This document shows positions 1 through 48,884 of a stretch of 48,884 nucleotides of DNA, one piece after another. The notes beneath the pieces were generated by a model. It ran no database searches. It was given only the letters and a program-made list of their open reading frames with translations, and was not told the origin of the DNA. Source of the stretch: Planosporangium mesophilum (GTDB lineage Bacteria > Actinomycetota > Actinomycetes > Mycobacteriales > Micromonosporaceae); NCBI RefSeq assembly GCF_016863255.1, contig NZ_BOON01000037.1, positions 1-48,884 of the forward strand, written 5' to 3'. How positions within the stretch are numbered: position 1 is the first letter of the stretch; each line of letters opens with the position of its first letter. The position numbers and the translations under genes are program-made.

Positions 1-150
1 GGCCCGCAAGCGCGCGGCCGCCGAGAAGCGCACGGCACCGGCCCAGAAGCGGGCAGCCGCCGAGAAGCGCACGGCACCGGCCCAGAAGCGCACCGCCGCG
101 CAGAAGCGGGCGCCGGCCGAGAAGCGCGCGGCACCGGCCCAGAAGCGCGC
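1..150. repeat. Imperfect tandem repeat coding for the basic arm
   Basis: The motif GAGAAGCGC..GCACCGGCCCAGAAGCG recurs about four times with small changes and codes for AEKR/APAQKR units. It begins before the window. Confidence 0.7.
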
Positions 151-715
151 GCCGGCCGCGGGCGCCGCGGCACCGCCGCCCCCGGCAACCACCCGGGAGC
201 GCCAGGCCGCCATGCGGGAACGCGCCGCCGCGCGGGAACGCGCTGCCGCGCCGACTCAGCCGGCACCGGAGCCGGAGACGCAGGAGATCCCCCAGCAGCG
301 GGCGGTGACCCGGCGTACCCGCTCCGCCGCGCCGATGGAGCCGCCACCGCCGCCCATGCCGGTACGGGAACCGATGGCCGCCGAGCGGGAGCCGACGGCT
401 CCCGGTCGGGAACCGACGGCCGCCCCCGAGCGGAAGCCGACCCGGGCGGCGAACGAAGAGCGTGAGCCCGCCCGCGAGGCCGACGGGGGCCACGGGATCA
501 GGCTGCCGCTCATCCACGCCAACCTTCCGCTGCCCTCGCCTACCGGGGTGCCCGGTCGCCTGCTGTGGTTGGGCGGAATCGCCGGCGCGGCGATCCTGGG
601 GGCGATCGAGTGGCCGGTGGCCGCCGTCCTCGCCGCCGGTACCTGGGTGGTGGAGCGGTTCGCCAGAGCCGCCATCCGCGACGAGCTCGACCACCGCCCG
701 GAGGGCCGGGCCTGA
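1..715 (+). CDS. Lys/Ala/Pro-rich repeat protein with C-terminal membrane anchor (5' partial)
   Basis: The reading frame is open from base 2, so the start lies outside the window. The first 55 or so visible residues are a degenerate repeat built on units like AEKRTAPAQKRAA, strongly basic and disordered. A Pro/Glu/Arg-rich linker with REPTA-type repeats follows. The last 70 residues hold one or two hydrophobic segments (around LLWLGGIAGAAILGAIEW and VAAVLAAGTWVVERFA) and a charged tail. It looks like a membrane-anchored protein with a long basic, intrinsically disordered arm facing DNA or the wall. No family is recognised. The DNA under the basic repeat is itself a tandem repeat, so copy number may vary. 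The antisense frame at 256-675 is a shadow. Confidence 0.7.
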   Translation, partial: ARKRAAAEKRTAPAQKRAAAEKRTAPAQKRTAAQKRAPAEKRAAPAQKRAPAAGAAAPPPPATTRERQAAMRERAAARERAAAPTQPAPEPETQEIPQQRAVTRRTRSAAPMEPPPPPMPVREPMAAEREPTAPGREPTAAPERKPTRAANEEREPAREADGGHGIRLPLIHANLPLPSPTGVPGRLLWLGGIAGAAILGAIEWPVAAVLAAGTWVVERFARAAIRDELDHRPEGRA

Positions 716-732
716 GGTGGCCCGGCCGCGTC

Positions 733-1257
733 TCAACGGCCGAAGGGTCGGGTGACCATCAGAATCGTGATCAGCGCGATCAGTACCAGGACCAGAGCGC
801 CGGAGCCCGCGACCCGACCGGCGATGTTGTCCAGGCGCTCCTTGGCGGCCAGGTCGGTGGCGGAGGCGGCGAGGGTCGGCGGCGGCGCCTCCGCGTCGCC
901 CTCGGCGGCGGCCGGCGGCCGCTCCAGTACGCCCTGATCGATCATGCCGGCCGCGCGTCGGATCGCCGGCGCGGTGTACCCGGTGGCGACGCCCATCGCG
1001 ATCACGTACAGGGTGAGAGAAATGATCACCCACGGCGTCCGGAACGAGTACCTGTTGGAGAACGACAGCGCGCCGATGCCCAGGGCCGCGACGAGCAGGG
1101 AGCCCGCCGCGAAGCGGGCCAGGAGGCTGGCCGCGTGCCGGGTGTCTGAGGCGTCATGACGGCGGATGGCCCGGTTGCCGAGGAACGGCGCCAGTGCGAG
1201 CGGCCCGATGAGCAGGACCGCCGTGAGCACGTGCAGCGTCACCAGAAACGTGTACAC
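733..1257 (-). CDS. DUF2269-like integral membrane protein
   Basis: A 174-residue protein with a GTG start. The N-terminus MYTFLVTLHVLTAVLLIGPLALAPFLGNRAIRR fits the start of small four-helix membrane proteins of the DUF2269 type. Hydrophobic segments lie at about residues 3-25, 45-66, 75-95 and 150-170. An Ala/Pro/Glu-rich loop lies between helices 3 and 4. Function is unknown. It converges with the upstream partial gene, with only 17 bases between the stops, and diverges from the cyclase-family gene. Family assignment rests on overall pattern only. Confidence 0.7.
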   Translation of the reverse strand: MYTFLVTLHVLTAVLLIGPLALAPFLGNRAIRRHDASDTRHAASLLARFAAGSLLVAALGIGALSFSNRYSFRTPWVIISLTLYVIAMGVATGYTAPAIRRAAGMIDQGVLERPPAAAEGDAEAPPPTLAASATDLAAKERLDNIAGRVAGSGALVLVLIALITILMVTRPFGR

Positions 1258-1316
1258 CCGTCAACTCTAGGCCGGGACGGTACGGTCGGCTCACTACCAG
1301 GAATTACTCTCGCATA

Positions 1317-1973
1317 ATGATCATCGACCTGTCCCACGAGATCGTTGCCGGCATGACGACCTATCCGGGCACAGCGCCGCCGCGGGTCGAGGTGGTGACG
1401 CCGCGCGCCGAGTCGGCGGCCCGGCTGGGCACCGGGGTGTCGTTCGAGATCGGATCCGTGACGCTGGTCGGCAACACGGGCACCTACCTCGACTCGCCGT
1501 ACCACTACCACGCCGACCGGGCCGACATCGCCCGGCTGCCCCTCGAACGGCTGGTGAACGTGGCGGCGGTGGTGGTCCACGCGTTCGGGGTCACCGCGGT
1601 CACCGCCGCCCACCTGGGCGATCCCGGCGCACTGTGGGGCAAGGCCGTCCTCGTGTACACCGGTTGGGCGCGGTACTGGCGGACTCCCCGCTACCTCGAC
1701 CTGGACTGTCCGCACCTGACCGCCGACGCGGTGGAGGCGCTCGTCGCCGCCAACGTCGCGCTCGTCGGCATCGACTCCCTCAACATCGACGACCCGACCG
1801 ACCCGGACCGGCCGGCGCACCACGGGTTGCTCGGCGCCGACATCCCGATCATCGAACACCTGACGAACCTGGACCGGGTACCGGTGACCGGCGCCCGGCT
1901 GACGGCGCTGCCGGCACCCGTACGCGGGATGGCCTCCTTCCCGGTCCGGGCGGTCGCCACCTACCAGGCCTGA
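1317..1973 (+). CDS. Cyclase-family (kynurenine formamidase-like) metal-dependent hydrolase
   Basis: A 218-residue protein opening with MIIDLSHEIVAGMTTYPG, the standard start of the cyclase family (PF04199), which includes kynurenine formamidases and other amide or lactone hydrolases. The metal-site motif is normally HxGTHxDxPxH. Here it reads NTGTYLDSPYHYH at residues 53-65: the first His is Asn and the second is Tyr, while Asp59 and the later His residues remain. This GTYLDSP form marks a distinct subgroup, so the substrate should not be assumed to be formylkynurenine. No tryptophan-catabolism genes lie nearby. A weak AGGA lies 14 nt before the ATG. Confidence 0.85.
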   Translation: MIIDLSHEIVAGMTTYPGTAPPRVEVVTPRAESAARLGTGVSFEIGSVTLVGNTGTYLDSPYHYHADRADIARLPLERLVNVAAVVVHAFGVTAVTAAHLGDPGALWGKAVLVYTGWARYWRTPRYLDLDCPHLTADAVEALVAANVALVGIDSLNIDDPTDPDRPAHHGLLGADIPIIEHLTNLDRVPVTGARLTALPAPVRGMASFPVRAVATYQA

Positions 1974-2090
1974 CCCGACGGCTGCTGTACCACCAGCCAG
2001 CCAGTGTGATGTCGGCGCCGCCGCGCTCCACCACGACCAGATCATATTAAGTCAAAACTTAGGTGTTAATGCTGCTCCTGCCCGCGGCAC

Positions 2091-2103
2091 TACACTCCGT
2101 CCA
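2091..2103 (+). promoter_or_regulatory. -10 box for a leaderless transcript
   Basis: TACACT at 2091-2096 is followed by 7 nt and then the ATG at 2104. There is no ribosome-binding sequence. This spacing places the transcription start at the A of the ATG. No clear -35 is seen. A small AT-rich inverted repeat (TAAGT-CAAA-ACTTA, 2048-2061) lies upstream. Confidence 0.4.
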
Positions 2104-2637
2104 ATGCGCACGATCACGACCAGCAGCCCGGACGGCGTCGCATGGAAGGTGCGCGTCGTGTGGCAGCCCCGGTGGCGGGCGCTGGCCCGACGGTTCGGAG
2201 GCTGGCGTAGGAGGCGACGCGGCGACAGTTCCGGCGTTCCCAACCTCGACCTCCCGACCGGCGGGGGTGGCGGCGGCGGAGGCGGCGACGGCTTCCTGGG
2301 TAACCTCGCGGACGACATCCTGGTCGGGCTCGCCGTCATCGTCGCCATGGTCGTGGTCGGGGCGTTGTTCTGGTGGCTCCTGCTACCCCTGCTGCTACTG
2401 GTGCTCGACGTGGTCGTGGTGCTCCTGCTGCTCGCCGTCGCCATCCCGGCCCGGGTACTGTTCCGCCGCCCGTGGACGGTCGAGGCTGCGACTCCGGCCT
2501 CCGACGGCGGCGAGAACTACTTCGTCACCGAGGTCGTCGGCTGGCGGGAGGCGCTGCGCACGAGGGACGAGATCGCCGAGAAGCTCCGGATGGGCTACCC
2601 GGCGCCGCTGACCGGCACCCTGGCCCACCGGGCGTAA
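2104..2637 (+). CDS. Small membrane protein with poly-Gly linker, unknown function
   Basis: A 177-residue protein. An N-terminal basic region (WRALARRFGGWRRRRRGD) leads to a run of nine glycines at about residue 53. A long hydrophobic stretch follows (about 68-115, very rich in Val and Leu, probably two membrane helices), then a hydrophilic tail ending in EVVGWREALRTRDEIAEKLRMGYPAP. The layout suggests a hairpin membrane protein with both ends in the cytoplasm. No family is recognised. The start is supported by a -10 box 7 nt upstream and the lack of a ribosome-binding site, consistent with leaderless translation. Confidence 0.65.
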   Translation: MRTITTSSPDGVAWKVRVVWQPRWRALARRFGGWRRRRRGDSSGVPNLDLPTGGGGGGGGGDGFLGNLADDILVGLAVIVAMVVVGALFWWLLLPLLLLVLDVVVVLLLLAVAIPARVLFRRPWTVEAATPASDGGENYFVTEVVGWREALRTRDEIAEKLRMGYPAPLTGTLAHRA

Positions 2638-2762
2638 CGGCACAGCCGATCTGCCCGCGCGGTACCCGCGCCCGCCCCTACGTGGATGCCGCCGCCGTTT
2701 ACGCGCCGTGTCGCCGCTGATAGACAGGCATCAATCTCCGGTATCCGAGAGGTGGTGCCACA

Positions 2763-4202
2763 ATGCGCCTACCCGTACGCACGATCGCCACCGCTGTGCC
2801 GGCCGCCGTCGCGGTCGTACTCCTGACCGCCACCGCCGCACAGGCCAATGTCCCGCTGACTCAGGTCAGCGCCGACCCGTACACCGACGCGCAGGCCCAG
2901 CACCGCACCGAGGTCGAGCCCGACACGTTCAGCTTCGGCAACACCATCGTGTCGGCCTTCCAGGTCGGCCGGGTGTCCGGCGGCGGCGCGTCCAACATCG
3001 GCTTCGCCACGTCCACCGACGGCGGCGCGGCCTGGACCCGGGGCTTCCTGCCCGGGATCACCACCAACGCCGGCGGCCCGTACGCTCAGGCCAGCGATGC
3101 CGCGGTGGCCTACGACGCCCGCCACAACGTATGGCTGATCTCGTCGCTCGCCATCCGCAGCTCCTCCGTGGACGTACTGACCAGCCGCTCCACCGACGGC
3201 GGGCGCACGTGGGGCAACCCTGTGACGACCGCGACCGGATCGCTCGACAAGAACTGGATCGTCTGCGACAACACGCCGACCAGCCCGTTCTACGGCAACT
3301 GCTACACCGAGTACGACATCAGCGGCAGCGGCGACGCGCTGCGGATGAAGACGTCCTCGGACGGCGGCGCCACCTGGGGCCCGGCCCGGGCCACCGGGGA
3401 CAGCGCGACCGGACTCGGCGGCCAGCCCGTCGTCCGTCCGAACGGTACGGTCATCGTGCCGTACCTGTCGCTGGGCGACCAGATCCGCTCGTTCCGCTCG
3501 GTCGACGGCGGCGCGAGCTGGCGCGCCACGGTCCTGGTGGCGAGCATCAGCCACCACGACGTGGCCGGCGGCCTGCGCGAGGAGGCGCTACCCAGCGCCG
3601 AGATCGACGGCGCCGGCACGGTGTACGTGGCCTGGGCCGACTGCCGCTTCCGGTCGGGCTGCCCCAGCAACGACATCGTGGTGGCCCAGTCCACGAGCGA
3701 GACGACGTGGGCGGCGCCGACGCGGGTACCGGTCGACGCCACCACCAGTACCGTCGATCATTTCGCCCCGGGGATCGGGGTTGACCCGTCGTCGTCCGGG
3801 GCGTCGGCGCGCATCGGGTTGACGTACTACTTCTACCCGAGCACCAACTGCAGCGCGTCGACCTGCCAGCTGTCCGTCGGCTTCATCTCGTCCACCAACG
3901 GCGGCACGAGTTGGAGCGCCGCCACCCAGGTCGCCGGACCGATGAGCCTGTCCTGGATACCGAACACCTCGCAGGGCCGCATGTTCGGCGACTACATCTC
4001 CACCTCGGTACGGGCCGGTGGGAGGGCGTACCCGGTCATCCCGGTCGCCAACGCGCCCAGCGGATCGACGTTCGAGCTCGCCATGTACGCGCCGACCGGC
4101 GGGCTCGCCGTCACCGGCGGTACGGCCCGGTCGGCCACCGCAAGGGAGACCACAACGCCGCTCACGGCCGAGTCCCGCCCGGTCGCGCCGACCAGAAACT
4201 GA
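2763..4202 (+). CDS. Secreted Asp-box (BNR) repeat protein, sialidase-like
   Basis: A 479-residue exported protein. The Sec signal peptide is about residues 1-28 (VAVVLLTATAAQA). Asp boxes of the form SxDGGxxW occur at about 84-91, 143-150, 198-205, 246-253 and 377-384, with a degenerate one at 310-316; these mark the blade turns of a six-bladed sialidase-type beta-propeller. A clear FRIP/YRIP arginine motif of true sialidases is not seen, so glycosidase activity is uncertain and the call is structural. A ribosome-binding sequence GAGAGGTGG lies about 8 nt before the ATG. It converges with lanL, 18 nt away, and shows no obvious functional link to it. Confidence 0.8.
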   Translation: MRLPVRTIATAVPAAVAVVLLTATAAQANVPLTQVSADPYTDAQAQHRTEVEPDTFSFGNTIVSAFQVGRVSGGGASNIGFATSTDGGAAWTRGFLPGITTNAGGPYAQASDAAVAYDARHNVWLISSLAIRSSSVDVLTSRSTDGGRTWGNPVTTATGSLDKNWIVCDNTPTSPFYGNCYTEYDISGSGDALRMKTSSDGGATWGPARATGDSATGLGGQPVVRPNGTVIVPYLSLGDQIRSFRSVDGGASWRATVLVASISHHDVAGGLREEALPSAEIDGAGTVYVAWADCRFRSGCPSNDIVVAQSTSETTWAAPTRVPVDATTSTVDHFAPGIGVDPSSSGASARIGLTYYFYPSTNCSASTCQLSVGFISSTNGGTSWSAATQVAGPMSLSWIPNTSQGRMFGDYISTSVRAGGRAYPVIPVANAPSGSTFELAMYAPTGGLAVTGGTARSATARETTTPLTAESRPVAPTRN

Positions 4203-4220
4203 GCTGAGCAACGCACGACG

Positions 4221-6845
4221 TTACCGGCTGGGTCGAGGGGCCCAGTCGGGTAGCGGGACGCCGGCGGTACCGCCGCGACGGGACAGCCGCCGGAAGAAGC
4301 CGAGCGCTCCGGCGACTCCGAACGCCCAGGAGGCGCTGTTGTCGTCCGGAGCGTCGGCGAAGAGCAGCGGGTGCCGGGTCGTACCGCCGCTGCGCGCCAG
4401 CATCTGCGCGCCTGCCTCCGCCGCGGCGTCCCAGTAGCGTTGGTCGCCGTCGTGCAGGGCGAGGTCGATCAGCATGTTCCCGACGCCAGCGGCGCCGCAA
4501 CACACGGCCGGCACACTCACCCGGGGCAGGAAGGCCGTACAGACGTCAGCGAGCTCGCGGGCGAGGCCGGTCAGCCCCGGGTCGTCGAGGACGTCACCCG
4601 CGTACAGCAGGGTCTGGGTGATGCCGGTGAGACCTTGGCACCACGACACCGCCAGCGGGGCCGCGAACCGGGTCCGGGCCCGCTCCGCCAGCGACCGGGC
4701 GCGCCGGGCGAGCAGGTTGGCGCGCTCGGCGCCGCTGGCCAGCAGGTCCCGGTCACCGCTATGGGCACCGACGCAGAGCAGCAGTTCGGTGGTGCCGGCC
4801 AGTCCGTGCGCCCGTCCGGCCGACGGTTCGACGGCCGCCGGCTCCGGCAGCGCGTCGCTCTCGGTCCGCGAGACCGGTGGCGGATGGCCCAGTACGGACT
4901 CGGCGCAGCGCCGGGCCACGGCGAGGTGCGCGGGGTCTCCGGTGGCGCGGTGCAGCAGTACATGGCCGAGCCCGACCCCCGCGGCCCCGGAGATGACGTC
5001 GTCGCTCTCGGGCTTCCAGTCGGCACCCGGGAGGTGGGGGCCGGGGTGGTCCGGGCCGGCGTCGAAGCCGTGTTCCCGGGCCCGCCGCAGGAACACGTCG
5101 ACGCCCGTGCGGCCGACCATCAGGCCGGGCGGCAGGTCGACCTCGGTCATCGCTCGCACCGTGAACGGCAGCAGGTCGCGTAGGCAGTCGGCGACGCCGG
5201 GCCGGTCCAGGTGTTCCAGCAGTTCCAGCCCGACACCGGCGGTTCCGCTGTAGACGCTGGCATCGTGCGCGACCGACCTGCTCGGCGGTGCCGCCAGTAC
5301 CCGCTTGGCCTGTTCGAGCAGGTCCGCCAGCAGATTGTCGGCGATCTCCGCGGCGACCTCGACGGTGAGGCGCGGCGGTGCGGGCAGCGTGTACCTGGTC
5401 GCGGGCGACGTGGACGGGTCGTGCTCGGCCAGCCGACGCGCCGCGTCCCGGGCGAGATCGTCGTCACCGCTGAGCAGGTCGGCGATCGCGCCGATCGCGC
5501 CGGCCGGCTGTTCGCCGTGGCGGCGGCGTATCGTCTGCAGCGCCCGCCGCCGGGGCAGGTCCGGATCCTCGCCCAGCGCCACCGGATGCAGGCCGTGCGC
5601 GGCGAACAGCAGGGTCATGCCCAGCGCGTGCAGGTCGTCGGTGTCGCGGGGCGGCTCGTCACGGCGCTGGCGCGCCGGTGCGTACCCGGGAGTGCCCCCG
5701 GGCACGTGCAGCCCCTCGTAGCGGGCCAGACCGAAGTCGATCAACGTGGCCCGGTCGCCGTCGATGACTACGTTCCGCGTGGTGAGGTCGCGGACGACGA
5801 CGCCACGCGCATGCAGGTCCAGCACGATGCGGGCGAGCTGGCGGCCGAGCCGGTCGAGGTCGTGCGTCCCGCTCGGCGCGTCGGAAGCACCGCCCGGCAC
5901 GTACGGGCCGTCGCGGATGACGTCCTCCTCCAGGGTGTACGGGCCGGCGTCGGTGGTCACGAGGAACTCGTCGGAACCGTGCCGGAAATGGTCGACGAAC
6001 CGCGGCACGCCCGGCACGCCGTCCAGCGCCTGGAGGACCCGGCGCTCGTTGCGCAGCCGCAGCCGTACATCGCCGGCTTCGCCGTGTTCGTCGACGAGCG
6101 CGCGGGCCTGCTTGACCACCACGGTCGCGCCGTTCCGCTCGTCGACGGCGCGGTAGACGTTGCCCCGGCCCGACTCGAAGACCCCGGCGACCAGCCGGTA
6201 GTGGCCGCCGAGCACCACCGGTGGGCTCTCACTCCCGGCCGTGCTCTCAGCCTCCAGGAGGTCGCCCGACTCGCCGGTGAAGGGATCGACGGTCCAGGCC
6301 GGCTGCCGGTACCGCATGGTCGCGAGCGCGCCGAACTCCTCGCCGTTCGGGCCATGGATCAGTGTCACCAGCACGCCTCGGGCGTCGGCGTTCCACGAGC
6401 TGGTGAAGGGCCCGTACCGGTAGTACACCGGGGCGGAGGGGTCCACGGACCGGTCGCTGAGGATCCGGGGCCCCTGCTGACCGCGTAGGAGGTCGGCCAG
6501 CCGCAGTCCCAGGTCGCGCACCCGATCCTGGTCGGGGTAGATGGTGAAGGCCTTGCCCACGGCCTCCGGTGAGCTGTAACCGTTGTTGAGCCGGCTCAGC
6601 ACCCGCTGGGAGCGGGCCAGCTTGAACGCGCACCCCTCCGCCAGCAGCACGGGTACCAGTCGCTCGACAAGCTCGGGGTAGGTCGCCGCCCGCGAGGAGA
6701 CGTGCAGCTTCCAACCCTGCGTCGGCAGCGTCGTCTCCTCGGGGGTGAGGGTCAGCCAGGTCTGGCCGCCGCGCAGCCGGTACCGAAGCCCGACATGCTG
6801 GCGGACGGTGCGTTCGACACGGTCCTCGAAATCGATGTTGTCCAT
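4221..6845 (-). CDS. lanL: Class IV-type lanthipeptide synthetase LanL (lyase-kinase-cyclase)
   Basis: An 874-residue three-domain enzyme that would phosphorylate Ser/Thr in the precursor, eliminate phosphate to give Dha/Dhb, and add Cys thiols to form (methyl)lanthionine rings. The N-terminal lyase region (about 1-190) holds WKLHVSS and YYRYGPF, typical of LanKC/LanL. The kinase (about 215-480) has VVVKQ with Lys245, RDL with Asp353 and DFG at 370-372. The cyclase (about 530-860) keeps AHGLAG (His680), WCQG (Cys736) and CCG (Cys782-Cys783). These zinc ligands are missing from class III LanKC, hence the class IV call. The usual Cys-His pair is Cys-Cys here. The ATG at 6845 is preferred because an in-frame start at 6935 would overlap the precursor gene. 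Confidence 0.9.
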   Translation of the reverse strand: MDNIDFEDRVERTVRQHVGLRYRLRGGQTWLTLTPEETTLPTQGWKLHVSSRAATYPELVERLVPVLLAEGCAFKLARSQRVLSRLNNGYSSPEAVGKAFTIYPDQDRVRDLGLRLADLLRGQQGPRILSDRSVDPSAPVYYRYGPFTSSWNADARGVLVTLIHGPNGEEFGALATMRYRQPAWTVDPFTGESGDLLEAESTAGSESPPVVLGGHYRLVAGVFESGRGNVYRAVDERNGATVVVKQARALVDEHGEAGDVRLRLRNERRVLQALDGVPGVPRFVDHFRHGSDEFLVTTDAGPYTLEEDVIRDGPYVPGGASDAPSGTHDLDRLGRQLARIVLDLHARGVVVRDLTTRNVVIDGDRATLIDFGLARYEGLHVPGGTPGYAPARQRRDEPPRDTDDLHALGMTLLFAAHGLHPVALGEDPDLPRRRALQTIRRRHGEQPAGAIGAIADLLSGDDDLARDAARRLAEHDPSTSPATRYTLPAPPRLTVEVAAEIADNLLADLLEQAKRVLAAPPSRSVAHDASVYSGTAGVGLELLEHLDRPGVADCLRDLLPFTVRAMTEVDLPPGLMVGRTGVDVFLRRAREHGFDAGPDHPGPHLPGADWKPESDDVISGAAGVGLGHVLLHRATGDPAHLAVARRCAESVLGHPPPVSRTESDALPEPAAVEPSAGRAHGLAGTTELLLCVGAHSGDRDLLASGAERANLLARRARSLAERARTRFAAPLAVSWCQGLTGITQTLLYAGDVLDDPGLTGLARELADVCTAFLPRVSVPAVCCGAAGVGNMLIDLALHDGDQRYWDAAAEAGAQMLARSGGTTRHPLLFADAPDDNSASWAFGVAGALGFFRRLSRRGGTAGVPLPDWAPRPSR

Positions 6846-6874
6846 GCCGAACGCCCCCGTGAGTCCGCTAGTTA

Positions 6875-7036
6875 CTACACGTACGAGTTGGTGACGTGCT
6901 CGATCTGCGTGCCGTGGACGCAGCACCCGGTGCACCGGGTGCGCCCCTCCTCGGTGTAGCCGTCACGGAACTCGAGGGTGGGCTCCACGACGTCGGTGCC
7001 CGCTTCGCGGGGCTCCAGCTCCAGCAGTGCGGTCAC
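6875..7036 (-). CDS. lanA: Lanthipeptide precursor (53 aa)
   Basis: A 53-codon gene with a GTG start and the ribosome-binding sequence AAAGGA about 6 nt upstream. It ends 29 nt before lanL on the same strand. The leader starts MTALLELEPREAG; LLELE resembles the LxxLQ-type recognition helix of class III/IV leaders. The Cys-rich end is CTGCCVHGTQIEHVTNSYV, with Cys35, Cys38 and Cys39 and Thr/Ser at 33, 36, 43, 49 and 51. Most dehydratable residues lie after the cysteines, so some rings may run from an N-terminal Cys to a C-terminal Dha/Dhb. The leader cleavage site cannot be read from sequence. No protease or exporter gene is adjacent. Confidence 0.9.
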   Translation of the reverse strand: MTALLELEPREAGTDVVEPTLEFRDGYTEEGRTRCTGCCVHGTQIEHVTNSYV

Positions 7037-7172
7037 AGTTGATCCTTTCCGGCCGGTAGGCCTGGTTCGGAAACGTGGCTTCCGATGCTAGCAACTGATC
7101 GATAATCATCGCTGTCCCGGATTCGGGCAGCAGAACATGAACAGCCGCCCAGGCTTGTCATGACGCCGGAAC

Positions 7173-7232
7173 GACTGGAACCGTGACGGCTGGAACGGTG
7201 ACGACTGGAACCGTGACGACTGGAACGGTGAC
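7173..7232. repeat. 15-bp tandem repeat, four units
   Basis: Four head-to-tail 15-bp units of the form GACTGGAACSGTGAC (one has GGC for GAC). The variable base alternates C, G, C, G, so neighbouring units contain ACCGT and ACGGT, which can pair as small hairpins. It lies between the end of the TetR gene (7264) and the start of lanA (7036), in the leader or promoter region of the lanthipeptide operon. Confidence 0.9.
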
Positions 7233-7263
7233 GGCGATGTCCGCGACGGTGCCCGGCGCGGCC

Positions 7264-7986
7264 TCACTGCCCCAGCAGACCCGAGAGCACCCGCCGGAGG
7301 AGCCGGTCCTCGGCGGCGCTGCGCTTCTGGGCTTCGTCCTGACCGGCCGACGCCGCGCCGGCGGCCGCCATCGCGGTGACGGCCACCGCGAGGTGCCGGT
7401 GCTCACCCTTGGCGAGCACGGTAGCGAGGTACCCGGCGCCGGCCGCCCGCCGCTGCGCGTCGGCCTGCGTCGAGTCGGTGCCGGCGGGCTGGTTGCGGAC
7501 GAAGATGGTGATGACCGCGCCCAGCATGACGATCGCCTCCATCTTGGCCTGCGCCGGAGCGTCCAGGTCGGCCAGGAGCGAGAGCGAGTACTCGAGAACG
7601 TCGAGCGTGCGGGGGCCCGGAATGACCTTGTCCGGAGTGAGGTCGGCCAGCCACCGGTGCCGTTCGTGGATGCCGCGGATCTGGTGACCCAGCCGGATCA
7701 GGTCGTCGAGCCACTCTCCGGTCGCCGGCCGCGAGAGGTCGAACTCGGCGCTCGTCGCGTCGGCCATCAGGTCGATCAGGTCGTCACGGCTGGTGACGTA
7801 GCGGTAGAGGGAGGCCGGGGCGGCTCCGATCTCCGCGGCCACGCGGCGCATCGACACCGCCGCCAGGCCCTCCGCATCGGCGACGGCGACGGCCGCCGCG
7901 GCGATCCGGGCCCGGCTGTACTCCGGCGCCGGTCCCCGCGCGGCGCGCTCCGGTCGCTGCCACACGCTGCCAGCGGGGTGTTTCAC
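7264..7986 (-). CDS. TetR/AcrR-family transcriptional regulator
   Basis: A 240-residue protein from a GTG start with a strong GGAGGAG just upstream. The N-terminal helix-turn-helix is at about residues 20-65 (ARIAAAAVAVADAEGLAAVSMRRVAAEIGAAPASLYRYVTSRDDLID). The rest resembles the TetR_C ligand domain found in TetR-class efflux regulators. It is divergent from atpB, 116 bp away, and its 3' end points into the repeat upstream of lanA, so it could co-transcribe with or regulate either neighbour. A longer upstream frame exists but lacks a ribosome-binding site. The ligand is unknown. Confidence 0.85.
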   Translation of the reverse strand: MKHPAGSVWQRPERAARGPAPEYSRARIAAAAVAVADAEGLAAVSMRRVAAEIGAAPASLYRYVTSRDDLIDLMADATSAEFDLSRPATGEWLDDLIRLGHQIRGIHERHRWLADLTPDKVIPGPRTLDVLEYSLSLLADLDAPAQAKMEAIVMLGAVITIFVRNQPAGTDSTQADAQRRAAGAGYLATVLAKGEHRHLAVAVTAMAAAGAASAGQDEAQKRSAAEDRLLRRVLSGLLGQ

Positions 7987-8012
7987 CGACTCCTCCGAAA
8001 CTCTTTGCGAAC

Positions 8013-8024
8013 ACTGTATCCAGT
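8013..8024. promoter_or_regulatory. Possible TetR operator
   Basis: ACTG-TATC-CAGT is an inverted repeat in the 116-bp gap between the divergent TetR and atpB genes. On the minus strand it covers TACAGT, a fair -10 box for the TetR gene, which fits autorepression. Short arms keep this weak. Confidence 0.3.
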
Positions 8025-8102
8025 ACCGTACGCTCGAACCGCGAACAGTGATTGCAGTTATGGCGACCCGCAGTTCTGGAGACCCCGACGAAAGGTGCCT
8101 CC

Positions 8103-8885
8103 GTGATCCGATCCGCCGCACCCCTCGCCCAGGACCACTGGCCACCCACCGTCCACGAGTTCTTCCCTCCCGGCCTCGGCGGAGGCTCCTGGATTTCCAA
8201 GATCACGGTACTGCTGTGGATCGGCATCGCCGTGGTCATCGTCTTCTTCCTCGTGGCGTACCGGCGCCCGACCATCGTGCCGACGCGCACCCAGTGGATC
8301 GCGGAATCGATCTACGGATTCATCCGCGACGGCGTGGCGCGCGAGGTGATCGGGGCCGAGGGCCTGCGCTTCGCCCCGTACCTGACCTCGCTGTTCTGCT
8401 TCATCGCGATCACCAACATCTTCGGCGTCATCCCGCTGGCGCAGATCTCGCCGAACTCCCACATCGCCTTCCCGGCGCTCCTCGCGATCGTCTCGTACGT
8501 CATGTTCCACTACGTCGGCATCCGCAAGCACGGCTTGCGGAAGTACATCAGACAGAGCCTGATCCTGCCGGGCACGCCGCCGGCGATGTACGGCCTACTG
8601 ATCCCACTGGAGTTCCTGCAGACCTTCATCACGCGGCCGTTCACCCTCGCCCTGCGGCTCTTCGCCAACATGTTCGCCGGCCACCTGATCCTGCTGGTGT
8701 TCACCATGGGCGGTTTCGTGCTGCTCGGCGCGCAGACCGTACTGCTGCGACCGGCGTCCCTGGTCTCGTGGGCACTGGCGATCGGGCTCACGCTGTTCGA
8801 GGCCGGTGTCGCGCTGCTTCAGGCGTACGTGTTCGTCCTGCTGACCGCGAGCTACCTCCAGGGGGCGCTCGCCGAGGAACACTGA
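8103..8885 (+). CDS. atpB: F0F1 ATP synthase subunit a, stand-alone copy
   Basis: A 260-residue membrane protein of usual AtpB length. The GTG start has AAAGG 7 nt upstream. It would form the proton half-channels beside the c-ring. The helix bearing the essential arginine reads LALRLFANMFAGH. The last helix reads ALLQAYVFVLLTASYL, matching the family, so the protein looks intact. Five to six hydrophobic segments are visible. None of the other atp genes (E, F, H, A, G, D, C) flank it: a divergent TetR gene is on the left and a convergent secreted esterase on the right. It is therefore an orphan, probably a second copy beside a normal atp operon elsewhere (inference). Confidence 0.9.
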   Translation: MIRSAAPLAQDHWPPTVHEFFPPGLGGGSWISKITVLLWIGIAVVIVFFLVAYRRPTIVPTRTQWIAESIYGFIRDGVAREVIGAEGLRFAPYLTSLFCFIAITNIFGVIPLAQISPNSHIAFPALLAIVSYVMFHYVGIRKHGLRKYIRQSLILPGTPPAMYGLLIPLEFLQTFITRPFTLALRLFANMFAGHLILLVFTMGGFVLLGAQTVLLRPASLVSWALAIGLTLFEAGVALLQAYVFVLLTASYLQGALAEEH

Positions 8886-8905
8886 GCATCGACACGCGCG
8901 GACGA

Positions 8906-9859
8906 CTACTGCAGGCCCCAGAACTGTCCCATGTGGAGCGCCGCGCACACCCCCACGTTGTGGGCGTACGTCCCGACGCGGCCGCACTGCTCCGCCGTCG
9001 GCGCGACCGGCTGGCCGTGCGACATCCCGGCGATCTGGTAGGTCTCCACCACCGCGCGACCGGAGCCGTCGGTGTACACCCGGTGCGGGTACCCGCCGAC
9101 CGTGTTGGACACGTCCGGCGTCTGGTCCGCGCCGTTCACGTTGGTCCACTGCTCCATCAGCTCGGTCATGTTGGCCGGTGCGACGGTCAGGTCGTTCGTA
9201 CCGTGCCACAGCGAGAGGCGCGGCCACGGCCCGCGGTACGTCGACGCGCCCCGCACCAGGTCACCCCAGGACTGCGCCGACCGGTCCAGGCCCGGGCTCA
9301 TGCAGCCGTACGACTGGGCAAGGTAGGTCGCGCACCGGAACGGGATACCGGCGACCACCCCGCCGGCGGCGAAGACGTCCGGGTACGTGGCGAGCATGAC
9401 GGCGGCCATCGCGCCGCCCGCGGACAGCCCGGTGGCGTACACCCGCCGGGCGTCACCGCGGTACTCGGTGAGCATCCGGTCGACCATCTGCTTGACCGAC
9501 AGCGCCTCGCCCCAGCCCCGGCTTGCCTGCGTCGAGTCGTACCAGCCGAAGCAGCCGCCGAACGGCTTCTGCGGCAGCAGCAGCGCGAAGCGCCACCGGT
9601 CGGCCAGCTGCAGCCAGCCGCTCTCGTCACCGAACTGGCCGGCACTCTGGGTGCAGCCGTGCATCGCCACGACCAGCGGCGCCCCGGCAGGTAGGCCGGC
9701 CGGCGCGTACCGGAACATCTGCAGGCCGCCGGGGTTGGAGCCGAAGCCGGTCTCCTGGGTCGGGGTGCCGGCGTAGGACGGTTGGGCGGTGGCGGTCAGG
9801 GTGGCCGCCACCGCGAGCGCGGCGGCGAAGACCCAGCCGAGGAGACGACGTCGCAGCAT
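8906..9859 (-). CDS. Secreted PHB-depolymerase-family esterase (alpha/beta hydrolase)
   Basis: A 317-residue exported esterase. GGGAGG precedes the ATG by 7 nt. The signal peptide is about residues 1-31 (LLGWVFAAALAVAATLTATAQPSYA). The body has the oxyanion region VVAMHGCTQ, nucleophile motif GLSAGG, a probable acid in WHGTNDLTV and the catalytic His in GMSHGQPV. Cysteines in GGCFGW, FRCA, YGCM and GVCA are probably disulfide-bonded. The family includes extracellular poly(3-hydroxybutyrate) depolymerases and feruloyl/acetylxylan esterases, so the polymer cleaved is not certain. A 3-hydroxybutyrate dehydrogenase and a liv-type importer lie downstream on the map. Confidence 0.85.
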   Translation of the reverse strand: MLRRRLLGWVFAAALAVAATLTATAQPSYAGTPTQETGFGSNPGGLQMFRYAPAGLPAGAPLVVAMHGCTQSAGQFGDESGWLQLADRWRFALLLPQKPFGGCFGWYDSTQASRGWGEALSVKQMVDRMLTEYRGDARRVYATGLSAGGAMAAVMLATYPDVFAAGGVVAGIPFRCATYLAQSYGCMSPGLDRSAQSWGDLVRGASTYRGPWPRLSLWHGTNDLTVAPANMTELMEQWTNVNGADQTPDVSNTVGGYPHRVYTDGSGRAVVETYQIAGMSHGQPVAPTAEQCGRVGTYAHNVGVCAALHMGQFWGLQ

Positions 9860-9868
9860 GTCCGACCT

Positions 9869-9892
9869 CCCACGTTCGCGAGACAACGTGGG
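9869..9892 (-). promoter_or_regulatory. Inverted repeat overlapping the esterase ribosome-binding site
   Basis: CCCACGTT, an 8-nt loop and AACGTGGG. In the minus-strand mRNA the last G residues of the hairpin belong to the GGGAGG ribosome-binding site, so the stem could mask initiation. It could also be a DNA operator. Confidence 0.45.
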
Positions 9893-9983
9893 CGAAGCGT
9901 AGGTCCGGCCGGTACACGGTCGGTATGTCCGCGCCCGCAACTTCGAAAAAGGTCAATGTGTTGCCCACCGCTACCCGACGGCG

Positions 9984-10039
9984 CGGGAACCCAGGTGCAG
10001 GAACCCAGGTGCGGGAACCCAGGTGCGGGAATCTAGGAG
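9984..10039. repeat. 14-bp tandem repeat, four units
   Basis: Units of SRGGAACCCAGGTG repeat three times and a fourth degenerate unit reaches into the last codons of the neighbouring membrane-protein gene. It lies between that gene and the secreted esterase. Confidence 0.85.
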
Positions 10040-10692
10040 GGGGACCGCACGACCCGCACGCCGAGCGGCACGAGCGCGATGCCCAGCGCGACGACCTCGA
10101 TGATCCCGGCCACGGTGCCGCCCTTGAGCACCCCGCTGACGTGGGCGGCCATCGACGCGAGGCACAGCGCGCGGAACCAGCCGAGGGTGCGCGACAGGTA
10201 GGCGCCGACCGCGAGCAGGATCCACCCCAGGTTGTCGATGAACGTGATCGGGTACATCACGCTGAACGAGGCGTACGTGTCGGCGACGACCCGGGTGGCC
10301 GCCTCCGGGCCGAGCGCGTCGACCAGTGTGAACGCGAGATGGCTCCAGCCCTCGTAGAAGGCGTTGACCAGCAGCCCGATGGTCGCTACCGCGCCGGCGG
10401 CCACCCCCCAGCCGGGCCCGGTGCGCCCGATGAGCACCGCGAGGGTGACGAACGCCGGCAACAGGGCGATGAGTCCGACCGTGGAGAGCGAATACGACGC
10501 CGTCATCACGGCCGGGTGGGAGCGGTAGGCCGCCAACTGCTGCGGTACCGGGTACGGGAACCGGATCCGCAGCAGTTCGGCCGCGAGCAACAGCGCCGGC
10601 GCGATGACCATGCAGACGCCGCCGATTCGCCGGGCGTGCCGCCATAGAGCGTCGTACCGCGCCGGGTCGGCACCTCGGGTGGGCATAGGCAT
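10033..10692 (-). CDS. Multi-pass membrane protein of unknown function
   Basis: About 219 residues from ATG at 10692 (a second in-frame ATG is at 10686). The longer frame to 10779 would run into the preceding hydrolase gene and lacks a start signal. Six hydrophobic segments are visible, including IGGVCMVIAPALLLAAELLRI, SLSTVGLIALLPAFVTLAVLIG and ITFIDNLGWILLAVGAYLS. It begins 34 nt after the hydrolase stop, so it is probably the last gene of the liv operon. A DUF4386-like fold is possible but not established. Confidence 0.65.
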   Translation of the reverse strand: MPMPTRGADPARYDALWRHARRIGGVCMVIAPALLLAAELLRIRFPYPVPQQLAAYRSHPAVMTASYSLSTVGLIALLPAFVTLAVLIGRTGPGWGVAAGAVATIGLLVNAFYEGWSHLAFTLVDALGPEAATRVVADTYASFSVMYPITFIDNLGWILLAVGAYLSRTLGWFRALCLASMAAHVSGVLKGGTVAGIIEVVALGIALVPLGVRVVRSPS

Positions 10693-10726
10693 GCGCCGAT
10701 TCTCTGCCCGGACGAGGCGCCACCCG

Positions 10727-11581
10727 CTACCCGGCCGCCTCCGCCGCAGCCAGGATGTGGTCGGCGACGACCTGGGCACCCTTCTCGCCGATCAGGATCG
10801 AGTAGTGGTTGGTGTCCGGCACGGCGACGGCCGGCACCGCGAGCCCGGCGACCCGCTCCGCGTTGTACAGCGGCTGCGGGTCGTCGAGCATGCCGCGCTC
10901 GGCGTAGAGGAGCACCGCGGGGACCGTCAGGGCGTGGATCGCGCCCAGGGTCCCCGGGTCGACGAGCACCTGGCCGCCGTCGGTACGGACCGCCTCGGCC
11001 ACGCACGACGACCGGTACGGGCCGTCACCGACCAGGTCGTGCTGGATGTACGCCTCGACCTCCGGCGTCCACTCCCCCGCGAACGCCGGGTGCCCCTGCC
11101 AGAACCGCCGGTACGCGTCCCGGTCGGGGAACGTCATCGACAGCCGCTCGATGGCCGGCCCGAGGACCGCCGCGAGCACGGTGTCGACGTCGGCGTCGGG
11201 TGGCAGCCCGAAGGTGAGCCCGCCGTCCACGAGGACCGCTTCGCTCACCCGCTCTGGGTACCGGGCCGCGGCGACCGCCGCGACGAACGCGCCCATGGAG
11301 TGACCGGCGAGCACCGCCCGGTCGATCTCGAGCGCGCCGAGGAGCGCGATCAGGTCGTCGGCGTGCCGGGCGATCCCGTACGGGCCCGGCGCGTCCCGGC
11401 TGCCGGCCCGGCCGCGCAGGTCCGGCGCCACCAGCGTGACCCGGCCGTCGAGCAGGTGCGCCACCCGGCCCCAGGCCAGCCCGTTCGCCGTGATGCCGTG
11501 GGCGGCCAGCACCACCGGGGCGTCCGCCTTTGCCGCCGGCCACACGTGGACGAGCAGGTCGCCGATCCGATCGGAGCTCAT
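10727..11581 (-). CDS. Alpha/beta hydrolase of the liv operon
   Basis: A 284-residue cytoplasmic esterase/lipase-type hydrolase. The ATG overlaps the livM stop in ATGA, so translation is coupled. Motifs are the oxyanion stretch VVLAAHGITANG, nucleophile GHSMGA (about residue 96), and a late His in DTNHYSI. An acid is likely in the LLYAER region. The substrate is unknown; placement inside an importer operon suggests it processes the imported compound or its ester. Confidence 0.85.
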   Translation of the reverse strand: MSSDRIGDLLVHVWPAAKADAPVVLAAHGITANGLAWGRVAHLLDGRVTLVAPDLRGRAGSRDAPGPYGIARHADDLIALLGALEIDRAVLAGHSMGAFVAAVAAARYPERVSEAVLVDGGLTFGLPPDADVDTVLAAVLGPAIERLSMTFPDRDAYRRFWQGHPAFAGEWTPEVEAYIQHDLVGDGPYRSSCVAEAVRTDGGQVLVDPGTLGAIHALTVPAVLLYAERGMLDDPQPLYNAERVAGLAVPAVAVPDTNHYSILIGEKGAQVVADHILAAAEAAG

Positions 11582-12609
11582 GTCGCGCGCCTCCAGTGTC
11601 GACTCAGGCCGGCGAGGTGTTGACTCAGGCCCGCAAGGCCGCCGGGCAGGAAGTAGACCACGACCATGAACAGCACGCCAAGGATGAACTGCGGCTGCTC
11701 CAGCGGCAGCCGTACCGCCGCCGGCAGGCCCGCGACCGCGTCCGACCCGGCGAGGGCGGCCAGCCGCTGGTCGAGGTAGGTGTAGAGCACACCGCCGAGC
11801 AGCGCGCCCCAGCGGGTACCGGCGCCGCCGAGCACCGTCATCACCAGCAGCCCCACCGTGAACGCCGAGGTGGTGATCTGCGGGTTGGAGCCGCCGAGCA
11901 GCAGTAGGTGGACGACACCGCCGAGGGTGGCCAGGAACGCCGACAGCACGTACGACAGCAGGCGGAACCGGTACGGCGACAGGCCCAGGACGGTGACCCG
12001 CCGCTCGTTGTCGCCGATCGCCCGCCACACCCGGCCCGGCTCGGACTCCACCGACCAGCGCACCACGAGCACCACGAGCACCAGGTACGCCAGCGCCAGC
12101 CAGTACAGCCGGAAGGTGTTGGCCACCCCGGCGAAGATCTCCGGAGTGTCCGAAAGGGACAACCCCTCCTCACCGCCGGTGATCCGCGCGCTCATCACCA
12201 GGATCGAGCCGACCTGCGCGAAGGCGAGGGTGACCATCGCGAACGCGATCCCCCGTACCCGCAGCGCGACCGCGCCGAGCAGCACCGGCAGCAGCAGGCC
12301 GACGCCCGCCGTCGCGATGAGCGCCGGCCCCCAGCCCCAGTGCAGCTTCGTCACCACGATGTTCGCGGTGTAACTGCCGGCCGCCACGTACAGGGCATGG
12401 CCGAACGAGAGCAGCCCGGTGTGGCCGAACAACAGGTCGTAGGTGACGGCGAAGCCGGCGAACAGCAGGCAGATCGCGATCAGTTGCAGCGAGCCCGGCC
12501 GGTTGAGGACGTCGGGCAGCACACCGGGCACGGGTATCTGCAGGTACGGCACGCAGACCAGCGCGGCGAGGGCGGCCAGCGGCCACCAGCGCTTCACAAT
12601 CGCCGTCAT
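11578..12609 (-). CDS. livM: Branched-chain-type ABC transporter permease LivM
   Basis: A 343-residue permease with about nine to ten membrane segments. The family core is visible in FGHTGLLSFGHALYVAAGSYTAN and in RVWRAIGDNERRVTVLGLSPYRFRLLSYVLSAFLATLGGV, the EAA-like loop of LivM. The ATG overlaps the livH stop (ATGA). It forms the importer pore with LivH. Substrates of this family extend beyond Leu/Ile/Val to amides, urea, aromatic acids and hydroxyacids. Confidence 0.93.
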   Translation of the reverse strand: MTAIVKRWWPLAALAALVCVPYLQIPVPGVLPDVLNRPGSLQLIAICLLFAGFAVTYDLLFGHTGLLSFGHALYVAAGSYTANIVVTKLHWGWGPALIATAGVGLLLPVLLGAVALRVRGIAFAMVTLAFAQVGSILVMSARITGGEEGLSLSDTPEIFAGVANTFRLYWLALAYLVLVVLVVRWSVESEPGRVWRAIGDNERRVTVLGLSPYRFRLLSYVLSAFLATLGGVVHLLLLGGSNPQITTSAFTVGLLVMTVLGGAGTRWGALLGGVLYTYLDQRLAALAGSDAVAGLPAAVRLPLEQPQFILGVLFMVVVYFLPGGLAGLSQHLAGLSRHWRRAT

Positions 12610-13469
12610 GTGGCCGTCCTCCCGGTGAGGCCGCCCGGGCGTACCAGCAGGACCACGGCGAGCAGCAGCACCACCGAGGCCTCCCCGACACCGGCGGCGG
12701 CGTAGTAGTTGGCGAACTGCTGGACCAGGCCGACCAGCACGGCGGCGAGCGCGCAGCCGGTGAGCGAGCCCATGCCGCCGATCACCACGACGATGAACGC
12801 GAAGATGAGCAGCGAGCCGCCGAGCCCGGGGGTGATGCTGCCGAAGTACGTGGCGGCAAGGGCCCCGGCGAGCGCCGCGGCCGCCCCGCCGATCGCGAAG
12901 ACCACAGTGAACGCCTTGCGGACGTCGATGCCGAGCGCGGTGACCATCGCCCGGTCCTCCACACCGGCCCGCACGATGAGCCCGTACCGGGTGCGCCGCA
13001 GGAACAGCAGGAGCGCCGCGAACACCGCCACGGCCGCGCCGATGAGCAGGAACCGGTCGTTGGGTACGGCCGCGCCGAGCACCCGCGTCGTGGTGGCCGT
13101 CCAGCCCGGCTTGGTGAACGTCAGCGGGTCGGCGCCCCAGCCGGCCTGCAGCAGCGCCACCCCGGCGGCCGAGAGTCCGACGGTGACCAGCACCTGCTGG
13201 ATCGGCCGGGCGTACAGCGGCCGAATGAGCGCCAGCTCGACCGCGACCGCCAGGATGGTGCCGGCGAGCACCCCGACCGCGACCGCGACTCCGAACGGCG
13301 CGTACGTGGCGGCCCACCACGTCGCGTACGCGCCGACGCCCAGGAACAGTCCGTGGGCGAAGTTGAGCACGTCGGCCAGGCCGAAGATGAGCGACAGCCC
13401 GGAGGCGATGAGGAAGTACAGCGCGCCGAGCCCGAGCCCGGTCAGCGTCAACAGGACCAGCGTGCTCAA
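12606..13469 (-). CDS. livH: Branched-chain-type ABC transporter permease LivH
   Basis: A 287-residue permease. GLGLGALYFLIASGLSLIFG and VLNFAHGLFLGVGAYATW are the hallmark N-terminal segments of LivH. The C-terminal VVVIGGMGSLTGCALAAVLVGLVQQ is also typical. The start is TTG, overlapping the livF stop in TTGA. It pairs with LivM. Confidence 0.93.
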   Translation of the reverse strand: MSTLVLLTLTGLGLGALYFLIASGLSLIFGLADVLNFAHGLFLGVGAYATWWAATYAPFGVAVAVGVLAGTILAVAVELALIRPLYARPIQQVLVTVGLSAAGVALLQAGWGADPLTFTKPGWTATTTRVLGAAVPNDRFLLIGAAVAVFAALLLFLRRTRYGLIVRAGVEDRAMVTALGIDVRKAFTVVFAIGGAAAALAGALAATYFGSITPGLGGSLLIFAFIVVVIGGMGSLTGCALAAVLVGLVQQFANYYAAAGVGEASVVLLLAVVLLVRPGGLTGRTAT

Positions 13470-14188
13470 ACCCTGCTCACTCCCAACAGTTCCTGCAGCC
13501 GCTCCGGATCGTCGGACAGCGTCCCGGTGTACGCCACCCGACCCTCGGCTATCAGGACGGCCCGGTCGGTCAGCCGGCGTACCAGCGCGAGGTTCTGCTC
13601 GACGAGCAGGATGGGTACGGTCGCCGCGGCGCGCTCCAGCACCTCGGCCACCTCGGTCACGATCTTCGGCGCGAGCCCCTTGGTCGGCTCGTCGACCAGC
13701 AGCATCCGGTTGTCGTTGAGCAGCGCGCGGCCGATCGCGACCATCTGCTGCTGCCCGCCGGACAGGGTGCCGGCCGCCTGCTTCGCGCGGGTACGCAGCT
13801 CCGGGAACAGCTCGTACACCAGGTCGTAGCGGGGTGAGGGGTCCCGCTCGGCGAGCCGGAGGTTCTCCGCGACCGTGAGGCCCCCGAAGACGCCCCGGTC
13901 CTCCGGCGCGTACCCGATCCCCCGCCGCACTATCTCGTACGGGCGCCGCCCGCTGACGTCTTCGCCGTCGAAGACGACGGTGCCGGTACGCGGGACGAGC
14001 CCGAGGACCGCCCGCAGCGTGGTGGTCTTGCCCGCCCCGTTGCGCCCGAGCAGCGCGGTGACCCCCGAGCCGGGCACGGCGAAGCTCACGCCCTGGAGGA
14101 TGTGCGACCCGCCGATGCGTACGTGCAGGTCCTGAATCTGAAGAAGATCCGCGGTGCTGTCTGGTTCGCTCCGCTGCGCGTCGCTCAT
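13466..14188 (-). CDS. livF: Branched-chain-type ABC transporter ATPase LivF
   Basis: A 240-residue ATPase. Walker A is GRNGAGKTT, the signature is LSGGQQQMVAIGRAL, Walker B is MLLVDEPTKGLAP, and the switch His is replaced by Gln in LLVEQN, as is usual in LivF. The ATG overlaps the livG stop (ATGA). It energises uptake with LivG. Confidence 0.94.
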   Translation of the reverse strand: MSDAQRSEPDSTADLLQIQDLHVRIGGSHILQGVSFAVPGSGVTALLGRNGAGKTTTLRAVLGLVPRTGTVVFDGEDVSGRRPYEIVRRGIGYAPEDRGVFGGLTVAENLRLAERDPSPRYDLVYELFPELRTRAKQAAGTLSGGQQQMVAIGRALLNDNRMLLVDEPTKGLAPKIVTEVAEVLERAAATVPILLVEQNLALVRRLTDRAVLIAEGRVAYTGTLSDDPERLQELLGVSRV

Positions 14189-14928
14189 AGCGGCTCCCCC
14201 AGGTACGCGTCCCGGACGGTCGGATCCGCCATGATCTTTTCCGGGGTGTCGATCGCGAGCAGCGCGCCGTGGTGCATCACCGCGACCCGGTCGGCGAGGT
14301 CGAGCAGGACGTGCATGTGGTGCTCCACCATGAGGATCGTCCGGTCCAGGGACCTGATGACCTGCGTCAACGCCGGTACGTCCCCGGCGCCCAGCCCGGC
14401 CATCGGCTCGTCGAGCAGGATCACCCGCGGGTCGGTGGCGAGCAGGATCGCGATCTCGAGCTTGCGCTTGTCGCCGTGCGACAGCGAGCCCGCGATCTCG
14501 CGTGCCCGGTCCGCCAGGCCGACCCGTTCGAGCGCCTCCGACGCGACGGCGAGCGCCGCCGCGTCGGACGAGGCCCGCCGCCACAGCCGCAGGCACGAGC
14601 CCCGGTGGGCGGCGGCGGCGAGCCGCACGTTCTCGATGACCGTGAGCGACGCGAAGACGCTGGAGGTCTGGAAGGTACGCCCGAGCCCGCGGCGGGCCCG
14701 CCGCTGCGGCGCCTCGCGGGTGATGTCGGCACCGTCGAGGGTGACGGTGCCGCCACTGGCCCGCTGCACCCCGGAGATGAGGTTGAACAGCGACGTCTTG
14801 CCGGCGCCGTTGGGCCCGATCACCGCGACGAACTCGCCCTCGGCGACGTCGAAGGTCACGTCGGAGACGATCCGCGCGCCGCCGGCGTTCCAGGACAGGC
14901 CGTCGACCGCGAGAACGGTGCTGGTCAC
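14185..14928 (-). CDS. livG: Branched-chain-type ABC transporter ATPase LivG
   Basis: A 247-residue ATPase with Walker A GPNGAGKTS, Q-loop GRTFQ, a degenerate signature LSHGDKRKLEIAI, and Walker B VILLDEPMAGL followed by LMVEHHM with the switch His. The LSHGD form of the signature is common in LivG. The GTG start overlaps the livK stop (GTGA). Confidence 0.94.
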   Translation of the reverse strand: MTSTVLAVDGLSWNAGGARIVSDVTFDVAEGEFVAVIGPNGAGKTSLFNLISGVQRASGGTVTLDGADITREAPQRRARRGLGRTFQTSSVFASLTVIENVRLAAAAHRGSCLRLWRRASSDAAALAVASEALERVGLADRAREIAGSLSHGDKRKLEIAILLATDPRVILLDEPMAGLGAGDVPALTQVIRSLDRTILMVEHHMHVLLDLADRVAVMHHGALLAIDTPEKIMADPTVRDAYLGEPL

Positions 14929-16136
14929 TTCTTCGTCGCGACCGGCGGCGCGACGGCCTCCGGCTCCAGCTTCTTGACCAGCTCCGCCCTGGGCGTCGCG
15001 CCGCCGGTGAGCTTGGCGTTGAACATCGGCTGGAGCAGCGCGTGGTCCTCGGCGCGTACGGTCAGCTTGCCCTTGGCCCCGTCGAAGCTCCAGCCCTCCA
15101 GGGACTTCACCATCGCGTCGGCATCGTCGCCGGCGGCGCCGTTGGTGGACCCTGCCGCGTGCACGATCATCTGGGCCGCGGTGAAGCCGTCCACGGTGAA
15201 CAGGTCGACGGTCCCGCCCGCCTTGGTGACCCGGTCGGTCATCGCCTTCTCCGCCTCGGTACCGCCGGCGCCCGCGAAGTAGTGCGACAGGAAGCTGATC
15301 TTCCCGGCGACCGGCCCGTACGTCGGCCAGGTGGCGGCGATGTCGAGGCCGGTGACGACCGTCGTGACGTCGAAGACGCCCTGCTGGCCGAGCGCGGTCC
15401 ACATCGCCTGCGCGGTGGTACCGGCCCAGGCGACGAAGAGCAGGTCGGGCTTGGCGTCGTGCGCCTTGGTCGCGAACGGCGTGAAGTCCGAGGTGCTGGC
15501 CGGCACCATGATCTCGTCGGCCGTCGCGCCGGCGCCGCCCAGCACCGACTTGACGGCGGCGACGTTGGCCTGGCCGAACGCGCTGTCCTGGGCGAAGACC
15601 GTGACCTTCTTGCCCTTCACGTCGCCCAGCGACGCGGCGGCGGTACGGATGTCCTGCCAGGTCTGGCGGCCGGAGCGGAACGTGTACTTGCCGGCGCCGG
15701 TGACCGCGTCGGTGGCCGCCGGCCCGGACACGAACAGCACCTTGTTCTGCTCTGCCAGGGCCGAGACCTGGACGGCCACGCCGGAGGCGGTCGAGCCAGC
15801 GATGATCTTGTGACCCTTGCCGATGAGGTCCTTGGCGCCGGCCACCGCCTTGGCCGGGTCACCGGCGTCGTCGACCTCGGTGACCTCGACCGTCCGCTTG
15901 CCGACCTTGTTCGAGCCCTTGGTCGCGTAGTCCAACCCGGCCTTGAAACCCTCTAAGTACTCCTTGCCGTACGAGGCGAGTGGGCCGGACTTGGAGTAGA
16001 CCAGTCCGACCTTGACCGGCGCGCTCGACGCGCCGTCGCCGCCGGTGGCCGCCTGCTGCGGGCTGCCGCACGCGGTGGCGGTGGTCAACAGGGCGGCCGA
16101 CATGGCCAGCCCGACAGCGAGACGTGTCTGCCGCAT
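14925..16136 (-). CDS. livK: Branched-chain-type ABC transporter substrate-binding lipoprotein
   Basis: A 403-residue periplasmic-binding lipoprotein. The ATG at 16136 has AAGGGG 6 nt upstream and is preferred to the ATG two codons earlier. The lipobox is TTATAC, giving a lipidated Cys near residue 23. The mature part begins VKVGLVYSKSGPLASYGKEYLEGFKAG, the standard type I LivK fold. It is followed in strict 4-nt overlaps by livG, livF, livH and livM. The ligand cannot be read from sequence. Confidence 0.92.
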   Translation of the reverse strand: MRQTRLAVGLAMSAALLTTATACGSPQQAATGGDGASSAPVKVGLVYSKSGPLASYGKEYLEGFKAGLDYATKGSNKVGKRTVEVTEVDDAGDPAKAVAGAKDLIGKGHKIIAGSTASGVAVQVSALAEQNKVLFVSGPAATDAVTGAGKYTFRSGRQTWQDIRTAAASLGDVKGKKVTVFAQDSAFGQANVAAVKSVLGGAGATADEIMVPASTSDFTPFATKAHDAKPDLLFVAWAGTTAQAMWTALGQQGVFDVTTVVTGLDIAATWPTYGPVAGKISFLSHYFAGAGGTEAEKAMTDRVTKAGGTVDLFTVDGFTAAQMIVHAAGSTNGAAGDDADAMVKSLEGWSFDGAKGKLTVRAEDHALLQPMFNAKLTGGATPRAELVKKLEPEAVAPPVATKK

Positions 16137-16158
16137 GGACATCCCCTTATGGCCTGTG

Positions 16159-16181
16159 AACACAATGGCGTTCCAACACAA
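16159..16181 (-). promoter_or_regulatory. Direct repeat upstream of livK
   Basis: TTGTGTT occurs twice on the minus strand, 16 bp apart start to start, about 25-45 nt before the livK start. It is a candidate binding site for the neighbouring PucR-type regulator; no match to a known site is claimed. Confidence 0.3.
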
Positions 16182-16274
16182 CGTTGCGGCCAGGTTAGGA
16201 ACCGACGGTGATGCTCGATACGTACCGCACCACCACAGTTGCGGCGGCGGGCATGTGCGCATCACCCACGTTGC

Positions 16275-18209
16275 CTATCCGTCCCGTAGCCGGTACAGCC
16301 GCAACGCCAGCTGGAGGTCGAGCGCCCGCTCCGGTCGCTGCCAGTCCGCGCCCAGCAGGTTGGCCAGCCGCCCCAGCCGCTGGGTGACCGTGTTGACGTG
16401 TACGTGCAGCACCTCGGCGGCCCGCGCCGGGCTGGCGCCGACGCCGAAGTACGCCTCCAGGGTCTGCCGTAGCACCGTGCCGTGCCGGGCGTCGTAGTCG
16501 AGCACCGGCCCGAGCGCGGCCCGTACGTAGCCTTCGATGTCCCGGTCGCCGGAGCCGAGCAGCAGCCCTACGAAGCCGAGGTCGGCGCCGCTCGCGCCCT
16601 CGCCGGCGCGGCCGAGCGCGACCAGGGCTCCGGCGCAGCGCTCGGCCTCCGCGAAGGCGTCGGCCACCTCGTCGGGCGCGTGTACCGGGCCGGCCGCGCC
16701 GACGGTCACCGGTACGCCCACCGCCGCGCGCACCTCGCGGGCCAGCTGCCGGGCCAGCTCCCCCGGCTGCGAGCCGGGCACCAGCAGCACGCCGACGCCG
16801 TCGCGGTACGCGGCCAGGCCGCCCCGGTGGGCCGCCTGCCCGGCCGCCCAGGCGGTGATCCGCTGGCGCAGTTCGGCGGGGCCGCGCAGCACCAGGACGG
16901 CGTGCACCTCGTCGAGATCCACACCGAAGCGGCGGGCCCGTTCCCGTACCATCTCGAGGTCCTCGATCGGACGGGACACCAGATCGTCGAGGAGCTCACC
17001 CCGGACCCGGCTCTCGGCCTCGGCCAGGCTGCGCCGCGACAGCAGCAGCAGCGCGGTGACCACCGCGGCCCGCTCCAGGATGCGCAGGTCGGCCTCTGCC
17101 AGCTCGCCGGTGGGGCGCAGCACGAGGGAGCACAGCGCTTGGCCGCCGGCGCCGCCGACGGTGGCCCACAACTCTCCACGTTGAACGGTCCGCCCGAGCG
17201 CCCGGGCGGACGCCGCGGCGTCGGCCAGCGCGTCCGGCGGCCCGACCGTACCGACCGAGGCCAGGCAGCGTCCGTCGGCGTCGAGGACGGACAGCGCTCC
17301 GGCGAGCAGTTCCGCGACGCTCGCGGCCAGGTCCGACACGTCGCCGCCGTGCAGCACCAGGCCGGCCATCCGGTCGTGCGCCTCGGCCGCCCGCTCCACC
17401 GACGCGCTGTGCTCACTGATGAGCCGGTTGGCCGTGCTCAGCTCGGCCAGGGCGGCCCGGGTCTCGGCCAGCAACCGGGCGTTGTCGATCGCGACGGCGG
17501 CGTGTGCGGCGAGCGAGCCGAGCAGCGTGATCTCATCGCGGGAGAACGGCCGGGCGCTGCGGTTGGCGGCGAACAGCACGCCGACGATCCGGCTGCCCAG
17601 GCGCAGCGGCACCCCCAGGATCGCCACGATCCCCTCCTCGGCGACCGCGGCGTCGATCTCGGTGGTGTGCCGGAACCGGCCGTCGCCCGGGTACGTCGCG
17701 GTCACGTACGGCGTGGCGGTCTGGGCCACCAGGCCACCCAGGCCGGCGCCCATCGGCAGCCGTAGCTGCTGGAACTGCGCCGAGACCGAGCCGTCGGTGA
17801 CCCGCATGTACGTGTCGCCGCGCTCGGAGTCCCGCAGCGTCATGTAGGTGACGTCGGTGCCGAGCAGCTTGCGCGCCCGGCGCACGATCGCCTCCAGGAC
17901 CGCGTCGAGGTCGTGCAGGGTCGCCAGGTCCGAGATGGTGTCGATCAGCGCGGACAGTTCGGCTTCCCGGCGCCGGCGGCGCTCCAGCAGGGCACGCACG
18001 CCGAGCGCGACGCCACGGGCGCGTTCGATCGCGTCCAGGACCGCGGGTGGTGCGCCGGCGGTACGGGCCTCCAGGACGGGCCGGTCGAACTCGACGGTCG
18101 GAGCCTCCCGGGCGAGCAGGTCGAGGAAGGCGTTCGCCCAGGCAGCCGCACCCGCGGTCGGACCCGGGTGGTGACTGTCCATCATCTGCTCGCTCAGTGC
18201 GCGCTCCAC
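16275..18209 (-). CDS. GAF-domain PucR/CdaR-type transcriptional regulator
   Basis: A 644-residue regulator. A helical N-terminal region (about 1-95) leads to a GAF domain (about 100-250, with AFKL-like strands ILGVPLRLGSRIVGVLFAANRS). A central GGDEF-like/CdaR middle region follows, and a C-terminal PucR helix-turn-helix (about 585-640: LEAYFGVGASPARAAEVLHVHVNTVTQRLGRLANLLG). The GTG at 18209 overlaps the dehydrogenase stop by 16 nt; ATGs at 18185 and 18182 are equally possible. It lies between the 3-hydroxybutyrate dehydrogenase gene and the liv operon, and probably controls one or both. Confidence 0.88.
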   Translation of the reverse strand: MERALSEQMMDSHHPGPTAGAAAWANAFLDLLAREAPTVEFDRPVLEARTAGAPPAVLDAIERARGVALGVRALLERRRRREAELSALIDTISDLATLHDLDAVLEAIVRRARKLLGTDVTYMTLRDSERGDTYMRVTDGSVSAQFQQLRLPMGAGLGGLVAQTATPYVTATYPGDGRFRHTTEIDAAVAEEGIVAILGVPLRLGSRIVGVLFAANRSARPFSRDEITLLGSLAAHAAVAIDNARLLAETRAALAELSTANRLISEHSASVERAAEAHDRMAGLVLHGGDVSDLAASVAELLAGALSVLDADGRCLASVGTVGPPDALADAAASARALGRTVQRGELWATVGGAGGQALCSLVLRPTGELAEADLRILERAAVVTALLLLSRRSLAEAESRVRGELLDDLVSRPIEDLEMVRERARRFGVDLDEVHAVLVLRGPAELRQRITAWAAGQAAHRGGLAAYRDGVGVLLVPGSQPGELARQLAREVRAAVGVPVTVGAAGPVHAPDEVADAFAEAERCAGALVALGRAGEGASGADLGFVGLLLGSGDRDIEGYVRAALGPVLDYDARHGTVLRQTLEAYFGVGASPARAAEVLHVHVNTVTQRLGRLANLLGADWQRPERALDLQLALRLYRLRDG

Positions 18210-18949
18210 CCGCCGTCCATCATGATCGACTCGCCCGTGACGAACGAGGCCTCAGGGGAGCATAGATAGGCGACCAGCTCCGCGACCTCGGCCGGTTCGA
18301 TCAGCCGCTTGATCGCCGCCGGTTCCAGCATCACCTTCTCCACGACCTCGTCCTCGCTGATGCCGTGGGCCTCCGCCTGCGCCGCGATCTGGCGCTCGAC
18401 CAGCGGGGTACGCACGTACGCGGGGTTGACGCAGTTGGACGTCACCCCGCGCCCGGCGCCTTCGAGGGCGGTCACCTTCGACAGCCCCTCCAGGCCGTGC
18501 TTGGCGGTCACATAGGCCGACTTGAACGGTGAGGCCCGTACCCCGTGTACCGAGGAGATGTTGACGACGCGGCCCCAGCCGTTCGCGTACATGCCGGGCA
18601 GGGACGACCTGATCAGCCGGAACGGCGCCTCCAGCATCAGCCGCAGGATCGTCGAGAAGACCTCCGGCGGGAACTCGTCGATCGGCGCGACGTGCTGGAT
18701 GCCGGCGTTGTTGACCAGGATGTCGCACCCGAGGCCGAGCCGGTCGACCGCCTCCAGGTCGGTGAGGTCCACCGCGATCGGCCGGCCGCCGGTCTCCTCG
18801 GCGACGTCGGCCAGCGCGGCCTCGTCGCGGTCGAGCAGAATGACCTCGGCGCCGGCCTGGGCCAACCGGACGGCGCAGGCCCGTCCGATCCCGCTCGCCG
18901 CGCCGGTGACGAGCGCGGTGCGGCCGGCGAGGTCCACCTGTACGGACAT
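18194..18949 (-). CDS. 3-Hydroxybutyrate dehydrogenase (SDR family)
   Basis: A 251-residue NAD-dependent dehydrogenase that would oxidise (R)-3-hydroxybutyrate to acetoacetate in the cytoplasm. The cofactor motif is TGAASGIGRA; NNAGIQHVAPIDEFP and the active site S..Y..K in SSVHGVRASPFKSAYVTAKHG match 3-HBDH closely. The C-terminus has FVTGESIMMDGGW. ATG at 18949 has GGAAGGGGGG upstream; a GTG six codons earlier lacks one. It is the first gene of a pair with the PucR regulator. Confidence 0.88.
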   Translation of the reverse strand: MSVQVDLAGRTALVTGAASGIGRACAVRLAQAGAEVILLDRDEAALADVAEETGGRPIAVDLTDLEAVDRLGLGCDILVNNAGIQHVAPIDEFPPEVFSTILRLMLEAPFRLIRSSLPGMYANGWGRVVNISSVHGVRASPFKSAYVTAKHGLEGLSKVTALEGAGRGVTSNCVNPAYVRTPLVERQIAAQAEAHGISEDEVVEKVMLEPAAIKRLIEPAEVAELVAYLCSPEASFVTGESIMMDGGWSAH

Positions 18950-19001
18950 CAGGTCCCCCCTTCCCACGAGCGTCCATGCGGCGGCCGCCGGCTGCGGCAG
19001 C

Positions 19002-19028
19002 CGGGACAGCCCGGACAGCCCGGACAGC
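19002..19028. repeat. 9-bp tandem repeat, three units
   Basis: CSGGACAGC repeated three times in the 354-bp gap between the dehydrogenase and vapB. The rest of that gap holds the inverted repeat at 19216-19244 and the vapB promoter; no gene is seen in it. Confidence 0.7.
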
Positions 19029-19215
19029 GGGACGACCGTCCCGTGACGGAGAACCTTAGATACGGTTGCGGACCCTGGGCCACGTGCGTGCCGCCCATAT
19101 CAGCCACCCGCGGGGTGGACTGGCGCCACATGCGCCCGTGGTCGAAGGCTACATGGCATACGGGACGGCGGTGTGGCTACCGGACTGGCCCATGATCCCG
19201 CTCGCGTCTGCGTTG

Positions 19216-19244
19216 TCGGGGTCTCAACGCCGTTGAGACCCCGA
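19216..19244. terminator. Perfect 13-bp inverted repeat, terminator-like
   Basis: TCGGGGTCTCAAC, loop GCC, GTTGAGACCCCGA. There is no U-tract on either side. It sits 60 bp before vapB and could insulate the pair from upstream transcription or be a protein-binding palindrome. Confidence 0.5.
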
Positions 19245-19280
19245 TAACCCACCACCGGTCGGAGTTCTAGCCTTCTTAAT

Positions 19281-19307
19281 TCATACTCCGATAGCATTGT
19301 TGTATGA
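19281..19307 (+). promoter_or_regulatory. vapB promoter with overlapping inverted repeat
   Basis: TAGCAT at 19292-19297 lies 6 nt before the vapB ATG, as for a leaderless mRNA. TCATAC (19281-19286) and GTATGA (19302-19307) form an inverted repeat across it, the expected place for an autoregulatory operator of a ribbon-helix-helix antitoxin. Confidence 0.4.
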
Positions 19308-19615
19308 GTCGACGTGTGACGATCTCGGTACCCGACGACGTGGCCGACCAGCTCGAGGCCATTCCGGCCCGCCAGGTCTCGGCGTACGTGACCGATGCGC
19401 TGCGCAGGCGTCGAGCGTCCGACGACATCCGGGCTGCCCTGTTCGCCGCCGGCCATCGCGACTACGACTATGACCCGGAAGGTGCCGCGCGGCGCCTGGC
19501 CAACGGTCGGGTCAGCTCCGAGGTCCGTGAGGCCGCGATCGCGCGGTTGGCCGAGTCCACGGGGCGATCGGTCGACGACGTCCGTGCTGACCTGGACCGT
19601 CAGGCCATCCGGTGA
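19304..19615 (+). CDS. Ribbon-helix-helix antitoxin (VapB-like)
   Basis: A 103-residue protein. The N-terminus MSRRVTISVPDDVADQLEAIPARQVSAYVTDALRRR is a ribbon-helix-helix DNA-binding domain. The acidic/helical C-terminal part, ending VREAAIARLAESTGRSVDDVRADLDRQAIR, would bind and block the toxin. The stop overlaps the toxin start by 4 nt (GTGA), the normal order and coupling for such pairs. The region upstream is notably AT-rich for this genome. Confidence 0.75.
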   Translation: MSRRVTISVPDDVADQLEAIPARQVSAYVTDALRRRRASDDIRAALFAAGHRDYDYDPEGAARRLANGRVSSEVREAAIARLAESTGRSVDDVRADLDRQAIR

Positions 19616-20013
19616 GCGCCCCGTACTGGGTGCTCGACAGCGGTGCACTGATGGCCTACGTCCACGGGGTGGAGGCCGTCGGACAGGTTCTGGTCGACGT
19701 CGCCGACGTCGCCGGCAGCGTGGCGATTCCTGGCATCTGTCTGGTCGAGGCATACAGCCTGCTGGACCACGACGAGTACGAGTTGCTGCGGATGCTTCGC
19801 GGCAACCCCACCGTCCGTACGGTCCTTCCCTCCTTCGACCTCGACCACGCCGACGACTGTCCGGGCATCGGCAGCATGGCGCGACACGCCGGGCGTCTCG
19901 GTGCCGGTCATGCCGCCCATGTCGCGCTGTCCAACGCCGCCGGCGTGGTCACGTCCCGGCCGGACCAGCTCCGCCGGGTACTCGGCGACAAGTGGGAGAT
20001 CCTCGAGATCTAA
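19612..20013 (+). CDS. PIN-domain toxin (VapC-like)
   Basis: A 133-residue protein from GTG. LDSGALMAYVHG provides the first PIN acid (Asp9) and CLVEAYSLL the conserved Glu46. The third and fourth acidic positions are less clear: GAGHAAHVAL and VVTSRPDQL replace the usual D-x-x-x-A and TxD patterns. A subgroup with GHA-H/TSRP exists to my recollection, so activity is possible but not assured. It would be an Mg-dependent RNase. The stop overlaps the end of the convergent GNAT remnant. Confidence 0.7.
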   Translation: MSAPYWVLDSGALMAYVHGVEAVGQVLVDVADVAGSVAIPGICLVEAYSLLDHDEYELLRMLRGNPTVRTVLPSFDLDHADDCPGIGSMARHAGRLGAGHAAHVALSNAAGVVTSRPDQLRRVLGDKWEILEI

Positions 20014-20353
20014 CCGGGCTCGACCATCAGGCACAGCCGTACGAACCGCGAGTCACCGGGGCCGGGGCGCTCGTGCCCGTCGGGCTCCCAGCCGCGCCGG
20101 GCGTAGAAGGCCCGCGCCCGCTCGTTGTGCTCCGCGCCGCGAAGCCGACGACGGCACCGTCGTGCTCGGCGCACAGCAGTCTGCGGCCCGGCTTGGGGAT
20201 GGCGCGCTCGTACGCGGCCCGCATCTCGGCGCGCTCGGCCGGGTCGTCGAGCTCCTCGTCGGGGATCACCCCGCGGTAGTACGTGTCGCGCGCCTGCCGG
20301 TGGATGTCCACCAGCGTGTCGACGTCATTCAGGGTGGCCGATCGAACGATCAT
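20010..20353 (-). pseudogene. GNAT acetyltransferase remnant (internal deletion and frameshift)
   Basis: From ATG at 20353 the frame encodes a normal GNAT N-terminus (MIVRSATLNDVDTLVDIHRQ...LLCAEHDGAVVGFAA). At about 20135 it switches frame: the next frame reads EHNERARAFYARRGWEPDG...RLCLMVEPG, the usual GNAT C-terminus, and stops at 20010. The segment that should lie between them, including the acetyl-CoA loop (R/Q-x-x-G-x-G/A), about 40 residues, is missing. The gene is therefore broken by a deletion. The unbroken first frame runs to 20027 as nonsense sequence. Confidence 0.75.
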
Positions 20354-20515
20354 GACGCTCAGCCTTGCAGGGCGTCGCAACCCCACCGCCGACCGCACAT
20401 CGGCTACCCCCTCCGGGTAACCGGCCGGTGTCGGGACGGTGGACAGGGCTCATCGAAGGGCGGGGTAAGTGGCGTGGCCTGGCATCGGCCGTTATCGTGC
20501 GGTCGGCGCCCGTAA

Positions 20516-20559
20516 AGCGCACCCCCGACCGCAGCGCACCCCTAGCGACAAAGCGCACC
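20516..20559 (+). promoter_or_regulatory. Triple AGCGCACC direct repeat
   Basis: AGCGCACC occurs at 20516, 20533 and 20552 in the 40-85 nt before the nucleotidase start. The 17- and 19-bp spacing differs from the 11-bp units of Streptomyces PHO boxes, so a PhoP site is not claimed. Confidence 0.4.
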
Positions 20560-20599
20560 GCGCCCACGAGGCGCAACCGACCGTCATGGAAGGCGCGTA

Positions 20600-22393
20600 A
20601 TGACAGACTCCCCCGGCCCGTCCCGGCGCCGCGTACTGGCCGCCGCCGCGGCGGCCGCGGCGGCCCCGCTGGTCGCCGCCGCCCCCGCGCAGGCGCACCG
20701 GCCGTCACAGCAGCCTCAGGCCAAGACCTACGACCTCACCCTGCTCGGCACGTCGGACCTCCACGGCAACGTCTACAACTGGGACTACTACCGGGACGCC
20801 GAGTACGACGACAGCAAGCACAACGACGTCGGCGTGGCGAAGCTCGCGACCCTGGTCAACCAGATCCGCGCCGAGCGGCGCGGCAAGGCGACCCTCGTCC
20901 TCGACGCCGGCGACACGATCCAGGGCACGCCGCTGGCGACGTACTACGCCAAGCAGGAGCCGATCACCACCACGGGCGAGAAGCACCCGATGGCGCGCGC
21001 GATGAACGTCATCGAGTACGACGCGGTGACGCTGGGCAACCACGAGTTCAACTACGGGCTGCCGCTGCTGGCCATGTGGATCCGGCAGCTCGGCTTCCCG
21101 GCGCTCGCCGCCAATGCGGTCAACGCGCGCGACGGCAAGCCGGCGTTCCTGCCGTACATCATCAAGAAGGTCTCGCTCGGTGAGGACGCGCCGACCCTGC
21201 GGGTGGGCATCCTCGGCCTGACCAACCCGGGCGTGGCGATCTGGGACAAGGGCAACGTCGAGGGCAAGCTCCGCTTCGAGGACATGGTCGCGACCGCCGC
21301 GAAGTGGGTACCGATCATGCGGGAGCGCGGGGCCGACATCGTCCTGGTGTCCGCGCACGGCGGCGACAGCGGCACCTCCAGCTACGGGCCCGAACTGCCC
21401 AACGAGAACCCCTGTACGCTCATCGCGCAGCAGGTACCGGGCATCGACGCGATCCTGTTCGGGCACGCCCACAATGAGGTCGTCGAGAAGTTCGTCACCA
21501 ACACGAAGACCGGCGCGCAGGTCCTGATGTCGGAGCCGTCGAAGTGGGGCCAGCGGCTGACCCGGATGGACTTCACGCTCAGCCGCGAGCGCGGCCGGTG
21601 GGCGATCACGAACAAGCGCGCCACCATGCTCAACACCAACACCGTGGTCGAGGACCCGGCGGTACTGGCGGCGGTGCGCGCCCAGCACGCCAAGACCGTC
21701 ACCTACGTCAACAAGATCGTCGCCAAGTCGAGTGTCGAGCTGTCCGCGGCGGAGTCGCGTTACAAGGACACCCCGATCCTCGACTTCATCAACAAGGTAC
21801 AGACCGAGGTGGTCACCACCGCCCTGGCCGGCGGCCAGTACGCGAGCCTGCCGGTGCTGTCGATCGCGGCGCCGTTCAGCCGTACCGCCGTGTTCCCCAA
21901 GGGTGACGTGCGGATCCGGGACGTGGCCGGCCTGTACGTCTTCGACAACACCCTGGAGGCCGTCGTGCTCAGCGGCGCCGAGGTGAGGGCGTACCTGGAG
22001 TACTCGGCGAAGTACTTCGTGACGCTCGCCGCCGGCGCTCCGGTCGACCCGGCGACGATCAGCGACCCGGCCGTGCCGGACTACAACTACGACGTGCTGT
22101 CCGGGGTGGACTACGACATCGACATCGCCCAACCGGTCGGCCAGCGGATCGTACGGCTGGAGCGGGACGGCAGGCCGGTCGCCGACGGTGACCAGTTCGT
22201 GGTCGCGGTCAACAACTACCGGCGCAGCGGCGGCGGTGCCTTCCCGGGCATCGTGAAGACCCAGGTGTACAACCAGGGGCAGGAGATCCGCCAGCTTCTC
22301 ATCGACTGGGCGCAGGCCAAGGGCGTCATCGACCCGGCCGACTTCTACCAGCCCAACTGGAAGCTCGTTCGCAACGGCGTACCGGTCTTCTAG
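20600..22393 (+). CDS. Exported bifunctional metallophosphatase/5'-nucleotidase
   Basis: A 597-residue enzyme releasing phosphate from extracellular nucleotides (UshA/YfkN type). A Tat-like signal SRRRVLAAAAAAAAAPLVAAAPAQA covers residues 8-32. The calcineurin-like phosphoesterase domain (about 43-330) has the metal motifs GTSDLHGN, DAGDTIQGTP, GNHEFNYG and GHAHNE. The C-terminal 5'-nucleotidase domain (about 360-590) has the substrate region with NNYRRSGGGAFPG. ATG is preceded by GGAAGG. A strong hairpin closes the gene. Confidence 0.92.
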   Translation: MTDSPGPSRRRVLAAAAAAAAAPLVAAAPAQAHRPSQQPQAKTYDLTLLGTSDLHGNVYNWDYYRDAEYDDSKHNDVGVAKLATLVNQIRAERRGKATLVLDAGDTIQGTPLATYYAKQEPITTTGEKHPMARAMNVIEYDAVTLGNHEFNYGLPLLAMWIRQLGFPALAANAVNARDGKPAFLPYIIKKVSLGEDAPTLRVGILGLTNPGVAIWDKGNVEGKLRFEDMVATAAKWVPIMRERGADIVLVSAHGGDSGTSSYGPELPNENPCTLIAQQVPGIDAILFGHAHNEVVEKFVTNTKTGAQVLMSEPSKWGQRLTRMDFTLSRERGRWAITNKRATMLNTNTVVEDPAVLAAVRAQHAKTVTYVNKIVAKSSVELSAAESRYKDTPILDFINKVQTEVVTTALAGGQYASLPVLSIAAPFSRTAVFPKGDVRIRDVAGLYVFDNTLEAVVLSGAEVRAYLEYSAKYFVTLAAGAPVDPATISDPAVPDYNYDVLSGVDYDIDIAQPVGQRIVRLERDGRPVADGDQFVVAVNNYRRSGGGAFPGIVKTQVYNQGQEIRQLLIDWAQAKGVIDPADFYQPNWKLVRNGVPVF

Positions 22394-22404
22394 CCCGGCA
22401 GGCA

Positions 22405-22434
22405 GCGGGGCGTGCCGGTGCCGGCACGCCCCGC
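22405..22434. terminator. Bidirectional hairpin terminator
   Basis: Perfect 14-bp arms GCGGGGCGTGCCGG and CCGGCACGCCCCGC around a 2-nt loop, 12 nt after the nucleotidase stop and 36 nt beyond the pgi stop on the other strand. No U-tract. Confidence 0.75.
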
Positions 22435-22445
22435 TCGCCGTTCAG

Positions 22446-22463
22446 GCAGTGCTCAGGCACTGC
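22446..22463. terminator. Second hairpin between nucleotidase and pgi
   Basis: GCAGTGC, loop TCAG, GCACTGC, directly after the pgi stop on the minus strand. Confidence 0.5.
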
Positions 22464-22469
22464 TCTTCG

Positions 22470-24104
22470 TCATGCCCGGCCCCGCTCGGCGCGGTACCGC
22501 TCGATCAGCCTCCGGGTCGACGGGTCCGGCGCCGCGTCGGTCGGCTTCTCGCCGGTCAGCAGCGGCGCCAACTGGTTGGCCATGACCTTGCCGAGCTCCA
22601 CGCCCCACTGGTCGAACGGGTCGATCCCCCAGATCATGCCCTCGGTGAAGGTGATGTGCTCGTACAGCGCGACGAGCTGACCCAACGTCGACGGGGTCAG
22701 CTTGGGGGCGAGGATCGAGGTTGTCGGCCGGTTGCCCGGCATCACCTTGTGCGCCACCACGTCGGCGGGCACGCCCTCCGCCTCGATCTCCTCGCGGGTA
22801 CGCCCGAAGGCGAGCGCCGCGGTCTGTGCGAAGAAGTTGGACATGAACAGGTCGTGCATGGCGTCGATGTCGTGGTTGGGCTCGCTGAACCCGATGAAGT
22901 CGGCCGGCACCAGCTTCGTGCCCTGGTGCAGCAGCTGGTAGAAGGCGTGCTGGCCGTTGGTACCCGGCTCGCCCCAGAAGATCTCGCCGGTCTGGTACGT
23001 CACCGGGGTGCCGTCGGCGCGCACCGACTTGCCGAGGCTCTCCATCGTCAGCTGCTGCAGGTAGGCCGGGAACCGGTGCAGGTACTGCGAGTACGGCAGC
23101 ACGGCGTGGGTCTGCGCGCCGAGGAAGTCGTTGTACCAGACGTTCAGCAGCCCCAGCAGCGCCGGCACGTTGCGCTCGATCGGGGTGGTCCGGAAGTGCT
23201 CGTCGACGGCGTGGAACCCGGCCAGCATCTCCCGGAAGCGCTGCGGCCCGACCGCGAGCATGAGCGACAGGCCGACCGCCGAGTCGTACGAGTACCGCCC
23301 GCCGACCCAGTCCCAGAACCCGAACATGTTCGCGGGGTCGATGCCGAATTCCCGTACCCGCTGCTCGTTGGTGCTGACCGCCACGAAGTGCTTGGCGACC
23401 GCCGACTCATCCGCGCCGAGCTTGTCCAGCAGCCAGCGCCTCGCCTCTTTCGCGTTGGTCAGCGTCTCCAGGGTGGAGAACGTCTTGGAGGCCACCACGA
23501 ACAGCGCCGTCTCCGGGTCGAGGTCCCGGGTGTTCTCGTACAGGTCCTCGGGGTCGATGTTGGACACGAACCGGCACGTGATGTCGGTGTCGCGGTAGGC
23601 CTTGAGCGCCTCGTACGCCATCACCGGCCCGAGGTCCGAGCCGCCGATGCCGATATTGACGACCGTGCGAATCGGCTTGCCGGTGTGGCCGCGCCACTCC
23701 CCCGACCGGACCCGCTCGGCGAAGGCCGCCATCCGGTCCAGAACCTCGTGGACATCGGCCACCACGTCCTGGCCGTCGACGGTGAGCTGGAAGTCGCGTG
23801 GTACCCGCAACGCGGTGTGCAGGACCGCGCGGTCCTCGCTGGTGTTGATGTGCTCACCGGAGAACATCGCGGCGATCCGCTCGCGCAGGCCGACCCGCTC
23901 GGCCAGGGCGAGCAGCAGCGACAGGGTCTCGTCGGTGACCCGGTTCTTGCTGTAGTCCACGTACAGGTCGACCACCTGGCCCGTGAGCCGCTCAGCCCGC
24001 CCCGGATCGGCCGCGAACAGGTCGCGCAGATGGGTGTCGTGGATCTGCTTGGCGTGCGCGGCGAGCGCGTGCCATTCGGGGGTGGCGCTGACGTCTGTAC
24101 TCAT
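22470..24104 (-). CDS. pgi: Glucose-6-phosphate isomerase
   Basis: A 544-residue enzyme of normal length interconverting glucose-6-phosphate and fructose-6-phosphate. Motifs: [40 protein letters not shown], and the C-terminal signature [24 protein letters not shown]. The ATG at 24104 is chosen over an upstream TTG. It is a single gene between convergent and co-directional neighbours with hairpins on both sides. Confidence 0.96.
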
Positions 24105-24177
24105 CTCGGTGGACTCCCGGATCAAAGACGGCTGACCACCTCAAGTTACCCGGCGTGTACCGGGGAAACCGGGAGGA

Positions 24178-24195
24178 CGGACCGTAGCCGGTCCG
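24178..24195 (-). terminator. Hairpin downstream of the enoyl-CoA hydratase
   Basis: CGGACCG, loop TAGC, CGGTCCG, located 38 nt after the hydratase stop on the minus strand. Confidence 0.45.
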
Positions 24196-24232
24196 GTCCC
24201 GGCCTCGGTACCGGACATCCCGTGATGACCAT

Positions 24233-24997
24233 CTAGACGAAGCTGCCGCCGCGCCCGCTGCCCTCGCTGAACCTGGTCGCGCCCGGTCTCGCCTCGGTCC
24301 GCAGGGCCGCCCGCCCGTGCTCGTGCTCGACCGCGAGCGCGCGCTCCAGGTCGAGCCCGGACGCGTCGTACACCGACGCCCGGTCGTGGCGCAGGCAGAG
24401 CTGCGGGAACGCGGCGATGGTCGCGGCGAGCTCCTCGGCGGCGGCGCGCGCCGTGCCGGTCGGCACCACGCGGGTGGCGAGGCCGATGGACAGCGCCTCG
24501 GCGGCGTCGACGGGGCGGCCGGTGAGGATCAGGTCGAGCGCGCGGCCGAGGCCGACGATCTGGGGCAGCCGGACGGTACCGCCGTCCACCAGGGGTACGC
24601 CCCAGCGGCGGCAGAACACGCCGAACGTCGCGTCCTCCTCGACCACCCGCAGGTCGCACCAGAGCGCGAGCTCCAGGCCGCCGGCGACCGCGTACCCGCT
24701 GACCGCGGCGATCACCGGCTTGGTCAGGCGCATCCGGGTCGGACCCATTGGGCCGTCACCGTCGGGTTCGACCCGGTTGGGCTGTCCGGCGGCGATCGCG
24801 TGCAGGTCGGCGCCGGCGCAGAAGGTACCGCCTGCTCCCCACAGCACCGCGACGCGCGCCTCGTCGTCGGCGTCGAAGGCGCGGAACGCCTCGGCCAGGG
24901 CCTCCGCGGTCGTACGATCGACGGCGTTGCGTACCTCGGGCCGGTCCAGGATCACCGTGGTGACCCGGCCGGAACGTTCGACGTGAACCCCGCTCAC
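24233..24997 (-). CDS. Enoyl-CoA hydratase/isomerase (crotonase family)
   Basis: A 254-residue protein from GTG with a very strong GGAGGAGGAG ribosome-binding site. The oxyanion-hole motifs are GTFCAGADLHAI and GYAVAGGLELALWCDL. The catalytic region FGVFCRRWGVPLVDGGTVRLPQIVG carries Asp where many hydratases have Glu, a variant seen in several crotonase subgroups. It would hydrate or isomerise a CoA thioester in the cytoplasm; the acyl group is unknown. The frame continues upstream into a ligase remnant, which is not part of this protein. Confidence 0.88.
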   Translation of the reverse strand: MSGVHVERSGRVTTVILDRPEVRNAVDRTTAEALAEAFRAFDADDEARVAVLWGAGGTFCAGADLHAIAAGQPNRVEPDGDGPMGPTRMRLTKPVIAAVSGYAVAGGLELALWCDLRVVEEDATFGVFCRRWGVPLVDGGTVRLPQIVGLGRALDLILTGRPVDAAEALSIGLATRVVPTGTARAAAEELAATIAAFPQLCLRHDRASVYDASGLDLERALAVEHEHGRAALRTEARPGATRFSEGSGRGGSFV

Positions 24998-25099
24998 CGC
25001 TCCTCCTCCCGCGAAGGTCACGCGCTGGTCGCCCACGCGCACCGCGACCCGGTCACGATGCCGGCGCGCCCCGGCTCGAACCATGTCGATCGTCCACAT
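24998..25099 (-). pseudogene. N-terminal stub of an acyl-CoA ligase (AMP-forming)
   Basis: Immediately before the hydratase start the same frame reads MWTIDMVRAGARRHRDRVAVRVGDQRVTFAGGG, in pieces typical of the first 30 residues of fatty-acyl-CoA/AMP-dependent ligases (RGARRHPDRVAVRxGDxRLTFAEL). It then runs into the hydratase ribosome-binding site. The remaining 450 or more residues of a ligase are absent, so this appears to be a deletion relic of a ligase-hydratase operon. Confidence 0.55.
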
Positions 25100-25131
25100 C
25101 CATCATCAGATCACGCCTCCATCGCGGCGCG

Positions 25132-25185
25132 CAGTGGTCCTTGATGTAGCAGTGGTCCTTGATGTAGCAGTGGTCCTTGATATGT
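25132..25185. repeat. 18-bp tandem repeat, three units
   Basis: CAGTGGTCCTTGATGTAG repeated two times exactly plus a third copy whose last bases differ. It lies upstream of the hydratase/ligase-stub start and may overlap its promoter. Confidence 0.9.
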
Positions 25186-25601
25186 CGGCAATGGACGGAC
25201 CACGTTTATCGGCGAGCGGTTCACCGAATCACGCGAAGCGCGGATCGATATCAGTACCCGACGCAATTGTCGTGGGTGGGCGCTACCCATCGACTACGGC
25301 AATAAGGCGGGCCCACGACGCATAGAAAATCATCCGGACAGATGGTCGGGCCACCGAACCGGCGCGAACGTCCCACCCACCGCGGACCAACCCCCCGTAG
25401 GCGCACGATCACGGCCGGTTTTGCTAGATCAACAGAGGGTACAGAGATCATCCCGGAGGGTCAGTGATCGTTTGCACAAAACACTTATTCCGGACATTGA
25501 CACTGCGGAGAGTAATGGATTCACAACTTATCGAGATAATCGGTGTGGGTTATCGCACTTCTATTCGCCATATGACACGGGTACATATCTAAGCTCTCCG
25601 G
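25186..25601. other. Gene-free intergenic region
   Basis: About 415 bases, less GC-rich than the surroundings in its right half. No convincing coding frame, RNA gene or known riboswitch was recognised. AT-rich elements near 25582-25592 (TACATATCTAA) may be the promoter of the next gene. Confidence 0.5.
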
Positions 25602-26495
25602 GTGCCACGCCACTCCAAGAACGATCAGCAACCAGACAACGCGTTGAGCGAGCTCCGACTTTCGGACTATGTCCGGCTTCCGCGTCGGGGCCGCCATTCC
25701 AGGAAAACCGATATCCGCCCACTCATGGGTGCGGTTGCGGCCTCCATCGCGCTGGCCGGAGTTGGCATCGCTTCCTGGGGCAGTGCCAGTACCACGGTGC
25801 AGCCGGCCGCGGCCGGCACCGAACGAACGACGCTCACCGGGAACGCGGAGCGCGCCGCGGAGGCGTCCGCCGCTTCCCGCGGCCGGGCCCGCTCCGAGTC
25901 CACGTCCTCGGCCGGCAGCACGTCCCCCGCGCGGCCGCAGCAGAAGCCGAGGCCGACGAGCCCGGCTCAGGAGGCACCGGCCGCCGTCGCGCAGCAGAAC
26001 GCGCCGCAGCAACCGGCGGTTCCGGCGCCCCCGGCCGCCAAGCCGTCCCCGACCAAGCCCGCGCCGGTCGCCGGGCTCGACCGAATCCAGATGGACAACG
26101 CGATCGCCATTGTCCGGGCCGGCCAGGAGATGAAACTGTCGAGGCGCGCGTTCGTGGTCGCGATCTCCACCGCACTGCAGGAGAGCCAGCTGCGCAACCT
26201 GGCCAACACCGGCATACCGGCGTCGCTGAACCTGACCAACGAGGGTACGGGACAGGACCACGACTCGGTGGGCCTGTTCCAGCAGCGGGTGACCATGGGC
26301 TGGGGCAGCCTGACCGAGCTGATGGACCCGAAGTCCTCGGCCCGCGCGTTCTACAACCGACTGGTCACCATCGTCGGCTGGGAGCAGATGCCCGTCACGG
26401 TCGCGGCGCAGTCGGTGCAGGGCTCGGCCTTCCCGTACGCGTACGCCCAGCACGAGTCCCGGGCCCAGCAGATCGTGGACGCGATCATCCAATAA
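25602..26495 (+). CDS. Exported protein with C-terminal lysozyme-like (lytic transglycosylase-like) domain
   Basis: A 297-residue protein from GTG without a ribosome-binding site; an AT-rich -10-like element about 11 nt upstream suggests a leaderless mRNA. A basic N-terminus (LPRRGRHSRKTDIRP) leads to one hydrophobic segment (about 46-66), then a long Ala/Pro/Ser/Gln-rich linker (70-160). The C-terminal domain (about 165-297) has MDNAIAIVRAGQEMKLSRRAFVVAISTALQES and the pattern DHDSVGLFQQR, known from actinobacterial cell-wall proteins with lysozyme-like folds; Glu in LQES is a candidate catalytic acid. It probably acts on peptidoglycan outside the membrane. Confidence 0.7.
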   Translation: MPRHSKNDQQPDNALSELRLSDYVRLPRRGRHSRKTDIRPLMGAVAASIALAGVGIASWGSASTTVQPAAAGTERTTLTGNAERAAEASAASRGRARSESTSSAGSTSPARPQQKPRPTSPAQEAPAAVAQQNAPQQPAVPAPPAAKPSPTKPAPVAGLDRIQMDNAIAIVRAGQEMKLSRRAFVVAISTALQESQLRNLANTGIPASLNLTNEGTGQDHDSVGLFQQRVTMGWGSLTELMDPKSSARAFYNRLVTIVGWEQMPVTVAAQSVQGSAFPYAYAQHESRAQQIVDAIIQ

Positions 26496-26632
26496 GCGCC
26501 CAGCCATGATCACGGTGTACGGCCCGGGCTGCCCAGCAGCCGCGTGACCGGGCCAGCGGGCAGGTCGATCCGCTGATCCCCGTACCCGTGCAACCCCACT
26601 CTCCCGACGATCACGACAAGGTATAGGCGTAC

Positions 26633-26646
26633 GTCAACCCGTTGAC
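26633..26646. promoter_or_regulatory. Inverted repeat overlapping the -35 of the sugar ABC operon
   Basis: GTCAAC-CC-GTTGAC, with the right arm inside the TTGACA -35 box. Possibly a second regulator site. Confidence 0.35.
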
Positions 26647-26670
26647 ACGGACTGCGCCGTTACCTAACGT
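26642..26670 (+). promoter_or_regulatory. Promoter of the xyloside ABC operon
   Basis: TTGACA, 17-bp spacer, TAACGT. Predicted start is near 26677, inside the LacI operator. Confidence 0.75.
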
Positions 26671-26673
26671 CTG

Positions 26674-26689
26674 ATCGAAGCGCTTCGAT
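26674..26689. promoter_or_regulatory. LacI-family operator at +1
   Basis: ATCGAAGCGCTTCGAT, a perfect 16-bp palindrome with the central CG of LacI/GalR sites. It covers the predicted transcription start, as expected for repression. Confidence 0.8.
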
Positions 26690-26756
26690 GATCAACGGGG
26701 ACGCCCCTACGGCACCTCGATCACGAGCGCACCGGCCCGTCCGGAGGAGAGCAGAC

Positions 26757-28055
26757 GTGTGGAGACTGCGTAGAGCCCTCGCCGTCGCGGCGGTGGCCGC
26801 CCTCTGTCCGATCTTCGCCGCCGCCTGCGGAAGCTCCGGGGGGTCCGGCGACGGCAAGGTCCTGAAGCTGTGGCACTACGAGGGCGCCAACAGCGCGATG
26901 GGCATCGCCTGGAACGAGGCGATCAAGAAGTTCGAGGCGTCCCACCCCGGTGTGAAGGTGCAGTTCGAGGAGAAGGGGTTCGAGCAGATCCGGCAGAGCG
27001 CCAGCATGATCCTCAACTCCGACGACGCGCCGGACCTCATGGAGTACAACAAGGGCAACGCCACCGCCGGGCTGCTGTCCAAGCAGGGCCTGCTCACCGA
27101 CCTCAGCCCCGAGGTCAGCAAGCGCGGCTGGGGCTCACACCTCAGCCCGGGCCTGCAGACCACGGCGCGGTACGACGCCAAGGGCGTCATGGGTAGCGGC
27201 ACGTGGTACGGCGTACCGAACTACGGCGAGTACGTCATGGTCTATTACAACAAGGACCTGTTCGCCAAGCACGGCGTGCCGGTGCCGACCACGTTCGCCG
27301 AGTTCCAGTCCGCGATGGACACCTTCGTCAAGGCCGGCGTGCCGCCACTGTCGGTCGGCGGTGCCGAGTACCCGGCGCAGCAGATCTTCTACCAGCTCGC
27401 GCTGTCGAAGGCGAACCGGTCCTGGGTGGACGGTTACCAGCTGTACCGGCACCCGGTCGACTTCCACGGACCCGAGCTCACCTTCGCCGCCACCACGTTC
27501 TCCGACTGGGTACGCAGGGGCTACATCCCGGCCAACTCCGCGGGCATCAAGGCCGAGGACATGGGCCAGGCCTTCGAGCAGGGCAGGTTCCCGATCCTCA
27601 TCAGCGGTAGCTGGTGGTACGGCCGGTTCGCCGACGAGATCAAGAACTTCCAGTGGGGCACGTTCCTGTTCCCGGGCACGACGCTGCACCTCGGCTCCAG
27701 CGGGAACCTCTGGGTGGTACCGCAGAAGGCCAAGAACAAGAGCCTGGCGTACGACTTCATCGATCTCACCATGAAGCCCGAGATCCAGAACCTGCTCGGT
27801 AACTCCGGGGGCGTACCGGTCGCCGCCGACCCGGCCGCCATCACCGACCCGAAGAGCAAGGAACTGATCGGGAACTTCAACACGATCACGAAGGCGGACG
27901 GGCTCGCGTTCTACCCGGACTGGCCGGCGCCCGGCTACTACGACGTCATGGTGGCCGGGATGCAGAAGCTCATCAACGGCTCGGCCGGCCCGAACCAGGT
28001 GCTCGACGAGATCGCCAAGCCGTACCGCGACAACCTGGCGAACGTCGGCAGATGA
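26757..28055 (+). CDS. Sugar ABC transporter substrate-binding lipoprotein
   Basis: A 432-residue lipoprotein. GTG at 26757 has GGAGGAGAG upstream. The lipobox is FAAAC with Cys near residue 25. The mature part begins VLKLWHYEGANSAMGIAWNEAIKKFEASHPGVKVQF, typical of family 1 oligosaccharide-binding proteins. It starts the operon with two permeases and an alpha-xylosidase. No ATPase is encoded here, so a shared MsiK-type ATPase elsewhere is likely (known for actinobacterial sugar importers). Probable ligands are xylose-containing oligosaccharides (inference from the operon). Confidence 0.9.
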   Translation: MWRLRRALAVAAVAALCPIFAAACGSSGGSGDGKVLKLWHYEGANSAMGIAWNEAIKKFEASHPGVKVQFEEKGFEQIRQSASMILNSDDAPDLMEYNKGNATAGLLSKQGLLTDLSPEVSKRGWGSHLSPGLQTTARYDAKGVMGSGTWYGVPNYGEYVMVYYNKDLFAKHGVPVPTTFAEFQSAMDTFVKAGVPPLSVGGAEYPAQQIFYQLALSKANRSWVDGYQLYRHPVDFHGPELTFAATTFSDWVRRGYIPANSAGIKAEDMGQAFEQGRFPILISGSWWYGRFADEIKNFQWGTFLFPGTTLHLGSSGNLWVVPQKAKNKSLAYDFIDLTMKPEIQNLLGNSGGVPVAADPAAITDPKSKELIGNFNTITKADGLAFYPDWPAPGYYDVMVAGMQKLINGSAGPNQVLDEIAKPYRDNLANVGR

Positions 28056-28945
28056 GCCGTTCGCACCGCCGCGCCGGGTACGCGATCTTCCTGCTGCCCG
28101 GCGCGGTGCTGTGCACCGGCGTCATCGCGGTACCGGTACTGGCCAACGTCGCCGCCAGCTTCACCGACTGGACGGGCGTCGGCACGCCGGCCTGGGTGGG
28201 GCTGCGCAACTACGAACGGCTGCTCGGCGACGACAACTTCTGGGCCTCGTTCTCGCACATCATCGCGCTGATCGTGGCGATGGCGGTGGTCCCGACGTTG
28301 ATCGGCCTGGTGCTCGCCGCGGTGCTCTTCGACTATGTGTCCCCACGCTTCGGCCCACGCGCCACGAGCGCGCTGCGCGCCGGCTTCTACCTGCCCCAGG
28401 TGCTGCCGGTGGCGGTCACCGGCATCGTCTGGGGCTGGATCCTGCACCCCGACTACGGGGCGCTGAACTCGGTCCTCGGGTCGGCGGGCTTGAGGTCGCT
28501 GGCCCGCAACTGGCTGGGCGATCCGGCGTACGCGCTGTACAGCGTCATGGTGATCATGGTCTGGGTGCAGCTCGGGTACCCGGTGGTGATGTTCATGGCC
28601 GGGCTGCGGCGCATCGACCCGGAACTGTACGAGGCCGCCGACCTCGACGGCGCCGGCTGGTGGCAGCGGTTCACCCGCATCGCGGTGCCGCAGATCCGGC
28701 CGGAGATCTACGTGGTGCTGGTGACCACGACCATCGCGGCGTTGAAGGTCTTCGGCCAGATCTTCGTGCTCACCCGGGGCGGGCCGGGCAACGCGACGCT
28801 GGTGCCGAGCTACTTCGCGTACCAGAACTTCTTCGAACGCGCGAACGTCGGCTACGGCTCGGCCATCTCCACCGTGCTCGTCGTGCTGATCGTGGCGCTG
28901 ACGTTCGTGTTCCTGCGGGTGCAGACCCGCGGTGGGGCGGCCTGA
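28052..28945 (+). CDS. Sugar ABC transporter permease (MalF type)
   Basis: A 297-residue permease with six membrane segments. The EAA loop reads EAADLDGAGWWQRFTRIAVPQIRP. The ATG overlaps the binding-protein stop (ATGA). It pairs with the next gene to form the pore. Confidence 0.92.
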   Translation: MSRSHRRAGYAIFLLPGAVLCTGVIAVPVLANVAASFTDWTGVGTPAWVGLRNYERLLGDDNFWASFSHIIALIVAMAVVPTLIGLVLAAVLFDYVSPRFGPRATSALRAGFYLPQVLPVAVTGIVWGWILHPDYGALNSVLGSAGLRSLARNWLGDPAYALYSVMVIMVWVQLGYPVVMFMAGLRRIDPELYEAADLDGAGWWQRFTRIAVPQIRPEIYVVLVTTTIAALKVFGQIFVLTRGGPGNATLVPSYFAYQNFFERANVGYGSAISTVLVVLIVALTFVFLRVQTRGGAA

Positions 28946-29776
28946 GTGACCCGCCGCCGCTCCCCCGGACAGTACGGGGTACTGGTCGCACTGGTCGTGC
29001 TCGCGCTACTGGTCCTCGCCCCGATGGCGCTGGTCGCGATGAACGCCGTGAAGACGCCGGCGGACTACGCCGCGCACGGCCCGCTGGCGTGGCCGCGCAA
29101 CCCGAGCCTGTCCGGGATCGTGGACTTCTGGCACCGGGCCGACTTCGGCCGCAAACTGCTCAACAGCTTCGTCATCAGCCTGGCCGTCGCGGTCGGCGGC
29201 GTGGTCGTGTCGGTGCTCAACGCGTACGCCCTGGGCATCGGTAAGGTGCGCGGCCGGGTGGCGTTCCTGGTCGCGTTCCTGGTGGCCAATCTGGTGCCGC
29301 AGGAGGGGCTGGTCTACCCGCTGTACTACCTGTCCAAGCTGGTCAACCTGTACGACAGCCAGCTCGCGGTGATCATCATCTTCACCGCGATCCAGAGCGC
29401 GTTCGGTACCTACCTGCTGTCGAGCGTCTACGCCGGCTTCCCGACCGAACTGCTCGACGCGGCCGCCATCGACGGCGCCGGCCGGTGGCGGACGCTGTGG
29501 CGGGTGGTGGTACCGGTCAGCCGCCCCACCCTCGCGGTGCTGTTCACGTTCTTCTTCGTCTGGACCTGGAACGAGTTCCTGCTGCCGCTGGTCTTCCTGA
29601 TCACCAACTCCCACCAGACCGTCCCCGTCGCCCTCGGCGTGCTCCAGGGGCAGCGGATGATGGACGCCACGACCACCAGCGCCTCTGCCCTGCTGGGCAT
29701 CCTGCCCGCGGTCCTGTTCTTCCTGGTCTTCCAGCGCACCCTCACCCGAGGGATCATGGCCGGCTCCGTCAAGTGA
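28946..29776 (+). CDS. Sugar ABC transporter permease (MalG type)
   Basis: A 276-residue permease; GTG directly follows the previous stop. Its EAA loop is DAAAIDGAGRWRTLWRVVVPVSRP, and the C-terminus ends RTLTRGIMAGSVK, matching the usual MalG tail (rGl-aGavK). Confidence 0.93.
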   Translation: MTRRRSPGQYGVLVALVVLALLVLAPMALVAMNAVKTPADYAAHGPLAWPRNPSLSGIVDFWHRADFGRKLLNSFVISLAVAVGGVVVSVLNAYALGIGKVRGRVAFLVAFLVANLVPQEGLVYPLYYLSKLVNLYDSQLAVIIIFTAIQSAFGTYLLSSVYAGFPTELLDAAAIDGAGRWRTLWRVVVPVSRPTLAVLFTFFFVWTWNEFLLPLVFLITNSHQTVPVALGVLQGQRMMDATTTSASALLGILPAVLFFLVFQRTLTRGIMAGSVK

Positions 29777-29786
29777 GGGATGGTGC

Positions 29787-32126
29787 ATGAAGTTCACCGA
29801 CGGGTACTGGATGATGCGCGACGGGGTCCGGCCGCTGTACCCGGCGGAGGTGCGCGACGTGGTCGCCGAATCCGCGTCGCTCACCGTCCACGCGCCGACC
29901 CGCCGGATCACCCACCGCGGCGACACGCTCAACACCCCGGTCATCACCGTCACCTGCACCTCGCCGATGCCCGACGTGATCGGCGTACGGATCAGTCATC
30001 TGCGCGGCGGGCGCGCTGCCGGACCGGAGTTCCGCATCGCGACCGAGGACTGCGAGCCGCAGGTGACGTCGGACGATGACACCGTCACGTTCACGTCCGG
30101 GGCGCTGGGCGTACGGTTCTCCCGGGGCGACCGGTGGGGCATGGAGTTCCTGGCCGACGGGGCAACGCTCACCTCCAGTGGCCCGAAGGCGATGGCCGCG
30201 CTCGACACCGACGACGGCGGCCACTACCTGCGCGAACAGCTCGCCCTCGACGTCGACACCCACGTGTACGGGCTGGGCGAGCGGTTCGGCCCGCTGGTCA
30301 AGAACGGGCAGGTCGTCGACGTCTGGAACGCCGACGGCGGTACCAGCAGCGAGCAGGCGTACAAGAATGTGCCGTTCTACCTCACCGACTCCGGCTACGG
30401 GGTGTTCGTCAACCACCCCGGCGCGGTGTCGTTCGAGGTCGGCTCCGAGGCCGTCTCCCGGGTGCAGTTCAGCGTGCCGGGCCAGCAGCTTTCGTACTTC
30501 GTCATCTACGGGCCCACCCCGCGCGAGATCCTGCAGAAGTACACCGCGCTGACCGGCCGGCCCGCGCTGCCGCCGGCGTGGTCGTTCGGGCTGTGGCTGA
30601 CGACGTCGTTCACCACCTCGTACGACGAGGAGACCGTCACCGGCTTCATCTCCGGCATGGCCGAGCGCGACATCCCGCTGTCGGTGTTCCACTTCGACTG
30701 CTTCTGGATGCGCGAGTTCCACTGGTGCGACTTCCGGTGGGACCCGGCGACCTTCCCCGACCCGGAAGGGATGCTCACGCGGCTGAAAGAGCGGGGACTG
30801 CGGATCTGCGTCTGGATCAACCCGTACATCGCCCAGCGCTCCGCGCTGTTCTCCGAGGGCGCGGCGGCCGGATATCTGCTCCGCAAGCCCTCCGGCGACG
30901 TCTGGCAGACCGACCAGTGGCAGGCCGGCATGGCCCTGGTCGACTTCACCAACCCGGCCGCCCGCGACTGGTACGCCGGCAAGCTGCGCGCCCTGCTCGA
31001 CTCCGGCGTGGACTGCTTCAAGTCCGACTTCGGCGAGCGGATCCCGACCGACGTCGCGTACTTCGACGACTCCGACCCGTACCGGATGCACAACTACTAC
31101 AGCTACCTGTACAACGAGACGGTCTTCGAGGTGCTGCGGGAACGGCACGGCGACGGCGGGGCGGTGCTGTTCGCCCGGTCGGCGACGGCCGGTTCGCAGC
31201 AGTTCCCGGTGCACTGGGGCGGCGACAGCGAGTCCACCTTCGCGTCGATGGCCGAGAGCCTGCGTGGCGGGCTGTCGCTGGCCATGTCCGGCTTCGGGTT
31301 CTGGAGCCACGACATCGGCGGGTTCGAGGGCACACCCGACCCGGCGGTGTTCATCCGCTGGATCCCGTTCGGGCTGTTGTCCTCGCACAGCCGGCTCCAC
31401 GGCAGCGGCTCGTACCGGGTGCCATGGCTGTTCGGCGACAAGGCCGTTGAGGTGCTGCGCGAATACACCCGGCTGAAGGCCCGGCTGATGCCGTACCTGT
31501 ACGCGGCCGCCCTGGACGCCCACCGCGACGGCACGCCGGTGATGCGGCCTCTTGTCTTCGAATTCCCGGACGACCCGGCCTGCGCCTACCTGGACCGGCA
31601 GTACCTGCTGGGCGACAACCTGCTGGTCGCGCCCGTGTTCTCGGCCGAGGGCGACACCTCCTTCTACGTACCGGCGGGCGGCTGGACCGACCTGCGCACC
31701 GGCGAGGTGTTCAGCGGCCCGGGCTGGCACCGCCGGCGTTATGCGCTCGGTGAGCTGCCGCTGCTGGTGCGCCCCGGCTCGGTGATCCCGATGGGCGCCC
31801 GCGACGACGGCCCCGAGTACGCGTACGCCGACGGCGTGACGCTGCGGGTCTACCACCCGCGCGACCGCCAGGAGATCACGGTGGCGGTGCCGGACCCGAG
31901 CGGGGCGACGGCCGCGACGTTCACGGTGACCCGCGACTGGTCGACCATTGTCGTCGAACGGGACGGGACGCCGGCACCATGGCGGGTACTGCTCGTCGGC
32001 GAGTCCGGCGATGCCACGGTCACCGGTGGCCGGGCCCTACCGTCCAACGACGGCGTACTGGTCGAGGTCGACGCGGTGAAGCGTCGGTGCCTCATCCAGC
32101 TCGGACCCCAGCCGACGGACCGGTGA
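29787..32126 (+). CDS. yicI: GH31 alpha-xylosidase
   Basis: A 779-residue cytoplasmic enzyme releasing alpha-linked xylose, for example from isoprimeverose or xyloglucan oligosaccharides. The N-terminus MKFTDGYWMMRDGV is typical of YicI. The nucleophile is Asp414 in KSDFGERIP, the acid/base Asp480 in HWGGDSES; FARSATAGSQQFPVHW is also diagnostic. No signal peptide. It follows the permease by 10 nt, so it is in the same operon and acts on imported oligosaccharide. Confidence 0.93.
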   Translation: MKFTDGYWMMRDGVRPLYPAEVRDVVAESASLTVHAPTRRITHRGDTLNTPVITVTCTSPMPDVIGVRISHLRGGRAAGPEFRIATEDCEPQVTSDDDTVTFTSGALGVRFSRGDRWGMEFLADGATLTSSGPKAMAALDTDDGGHYLREQLALDVDTHVYGLGERFGPLVKNGQVVDVWNADGGTSSEQAYKNVPFYLTDSGYGVFVNHPGAVSFEVGSEAVSRVQFSVPGQQLSYFVIYGPTPREILQKYTALTGRPALPPAWSFGLWLTTSFTTSYDEETVTGFISGMAERDIPLSVFHFDCFWMREFHWCDFRWDPATFPDPEGMLTRLKERGLRICVWINPYIAQRSALFSEGAAAGYLLRKPSGDVWQTDQWQAGMALVDFTNPAARDWYAGKLRALLDSGVDCFKSDFGERIPTDVAYFDDSDPYRMHNYYSYLYNETVFEVLRERHGDGGAVLFARSATAGSQQFPVHWGGDSESTFASMAESLRGGLSLAMSGFGFWSHDIGGFEGTPDPAVFIRWIPFGLLSSHSRLHGSGSYRVPWLFGDKAVEVLREYTRLKARLMPYLYAAALDAHRDGTPVMRPLVFEFPDDPACAYLDRQYLLGDNLLVAPVFSAEGDTSFYVPAGGWTDLRTGEVFSGPGWHRRRYALGELPLLVRPGSVIPMGARDDGPEYAYADGVTLRVYHPRDRQEITVAVPDPSGATAATFTVTRDWSTIVVERDGTPAPWRVLLVGESGDATVTGGRALPSNDGVLVEVDAVKRRCLIQLGPQPTDR

Positions 32127-32134
32127 CCGTCGCC

Positions 32135-34087
32135 TTACCGCCGAGCGCGGCAGGGTTCGGCGGGTTGTACATTCACGTTCCACGGCCGCACGCCAGGGCT
32201 CGTCCAGATCCGGGGACCGAGCACCGGTCCCGCGCCGGCCGGCGGGGCGCCGGTCAGCATCGTGACCTCCAGGGTCCGAAACGAACCCGGCTTGAGGTCA
32301 ACCGTCGAGATCCCGACCGAACGTTGACGTTCGATCCCTGTCACCAGCGGGACCGGGGCTCCATCGAGCCGCGCACCGGTAACGGTGCCGCCGGTCGGGC
32401 TGAAGACCGAAACGTCGGTTCTCATCGTGTAGCGTTCACCGGCGAGCGCTTCTCCCGTGACGCCGGGCGCCAGTCCCTTGGTCGGCGCGGTCGATCCGAG
32501 CGTGACCCGCAGATTCAATTCTCTGCTGCCGTCCGGCCGGCAGTTCATGGCCGTGAGCTCCGCGGCATAGGTCAGGTAGTAGTCGAGCTTCGCGCCGGTA
32601 CGGTCGTTGAGGAAGATCCCGACCGTCGGCGTGGTGCCGTCCGTGGTGGGCAGCTGGCCGTCCAATGTAGTTCCTTCGATCAGCCGCTGCTCGGCCGGAT
32701 CGGCGTTCCACAGCAGAACCCGGCGCTCACCCATCGCGCGAGCCAGCTGTTGCACCAGCTGGCTCATGTCGCGAGCCTGTCCGACGAGCGCATCGAAAGC
32801 GCCGCGGGCGGCCACGGCGAAGTACCGGTCCTGCTCAGCCGGTGTCATGGTCGCGTACACCTCGGACAACAGGGTGGGCACCGCGTTGTCCGACCACAGC
32901 GGTTCACCGCTGGACACCTCGGCCGGGCCCGTGGCCCCCAGGACGTATGACAGGGCTACCGGATCGGTCGCCAGCACGGCGTCCACCGTGCGGCCGGTAC
33001 GCCGCCGATACATCTCCCGCGCGAGGCTGGCGACGGTCGGGAAGTGTGGCGTGAGGTTGATGTCGGCCGGGTGCTGGCCGAGGCTATCGGTGTACAGCGC
33101 CCGGAGCGCCGGGTCGAGGGGCAGCACCGGACTGTCGAACGTCCCCAGCCCGGTGGCGGCCGTCCCCTGGTCGATGATGCGCACCGCGCCGTCGTCCGCT
33201 TCGACCACGAGGAAGGCGCCCGGCATTCCACCCGTGGCACGGGCCTCGGCGAGATTCTGGAACAACAGCAGGTAGGTACGCGGGCCGCCGGCTCCGAGCA
33301 TCGCGGGCAGGAGTACCGAGAAGCGCTGTGCCAGGTCGGTGATCCGGGCCGCCCGTTCGAGCCCGGCCCGCAGCTCCGTCACGCCCGCTCGGGTCTGCGA
33401 CATCAGATGGTCGTCGGCGATCGCGTCGACCCGCTGCCGCGCCACGCGGACAGCCGTCGCCGCCCGCGCGACTCCCGGCGCGGCGCGCCGGAACGCAGCG
33501 AGGTCGACCCGGCCGTCGCGCGGCGTCAGTGCATCGAGGTCGACGACGCCGGCCGCCTCGACCAGGGGCGGCAGCGCGTCCCGGGCGAGATCGTCGACCG
33601 TCACGGCGACCGTCCGGACCGCGGCGAGATCGGCGCCCGCAACCGGTACGGCCGCGCCGAGCCGGAAGCCGACATCGCCCGTCTCGCCGCGCGCCGCACC
33701 CGTCTCCCGCCGGAGCGCGGTCAACGTCCGCCGGGCCGCGTCGATGTCGCCCTGCTCGACCTGGTCCTGCAACTGACGCAGCATCAGCCCGGCGGTTCGC
33801 AGATGCTCACCGGCTCCCAGCCCCCGCGCCCCGATCCACCACACCGCTGCGGTGGCCAGGCACGCGGTCACGACCACCACGGCAACCATCCGCCGCAGTC
33901 CCCGCAGTCGCCGCGGGCGCCGCCGACGACCGCGGGGAGAGGGTACGGTTCCGAATCGTTGTTTCGCCGCGGCGATCCGCAGGCGCCGGCCAATGGTCCG
34001 GCCGGCTGATTCCACCCGGTCGCGCATTTTCTTGATCGGATTGTGAGTGGTATTGCGCGACGTTCCGGGGGCTCTGCTGTCCGTCAC
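32135..34087 (-). CDS. DUF4012 membrane-anchored protein
   Basis: About 650 residues. A basic N-terminus and one membrane segment (MVAVVVVTACLATAAVWWIGA) are followed by a large extracytoplasmic part. LLLFQNLAEARATGGMPGAFLVVEADDG and TPHFPTVASLAREMYRRRTG are characteristic of DUF4012. The GTG at 34087 lies 7 nt after TAATAT and has no ribosome-binding site, so a leaderless start is chosen; longer (34123) or shorter (34027) starts are possible. Function is unknown; the family often sits near polysaccharide genes. It is inserted between the two halves of the xyloside regulon and converges with yicI, 8 nt apart. Confidence 0.8.
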   Translation of the reverse strand: MTDSRAPGTSRNTTHNPIKKMRDRVESAGRTIGRRLRIAAAKQRFGTVPSPRGRRRRPRRLRGLRRMVAVVVVTACLATAAVWWIGARGLGAGEHLRTAGLMLRQLQDQVEQGDIDAARRTLTALRRETGAARGETGDVGFRLGAAVPVAGADLAAVRTVAVTVDDLARDALPPLVEAAGVVDLDALTPRDGRVDLAAFRRAAPGVARAATAVRVARQRVDAIADDHLMSQTRAGVTELRAGLERAARITDLAQRFSVLLPAMLGAGGPRTYLLLFQNLAEARATGGMPGAFLVVEADDGAVRIIDQGTAATGLGTFDSPVLPLDPALRALYTDSLGQHPADINLTPHFPTVASLAREMYRRRTGRTVDAVLATDPVALSYVLGATGPAEVSSGEPLWSDNAVPTLLSEVYATMTPAEQDRYFAVAARGAFDALVGQARDMSQLVQQLARAMGERRVLLWNADPAEQRLIEGTTLDGQLPTTDGTTPTVGIFLNDRTGAKLDYYLTYAAELTAMNCRPDGSRELNLRVTLGSTAPTKGLAPGVTGEALAGERYTMRTDVSVFSPTGGTVTGARLDGAPVPLVTGIERQRSVGISTVDLKPGSFRTLEVTMLTGAPPAGAGPVLGPRIWTSPGVRPWNVNVQPAEPCRARR

Positions 34088-34093
34088 ACTCGA

Positions 34094-34123
34094 AATATTA
34101 AGTTCACGGGTGCATAGCTGCAC
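34094..34123 (-). promoter_or_regulatory. Leaderless promoter of the DUF4012 gene with palindrome
   Basis: On the minus strand TAATAT ends 7 nt before the GTG start. Upstream of it, at the -35 position, GTGCA-GCTA-TGCAC (34110-34123) is an inverted repeat that may replace or control a weak -35. Confidence 0.45.
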
Positions 34124-34233
34124 GATGTGGACGGCCGAAATTCCATCAGCCCAACGGGCTCGTGATCATATGGTCTCCGCTGCCGGTGCTGCGCGATCGG
34201 CGCCCACGCGCCACTATTTTTCCTGGATTAATG

Positions 34234-34249
34234 AACTCCGGTCGGAGTT
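34234..34249. repeat. Short inverted repeat in the DUF4012/GH3 gap
   Basis: AACTCCG-GT-CGGAGTT in the 424-bp divergent region. Besides this, that region holds the DUF4012 promoter and the GH3 promoter with two LacI operators; no gene is seen in it. Confidence 0.4.
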
Positions 34250-34385
34250 CGCAGAGCACCCACCGCTCCGCCGGGATCCAGTCGCATACCGCGCGGTAGA
34301 AATGAATCGCTTTCCGTCGCGGCGGGAGCGCGTCACTCCCCGTGTAACCGCCGGTCGGTGCCGCCGAGGCACGCCGGTGATCCTC

Positions 34386-34414
34386 TGGACAAGCCCCCTT
34401 CACCGGTTTATGGT
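34386..34414 (+). promoter_or_regulatory. Promoter of the GH3 gene
   Basis: TGGACA, 17-bp spacer, TATGGT. Predicted start near 34421, at the edge of the first LacI operator, the same geometry as at the ABC operon. Confidence 0.65.
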
Positions 34415-34421
34415 CCGCCTT

Positions 34422-34437
34422 ATCGAAGCACTTCAAC
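34422..34437. promoter_or_regulatory. LacI-family operator 1 of the GH3 gene
   Basis: ATCGAAGCACTTCAAC, 13 of 16 bases identical to the operator at 26674. Confidence 0.6.
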
Positions 34438-34460
34438 GTCTCGGTCGGCACGACCGGGTA

Positions 34461-34476
34461 GTCGAAGCGGTTCGAT
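34461..34476. promoter_or_regulatory. LacI-family operator 2 of the GH3 gene
   Basis: GTCGAAGCGGTTCGAT, 14 of 16 bases identical to the operator at 26674, 39 bp after operator 1, close to four helical turns. Confidence 0.65.
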
Positions 34477-34511
34477 ACCTCATGGGGAGGCAGCCTCGAA
34501 GGGGGACCGCC

Positions 34512-37500
34512 GTGTTCGACCGCCGGGTGAGACGAGACAGCCGGGTCAGCCGACACAACCGTGCCAGCCGCGGCAGGCGGGACGGATCCGCCCGCAGACG
34601 GATCCGGCGCGGCATCGCCGCCGGGCTCGTCACCCTGCTCGCCGCGACGCTGGCGCCGGGCCCCGCGATGGCTGCGCCCGACGGGTACGCCTACCCGTTC
34701 CAGAACCCGCGCCTGCCCCTCGCGGCCCGCGTCGACGACCTGGTCTCGCGGCTCACCCTGGACGAGAAGATCTCCCTGCTGCACCAGTACCAGCCGGCCA
34801 TCCCCCGGCTCGGCATCCGCCTGTTCAAGGCCGGTACCGAGGCGCTGCACGGCGTCGCCTGGTCCAACGACCACACCGACAACGGCAGCGTGGTCACCGC
34901 AACCGCGACGGTGTTCCCGCAGGCGGTCGGCCTGGCGAGTACCTGGGACCCGGCGCTGATCCAGCGGGTCGGCTCCGCCGTCGGCGACGAGGCCCGGGGC
35001 CTGAACGCGCAGAACCCGACCGTCTGGGGCCTCAACCTCTGGGCGCCGGTGGTCAACCTGCTGCGCGACCCGCGCTGGGGGCGCAACGAGGAGGGCTACA
35101 GCGAGGACCCGTACCTGACCGGCGCGATCTCCACCGCGTACGGCCACGGCCTGGAGGGCAACGACCCGCGGTACCTCAAGACCGCCCCGACGCTCAAGCA
35201 CTACCTCGCCTACAACAACGAGGTACGCCGCGACACCACCTCGTCGGTCGTACCGCCGCGGGTCTTGAACGAGTACGACCGGGCGGCGTTCGAGCCGGCC
35301 ATCGCCGCGGACGCGGCCACCGGCGTGATGCCGTCGTACAACCTGGTCAACGGCCGGCCCAACACGGTCAGCCCGGAGCTGAACGACGTCGTGCGGAGCT
35401 GGACCGACAAGCCGCTGTTCAACCCCAGCGACGCCGGCGCCCCGGCCAACCTGACCGGCTCCGAGCACTACTTCGCCACCCAGGCCGAGGCGAACGCCGC
35501 CGCGATCAAGGCCGGGATCAACAGCTTCACGCAGGACGGCACCGACCCGACCGGTACCGTCAACGCGATCAGGTCCGCGCTCGCGCAGGGCCTGCTGTCC
35601 GAATCCGACATCGACACGGCGGTCGGCCAGAACCTGAGCCTGAGGTTCCGGCTGGGCGAGTTCGACCCGGACGGCGGCCCGTACGCGAAGATCACGCCCA
35701 CCGTCGTGAACAGCCCGGCGCACCAGCGGCTGGCCCGGCAGGCCGCCGACGAGGCGGCCGTCCTGCTGAAGAACACCGGCCGCACCCTGCCGCTGGACGC
35801 GTCGAAGACGAAGAAGGTGGCGGTCGTCGGGCCGCTGTCGGACGTGCTCTACACCGACTGGTACAGCGGCGCGCTGCCGTACCGGGTGACCCCACTGGCG
35901 GGCGTCAAGGAGCGCCTGGGCGCCGGCGCGACCGTGACCGGCAGCGAGGGCGCCGACCGGATCACGCTGAAGGACGTGGCCACCGGGCAGTACGTCACCG
36001 GCGGCACCGGGCCGGGCGGCGCCGCCCTCGCGGAGCGGGCGACCGGCCCGGACCCGACGACGCAGTTCGACGTGTTCGACTGGGGCCAGGGCGTTCTGAC
36101 GCTGCGCAGCGTGGCCAACGGACGGTACGTCGGCTACAACTGGTCGGCCTTCGTCAACGACCAGACCCAGCCCAACGGCTGGTTCGTCCAGCAGATGTTC
36201 AAGCTGGAGCAGCGCGCCGACGGCAACTACGCCATCCGGTACGCCGGGTACGAGTCGGCGTACGACTGGTCGCAGGCGTACCGGACGCCGTACCTGACCC
36301 GGCAGCCCGACGGCACGCTCAACCTCGGCGCCGCCACCGCCGACGCCGCGACGGCGTTCACCAAGGACGTGGTGACCAGCGGCCGGGACAGCGCGGTCGC
36401 CGCGGCCAAGGGCGCCGACGCAGCGGTCGTCGTGGTCGGCAGCATGCCGTTCATCAACGGCCGCGAGGACCACGACCGTACCGACATGGGCCTGGCCGAA
36501 GGTCAGGAGGCCCTGGTCCGGGCGGTCCGCGAGGCCAACCCGAACACGATCGTGGTGGTCTCCAACAGCTACCCGACCACCCTGAACTGGGAACAGGAGC
36601 ACGTACCGGCGATCCTGTGGACCACGCACGCCGGGCAGGAGACCGGGCACGCCGTCGCGGACGTCCTCTTCGGCGACCACAACCCGGCCGGGCGGCTCAC
36701 CCAGACCTGGTACCGGTCCACCGCCGACCTGCCCGACATCCTCGACTACGACATCATCGCCGGCGACCGCACCTACCAGTACTTCCGGGGCACGCCGCTG
36801 TACCCGATGGGGTACGGCCTGTCGTACACCACGTTCCGGTACGACAACCTGCGGGTCACCTCACCCGTCGTCGACTCCCGGGGCGCCATCCGCGTCAGCG
36901 TCGACGTCACCAACACCGGCTCCCGGGCCGGCGACGAGGTCGTCCAGTTGTACAGCCACGCCCAGCGCTCGCGGGTCAAGCAGCCGATCAAGCAGCTTCG
37001 CGGATTCAACCGGGTACATCTGAACCCCGGGCAGCGCAGGACGGTGACGATCACCATCAAGGCGAGTGACCTGGCCTTCTGGGACGTGACCCGGTCCCGG
37101 TACGTGGTCGAGTCCGGCGGGTACGACCTGATGGTCGGCGCGTCGTCGGCGGACATCCGGGCGACCGGCCAGGTGCGGGTACGCGGCGAGGTGATCCCGC
37201 CGCGCGACCTCACCCGGACCACCCGCGCGGAGAACTTCGACGACTACTCCGGCGTCACGCTGGTCGACGAGTCGAAGGTGCGGGGTACCTCGGTCGGCTC
37301 GACCGGCGCCGGCACCTGGCTGAAGTTCGCCGACTCCTCCCTGGAGCGCGGCACGAACCGGCTCACCGTGCGGGCCTCGAACGCCGGCACCGCGGAGATC
37401 GCGGTGCGGGTCCGGCTCGACGACCCCGTTTCCGGCCCGCTACTCGGCACCGCACGGGTACCGGTGACCGGCGACGTGTACTCGTACACCGACGTCACCG

Positions 37501-37586
37501 CCGCGCTGCAACGCGCGACCGGCCGGCACGACGTGTACCTCGTCTTCGACGGCCCCGCCCGGCTCTCGACGTTCTCGCTTTCGTGA
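34512..37586 (+). CDS. Secreted GH3 beta-glycosidase with inserted trefoil-like and C-terminal CBM6-like domains
   Basis: A 1024-residue exported enzyme. GTG at 34512 has AAGGGGG 6 nt upstream; the open frame reaching back to 34047 crosses the promoter and operators and is not coding. A basic n-region and signal GLVTLLAATLAPGPAMA end near residue 56. The GH3 N-domain (about 65-390) has SYNLVNGRPN and a candidate nucleophile Asp307 in PSDAGA. The GH3 C-domain is split by an insert (about 475-590) with LKDVATGQYVTG and LRSVANGRYVGYN, a fascin/trefoil-like pattern. An Fn3-like domain (about 780-890) and a CBM6-like end (900-1024) follow. Beta-xylosidase or beta-glucosidase activity fits. Confidence 0.88.
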   Translation: MFDRRVRRDSRVSRHNRASRGRRDGSARRRIRRGIAAGLVTLLAATLAPGPAMAAPDGYAYPFQNPRLPLAARVDDLVSRLTLDEKISLLHQYQPAIPRLGIRLFKAGTEALHGVAWSNDHTDNGSVVTATATVFPQAVGLASTWDPALIQRVGSAVGDEARGLNAQNPTVWGLNLWAPVVNLLRDPRWGRNEEGYSEDPYLTGAISTAYGHGLEGNDPRYLKTAPTLKHYLAYNNEVRRDTTSSVVPPRVLNEYDRAAFEPAIAADAATGVMPSYNLVNGRPNTVSPELNDVVRSWTDKPLFNPSDAGAPANLTGSEHYFATQAEANAAAIKAGINSFTQDGTDPTGTVNAIRSALAQGLLSESDIDTAVGQNLSLRFRLGEFDPDGGPYAKITPTVVNSPAHQRLARQAADEAAVLLKNTGRTLPLDASKTKKVAVVGPLSDVLYTDWYSGALPYRVTPLAGVKERLGAGATVTGSEGADRITLKDVATGQYVTGGTGPGGAALAERATGPDPTTQFDVFDWGQGVLTLRSVANGRYVGYNWSAFVNDQTQPNGWFVQQMFKLEQRADGNYAIRYAGYESAYDWSQAYRTPYLTRQPDGTLNLGAATADAATAFTKDVVTSGRDSAVAAAKGADAAVVVVGSMPFINGREDHDRTDMGLAEGQEALVRAVREANPNTIVVVSNSYPTTLNWEQEHVPAILWTTHAGQETGHAVADVLFGDHNPAGRLTQTWYRSTADLPDILDYDIIAGDRTYQYFRGTPLYPMGYGLSYTTFRYDNLRVTSPVVDSRGAIRVSVDVTNTGSRAGDEVVQLYSHAQRSRVKQPIKQLRGFNRVHLNPGQRRTVTITIKASDLAFWDVTRSRYVVESGGYDLMVGASSADIRATGQVRVRGEVIPPRDLTRTTRAENFDDYSGVTLVDESKVRGTSVGSTGAGTWLKFADSSLERGTNRLTVRASNAGTAEIAVRVRLDDPVSGPLLGTARVPVTGDVYSYTDVTAALQRATGRHDVYLVFDGPARLSTFSLS

Positions 37587-37590
37587 CGAC

Positions 37591-37671
37591 CATGAAGGCG
37601 CGCGCCGGCCACTCCTTCATGATCACTGAGACTTCTGGGCGTCAGAGCGACCCACACTCTCGGTGATCATG
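37591..37671. terminator. Nested inverted repeats between convergent GH3 and lacI genes
   Basis: CATGAAGG (37591) pairs with CCTTCATG (37614); then CATGATCAC (37618) pairs with GTGATCATG (37663) across a longer loop. The two structures share bases and are mutually exclusive. The outer one reaches the lacI stop. Confidence 0.5.
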
Positions 37672-38671
37672 AGTCTCGGACGGTCAGGACCGGTGGCAGC
37701 AGCGTCGCGTCCGGCACCGTGCGACCGTCCAGTTTGGCGATCACGAGGTCGACCGCCCGACGGCCGACCTCCTCGGCCGGGATGTTCACCGACGTCAGCC
37801 GCGGTCGCACCCGCTCGGCCACGTCGTCGGGGCAGATCGCGACGACCGACACCTCCTCGGGTACCCGCCGGCCGAGCGCCCGGAACGCGTCCAGCAGCGG
37901 AGCAACAGCCGGCTCGTTGTGCACCACGACCCCGGTCAGGTCCGGGTACTCGGTCAGCAGTTCCCGTACCGTCGCGAGTACCGCATCCGGGGTCGGCTCG
38001 CACGGGCGGACGGTCCCGGCCAGCCCACGGCGGCGCAGCGCGTCGGAGAACCCGGCCGCGGTGCGCCGGGCGAACCCGAGCGACCGCTGGTAGACCACGG
38101 GCGGCGAACCGACGAGGGCGACGCAGCGGTGGCCGAGGTCCGCGAGGTGGTCGACGCAGGCCGCGCCGGCCGCCGCGAAGTCCAGGTCGATGCAGGTCAG
38201 CCCGGTCGCTTCCGCGGGAAAGCCGATCAGGACGGACGGCCGGTCCAACTCGCGCAGCAGCGGGAGGCGCTGGTCGTGCAGCTCCACGTCCATCACGATC
38301 AGTGCGTCGGCCAGCGCGCTGGCGGCCACCCGCTGCAGCCCCTTGTCCCCCTCGTCCTGCGTCAGCAGCAGCACGTCGTGGTCGTACGCCCGGGCGGCCG
38401 TGACGACGGCGATCGCGAACTGCATCAGGACCGGCACGTACAGCCCGGTGTGCAGCGGGACGATGAGCGCGAGGACGTTGGAGCGGTTGCTCGCCAGGGC
38501 CCGCGCCCCGGCGTGCGGGTGGTATCCGAGCGCCCGGACCGTCTCCAGCACCCGCTCCCGGGTCGGCTGCGAGATGGGCCGCTTGCCGCTCAGAACGTAG
38601 GACACGGTACTGGGTGACACGCCGGCGCGCCGCGCCACGTCACCGATCGTCACCACACGCTGCTCCGTCAC
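37667..38671 (-). CDS. LacI-family transcriptional regulator
   Basis: About 334 residues from GTG at 38671; a GTG at 38656 with GGAG 6 nt upstream is an equally good start. The N-terminal helix-turn-helix is VTIGDVARRAGVSPSTVSYVLSGKRPIS with the hinge ALGYHPHAGARALASNRS. The rest is a sugar-binding type I periplasmic fold. It is the obvious candidate to bind the ATCGAAGCGCTTCGAT sites before the ABC operon and the GH3 gene, with an imported oligosaccharide as inducer. No copy of the operator is seen at its own start. Confidence 0.9.
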   Translation of the reverse strand: MTEQRVVTIGDVARRAGVSPSTVSYVLSGKRPISQPTRERVLETVRALGYHPHAGARALASNRSNVLALIVPLHTGLYVPVLMQFAIAVVTAARAYDHDVLLLTQDEGDKGLQRVAASALADALIVMDVELHDQRLPLLRELDRPSVLIGFPAEATGLTCIDLDFAAAGAACVDHLADLGHRCVALVGSPPVVYQRSLGFARRTAAGFSDALRRRGLAGTVRPCEPTPDAVLATVRELLTEYPDLTGVVVHNEPAVAPLLDAFRALGRRVPEEVSVVAICPDDVAERVRPRLTSVNIPAEEVGRRAVDLVIAKLDGRTVPDATLLPPVLTVRDS

Positions 38672-38732
38672 GACGCGCCGACCCTGCCCCGACGATAATG
38701 AGCCTGACGACAATCATGCGCGTCGGGCCGCG

Positions 38733-39575
38733 TCACGCCGGTTCGGCGGCGCGACCGTACCGGGCCAGTTCGACGTGGTCGTGGGCGGAGAAGATGTCGA
38801 CGCGCTCCTCGTTCGCGGCGCGCAGCTCGCGCAGCCGGGCCTGGTTGGCCCGCCGGGCCGGGCCGTCGGCCTGGACGAGTGCCTGGAACGCCCGCAGGCC
38901 CGGGGTGCAGCGTGGCCGGGTCGGGTCGGTCTCGTCGTGGAAGAAGTACGCGTCCCCGGCGTGCAGCAGCCAGCCGGCCCCGGTGTCGACCGCCACGGCG
39001 CAGTGGCCGCGGGTGTGCCCGGCCAGCGGGATCAGCAGGATCTCCGGCGGCAGGCCGGCGAGCTGGCGTACCGCGTCGAAGCCGAACCAGGCGTCGCCGT
39101 CGGTGTCGCTGTACGTCGCCCAGGTCGGTCGGTGCGCCCAGTGGTGGGGACGGTACCGGCGACGCTCGCCCGCGGTCGACGGGCTGAGCGCCGCGTCGCG
39201 CTCGCGTGCGTGTACGTGGACCGTCGCCCCCGGGAAGTCGGCGAGCCCGCCGGCGTGGTCGAGGTCGAGGTGGGTCACCACGATGTGCCGGACGTCCTCC
39301 GGCCGGTACCCGAGCCGGGCGACCTGCCGGACCGCGGTCTCGTCGGGGTCCAGCACCGGCCGGGTCAGCCGCACGAACCGCGCCCCCAGCGAGCCGACCG
39401 GGTCGCGCACGTCGGCCAGGCCGAGTCCGCTGTCCACCAGGACCAGGCCCCGGTCGGTCTCGATGAGCAGGCAGTGGCAGACCATCACGCCCGGCTCCAG
39501 CAGTCCGCCGTCACCGTTGACCAGTCGACGGCTGACGGGGCGCATCGTGGCGCAGTTGAGGTGGTGTACGCGCAC
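38733..39575 (-). CDS. MBL-fold metallo-hydrolase (AHL-lactonase-like)
   Basis: A 280-residue enzyme; GTG with AGGAGAT upstream. The di-metal motif is THLDLDHAGG, with further ligands in GHTRGHCAV (His) and HAGDAYFF (Asp) and a late SAHDHVE. This pattern fits the lactonase-like group that hydrolyses lactones or esters; quorum-quenching is possible, not shown. It lies 17 nt after a short remnant that looks like the end of a regulator. Confidence 0.87.
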   Translation of the reverse strand: MRVHHLNCATMRPVSRRLVNGDGGLLEPGVMVCHCLLIETDRGLVLVDSGLGLADVRDPVGSLGARFVRLTRPVLDPDETAVRQVARLGYRPEDVRHIVVTHLDLDHAGGLADFPGATVHVHARERDAALSPSTAGERRRYRPHHWAHRPTWATYSDTDGDAWFGFDAVRQLAGLPPEILLIPLAGHTRGHCAVAVDTGAGWLLHAGDAYFFHDETDPTRPRCTPGLRAFQALVQADGPARRANQARLRELRAANEERVDIFSAHDHVELARYGRAAEPA

Positions 39576-39591
39576 GGGATCTCCTGTCGGG

Positions 39592-39700
39592 TCAGGTAGC
39601 GACGGCGGCGGCGATCGACGCCGCGAGATGGTCGGTGACGACGCGCAGCGGGCCGGTGTCGCGCTGGACGCGGGCGAGCAGCAATATACAGACTGGTCTA
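39592..39700 (-). pseudogene. Probable TetR-regulator remnant with promoter
   Basis: On the minus strand an AT-rich promoter-like stretch (AATTAGACCAGTCTGTATATT, read in parts: TAGACCAGTCT and TATATT) runs straight into a frame ending LLLARVQRDTGPLRVVTDHLAASIAAAVAT and a stop at 39592. The peptide looks like the last helix of a TetR/AcrR regulator and the TAGACCAGTCTA-like sequence like a TetR-type operator. The body of the gene is missing. The interpretation is inference from pattern alone. Confidence 0.35.
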
Positions 39701-39843
39701 ATTATCTCCCGGCCGTTTCGGTGCCGGCACCTCGCTTCCGATCGGCGCCGCCCATAATCGGCATACTGGCGATCGCGAGCCCGCGTGGCGCGCAAGCGAC
39801 GTCGCCTACCGCCGAAGGAGCCACCGTGTCCGGAGGAGCCGCC

Positions 39844-40260
39844 GTGACCAGGGATGAACTGCTCGCCTACTGCATGGCAAAGCCCGGCGCCTGGCAGGAC
39901 GAGCCGTGGGAGGGCGACGTGGTGGTGAAGGTCGGCGGCAAGATCTTCGCGTTCCTCGGGTCGGAGGCGGGGCCCGAGGCGGGACCGGAGGCGGAGGCGC
40001 AGGCCGGGTCACAGCCGGAGTCACAGCCGGAGTCGCAGGCGGGCGTCGCGGTCGGGCTCAAGTGCGGCCGGAACCGGGAGGTGGCCGACGAGTGGCTGGC
40101 GCGCTACCCGGACGACGCCTCGGTCATGGCCTACATCGGCCGGGCGGGGTGGAACACGCTGCGGGCCGGCGGCGCCATCCCGGACGACGAATTGCGGGAG
40201 GCGATCGACGCCTCCTACGACGCGGTGGTCAGCAAGCTACCGAAGAAGGAGCGTCCCTGA
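39844..40260 (+). CDS. MmcQ/YjbR-family protein with low-complexity insert
   Basis: A 138-residue protein of the CyaY-like YjbR fold. MTRDELLAYCMAKPGAWQDEPWEGDVVVKVGGKIFAFLG starts the fold, and VGLKCGRNREVADEWLARYPDDASVM...GWNTLRAGGAIPDDELREAIDASYDAVVSKLPKK completes it. Between FAFLG and VGLK, where the family has a tight turn, about 28 residues of SEAGPEAGPEAEAQAG/SQPE repeats are inserted. GTG at 39844 has GGAGGA upstream; a GTG at 39826 with GAAGGAG is an alternative. Function of the family is not settled. Confidence 0.8.
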   Translation: MTRDELLAYCMAKPGAWQDEPWEGDVVVKVGGKIFAFLGSEAGPEAGPEAEAQAGSQPESQPESQAGVAVGLKCGRNREVADEWLARYPDDASVMAYIGRAGWNTLRAGGAIPDDELREAIDASYDAVVSKLPKKERP

Positions 40261-40270
40261 CCCGTCGGCG

Positions 40271-41242
40271 TCAGTCGCCCTCGGCCATCGCGCCCCGCAG
40301 GACCGCCGCGGTCTGCTCGGGCAGCGTGGGATTGACGGCGACCCCGGTCGCGAACTCCAGCCCACCGGGGGTGGTGACCCGCGGGTACAGCGTGACGTGC
40401 CAGCGGTACCAGTCGCTCGCGGCCGGGTCGTCGGCCGGGCCGGCGTGGACGACCAGGTTGTACGCCGGATCGCCGAGGACCGTCGCGAGGCCGGCCAGCA
40501 CGCGGGGCAGCACCCGCGCCATCGCGGTGACGGCGTCGTCGGAGGCGCCCGCGAGGTCCGCGCTGCGGTCGGCGGGCAGCAGTACCGTCTGATGCGGCAC
40601 GGACGCGGCGTGCGGCTGCAGCACCAGCACCCCGTCGGAGTCGCGCACGATCCGCCCACCGTCGCGGCGCTCCGCCTCGGCGAGGTCGTCGTGCAGGCAG
40701 CGCCCGGTCCGCTCGGCGTGCTCGCGGGCCAGCCGCCACCGCCGCCGCAGCCCCGGTGGTGCCTGGTCTAGCGCCACGAGCTGGGTGTGCGGATGGGCCA
40801 GCGACGCGCCGGCCCGCGCCCCGTAGTTACGGAAGACGCTGACCGCGGCCGACCCCCGCGCGGCGTGGGCCCGGCACCGCTCCCGGATCGCGAACAGGAC
40901 CGTCGCCACCTCGGCCGGGGAGCCCGACCGCAGGTCCCAGTCGTGCCGCGCGGACTCCACCACCACCTCGTGCCGCCCGGCGAACGGCAACGCCACCGGC
41001 TCCTCGCCGCCGGTGTCGACGTCATCCGTCTCGACCAGGGCGTACAGGTTCGGAACCACCCGCACGCGCCAGGCGTCGGACCCGGCCGGTACCCGCATCA
41101 CCTCCGGCGGCGTCATCGCCTCGTTGCCGGGACAGAACGGGCAGGGCGCCGGCCGCTTCGGTCCGTCGACGGGTCGCGCGGCCCGTCGGGGCGCGCTGAC
41201 GACCCAGTCCCCCGTCTCGGGGTCAACCCGTGCTTCGACCAT
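40271..41242 (-). CDS. galT: Galactose-1-phosphate uridylyltransferase-like protein
   Basis: A 323-residue HIT-superfamily transferase. The zinc motif is CPFCPGNE, the catalytic motif HPHTQ (normally HPH-Q), and NLVVHAG...WHVTLYPR completes the fold. It would exchange UMP between glucose-1-P and galactose-1-P. No galK or galE is adjacent, so a related nucleotidyltransferase role is possible. The ATG has no ribosome-binding site but TATCTT lies 8 nt upstream, suggesting a leaderless mRNA. Its stop is 10 nt from the YjbR stop (convergent). Confidence 0.85.
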   Translation of the reverse strand: MVEARVDPETGDWVVSAPRRAARPVDGPKRPAPCPFCPGNEAMTPPEVMRVPAGSDAWRVRVVPNLYALVETDDVDTGGEEPVALPFAGRHEVVVESARHDWDLRSGSPAEVATVLFAIRERCRAHAARGSAAVSVFRNYGARAGASLAHPHTQLVALDQAPPGLRRRWRLAREHAERTGRCLHDDLAEAERRDGGRIVRDSDGVLVLQPHAASVPHQTVLLPADRSADLAGASDDAVTAMARVLPRVLAGLATVLGDPAYNLVVHAGPADDPAASDWYRWHVTLYPRVTTPGGLEFATGVAVNPTLPEQTAAVLRGAMAEGD

Positions 41243-41434
41243 GCCGCAACAAGATACGCGACGGGCGGGCCGATCAGGGTCCGACAGATGTACCGCGACG
41301 ACGCCGGTCGTGGCGCCCGGGTGAACAGTGCGGACAACATCTTCCCCCGGGCCGCATCGATCTCCGAGAATGATCACGCCCGTCCATGATGCGGGTTTTC
41401 GTGTCTTCCTACCTACAGGTACCGGAGGTCTGTC

Positions 41435-41887
41435 TTGACCGGTCACACCACTCACCCGGCCCCGTCGCGACCGCGGTCGCTGCGGCTCGGATCGAGGCTC
41501 GCCCTGCTCGTCGCGATGGTGGTCGCGGCCCTCGCCGGGCCGGCCGTGGTCGCGCCGTCCAGCGCCACGCCCGCCTACGCCACCGCCTACGGCTCCTGCA
41601 CCGTCTCGGGCTGCGCCGACGCCCGTACCGCCCGCAGCGGCTGGTCGAGCCGGGGCTGGCCGACCTCGCGCGGCTGGTACTCGTGGAGCGGCGGCAAGTG
41701 CAACTTCGCCGGTGGCCAGTACCAGAACCGCGAGGGCCAGCTGCCGTCGGGCGCGACCTACTACGAGTACGACGTCTACCCGCGTACCTGCAACGCGGCC
41801 CGGGACGCCCATCGGATCATCGTGAACCTCTCGACCGGGGCCACCTGGTACTCCCCGAACCACTACTCGGACTTCTACCGCCTGTGA
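41435..41887 (+). CDS. Secreted barnase-type ribonuclease
   Basis: A 150-residue exported guanyl-type RNase. The start is TTG with GGAGG 6 nt upstream. The signal peptide ends near residue 48. QNREGQLP is the barnase loop. Likely catalytic residues by alignment with barnase are Glu111 (YYEYDVY), Arg123, Arg127 (HRIIV) and His143 (NHYSDF), so the enzyme looks active. Cysteines at 55, 60, 89 and 119 may form two disulfides, unlike barnase. A barstar gene follows 86 nt downstream. Confidence 0.9.
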   Translation: MTGHTTHPAPSRPRSLRLGSRLALLVAMVVAALAGPAVVAPSSATPAYATAYGSCTVSGCADARTARSGWSSRGWPTSRGWYSWSGGKCNFAGGQYQNREGQLPSGATYYEYDVYPRTCNAARDAHRIIVNLSTGATWYSPNHYSDFYRL

Positions 41888-41973
41888 GCTGACCGGGCCG
41901 GGTGGGTACGGTACCCGCCCGGCCCGCCCGCAAGCGGGACGCACGCAATCGGGACGCACGAAAGGTGGACCCG

Positions 41974-42360
41974 ATGCCCCACCAGCACTGGCTGCGTATC
42001 GTCACCGGCGACGCGCCCACCGACGCCGCCCGGGTGTCCGGCGCGGCCTGCCGCAGCCGGGCCGGGCTGTTGGCCGAGTGGGCCGCGCGGCTGCGTTTCC
42101 CGGAGTACTTCGGGCACAACTGGGACGCGCTCGCGGACAGCCTCAAGGACCTGACCGCCGCCGCGCCGCTGACCCTCGTCGTCGACGACGCCGCACAGGT
42201 CCTCGCCGACGAGCCACCGGCGCAGCTTCGCACGCTGTTGGCGGTACTGGCCGAGGTCGCCGAGGCCCAGCCGGGCACCCTCGACGTCATCCTCGCCTGC
42301 GGGCCGGGCGACGAGCCGGAGCTGCGCGAACGGATCGCGGCGGCAGGGGCCGGTCGCTAG
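41974..42360 (+). CDS. Barstar-family RNase inhibitor
   Basis: A 128-residue protein. AAAGGTGG precedes the ATG. FPEYFGHNWDALADSLKDL matches the barstar helix; the Asp pair equivalent to barstar Asp35 and Asp39 is present. It would sit in the cytoplasm and neutralise the RNase before export. It is co-directional with the RNase, as immunity partner. Confidence 0.9.
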   Translation: MPHQHWLRIVTGDAPTDAARVSGAACRSRAGLLAEWAARLRFPEYFGHNWDALADSLKDLTAAAPLTLVVDDAAQVLADEPPAQLRTLLAVLAEVAEAQPGTLDVILACGPGDEPELRERIAAAGAGR

Positions 42361-42563
42361 TCGAGCATCCCGTACTCGACGACCCAGCCCAGCCGCAGGA
42401 TCTCCTCGCCGTGGAACTCCAGCCGGACGATGCGGTCGAACCTCTCGTGGAGCTTCCGCGGGCCGCTGCGGTGTACCGCGCAGGCGACCCAGACCGGAAT
42501 CTGCGAGGCGGGGTTGGCGATGGCGACGTGCTTACCACACGGGTGGTTCTGCGGTGGCTTCAT
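42357..42563 (-). CDS. Small hypothetical protein (68 aa)
   Basis: A 68-residue frame whose amino-acid mix is balanced, unlike the Arg/Ala/Gly-rich shadows around it: VWVACAVHRSGPRKLHERFD and RIVRLEFHGEEILRLGWVVEYGMLD. A GGAG lies just before the ATG but is closer than usual. Its stop overlaps the barstar stop tail to tail. No family is recognised. Confidence 0.5.
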   Translation of the reverse strand: MKPPQNHPCGKHVAIANPASQIPVWVACAVHRSGPRKLHERFDRIVRLEFHGEEILRLGWVVEYGMLD

Positions 42564-42838
42564 GGCTCCAGGAGGGGGGCAAGGCGACGATCATCGACGG
42601 GGCGCATCGCCGGGGACGAAGGCCCGGTCGTCAAATGTCGCTTCGGTAGGTACGGGGGCGAGCGTCTCCAGGGATGGATCCGGGGGTAGGGGGCACCACG
42701 CCATGTTGTCTTCGGCTCGACCGTAACCGGCCGGACAGGCGAACTTAGCGTATACAGAGCGTGACGAAGCGCATTCGTGACGCCGACCACACGACCGGTC
42801 CGCCCTGGCCCGGCACCCCGCCCACTAGGCTCGCCCCG

Positions 42839-43816
42839 GTGACGAGGCGACGGACATCCATCACCAGCGTGCTCGTCGCGACCGCGCTCGGCCTGGTCGC
42901 GCCGCTCACCGGCTGCGCCGGGCCGGCACCGAGGTGGGCCGGTGCTCCGGCCGCATCACCGGCGGCTTCACCGGCGGCGAGCCGCCCCGGCGATCCGACG
43001 AGCCCGGGCGTACCGACGGCCTCACCGAGCGCCGACTGCGGGCCGTGGGGCTGCGAGCAGATGCGCCGCTTCGAGGCCGCGGCGGGCCTGGTCAAGACCA
43101 AGCCGGGGTACCTGGGACTCGTCGTCCGCGACCGGCGGACCGGCGCGACCTGGCGGACGGGTACGCCCGACCACGTCATGTGGACCAGCTCGACGATCAA
43201 GCTCGCGATCGCGACCAGCCTGCTCGAGCGGGCCCGGACCGGCGAAGTGACGCTGGACGCGACCGCCCGCCGGCAGCTGGCCGCCATGATGAGCGTCTCG
43301 GACAACGACGCCGCCGACGCGCTGTGGAAGCGCTACGGCGGGGACGCGATGGTGCCGCGCTTCCAGCGGGTGTACGGCATGACCGGCCTGACTTTCGTGC
43401 CCGGCTCCCCGCGGTACTGGGGGTTCATGAAGGCATCGGCCGACGATCTGCAGCGGCTGATGTCGTACGTGCTGGACAAGCTCGACCCCGCCGACCGCGG
43501 GTACCTCGTGGACGCGATGCGCCACGTCGGGCAGATCCAGCAGTGGGGGGTGTGGGCCGCCGGGCCGGCCGCGCGGCCCGGCACCAAGGACGGTTGGTCG
43601 ATCGAGTCGGACCCGGGCGGCAAGCACTGGTGCACCAGCGCGGTCGGCTTCGCCGGACCGGACGAGCGGTACGTCGTCGCGGTCATGTACCACCTGCCAC
43701 CCGGCACCGGCACCATCGACGCCGGGGTCCACGCCGTCAGCGACGCGGTCGCGACCGTGTTCGGTGCCCCCACCCCGGCGCCGGTCACGGTGCCGGACCC
43801 GAGCACCGGCCTGTGA
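42839..43816 (+). CDS. Class A beta-lactamase-like serine hydrolase lipoprotein
   Basis: A 325-residue lipoprotein from GTG at 42839 (a GTG at 42761 would add an unlikely 26-residue extension). The signal ends in the lipobox LTGC, followed by an Ala/Ser/Pro linker. SSTIK gives the SxxK nucleophile, SDNDAAD the SDN motif. The usual KTG triad is replaced by KDGWS. The fold belongs to the penicillin-binding/beta-lactamase group; whether it cleaves beta-lactams or peptidoglycan is open. Confidence 0.82.
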   Translation: MTRRRTSITSVLVATALGLVAPLTGCAGPAPRWAGAPAASPAASPAASRPGDPTSPGVPTASPSADCGPWGCEQMRRFEAAAGLVKTKPGYLGLVVRDRRTGATWRTGTPDHVMWTSSTIKLAIATSLLERARTGEVTLDATARRQLAAMMSVSDNDAADALWKRYGGDAMVPRFQRVYGMTGLTFVPGSPRYWGFMKASADDLQRLMSYVLDKLDPADRGYLVDAMRHVGQIQQWGVWAAGPAARPGTKDGWSIESDPGGKHWCTSAVGFAGPDERYVVAVMYHLPPGTGTIDAGVHAVSDAVATVFGAPTPAPVTVPDPSTGL

Positions 43817-43934
43817 ACCGGCCGCGCCCCGTCAGCCGGTTGTCTCGATATTGCACCGAGTGAATCCGGTAGGTCGGCGCGGGTCCTGAGATTTCCCCTC
43901 CCCATGATCTTCTTCGAGCTGCCCGGGTCGACCT

Positions 43935-44723
43935 TCACACGGTGGCGCCGGTCGTCGCGAGGATGACCGAGGCGACCAGGTCCGGGTCGTCGTGCATCGG
44001 TACGTGGCCGCAGCCGGCCAGGTCGACGTGCCGGGCGGCGGGCAGCAGCTGCCGGGCCAGCGCGGCCTGCCGGTAGGGCAGGATGCGGTCGCGGGTACCC
44101 CAGGCGACGGTGACCGGTACGGTCGGGGCGCCCTGGAAGGCGTACCGCAGCCCGTTGCGCGCGACCGTCTCGAACGCGCGGGCGTTGCGCAGCGCGAGCG
44201 AGTCGGCGAGGGCGGCTTCGGGGCTGATGCGCCCCGGCCGGGCGAGCAGCATGCCGAACGACACCGCCCGCAGCGGCCCGACCCGCAGCATTCGGCGCAT
44301 CACCGGCTCGGGCAGGTGCGCGGCGTACCGGTGCAGCCGCAGGACGGTGACGGCCCGGCGCAGCTGAGCGGGGGTGCAGAAGCCGGCCGGCGACAGCGCG
44401 GTGGCCGACGCGGCCTGGCCGGTCGCGGCCAGCTCCAGGGCGATGGCGCCACCGAGGCTGTTGCCGGCCACGTGCGGCCGGTCCAGGTCGAGTGCGGCGA
44501 AGAAGCTCGCGATGGCGCCGACGAGCCGGGTCATGTCGTGCGGGAGGCCGGTCTCCGGCATCGGGGACCGGCCGAAGCCGGGCAGGTCGACCGCGATGAC
44601 GTCGTGGACGGTCGCCAGCTTGTCCAGGACCGGCTCCCAGGCCCGCCAGTGGTGGCCGATGCCGTGCAGCAGGACCAGCGGCTCCCCCGCGCCACGCCGC
44701 TCGTAGACCAGGTCGAGTTGCAC
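43935..44723 (-). CDS. Alpha/beta hydrolase of the BVMO operon
   Basis: A 262-residue hydrolase; GTG with AAGGAGAG upstream, 2 nt after the SDR stop. Motifs: VLLHGIGHHWRAWEP (oxyanion), VAGNSLGGAIA (Ser nucleophile in GNSLGG), WGTRDRILPY (Asp) and AGCGHVPMHDDP (His). It probably cleaves the ester or lactone made by the monooxygenase. Confidence 0.88.
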   Translation of the reverse strand: MQLDLVYERRGAGEPLVLLHGIGHHWRAWEPVLDKLATVHDVIAVDLPGFGRSPMPETGLPHDMTRLVGAIASFFAALDLDRPHVAGNSLGGAIALELAATGQAASATALSPAGFCTPAQLRRAVTVLRLHRYAAHLPEPVMRRMLRVGPLRAVSFGMLLARPGRISPEAALADSLALRNARAFETVARNGLRYAFQGAPTVPVTVAWGTRDRILPYRQAALARQLLPAARHVDLAGCGHVPMHDDPDLVASVILATTGATV

Positions 44724-44725
44724 GC

Positions 44726-45616
44726 TCAGCTCTCCTTGCGGTCGTTCGTACCGGTGGCGGTGTTCGTGCCGAAGCCGCGGCCGAGCCGGCGTACCTGCTC
44801 CTCCATCTGCGGTACGTCCCGGCGGGCGGCGCGGCCGATGATCCGGTCCGCGATCGGACCGGTGGTGATGGTCCGCAGCGCCTGGACCAGCCCGACGGCG
44901 CGGGGGACGTAGACGCGGCGGCGGCGCCGCTCGATGCCGTCGACGAAGGCGGCGGCGCACGCCTCGACGGAGGTGTCGGACCGCAGCGGCCAGGGCAGCC
45001 GGGCACGCGCCTCGCGGAACGCCGGCAGGTCGTCCTGCGCGTCCCGCACCAGGTCCGTGTCGACCCAGCCGGGGTGGGCGGTGCCGACAGCGACACCCCG
45101 GTGGGCCAGTTCCAGGCGGATCGCGTTGCCGAACTGCTCGACCCCTGCCTTCGAGGCGCAGTACGCGGCCATGCCGGGCAGCACGGTGAAGGCTGCGGCC
45201 GAGGACACCAGCAGGAAGTACCCCCGGCTGGCGAGGACATGCTCCACGGTGGCCCCGACGGTACGCATCACGCCGAGCAGGTTCACGTCGACCGTACGGA
45301 TCATCGGCTCGATGCCGCCGACCGCGATGGTGCCGCGGTTGACGATGCCGGCGTTGGCGACCACGACGTCGATGCGGCCGAGGGCCTCGATCGTGCCGCG
45401 CACGGCCCGGTCCAGACTGGCCTGGTCGGTGACGTCGCACTCGAACCAGGCGTGCTGGTCACCCAACTCGCCGGCGAGCGCCGCGAGGCGCTCGGGCTCC
45501 AGGCCGACGAGCGCGAGCCGGGCGCCGCGCGCGGCGGCGAGCCGGGCGGTGTGCTCACCGATCCCGCGCGCCGCACCGGTGATCAGGACGACCTTGCCGT
45601 TCAGGACGGAACTCAT
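44726..45616 (-). CDS. Short-chain dehydrogenase/reductase
   Basis: A 296-residue SDR; ATG with GGGGGAGAG upstream, overlapping the monooxygenase stop by 4 nt. Cofactor motif TGAARGIGEH, NAGIVN, and active site S..Y..K in SSAAAFTVLPGMAAYCASK. It resembles the SDR partners in mymA-like operons and would make or consume the ketone substrate. Confidence 0.9.
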   Translation of the reverse strand: MSSVLNGKVVLITGAARGIGEHTARLAAARGARLALVGLEPERLAALAGELGDQHAWFECDVTDQASLDRAVRGTIEALGRIDVVVANAGIVNRGTIAVGGIEPMIRTVDVNLLGVMRTVGATVEHVLASRGYFLLVSSAAAFTVLPGMAAYCASKAGVEQFGNAIRLELAHRGVAVGTAHPGWVDTDLVRDAQDDLPAFREARARLPWPLRSDTSVEACAAAFVDGIERRRRRVYVPRAVGLVQALRTITTGPIADRIIGRAARRDVPQMEEQVRRLGRGFGTNTATGTNDRKES

Positions 45617-47118
45617 CGGCTCTCCCCCACCGGGCGCGGTTGACGGACGGCGACGGGCCGGTACGGGGCCGGGTCGAACCGGCGGGTGCGCAGCCAGTAC
45701 GACCAGGTGTAGCCGGGCCACAGTGTCGAGTTGCGACCGGTGGCGTCCAGGTACCAGCTCCGGCAGCCACCGCTGCTCCAGACCGTACCGGTCATCTTGC
45801 GGTCGACGTCGGACACGAACGCGCGCTGCGCCTCGGGCGTCGGCTCGATGGCCCGCGCGCCGCTCCGGTCCAGGTGGCGCAGCGCGCCCAGCAGGTACGT
45901 GATCTGACACTCGATCATGAATACGACGGAGCTGTGTCCGAGGCCGGTGTTCGGCCCGAGCAGCAGGAACAGGTTCGGGAAGCCGTTGACCGCCACGCCC
46001 TGGTGCGCGCGCATGCTGCCCTGCCAGGCCTGCTCCAGCGTGCGCCCGTCGCTGCCCCGGATGGACCTGGCGATGGGTGGGTCGGTGACGTGGAAGCCGG
46101 TACCGAAGATGATGGTGTCGACCTCGTGCAGGGTGCCGTCGCGGGTGACGACGCCGTTCGGTCGCACCTCGGCGATGCCGTCGGTGACGACCTCGACGTT
46201 GTCGCGGGTGAGCGCCGGGTAGTAGTCGTTGGAGAGCAGAACCCGCTTGCAGCCCATGGTGTACCGGGGCGTGAGCTTCGCGCGCAGCGCCGGGTCCGCC
46301 ACCGACCTGCGCAGGTGACGCAGGGCGACGCGCTCCCCGAGTCGCATCATGGCCGGGTACAGGAAGCCGGTCCCCATGATCCCTTCGCGCGCCCAGTAGA
46401 TCCCGGCGCGCACCGCCCGCTGCGCCGCCGGCACCGCCCGGAACAGGCGCTTCTCCCGGTCGGTGATGGCCCGGTCGGCGCGCGGCATCACCCATGCCGG
46501 GGTGCGCTGGAACAGGTGCAGGCGGTCGACCTGGGGCGCGATCTGCGGTACGAACTGGATGGCCGACGCCCCGGTACCGATGACGGCGACCCGCCGCCCG
46601 GTCAGATCCAGGTCGTGGTTCCACCGCGCGGAGTGGAAGGTCTCCCCGGTGAACGTCGACAGGCCGGGCAGGTCCGGCACGGACGGCTCGGTGAGCGGGC
46701 CGCCGGCCGCGACCAGTACCTCCGCGGTGTAGCGGCCCCGTGAGGTCTCGATCAGCCAGAGCCCGCTCGCGGTGTCCCACTCGGCGCGCAGCACCTCGTG
46801 GCGCAACCGCAGGTGCGGGGCGAGCCCGTGGCGGGCGACGCACCGGCGCAGGTACTCCCAGATCTCCGGCTGCCCGGAGAAGCTGCGCGACCAGTCCGGG
46901 TTGGGCGCGAACGAGAACGAGTACAGGTGCGACGGCACGTCGCAGGCGCAGCCCGGGTACGTGTTGTCGCGCCAGGTACCGCCGACGTCGGCACCCCGGT
47001 CGAACACGACGAAGTCGTGGTAGCCCCGCTGCTTGAGGCGGATAGCCGTGCCGATGCCGCCGAAGCCGGCACCGACGACGGCGACGCGGTGGTGGACCGG
47101 CTCGTCGTCACTGGTCAC
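45613..47118 (-). CDS. Baeyer-Villiger-type flavin monooxygenase
   Basis: A 501-residue FAD/NADPH monooxygenase inserting oxygen next to a ketone. The FAD motif is VAVVGAGFGGIGTA, the NADPH motif VAVIGTGASAIQ, and the fingerprint FTGETFHSARWNHD fits FxGxxxHxxxW. GTG at 47118 has GGAG 8 nt upstream; the longer frame to 47415 crosses the operators. First gene of the operon with SDR and hydrolase. Confidence 0.9.
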   Translation of the reverse strand: MTSDDEPVHHRVAVVGAGFGGIGTAIRLKQRGYHDFVVFDRGADVGGTWRDNTYPGCACDVPSHLYSFSFAPNPDWSRSFSGQPEIWEYLRRCVARHGLAPHLRLRHEVLRAEWDTASGLWLIETSRGRYTAEVLVAAGGPLTEPSVPDLPGLSTFTGETFHSARWNHDLDLTGRRVAVIGTGASAIQFVPQIAPQVDRLHLFQRTPAWVMPRADRAITDREKRLFRAVPAAQRAVRAGIYWAREGIMGTGFLYPAMMRLGERVALRHLRRSVADPALRAKLTPRYTMGCKRVLLSNDYYPALTRDNVEVVTDGIAEVRPNGVVTRDGTLHEVDTIIFGTGFHVTDPPIARSIRGSDGRTLEQAWQGSMRAHQGVAVNGFPNLFLLLGPNTGLGHSSVVFMIECQITYLLGALRHLDRSGARAIEPTPEAQRAFVSDVDRKMTGTVWSSGGCRSWYLDATGRNSTLWPGYTWSYWLRTRRFDPAPYRPVAVRQPRPVGESR

Positions 47119-47144
47119 GGTTCGCTCCACTGGTCTGCCATCGT

Positions 47145-47160
47145 GGTACCAGCCGGTACC
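47145..47160. promoter_or_regulatory. Operator copy 1 (GGTACC-N4-GGTACC)
   Basis: GGTACC-AGCC-GGTACC, 27 nt before the monooxygenase start. Same motif as the sites at 47174 and 47229. Confidence 0.65.
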
Positions 47161-47173
47161 AGCAATCGAGGAA

Positions 47174-47189
47174 GTTACCATCGGGTAAG
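47174..47189. promoter_or_regulatory. Operator copy 2 (GTTACC-N4-GGTAAG)
   Basis: GTTACC-ATCG-GGTAAG; same spacing as the other two with two changed bases, which keep part of the dyad. Confidence 0.5.
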
Positions 47190-47228
47190 CCCGAGCGGAA
47201 GATCTCGGCTGGGGCCGTACCCCGGCGA

Positions 47229-47244
47229 GGTACCATGCGGTACC
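47229..47244. promoter_or_regulatory. Operator copy 3 (GGTACC-N4-GGTACC)
   Basis: GGTACC-ATGC-GGTACC, 41 nt before the TetR start, suited to autorepression. Confidence 0.65.
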
Positions 47245-47284
47245 GGACAATCCATCACCAGAGGTCCACCACAGGGGCGGAGCG

Positions 47285-47902
47285 TTGGTCAGCACGGTAC
47301 GAGCCGCCGCGCAGGTGCGGGCGGACCTCATCAGCGGACTCGCCACTGCGGTCTCCGAGAAGGGGTACGCGGCGAGCACGATCGCCGACATCGTGGCGCA
47401 CGCGCGGGTCTCCAAGCGGACCTTCTACGAGCACTTCTCCGACAAGGAGGAGTGCCTGATGGCGCTGTACCGCGACTCGTGCGACCAGCTCATGATGGTC
47501 CTACGCGAGGCCGGCAGCCCCGCCGAGCCCTGGCGGGAGCGGATCCGGGTGGCCGCGACGGCCTACCTGTCGACGCTGGAGTCGCTGCCGGCGGTCTACC
47601 GCACGCTCCTGGTGGAGATGCAGGCCGCGGGGCCGCGCGCGTACCGGCTGCGGCAGGAGAAGCAGCGCCGGTTCGCCGACACGCTGGTGGAGATCGTCGA
47701 GGGCGGGCGGCCCGCCAACCCGGAGCTCCCGCCGCTGTCGCCGGCCGTGGCCGTCGCCCTGGTCGGCGGGCTCAACGAGCTGCTGCTGCAGGCCGTCGAC
47801 CCGTACCCGGGTGGCATCTCCACCCCCCTGACCTCGTTGAACGACACGGTGGTCGACCTGGTCACCGCCGTCCTCACCTACCGCCCCACCCGCCCGGAGT
47901 AA
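47285..47902 (+). CDS. TetR-family regulator of the BVMO operon
   Basis: A 205-residue regulator from TTG, preceded by GGGGCGGAG. The helix-turn-helix is at about 10-55 (VSEKGYAASTIADIVAHARVSKRTFYEHFSDKEECLMAL). The C-terminal domain is a generic ligand pocket. It is divergent from the monooxygenase operon with three matching operator copies between them, so it probably represses both, and it is followed 5 nt later by a luciferase-like oxidoreductase. Confidence 0.9.
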   Translation: MVSTVRAAAQVRADLISGLATAVSEKGYAASTIADIVAHARVSKRTFYEHFSDKEECLMALYRDSCDQLMMVLREAGSPAEPWRERIRVAATAYLSTLESLPAVYRTLLVEMQAAGPRAYRLRQEKQRRFADTLVEIVEGGRPANPELPPLSPAVAVALVGGLNELLLQAVDPYPGGISTPLTSLNDTVVDLVTAVLTYRPTRPE

Positions 47903-47907
47903 CCAGC

Positions 47908-48884
47908 GTGCCCGACCACGGCCAGCCCCTTCTGTTCGGGGCGTTCGTCACGCCCGACGCCCGCGACCCGCACCGGACCGTCGCCCTCGCCACCACGGCG
48001 GACACGCTCGGCCTCGACGTACTGGGCGTGCAGGACCACCCGTACCAGCCCGGCTTCTTCGACACCTGGACGTTTCTGTCCACTGTGGCCAGCAAGACCC
48101 GGCGGCTGATCCTGTTCCCCGACGTCATCAGCGTGCCGCTGCGCCAACCCGCGGTCCTCGCCCGCAGCGCCGCCACGCTGGACGTACTCAGCGACGGCCG
48201 GGTGGAGATGGGCCTGGGCGTGGGCGCCTTCCCGGACGGGATCGCGGCGATGGGCGGCCCCTCGCGTACGCCCGGCGAGTCGATCGAGGCCCTCGAAGAG
48301 GCCATCGCCGTGATGCGGGCGCTGTGGACCCCGGGCGGACCGGTACACCTGGACGGCCGGCACTACACCCTGGACGGCGCCCGGCCCGGCCCGCCGCCCG
48401 TGCACGACATCGGCATCTGGCTCGGCTCGTACAAGCCCCGGATGCTGGCGCTGACCGGCCGCGTCGCCGACGGGTGGATCCCCAGCTCGATGTACGCCTC
48501 GCCGGACGAGACGCGGGCGATGGGCGACCTGATCGACAAGGCCGCCTCCGACGCCGGCCGCGACCCGGCGGATATCCGCCGCTGGTACAACGTCGCCGGC
48601 AGCTTCGCCGCGGGTAGCTCTGCCGGCCGGCGGGGCGAGTTCCTCCAGGGCCCGCCGAAGCTGTGGGTCGAGCAGCTCACCGAGCTCGCGCTGACCCAGG
48701 GCATGAGCGCCTTCATCCTTGCACCCGGCCAGGCCGCCGAGTCCGACCTGCGGCGCTTCGCGGAGGAGGTGGCACCGGCGGTCCGGGAGGCCGTCGACGC
48801 CGCCCGCGGCGTGAACGGTGACGCAGACGCCGCCCGCGGCGTGAACGGTGACGCAGACGCCGCCCGCGGCGTGAACGGTGACGC
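47908..48884 (+). CDS. Luciferase-like (LLM) flavin/F420 oxidoreductase (3' partial)
   Basis: The frame is open from GTG at 47908, with GGAG upstream overlapping the end of the TetR gene, to the window end (325 residues visible). LFGAFVTPDARDPHRTVALATTADTLGLDVLGVQDH is the LLM N-terminus; LDVLSDGRVEMGLGVG and GIWLGSYKPRMLALTGRVADGW are family strands. Cofactor may be F420 or FMN. The catalytic domain appears complete near residue 297; what remains is a 10-residue repeat (DAARGVNGDA) running off the edge. Likely co-transcribed with the TetR gene. Confidence 0.88.
   Translation, partial: MPDHGQPLLFGAFVTPDARDPHRTVALATTADTLGLDVLGVQDHPYQPGFFDTWTFLSTVASKTRRLILFPDVISVPLRQPAVLARSAATLDVLSDGRVEMGLGVGAFPDGIAAMGGPSRTPGESIEALEEAIAVMRALWTPGGPVHLDGRHYTLDGARPGPPPVHDIGIWLGSYKPRMLALTGRVADGWIPSSMYASPDETRAMGDLIDKAASDAGRDPADIRRWYNVAGSFAAGSSAGRRGEFLQGPPKLWVEQLTELALTQGMSAFILAPGQAAESDLRRFAEEVAPAVREAVDAARGVNGDADAARGVNGDADAARGVNGD
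48796..48884 (+). repeat. 30-bp tandem repeat at the 3' end of the LLM gene
   Basis: Two full units and 29 bases of a third, with no differences between the copies seen. Each unit codes for DAARGVNGDA in frame. It may continue past the window. Confidence 0.95.

Follow-up and report, generated by a model that had tools for sequence, protein, structure and literature searches.

A small peptide with sulfur bridges is very probably the product of two adjacent genes in the Planosporangium mesophilum genome, lanA and lanL, the lanA product being closed into rings by LanL. The window analysed here, 48,884 nucleotides, is one complete contig (C37) from a genome of 6.62 Mb in 103 contigs. We are highly confident that the locus pairs this precursor with a class IV LanL and is apparently intact and minimal; the full explanation, a minimal class IV locus that gives three (methyl)lanthionines in reverse rings with peptidase and export encoded elsewhere, we put at a little under 60%. 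Gene pairs of this kind are already known; the core type of the precursor appears, from the comparisons below, to be new.

The precursor gene lanA (6875..7036, reverse strand) runs from a GTG start to a stop codon at 6875–6877, and its 53-residue translation, VTALLELEPREAGTDVVEPTLEFRDGYTEEGRTRCTGCCVHGTQIEHVTNSYV, has three cysteines. A Shine–Dalgarno-like GGAAAGGA (7043..7050, reverse strand) stands 6 nt ahead of the GTG, which matches the starts of relatives (for example MTALLELAPRDAG in locus L034), and lanA lies upstream of lanL across a gap of 29 nt (6846–6874). The first-pass annotation had placed a GTG-started 53-codon gene 29 nt before lanL and had quoted the end of its product with three cysteines; coordinates, start, gap and quoted residues all proved exact. 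GC content by codon position (0.67/0.46/0.94) is as expected for coding DNA in this GC-rich contig. A scan of the locus for promoters and terminators gave no consensus promoter or terminator, and no NCBIfam or Pfam model matched the precursor. Class IV precursors usually go without annotation: Walker et al. (PMC7268733) found this for 86% of 401 class IV precursors, and 83% of class IV precursors sat alone in their cluster.

To avoid circularity, we searched for lanA with a profile of 78 precursors from which the window and its nearest relative, locus L037, had been omitted; the lanA frame was found at E=3e-12, the runner-up of 680 frames having E=0.42. The window and L037 precursors are identical at 24 of 53 aligned residues, which was equalled in 0 of 20,000 shuffles, and their cores at 8 of 19, equalled in 4 of 20,000. 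As a control, the clade precursor profile was run on the upstream regions of 32 LanL/LanKC genes from outside the clade described below; of the 359 frames there, none fell below E=0.049. A chance open reading frame is ruled out by the leave-out match, the shuffle tests and this empty control. Codon changes between the window and L037 precursors comprise 28 nonsynonymous and 10 synonymous, so conservation of the core is modest.

The downstream gene, lanL (4221..6845, reverse strand), encodes an 874-residue class IV lanthionine synthetase from an ATG; a longer start at 6935, inside lanA, was dropped because homology to L037 begins with the ATG (6845). Against the class IV model NF038150, LanL reaches 656.1 bits, narrowly above the curated cut-off of 650; against the class III model it reaches 336 bits, under the cut-off of 575. 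RamC_N, Pkinase and LANC_like matches all exceed their cut-offs, so that a single protein carries the lyase, kinase and LanC domains. In an alignment, LanL agrees with expectation at all 13 of the catalytic or ligand columns; the residues at catalytic columns are K46, H48, K75, K98, G228, K245, D353, N358, D370 and H680. H680 (4806..4808, reverse strand) is the predicted cyclase histidine and presumably the counterpart of the catalytic histidine of NisC. A zinc-binding LanC triad is absent in class III enzymes; in the window LanL the predicted triad consists of C736 in a WCQG motif (4638..4640, reverse strand) and C782 and C783 in a CCG motif (4497..4502, reverse strand), the third ligand being cysteine, not histidine. 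The solved chain 8car_A matches LanL residues 23–855 (429.8 bits) and also has FCQG and CCG; a literature search found no paper on 8car.

The window LanL falls within an actinobacterial clade whose predicted zinc triad is Cys-Cys-Cys rather than Cys-Cys-His. Among the loci first gathered, the best BLAST relative is L037, 62.6% identical to the window LanL; six more are at 43–47%, and the remainder, canonical class IV enzymes included, are at about 30%. A profile of the first eight LanLs (A1) left a clean gap between the lowest clade member (553.6 bits) and the highest outsider (363.4 bits). After removal of the duplicates L032 and L046–L049, the clade comprises at least 84 distinct loci, and 19 further A1 matches (6 and 13, from the families of G755 and G852) stand outside this 84-locus set. 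Each of the three predicted ligands is cysteine in 83 of the 84 clade LanLs; across 31 non-clade LanL/LanKC-type proteins, the third is histidine in 26, cysteine in 2 and another residue in 3.

At E<=1e-180, A1 had matches in 9 of the 397 genomes sampled evenly across the order and in 6 of the 394 sampled from the class, the window's genome counted in both; at E<=1e-150, it matched 36 of 200 genomes in the family of G755, 38 of 298 in that of G852 and 11 of 249 in that of G657. The order, class and family samples overlap. With the window protein as query (E<=1e-60), the window's genus yielded a LanL match in one of four genomes, the window's own; the sample of the window's family comprised 354 genomes. 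Separately, a single-sequence scan of genome contigs gave L006 as its sole match, 25% identical in the kinase region. In a FastTree tree of 83 clade rows and 7 outgroup rows, from which L125 was excluded for its degenerate triad and in which long branches were flagged, the window groups with L037 (local support 96) and the pair adjoins L091/L093 (99).

The precursors of this clade share a leader. In the window it is predicted to span residues 1–34 (6935..7036, reverse strand), with the conserved motif LEPREAGTDVVEPTLEF at residues 7–23 (6968–7018, reverse strand); in an alignment of 21 precursors (A2), R10 and C35 are invariant and G13 and F23 occur in at least 90%. An iterated profile found a leader-homologous frame upstream of LanL at 79 of the 84 clade loci. 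The precursors of L071 and L091, added by eye, bring the total to 81 loci with 82 precursors, L051 carrying two; none was found at L090, L098 or L125, L090 having just 614 nt of upstream sequence. The leader diverges in places, the PRxAG motif being missing from L112. Homologous peptides beside other LanL genes, on which the first-pass annotation had staked its reading, are thus present at nearly all clade loci, and its call of a class IV LanL with an adjacent precursor is borne out by the NF038150 score, the three domains and this leader-homologous family.

That annotation had left the precursor as SflA-like or new, and both descriptions fit. A Kitasatospora member of the clade (WP_331741511.1) is annotated by NCBI as SflA family, and the SflA-family model NF038148 (cut-off 25 bits) matches 6 of the 21 clade precursors scanned (A2), for example L057 at 97.2 bits and L053 at 26.9 bits. 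The window leader is homologous to those of NF038148-type members beside LanLs of the same clade, as both the profile match (E=3e-12) and the tree indicate. The model searches that had been proposed were run on the window precursor, with no match to NF038148 at E<=10 and none to NF033431, the cinnamycin-family model. Because NF038148 matches some clade precursors but not the window's, we place the window LanA, on present models, within the wider leader family and outside the curated SflA family. PDLLK, the SflA cleavage motif according to the review PMC10885120, was not seen in the clade precursors listed, so it is the NCBI model name that links the clade to the SflA of the literature.

The predicted core, C35–V53 (19 residues; 6878..6934, reverse strand), is CTGCCVHGTQIEHVTNSYV, and that of L037 is CAGCCKQSTRIDIATHSVTQ. 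Both have cysteine at core positions 1, 4 and 5 and Thr, Thr and Ser at 9, 15 and 17, which in the window are C35, C38, C39, T43, T49 and S51. This pattern, CxGCC...T...T.S, occurs in the window and at one other of the 81 loci, L037. Read from the first cysteine, with core boundaries set by a crude rule, the 82 precursors divide into 33 with C-x-x-[S/T]-C (19 of them one near-identical group), two with C-x-x-C-C (the window and L037), two with a Cys-free core (L091 and L093) and 45 others. The core type, unmatched by the curated models searched and represented by two loci, would accordingly count as new in sequence terms.

The arrangement of this core bears on ring direction. In L037, every Ser/Thr after Phe23 stands beyond the last cysteine; with none between Phe23 and that cysteine, any thioether to a core Ser/Thr there is reverse. 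In the window, the acceptors T43, T49 and S51 are all C-terminal to all three cysteines, which makes reverse bridges, with the cysteine N-terminal, most likely, as conservation with L037 suggests. The window core region has extra threonines, T28, T33 and T36, that would permit forward rings, and the strongest competing explanation is a mixed direction: T36 (or T33) would be dehydrated and form a forward bridge to C39/C38, and the remaining cysteines would bridge backward. The distance from T36, inside CTGCC, to C39 would suit a ring, and a Ser/Thr stands between first and last cysteine in 77 of the clade's 80 Cys-bearing precursors, the window's included via T36. However, none of the three threonines is kept in L037, which has Ala for T36 and Met for T33 yet retains the three cysteines and the spacing of T43, T49 and S51; a mixed direction deserves serious attention but is rather unlikely.

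Three cysteines and three acceptors allow six pairings, and the choice among them lies beyond sequence alone. We offer one tentatively, with the odds clearly against it: all three thioethers would be reverse and nested as in cinnamycin, joining C39–T43, C38–T49 and C35–S51 (core 5–9, 4–15 and 1–17). More speculatively, this nested pairing could be derived from a C-x-x-[T/S]-C start if the acceptor at position 4 became cysteine, the downstream cysteines were lost and a threonine came to stand near the place of cinnamycin Cys14; the middle bridge would then be kept with its two partners swapped. NF038148-type cores open with a cysteine ahead of the core threonine, which makes a reverse bridge likely there as well.

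A further explanation is dehydration without full cyclization, leaving a dehydropeptide with free thiols or with one or two rings. It draws on the sister LanLs L091 and L093, in which Arg replaces the LanC histidine and whose precursors are Cys-free in leader motif and core, with DSTW motifs in the cores. The histidine is changed in 3 of the 84 clade LanLs, these two and the degenerate L125; among the titles returned by a literature search, none was on Cys-free class IV precursors. The window LanL, by contrast, retains H680 and the three ligand cysteines, and the three core cysteines are common to L037, making incomplete ring closure improbable here.

We infer that the preferred course, full cyclization in reverse, would run as follows. 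LanA would be made with a leader of about 34 residues whose LxLEPRxAG...EP...F motif docks to LanL, and the lyase and kinase domains would phosphorylate and then eliminate core Ser/Thr to give Dha/Dhb. The LanC domain, with its three-Cys zinc site and His680, would add C35, C38 and C39 to these residues, forming three (methyl)lanthionines with cysteine N-terminal and Dha/Dhb (from T43, T49 and S51) C-terminal. The leader would be cut off by a peptidase encoded elsewhere, with M1 peptidases as the obvious candidates, and a transporter would carry the product out of the cell. The window's genome has three Peptidase_M1 matches; M1 peptidases are common, being found in 8 of 14 control genomes.

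A TetR-family regulator gene upstream of lanA (7264..7989, reverse strand, for the scanned part; the longest frame starts at 8145) matches PF00440 and PF02909 above cut-off and may control the pair. No TetR was present among 10 neighbour proteins scanned in four relatives; a DUF2252 gene lies upstream of lanA in L037, and LysR genes occur at L091 and L093. lanL, lanA and tetR, all on one strand, lie in an accessory segment of ~3.9 kb (4137..8089, borders approximate) that three congeners lack at this site. In G003, 158 nt separate the gene left of lanL from the atpB-like gene right of tetR, as against ~3.97 kb in the window; in G002, the atpB-like gene is missing as well, and in G001 the segment is missing together with the gene to its left. 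The segment was therefore gained in the window genome or lost in the other congeners. No common 8-mer, direct or inverted, was found between the two junction zones.

Among 15 window proteins scanned, the pair and 13 neighbours, we found no exporter or dedicated leader peptidase linked to the pair. The first-pass statement that no exporter, protease or tailoring gene lies nearby stands insofar as none of the 13 neighbours is a LanT-like exporter; it needs amending for the product of 8906–9859 (reverse strand), which best matches Esterase_PHB (93.5 bits) and has a secondary Peptidase_S9 match (32.6 bits; Pfam cut-off 22.6). This esterase gene, present in G002 without the pair, and a branched-chain amino-acid permease gene (12606–13370, reverse strand) were set aside as the pair's protease and exporter, both being outside the accessory segment. 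A class IV pair without a linked peptidase is not strange, since the reviews PMC10885120 and PMC8358304 ascribe removal of the SflA leader to an AplP-like peptidase whose gene lies outside the cluster.

That the 53-residue frame is a relic and the true substrate of LanL another peptide, as might be imagined from CCC-triad class II enzymes that also act on peptides from distant loci of the same genome (PMC11251773), is the least probable explanation of all: lanA is the one significant precursor-like match, with no second such precursor among the 150 of 264 candidates scored in a genome 98.55% complete (other matches E>=1.05), its frame, start, leader and cysteines are common to relatives, and a good ribosome-binding site precedes it.

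The CCC-triad class IV branch gains a candidate natural substrate in which the sequence leaves ring direction almost no freedom (in L037, none), so that one co-expression experiment can tell whether all thioethers made by a cyclase of this type are reverse. The clade of 84 loci, with one leader family and very different cores, some cinnamycin-like and some Cys-free, offers a ready set for testing how a single enzyme family accommodates different ring patterns.

Several known systems resemble the window pair in part. The type termed 'L-CCC', a lyase-type synthetase with a CCC triad for which 8 predicted peptides were counted (PMC11251773), combines a lyase/kinase dehydratase with a three-Cys zinc triad as the window LanL appears to do; the window's core is not described in the excerpted main text of that paper. 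L037, in a genome of the same family (G146), shares the CxGCC...T...T.S core as well as the most similar LanL, and its neighbours are unlike the window's: an ABC transporter gene convergent with lanL, then a methyltransferase gene. The venezuelin-type class IV enzymes VenL and SgbL are three-domain LanLs. The window LanL has the same architecture (see also PMC12328550, in part). The venezuelin type is compared with the clade here by way of other non-clade LanL/LanKC-type proteins: the third ligand is histidine in 26 of 31, and the clade leader was not found in the frames upstream of 32 such genes.

SflA, described by Ren et al. in 2020, is reportedly a class IV lanthipeptide. It is thus of the same class as the window pair and likewise has its leader peptidase reported outside the cluster (excerpts of PMC10885120 and PMC8358304), and the window's clade includes loci with NCBI-named SflA-family precursors of homologous leader. 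NF038148-type cores are ACLADPWVTATTRFACD-like, with two cysteines, whereas the window core has CxGCC and no later cysteine. Cinnamycin and duramycin belong to a class II LanM system with another leader, and the bridges of cinnamycin join positions 1–18, 4–14 and 5–11. Cinnamycin has 19 residues, with Asp15 and a 6–19 lysinoalanine (PMC6974636, in part); its bridge positions were not found in the available text of PMC6509333. The window precursor lies outside NF033431, to which the clade members L058 and L059 give weak matches (30.4 and 29.4 bits; cut-off 35), and L058, L059, L116 and L117 end in CIRTCISGWTIRCDGATF or similar; our literature search, including the accessible portions of PMC12328550, PMC12837462 and PMC6974636, found no description of cinnamycin-like cores on class IV systems. 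The window core likewise has 19 residues counted from its cysteine, and Cys or Ser/Thr residues stand close to positions 1, 4 and 5 and to the C-terminal end; position 4 is serine in cinnamycin and cysteine in the window.

The nearest sisters of the window LanL, L091 (G1272:C20:20248-22803) and L093 (G1441:C82:259995-262559), lie beside precursors that, by sequence comparison, have a homologous leader and a core free of cysteine, with four DSTW motifs in the core at L091 and one at L093. Alignment showed that the conserved LanC histidine is replaced by arginine in both LanLs while their dehydratase residues are intact; these loci may be examples of a class IV system limited to dehydration, whose substrate and cyclase would have changed together.

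The ~3.9-kb segment of the window containing lanL, lanA and tetR (4137-8089) was absent from the same site in all three congeners compared, and we found no 8-mer common to its two junction zones. It adjoins an atpB-like gene (F0F1 ATP synthase subunit A; window 8103-8885), which has a second copy in the same genome (G000:C3:28532-29266) with 77% DNA identity. This genome also encodes a second synthetase-like protein, L002 (G000:C32:147092-148351), whose 918-aa open frame is 31% identical to the window LanL over query residues 28-457; zinc motifs searched for in L002 were not found, and we infer that it is class III-like. In the neighbourhood of L037, the window's nearest relative, a gene for a 675-aa ABC transporter convergent with lanL (L135:6405-8432) is a candidate exporter; none of the window proteins scanned was a counterpart.

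The CCG motif that marks the clade with a Cys-Cys-Cys zinc triad also occurs in two LanLs outside it, L023 and L026, which suggests that the third-ligand cysteine may have more than one origin within class IV.

Within the clade, the LanLs L058, L059, L116 and L117 have upstream precursors with the cinnamycin-like core C..[TP]C.SG[WF]TIRCDG, a pattern that the L111 and L124 precursors fit more loosely; our cinnamycin-model scan of these precursors covered L058 and L059 only. Judged from their sequences, these loci combine a class IV system with a class II-like core: the core resembles that of class II cinnamycin, whereas the leader is the clade's own.
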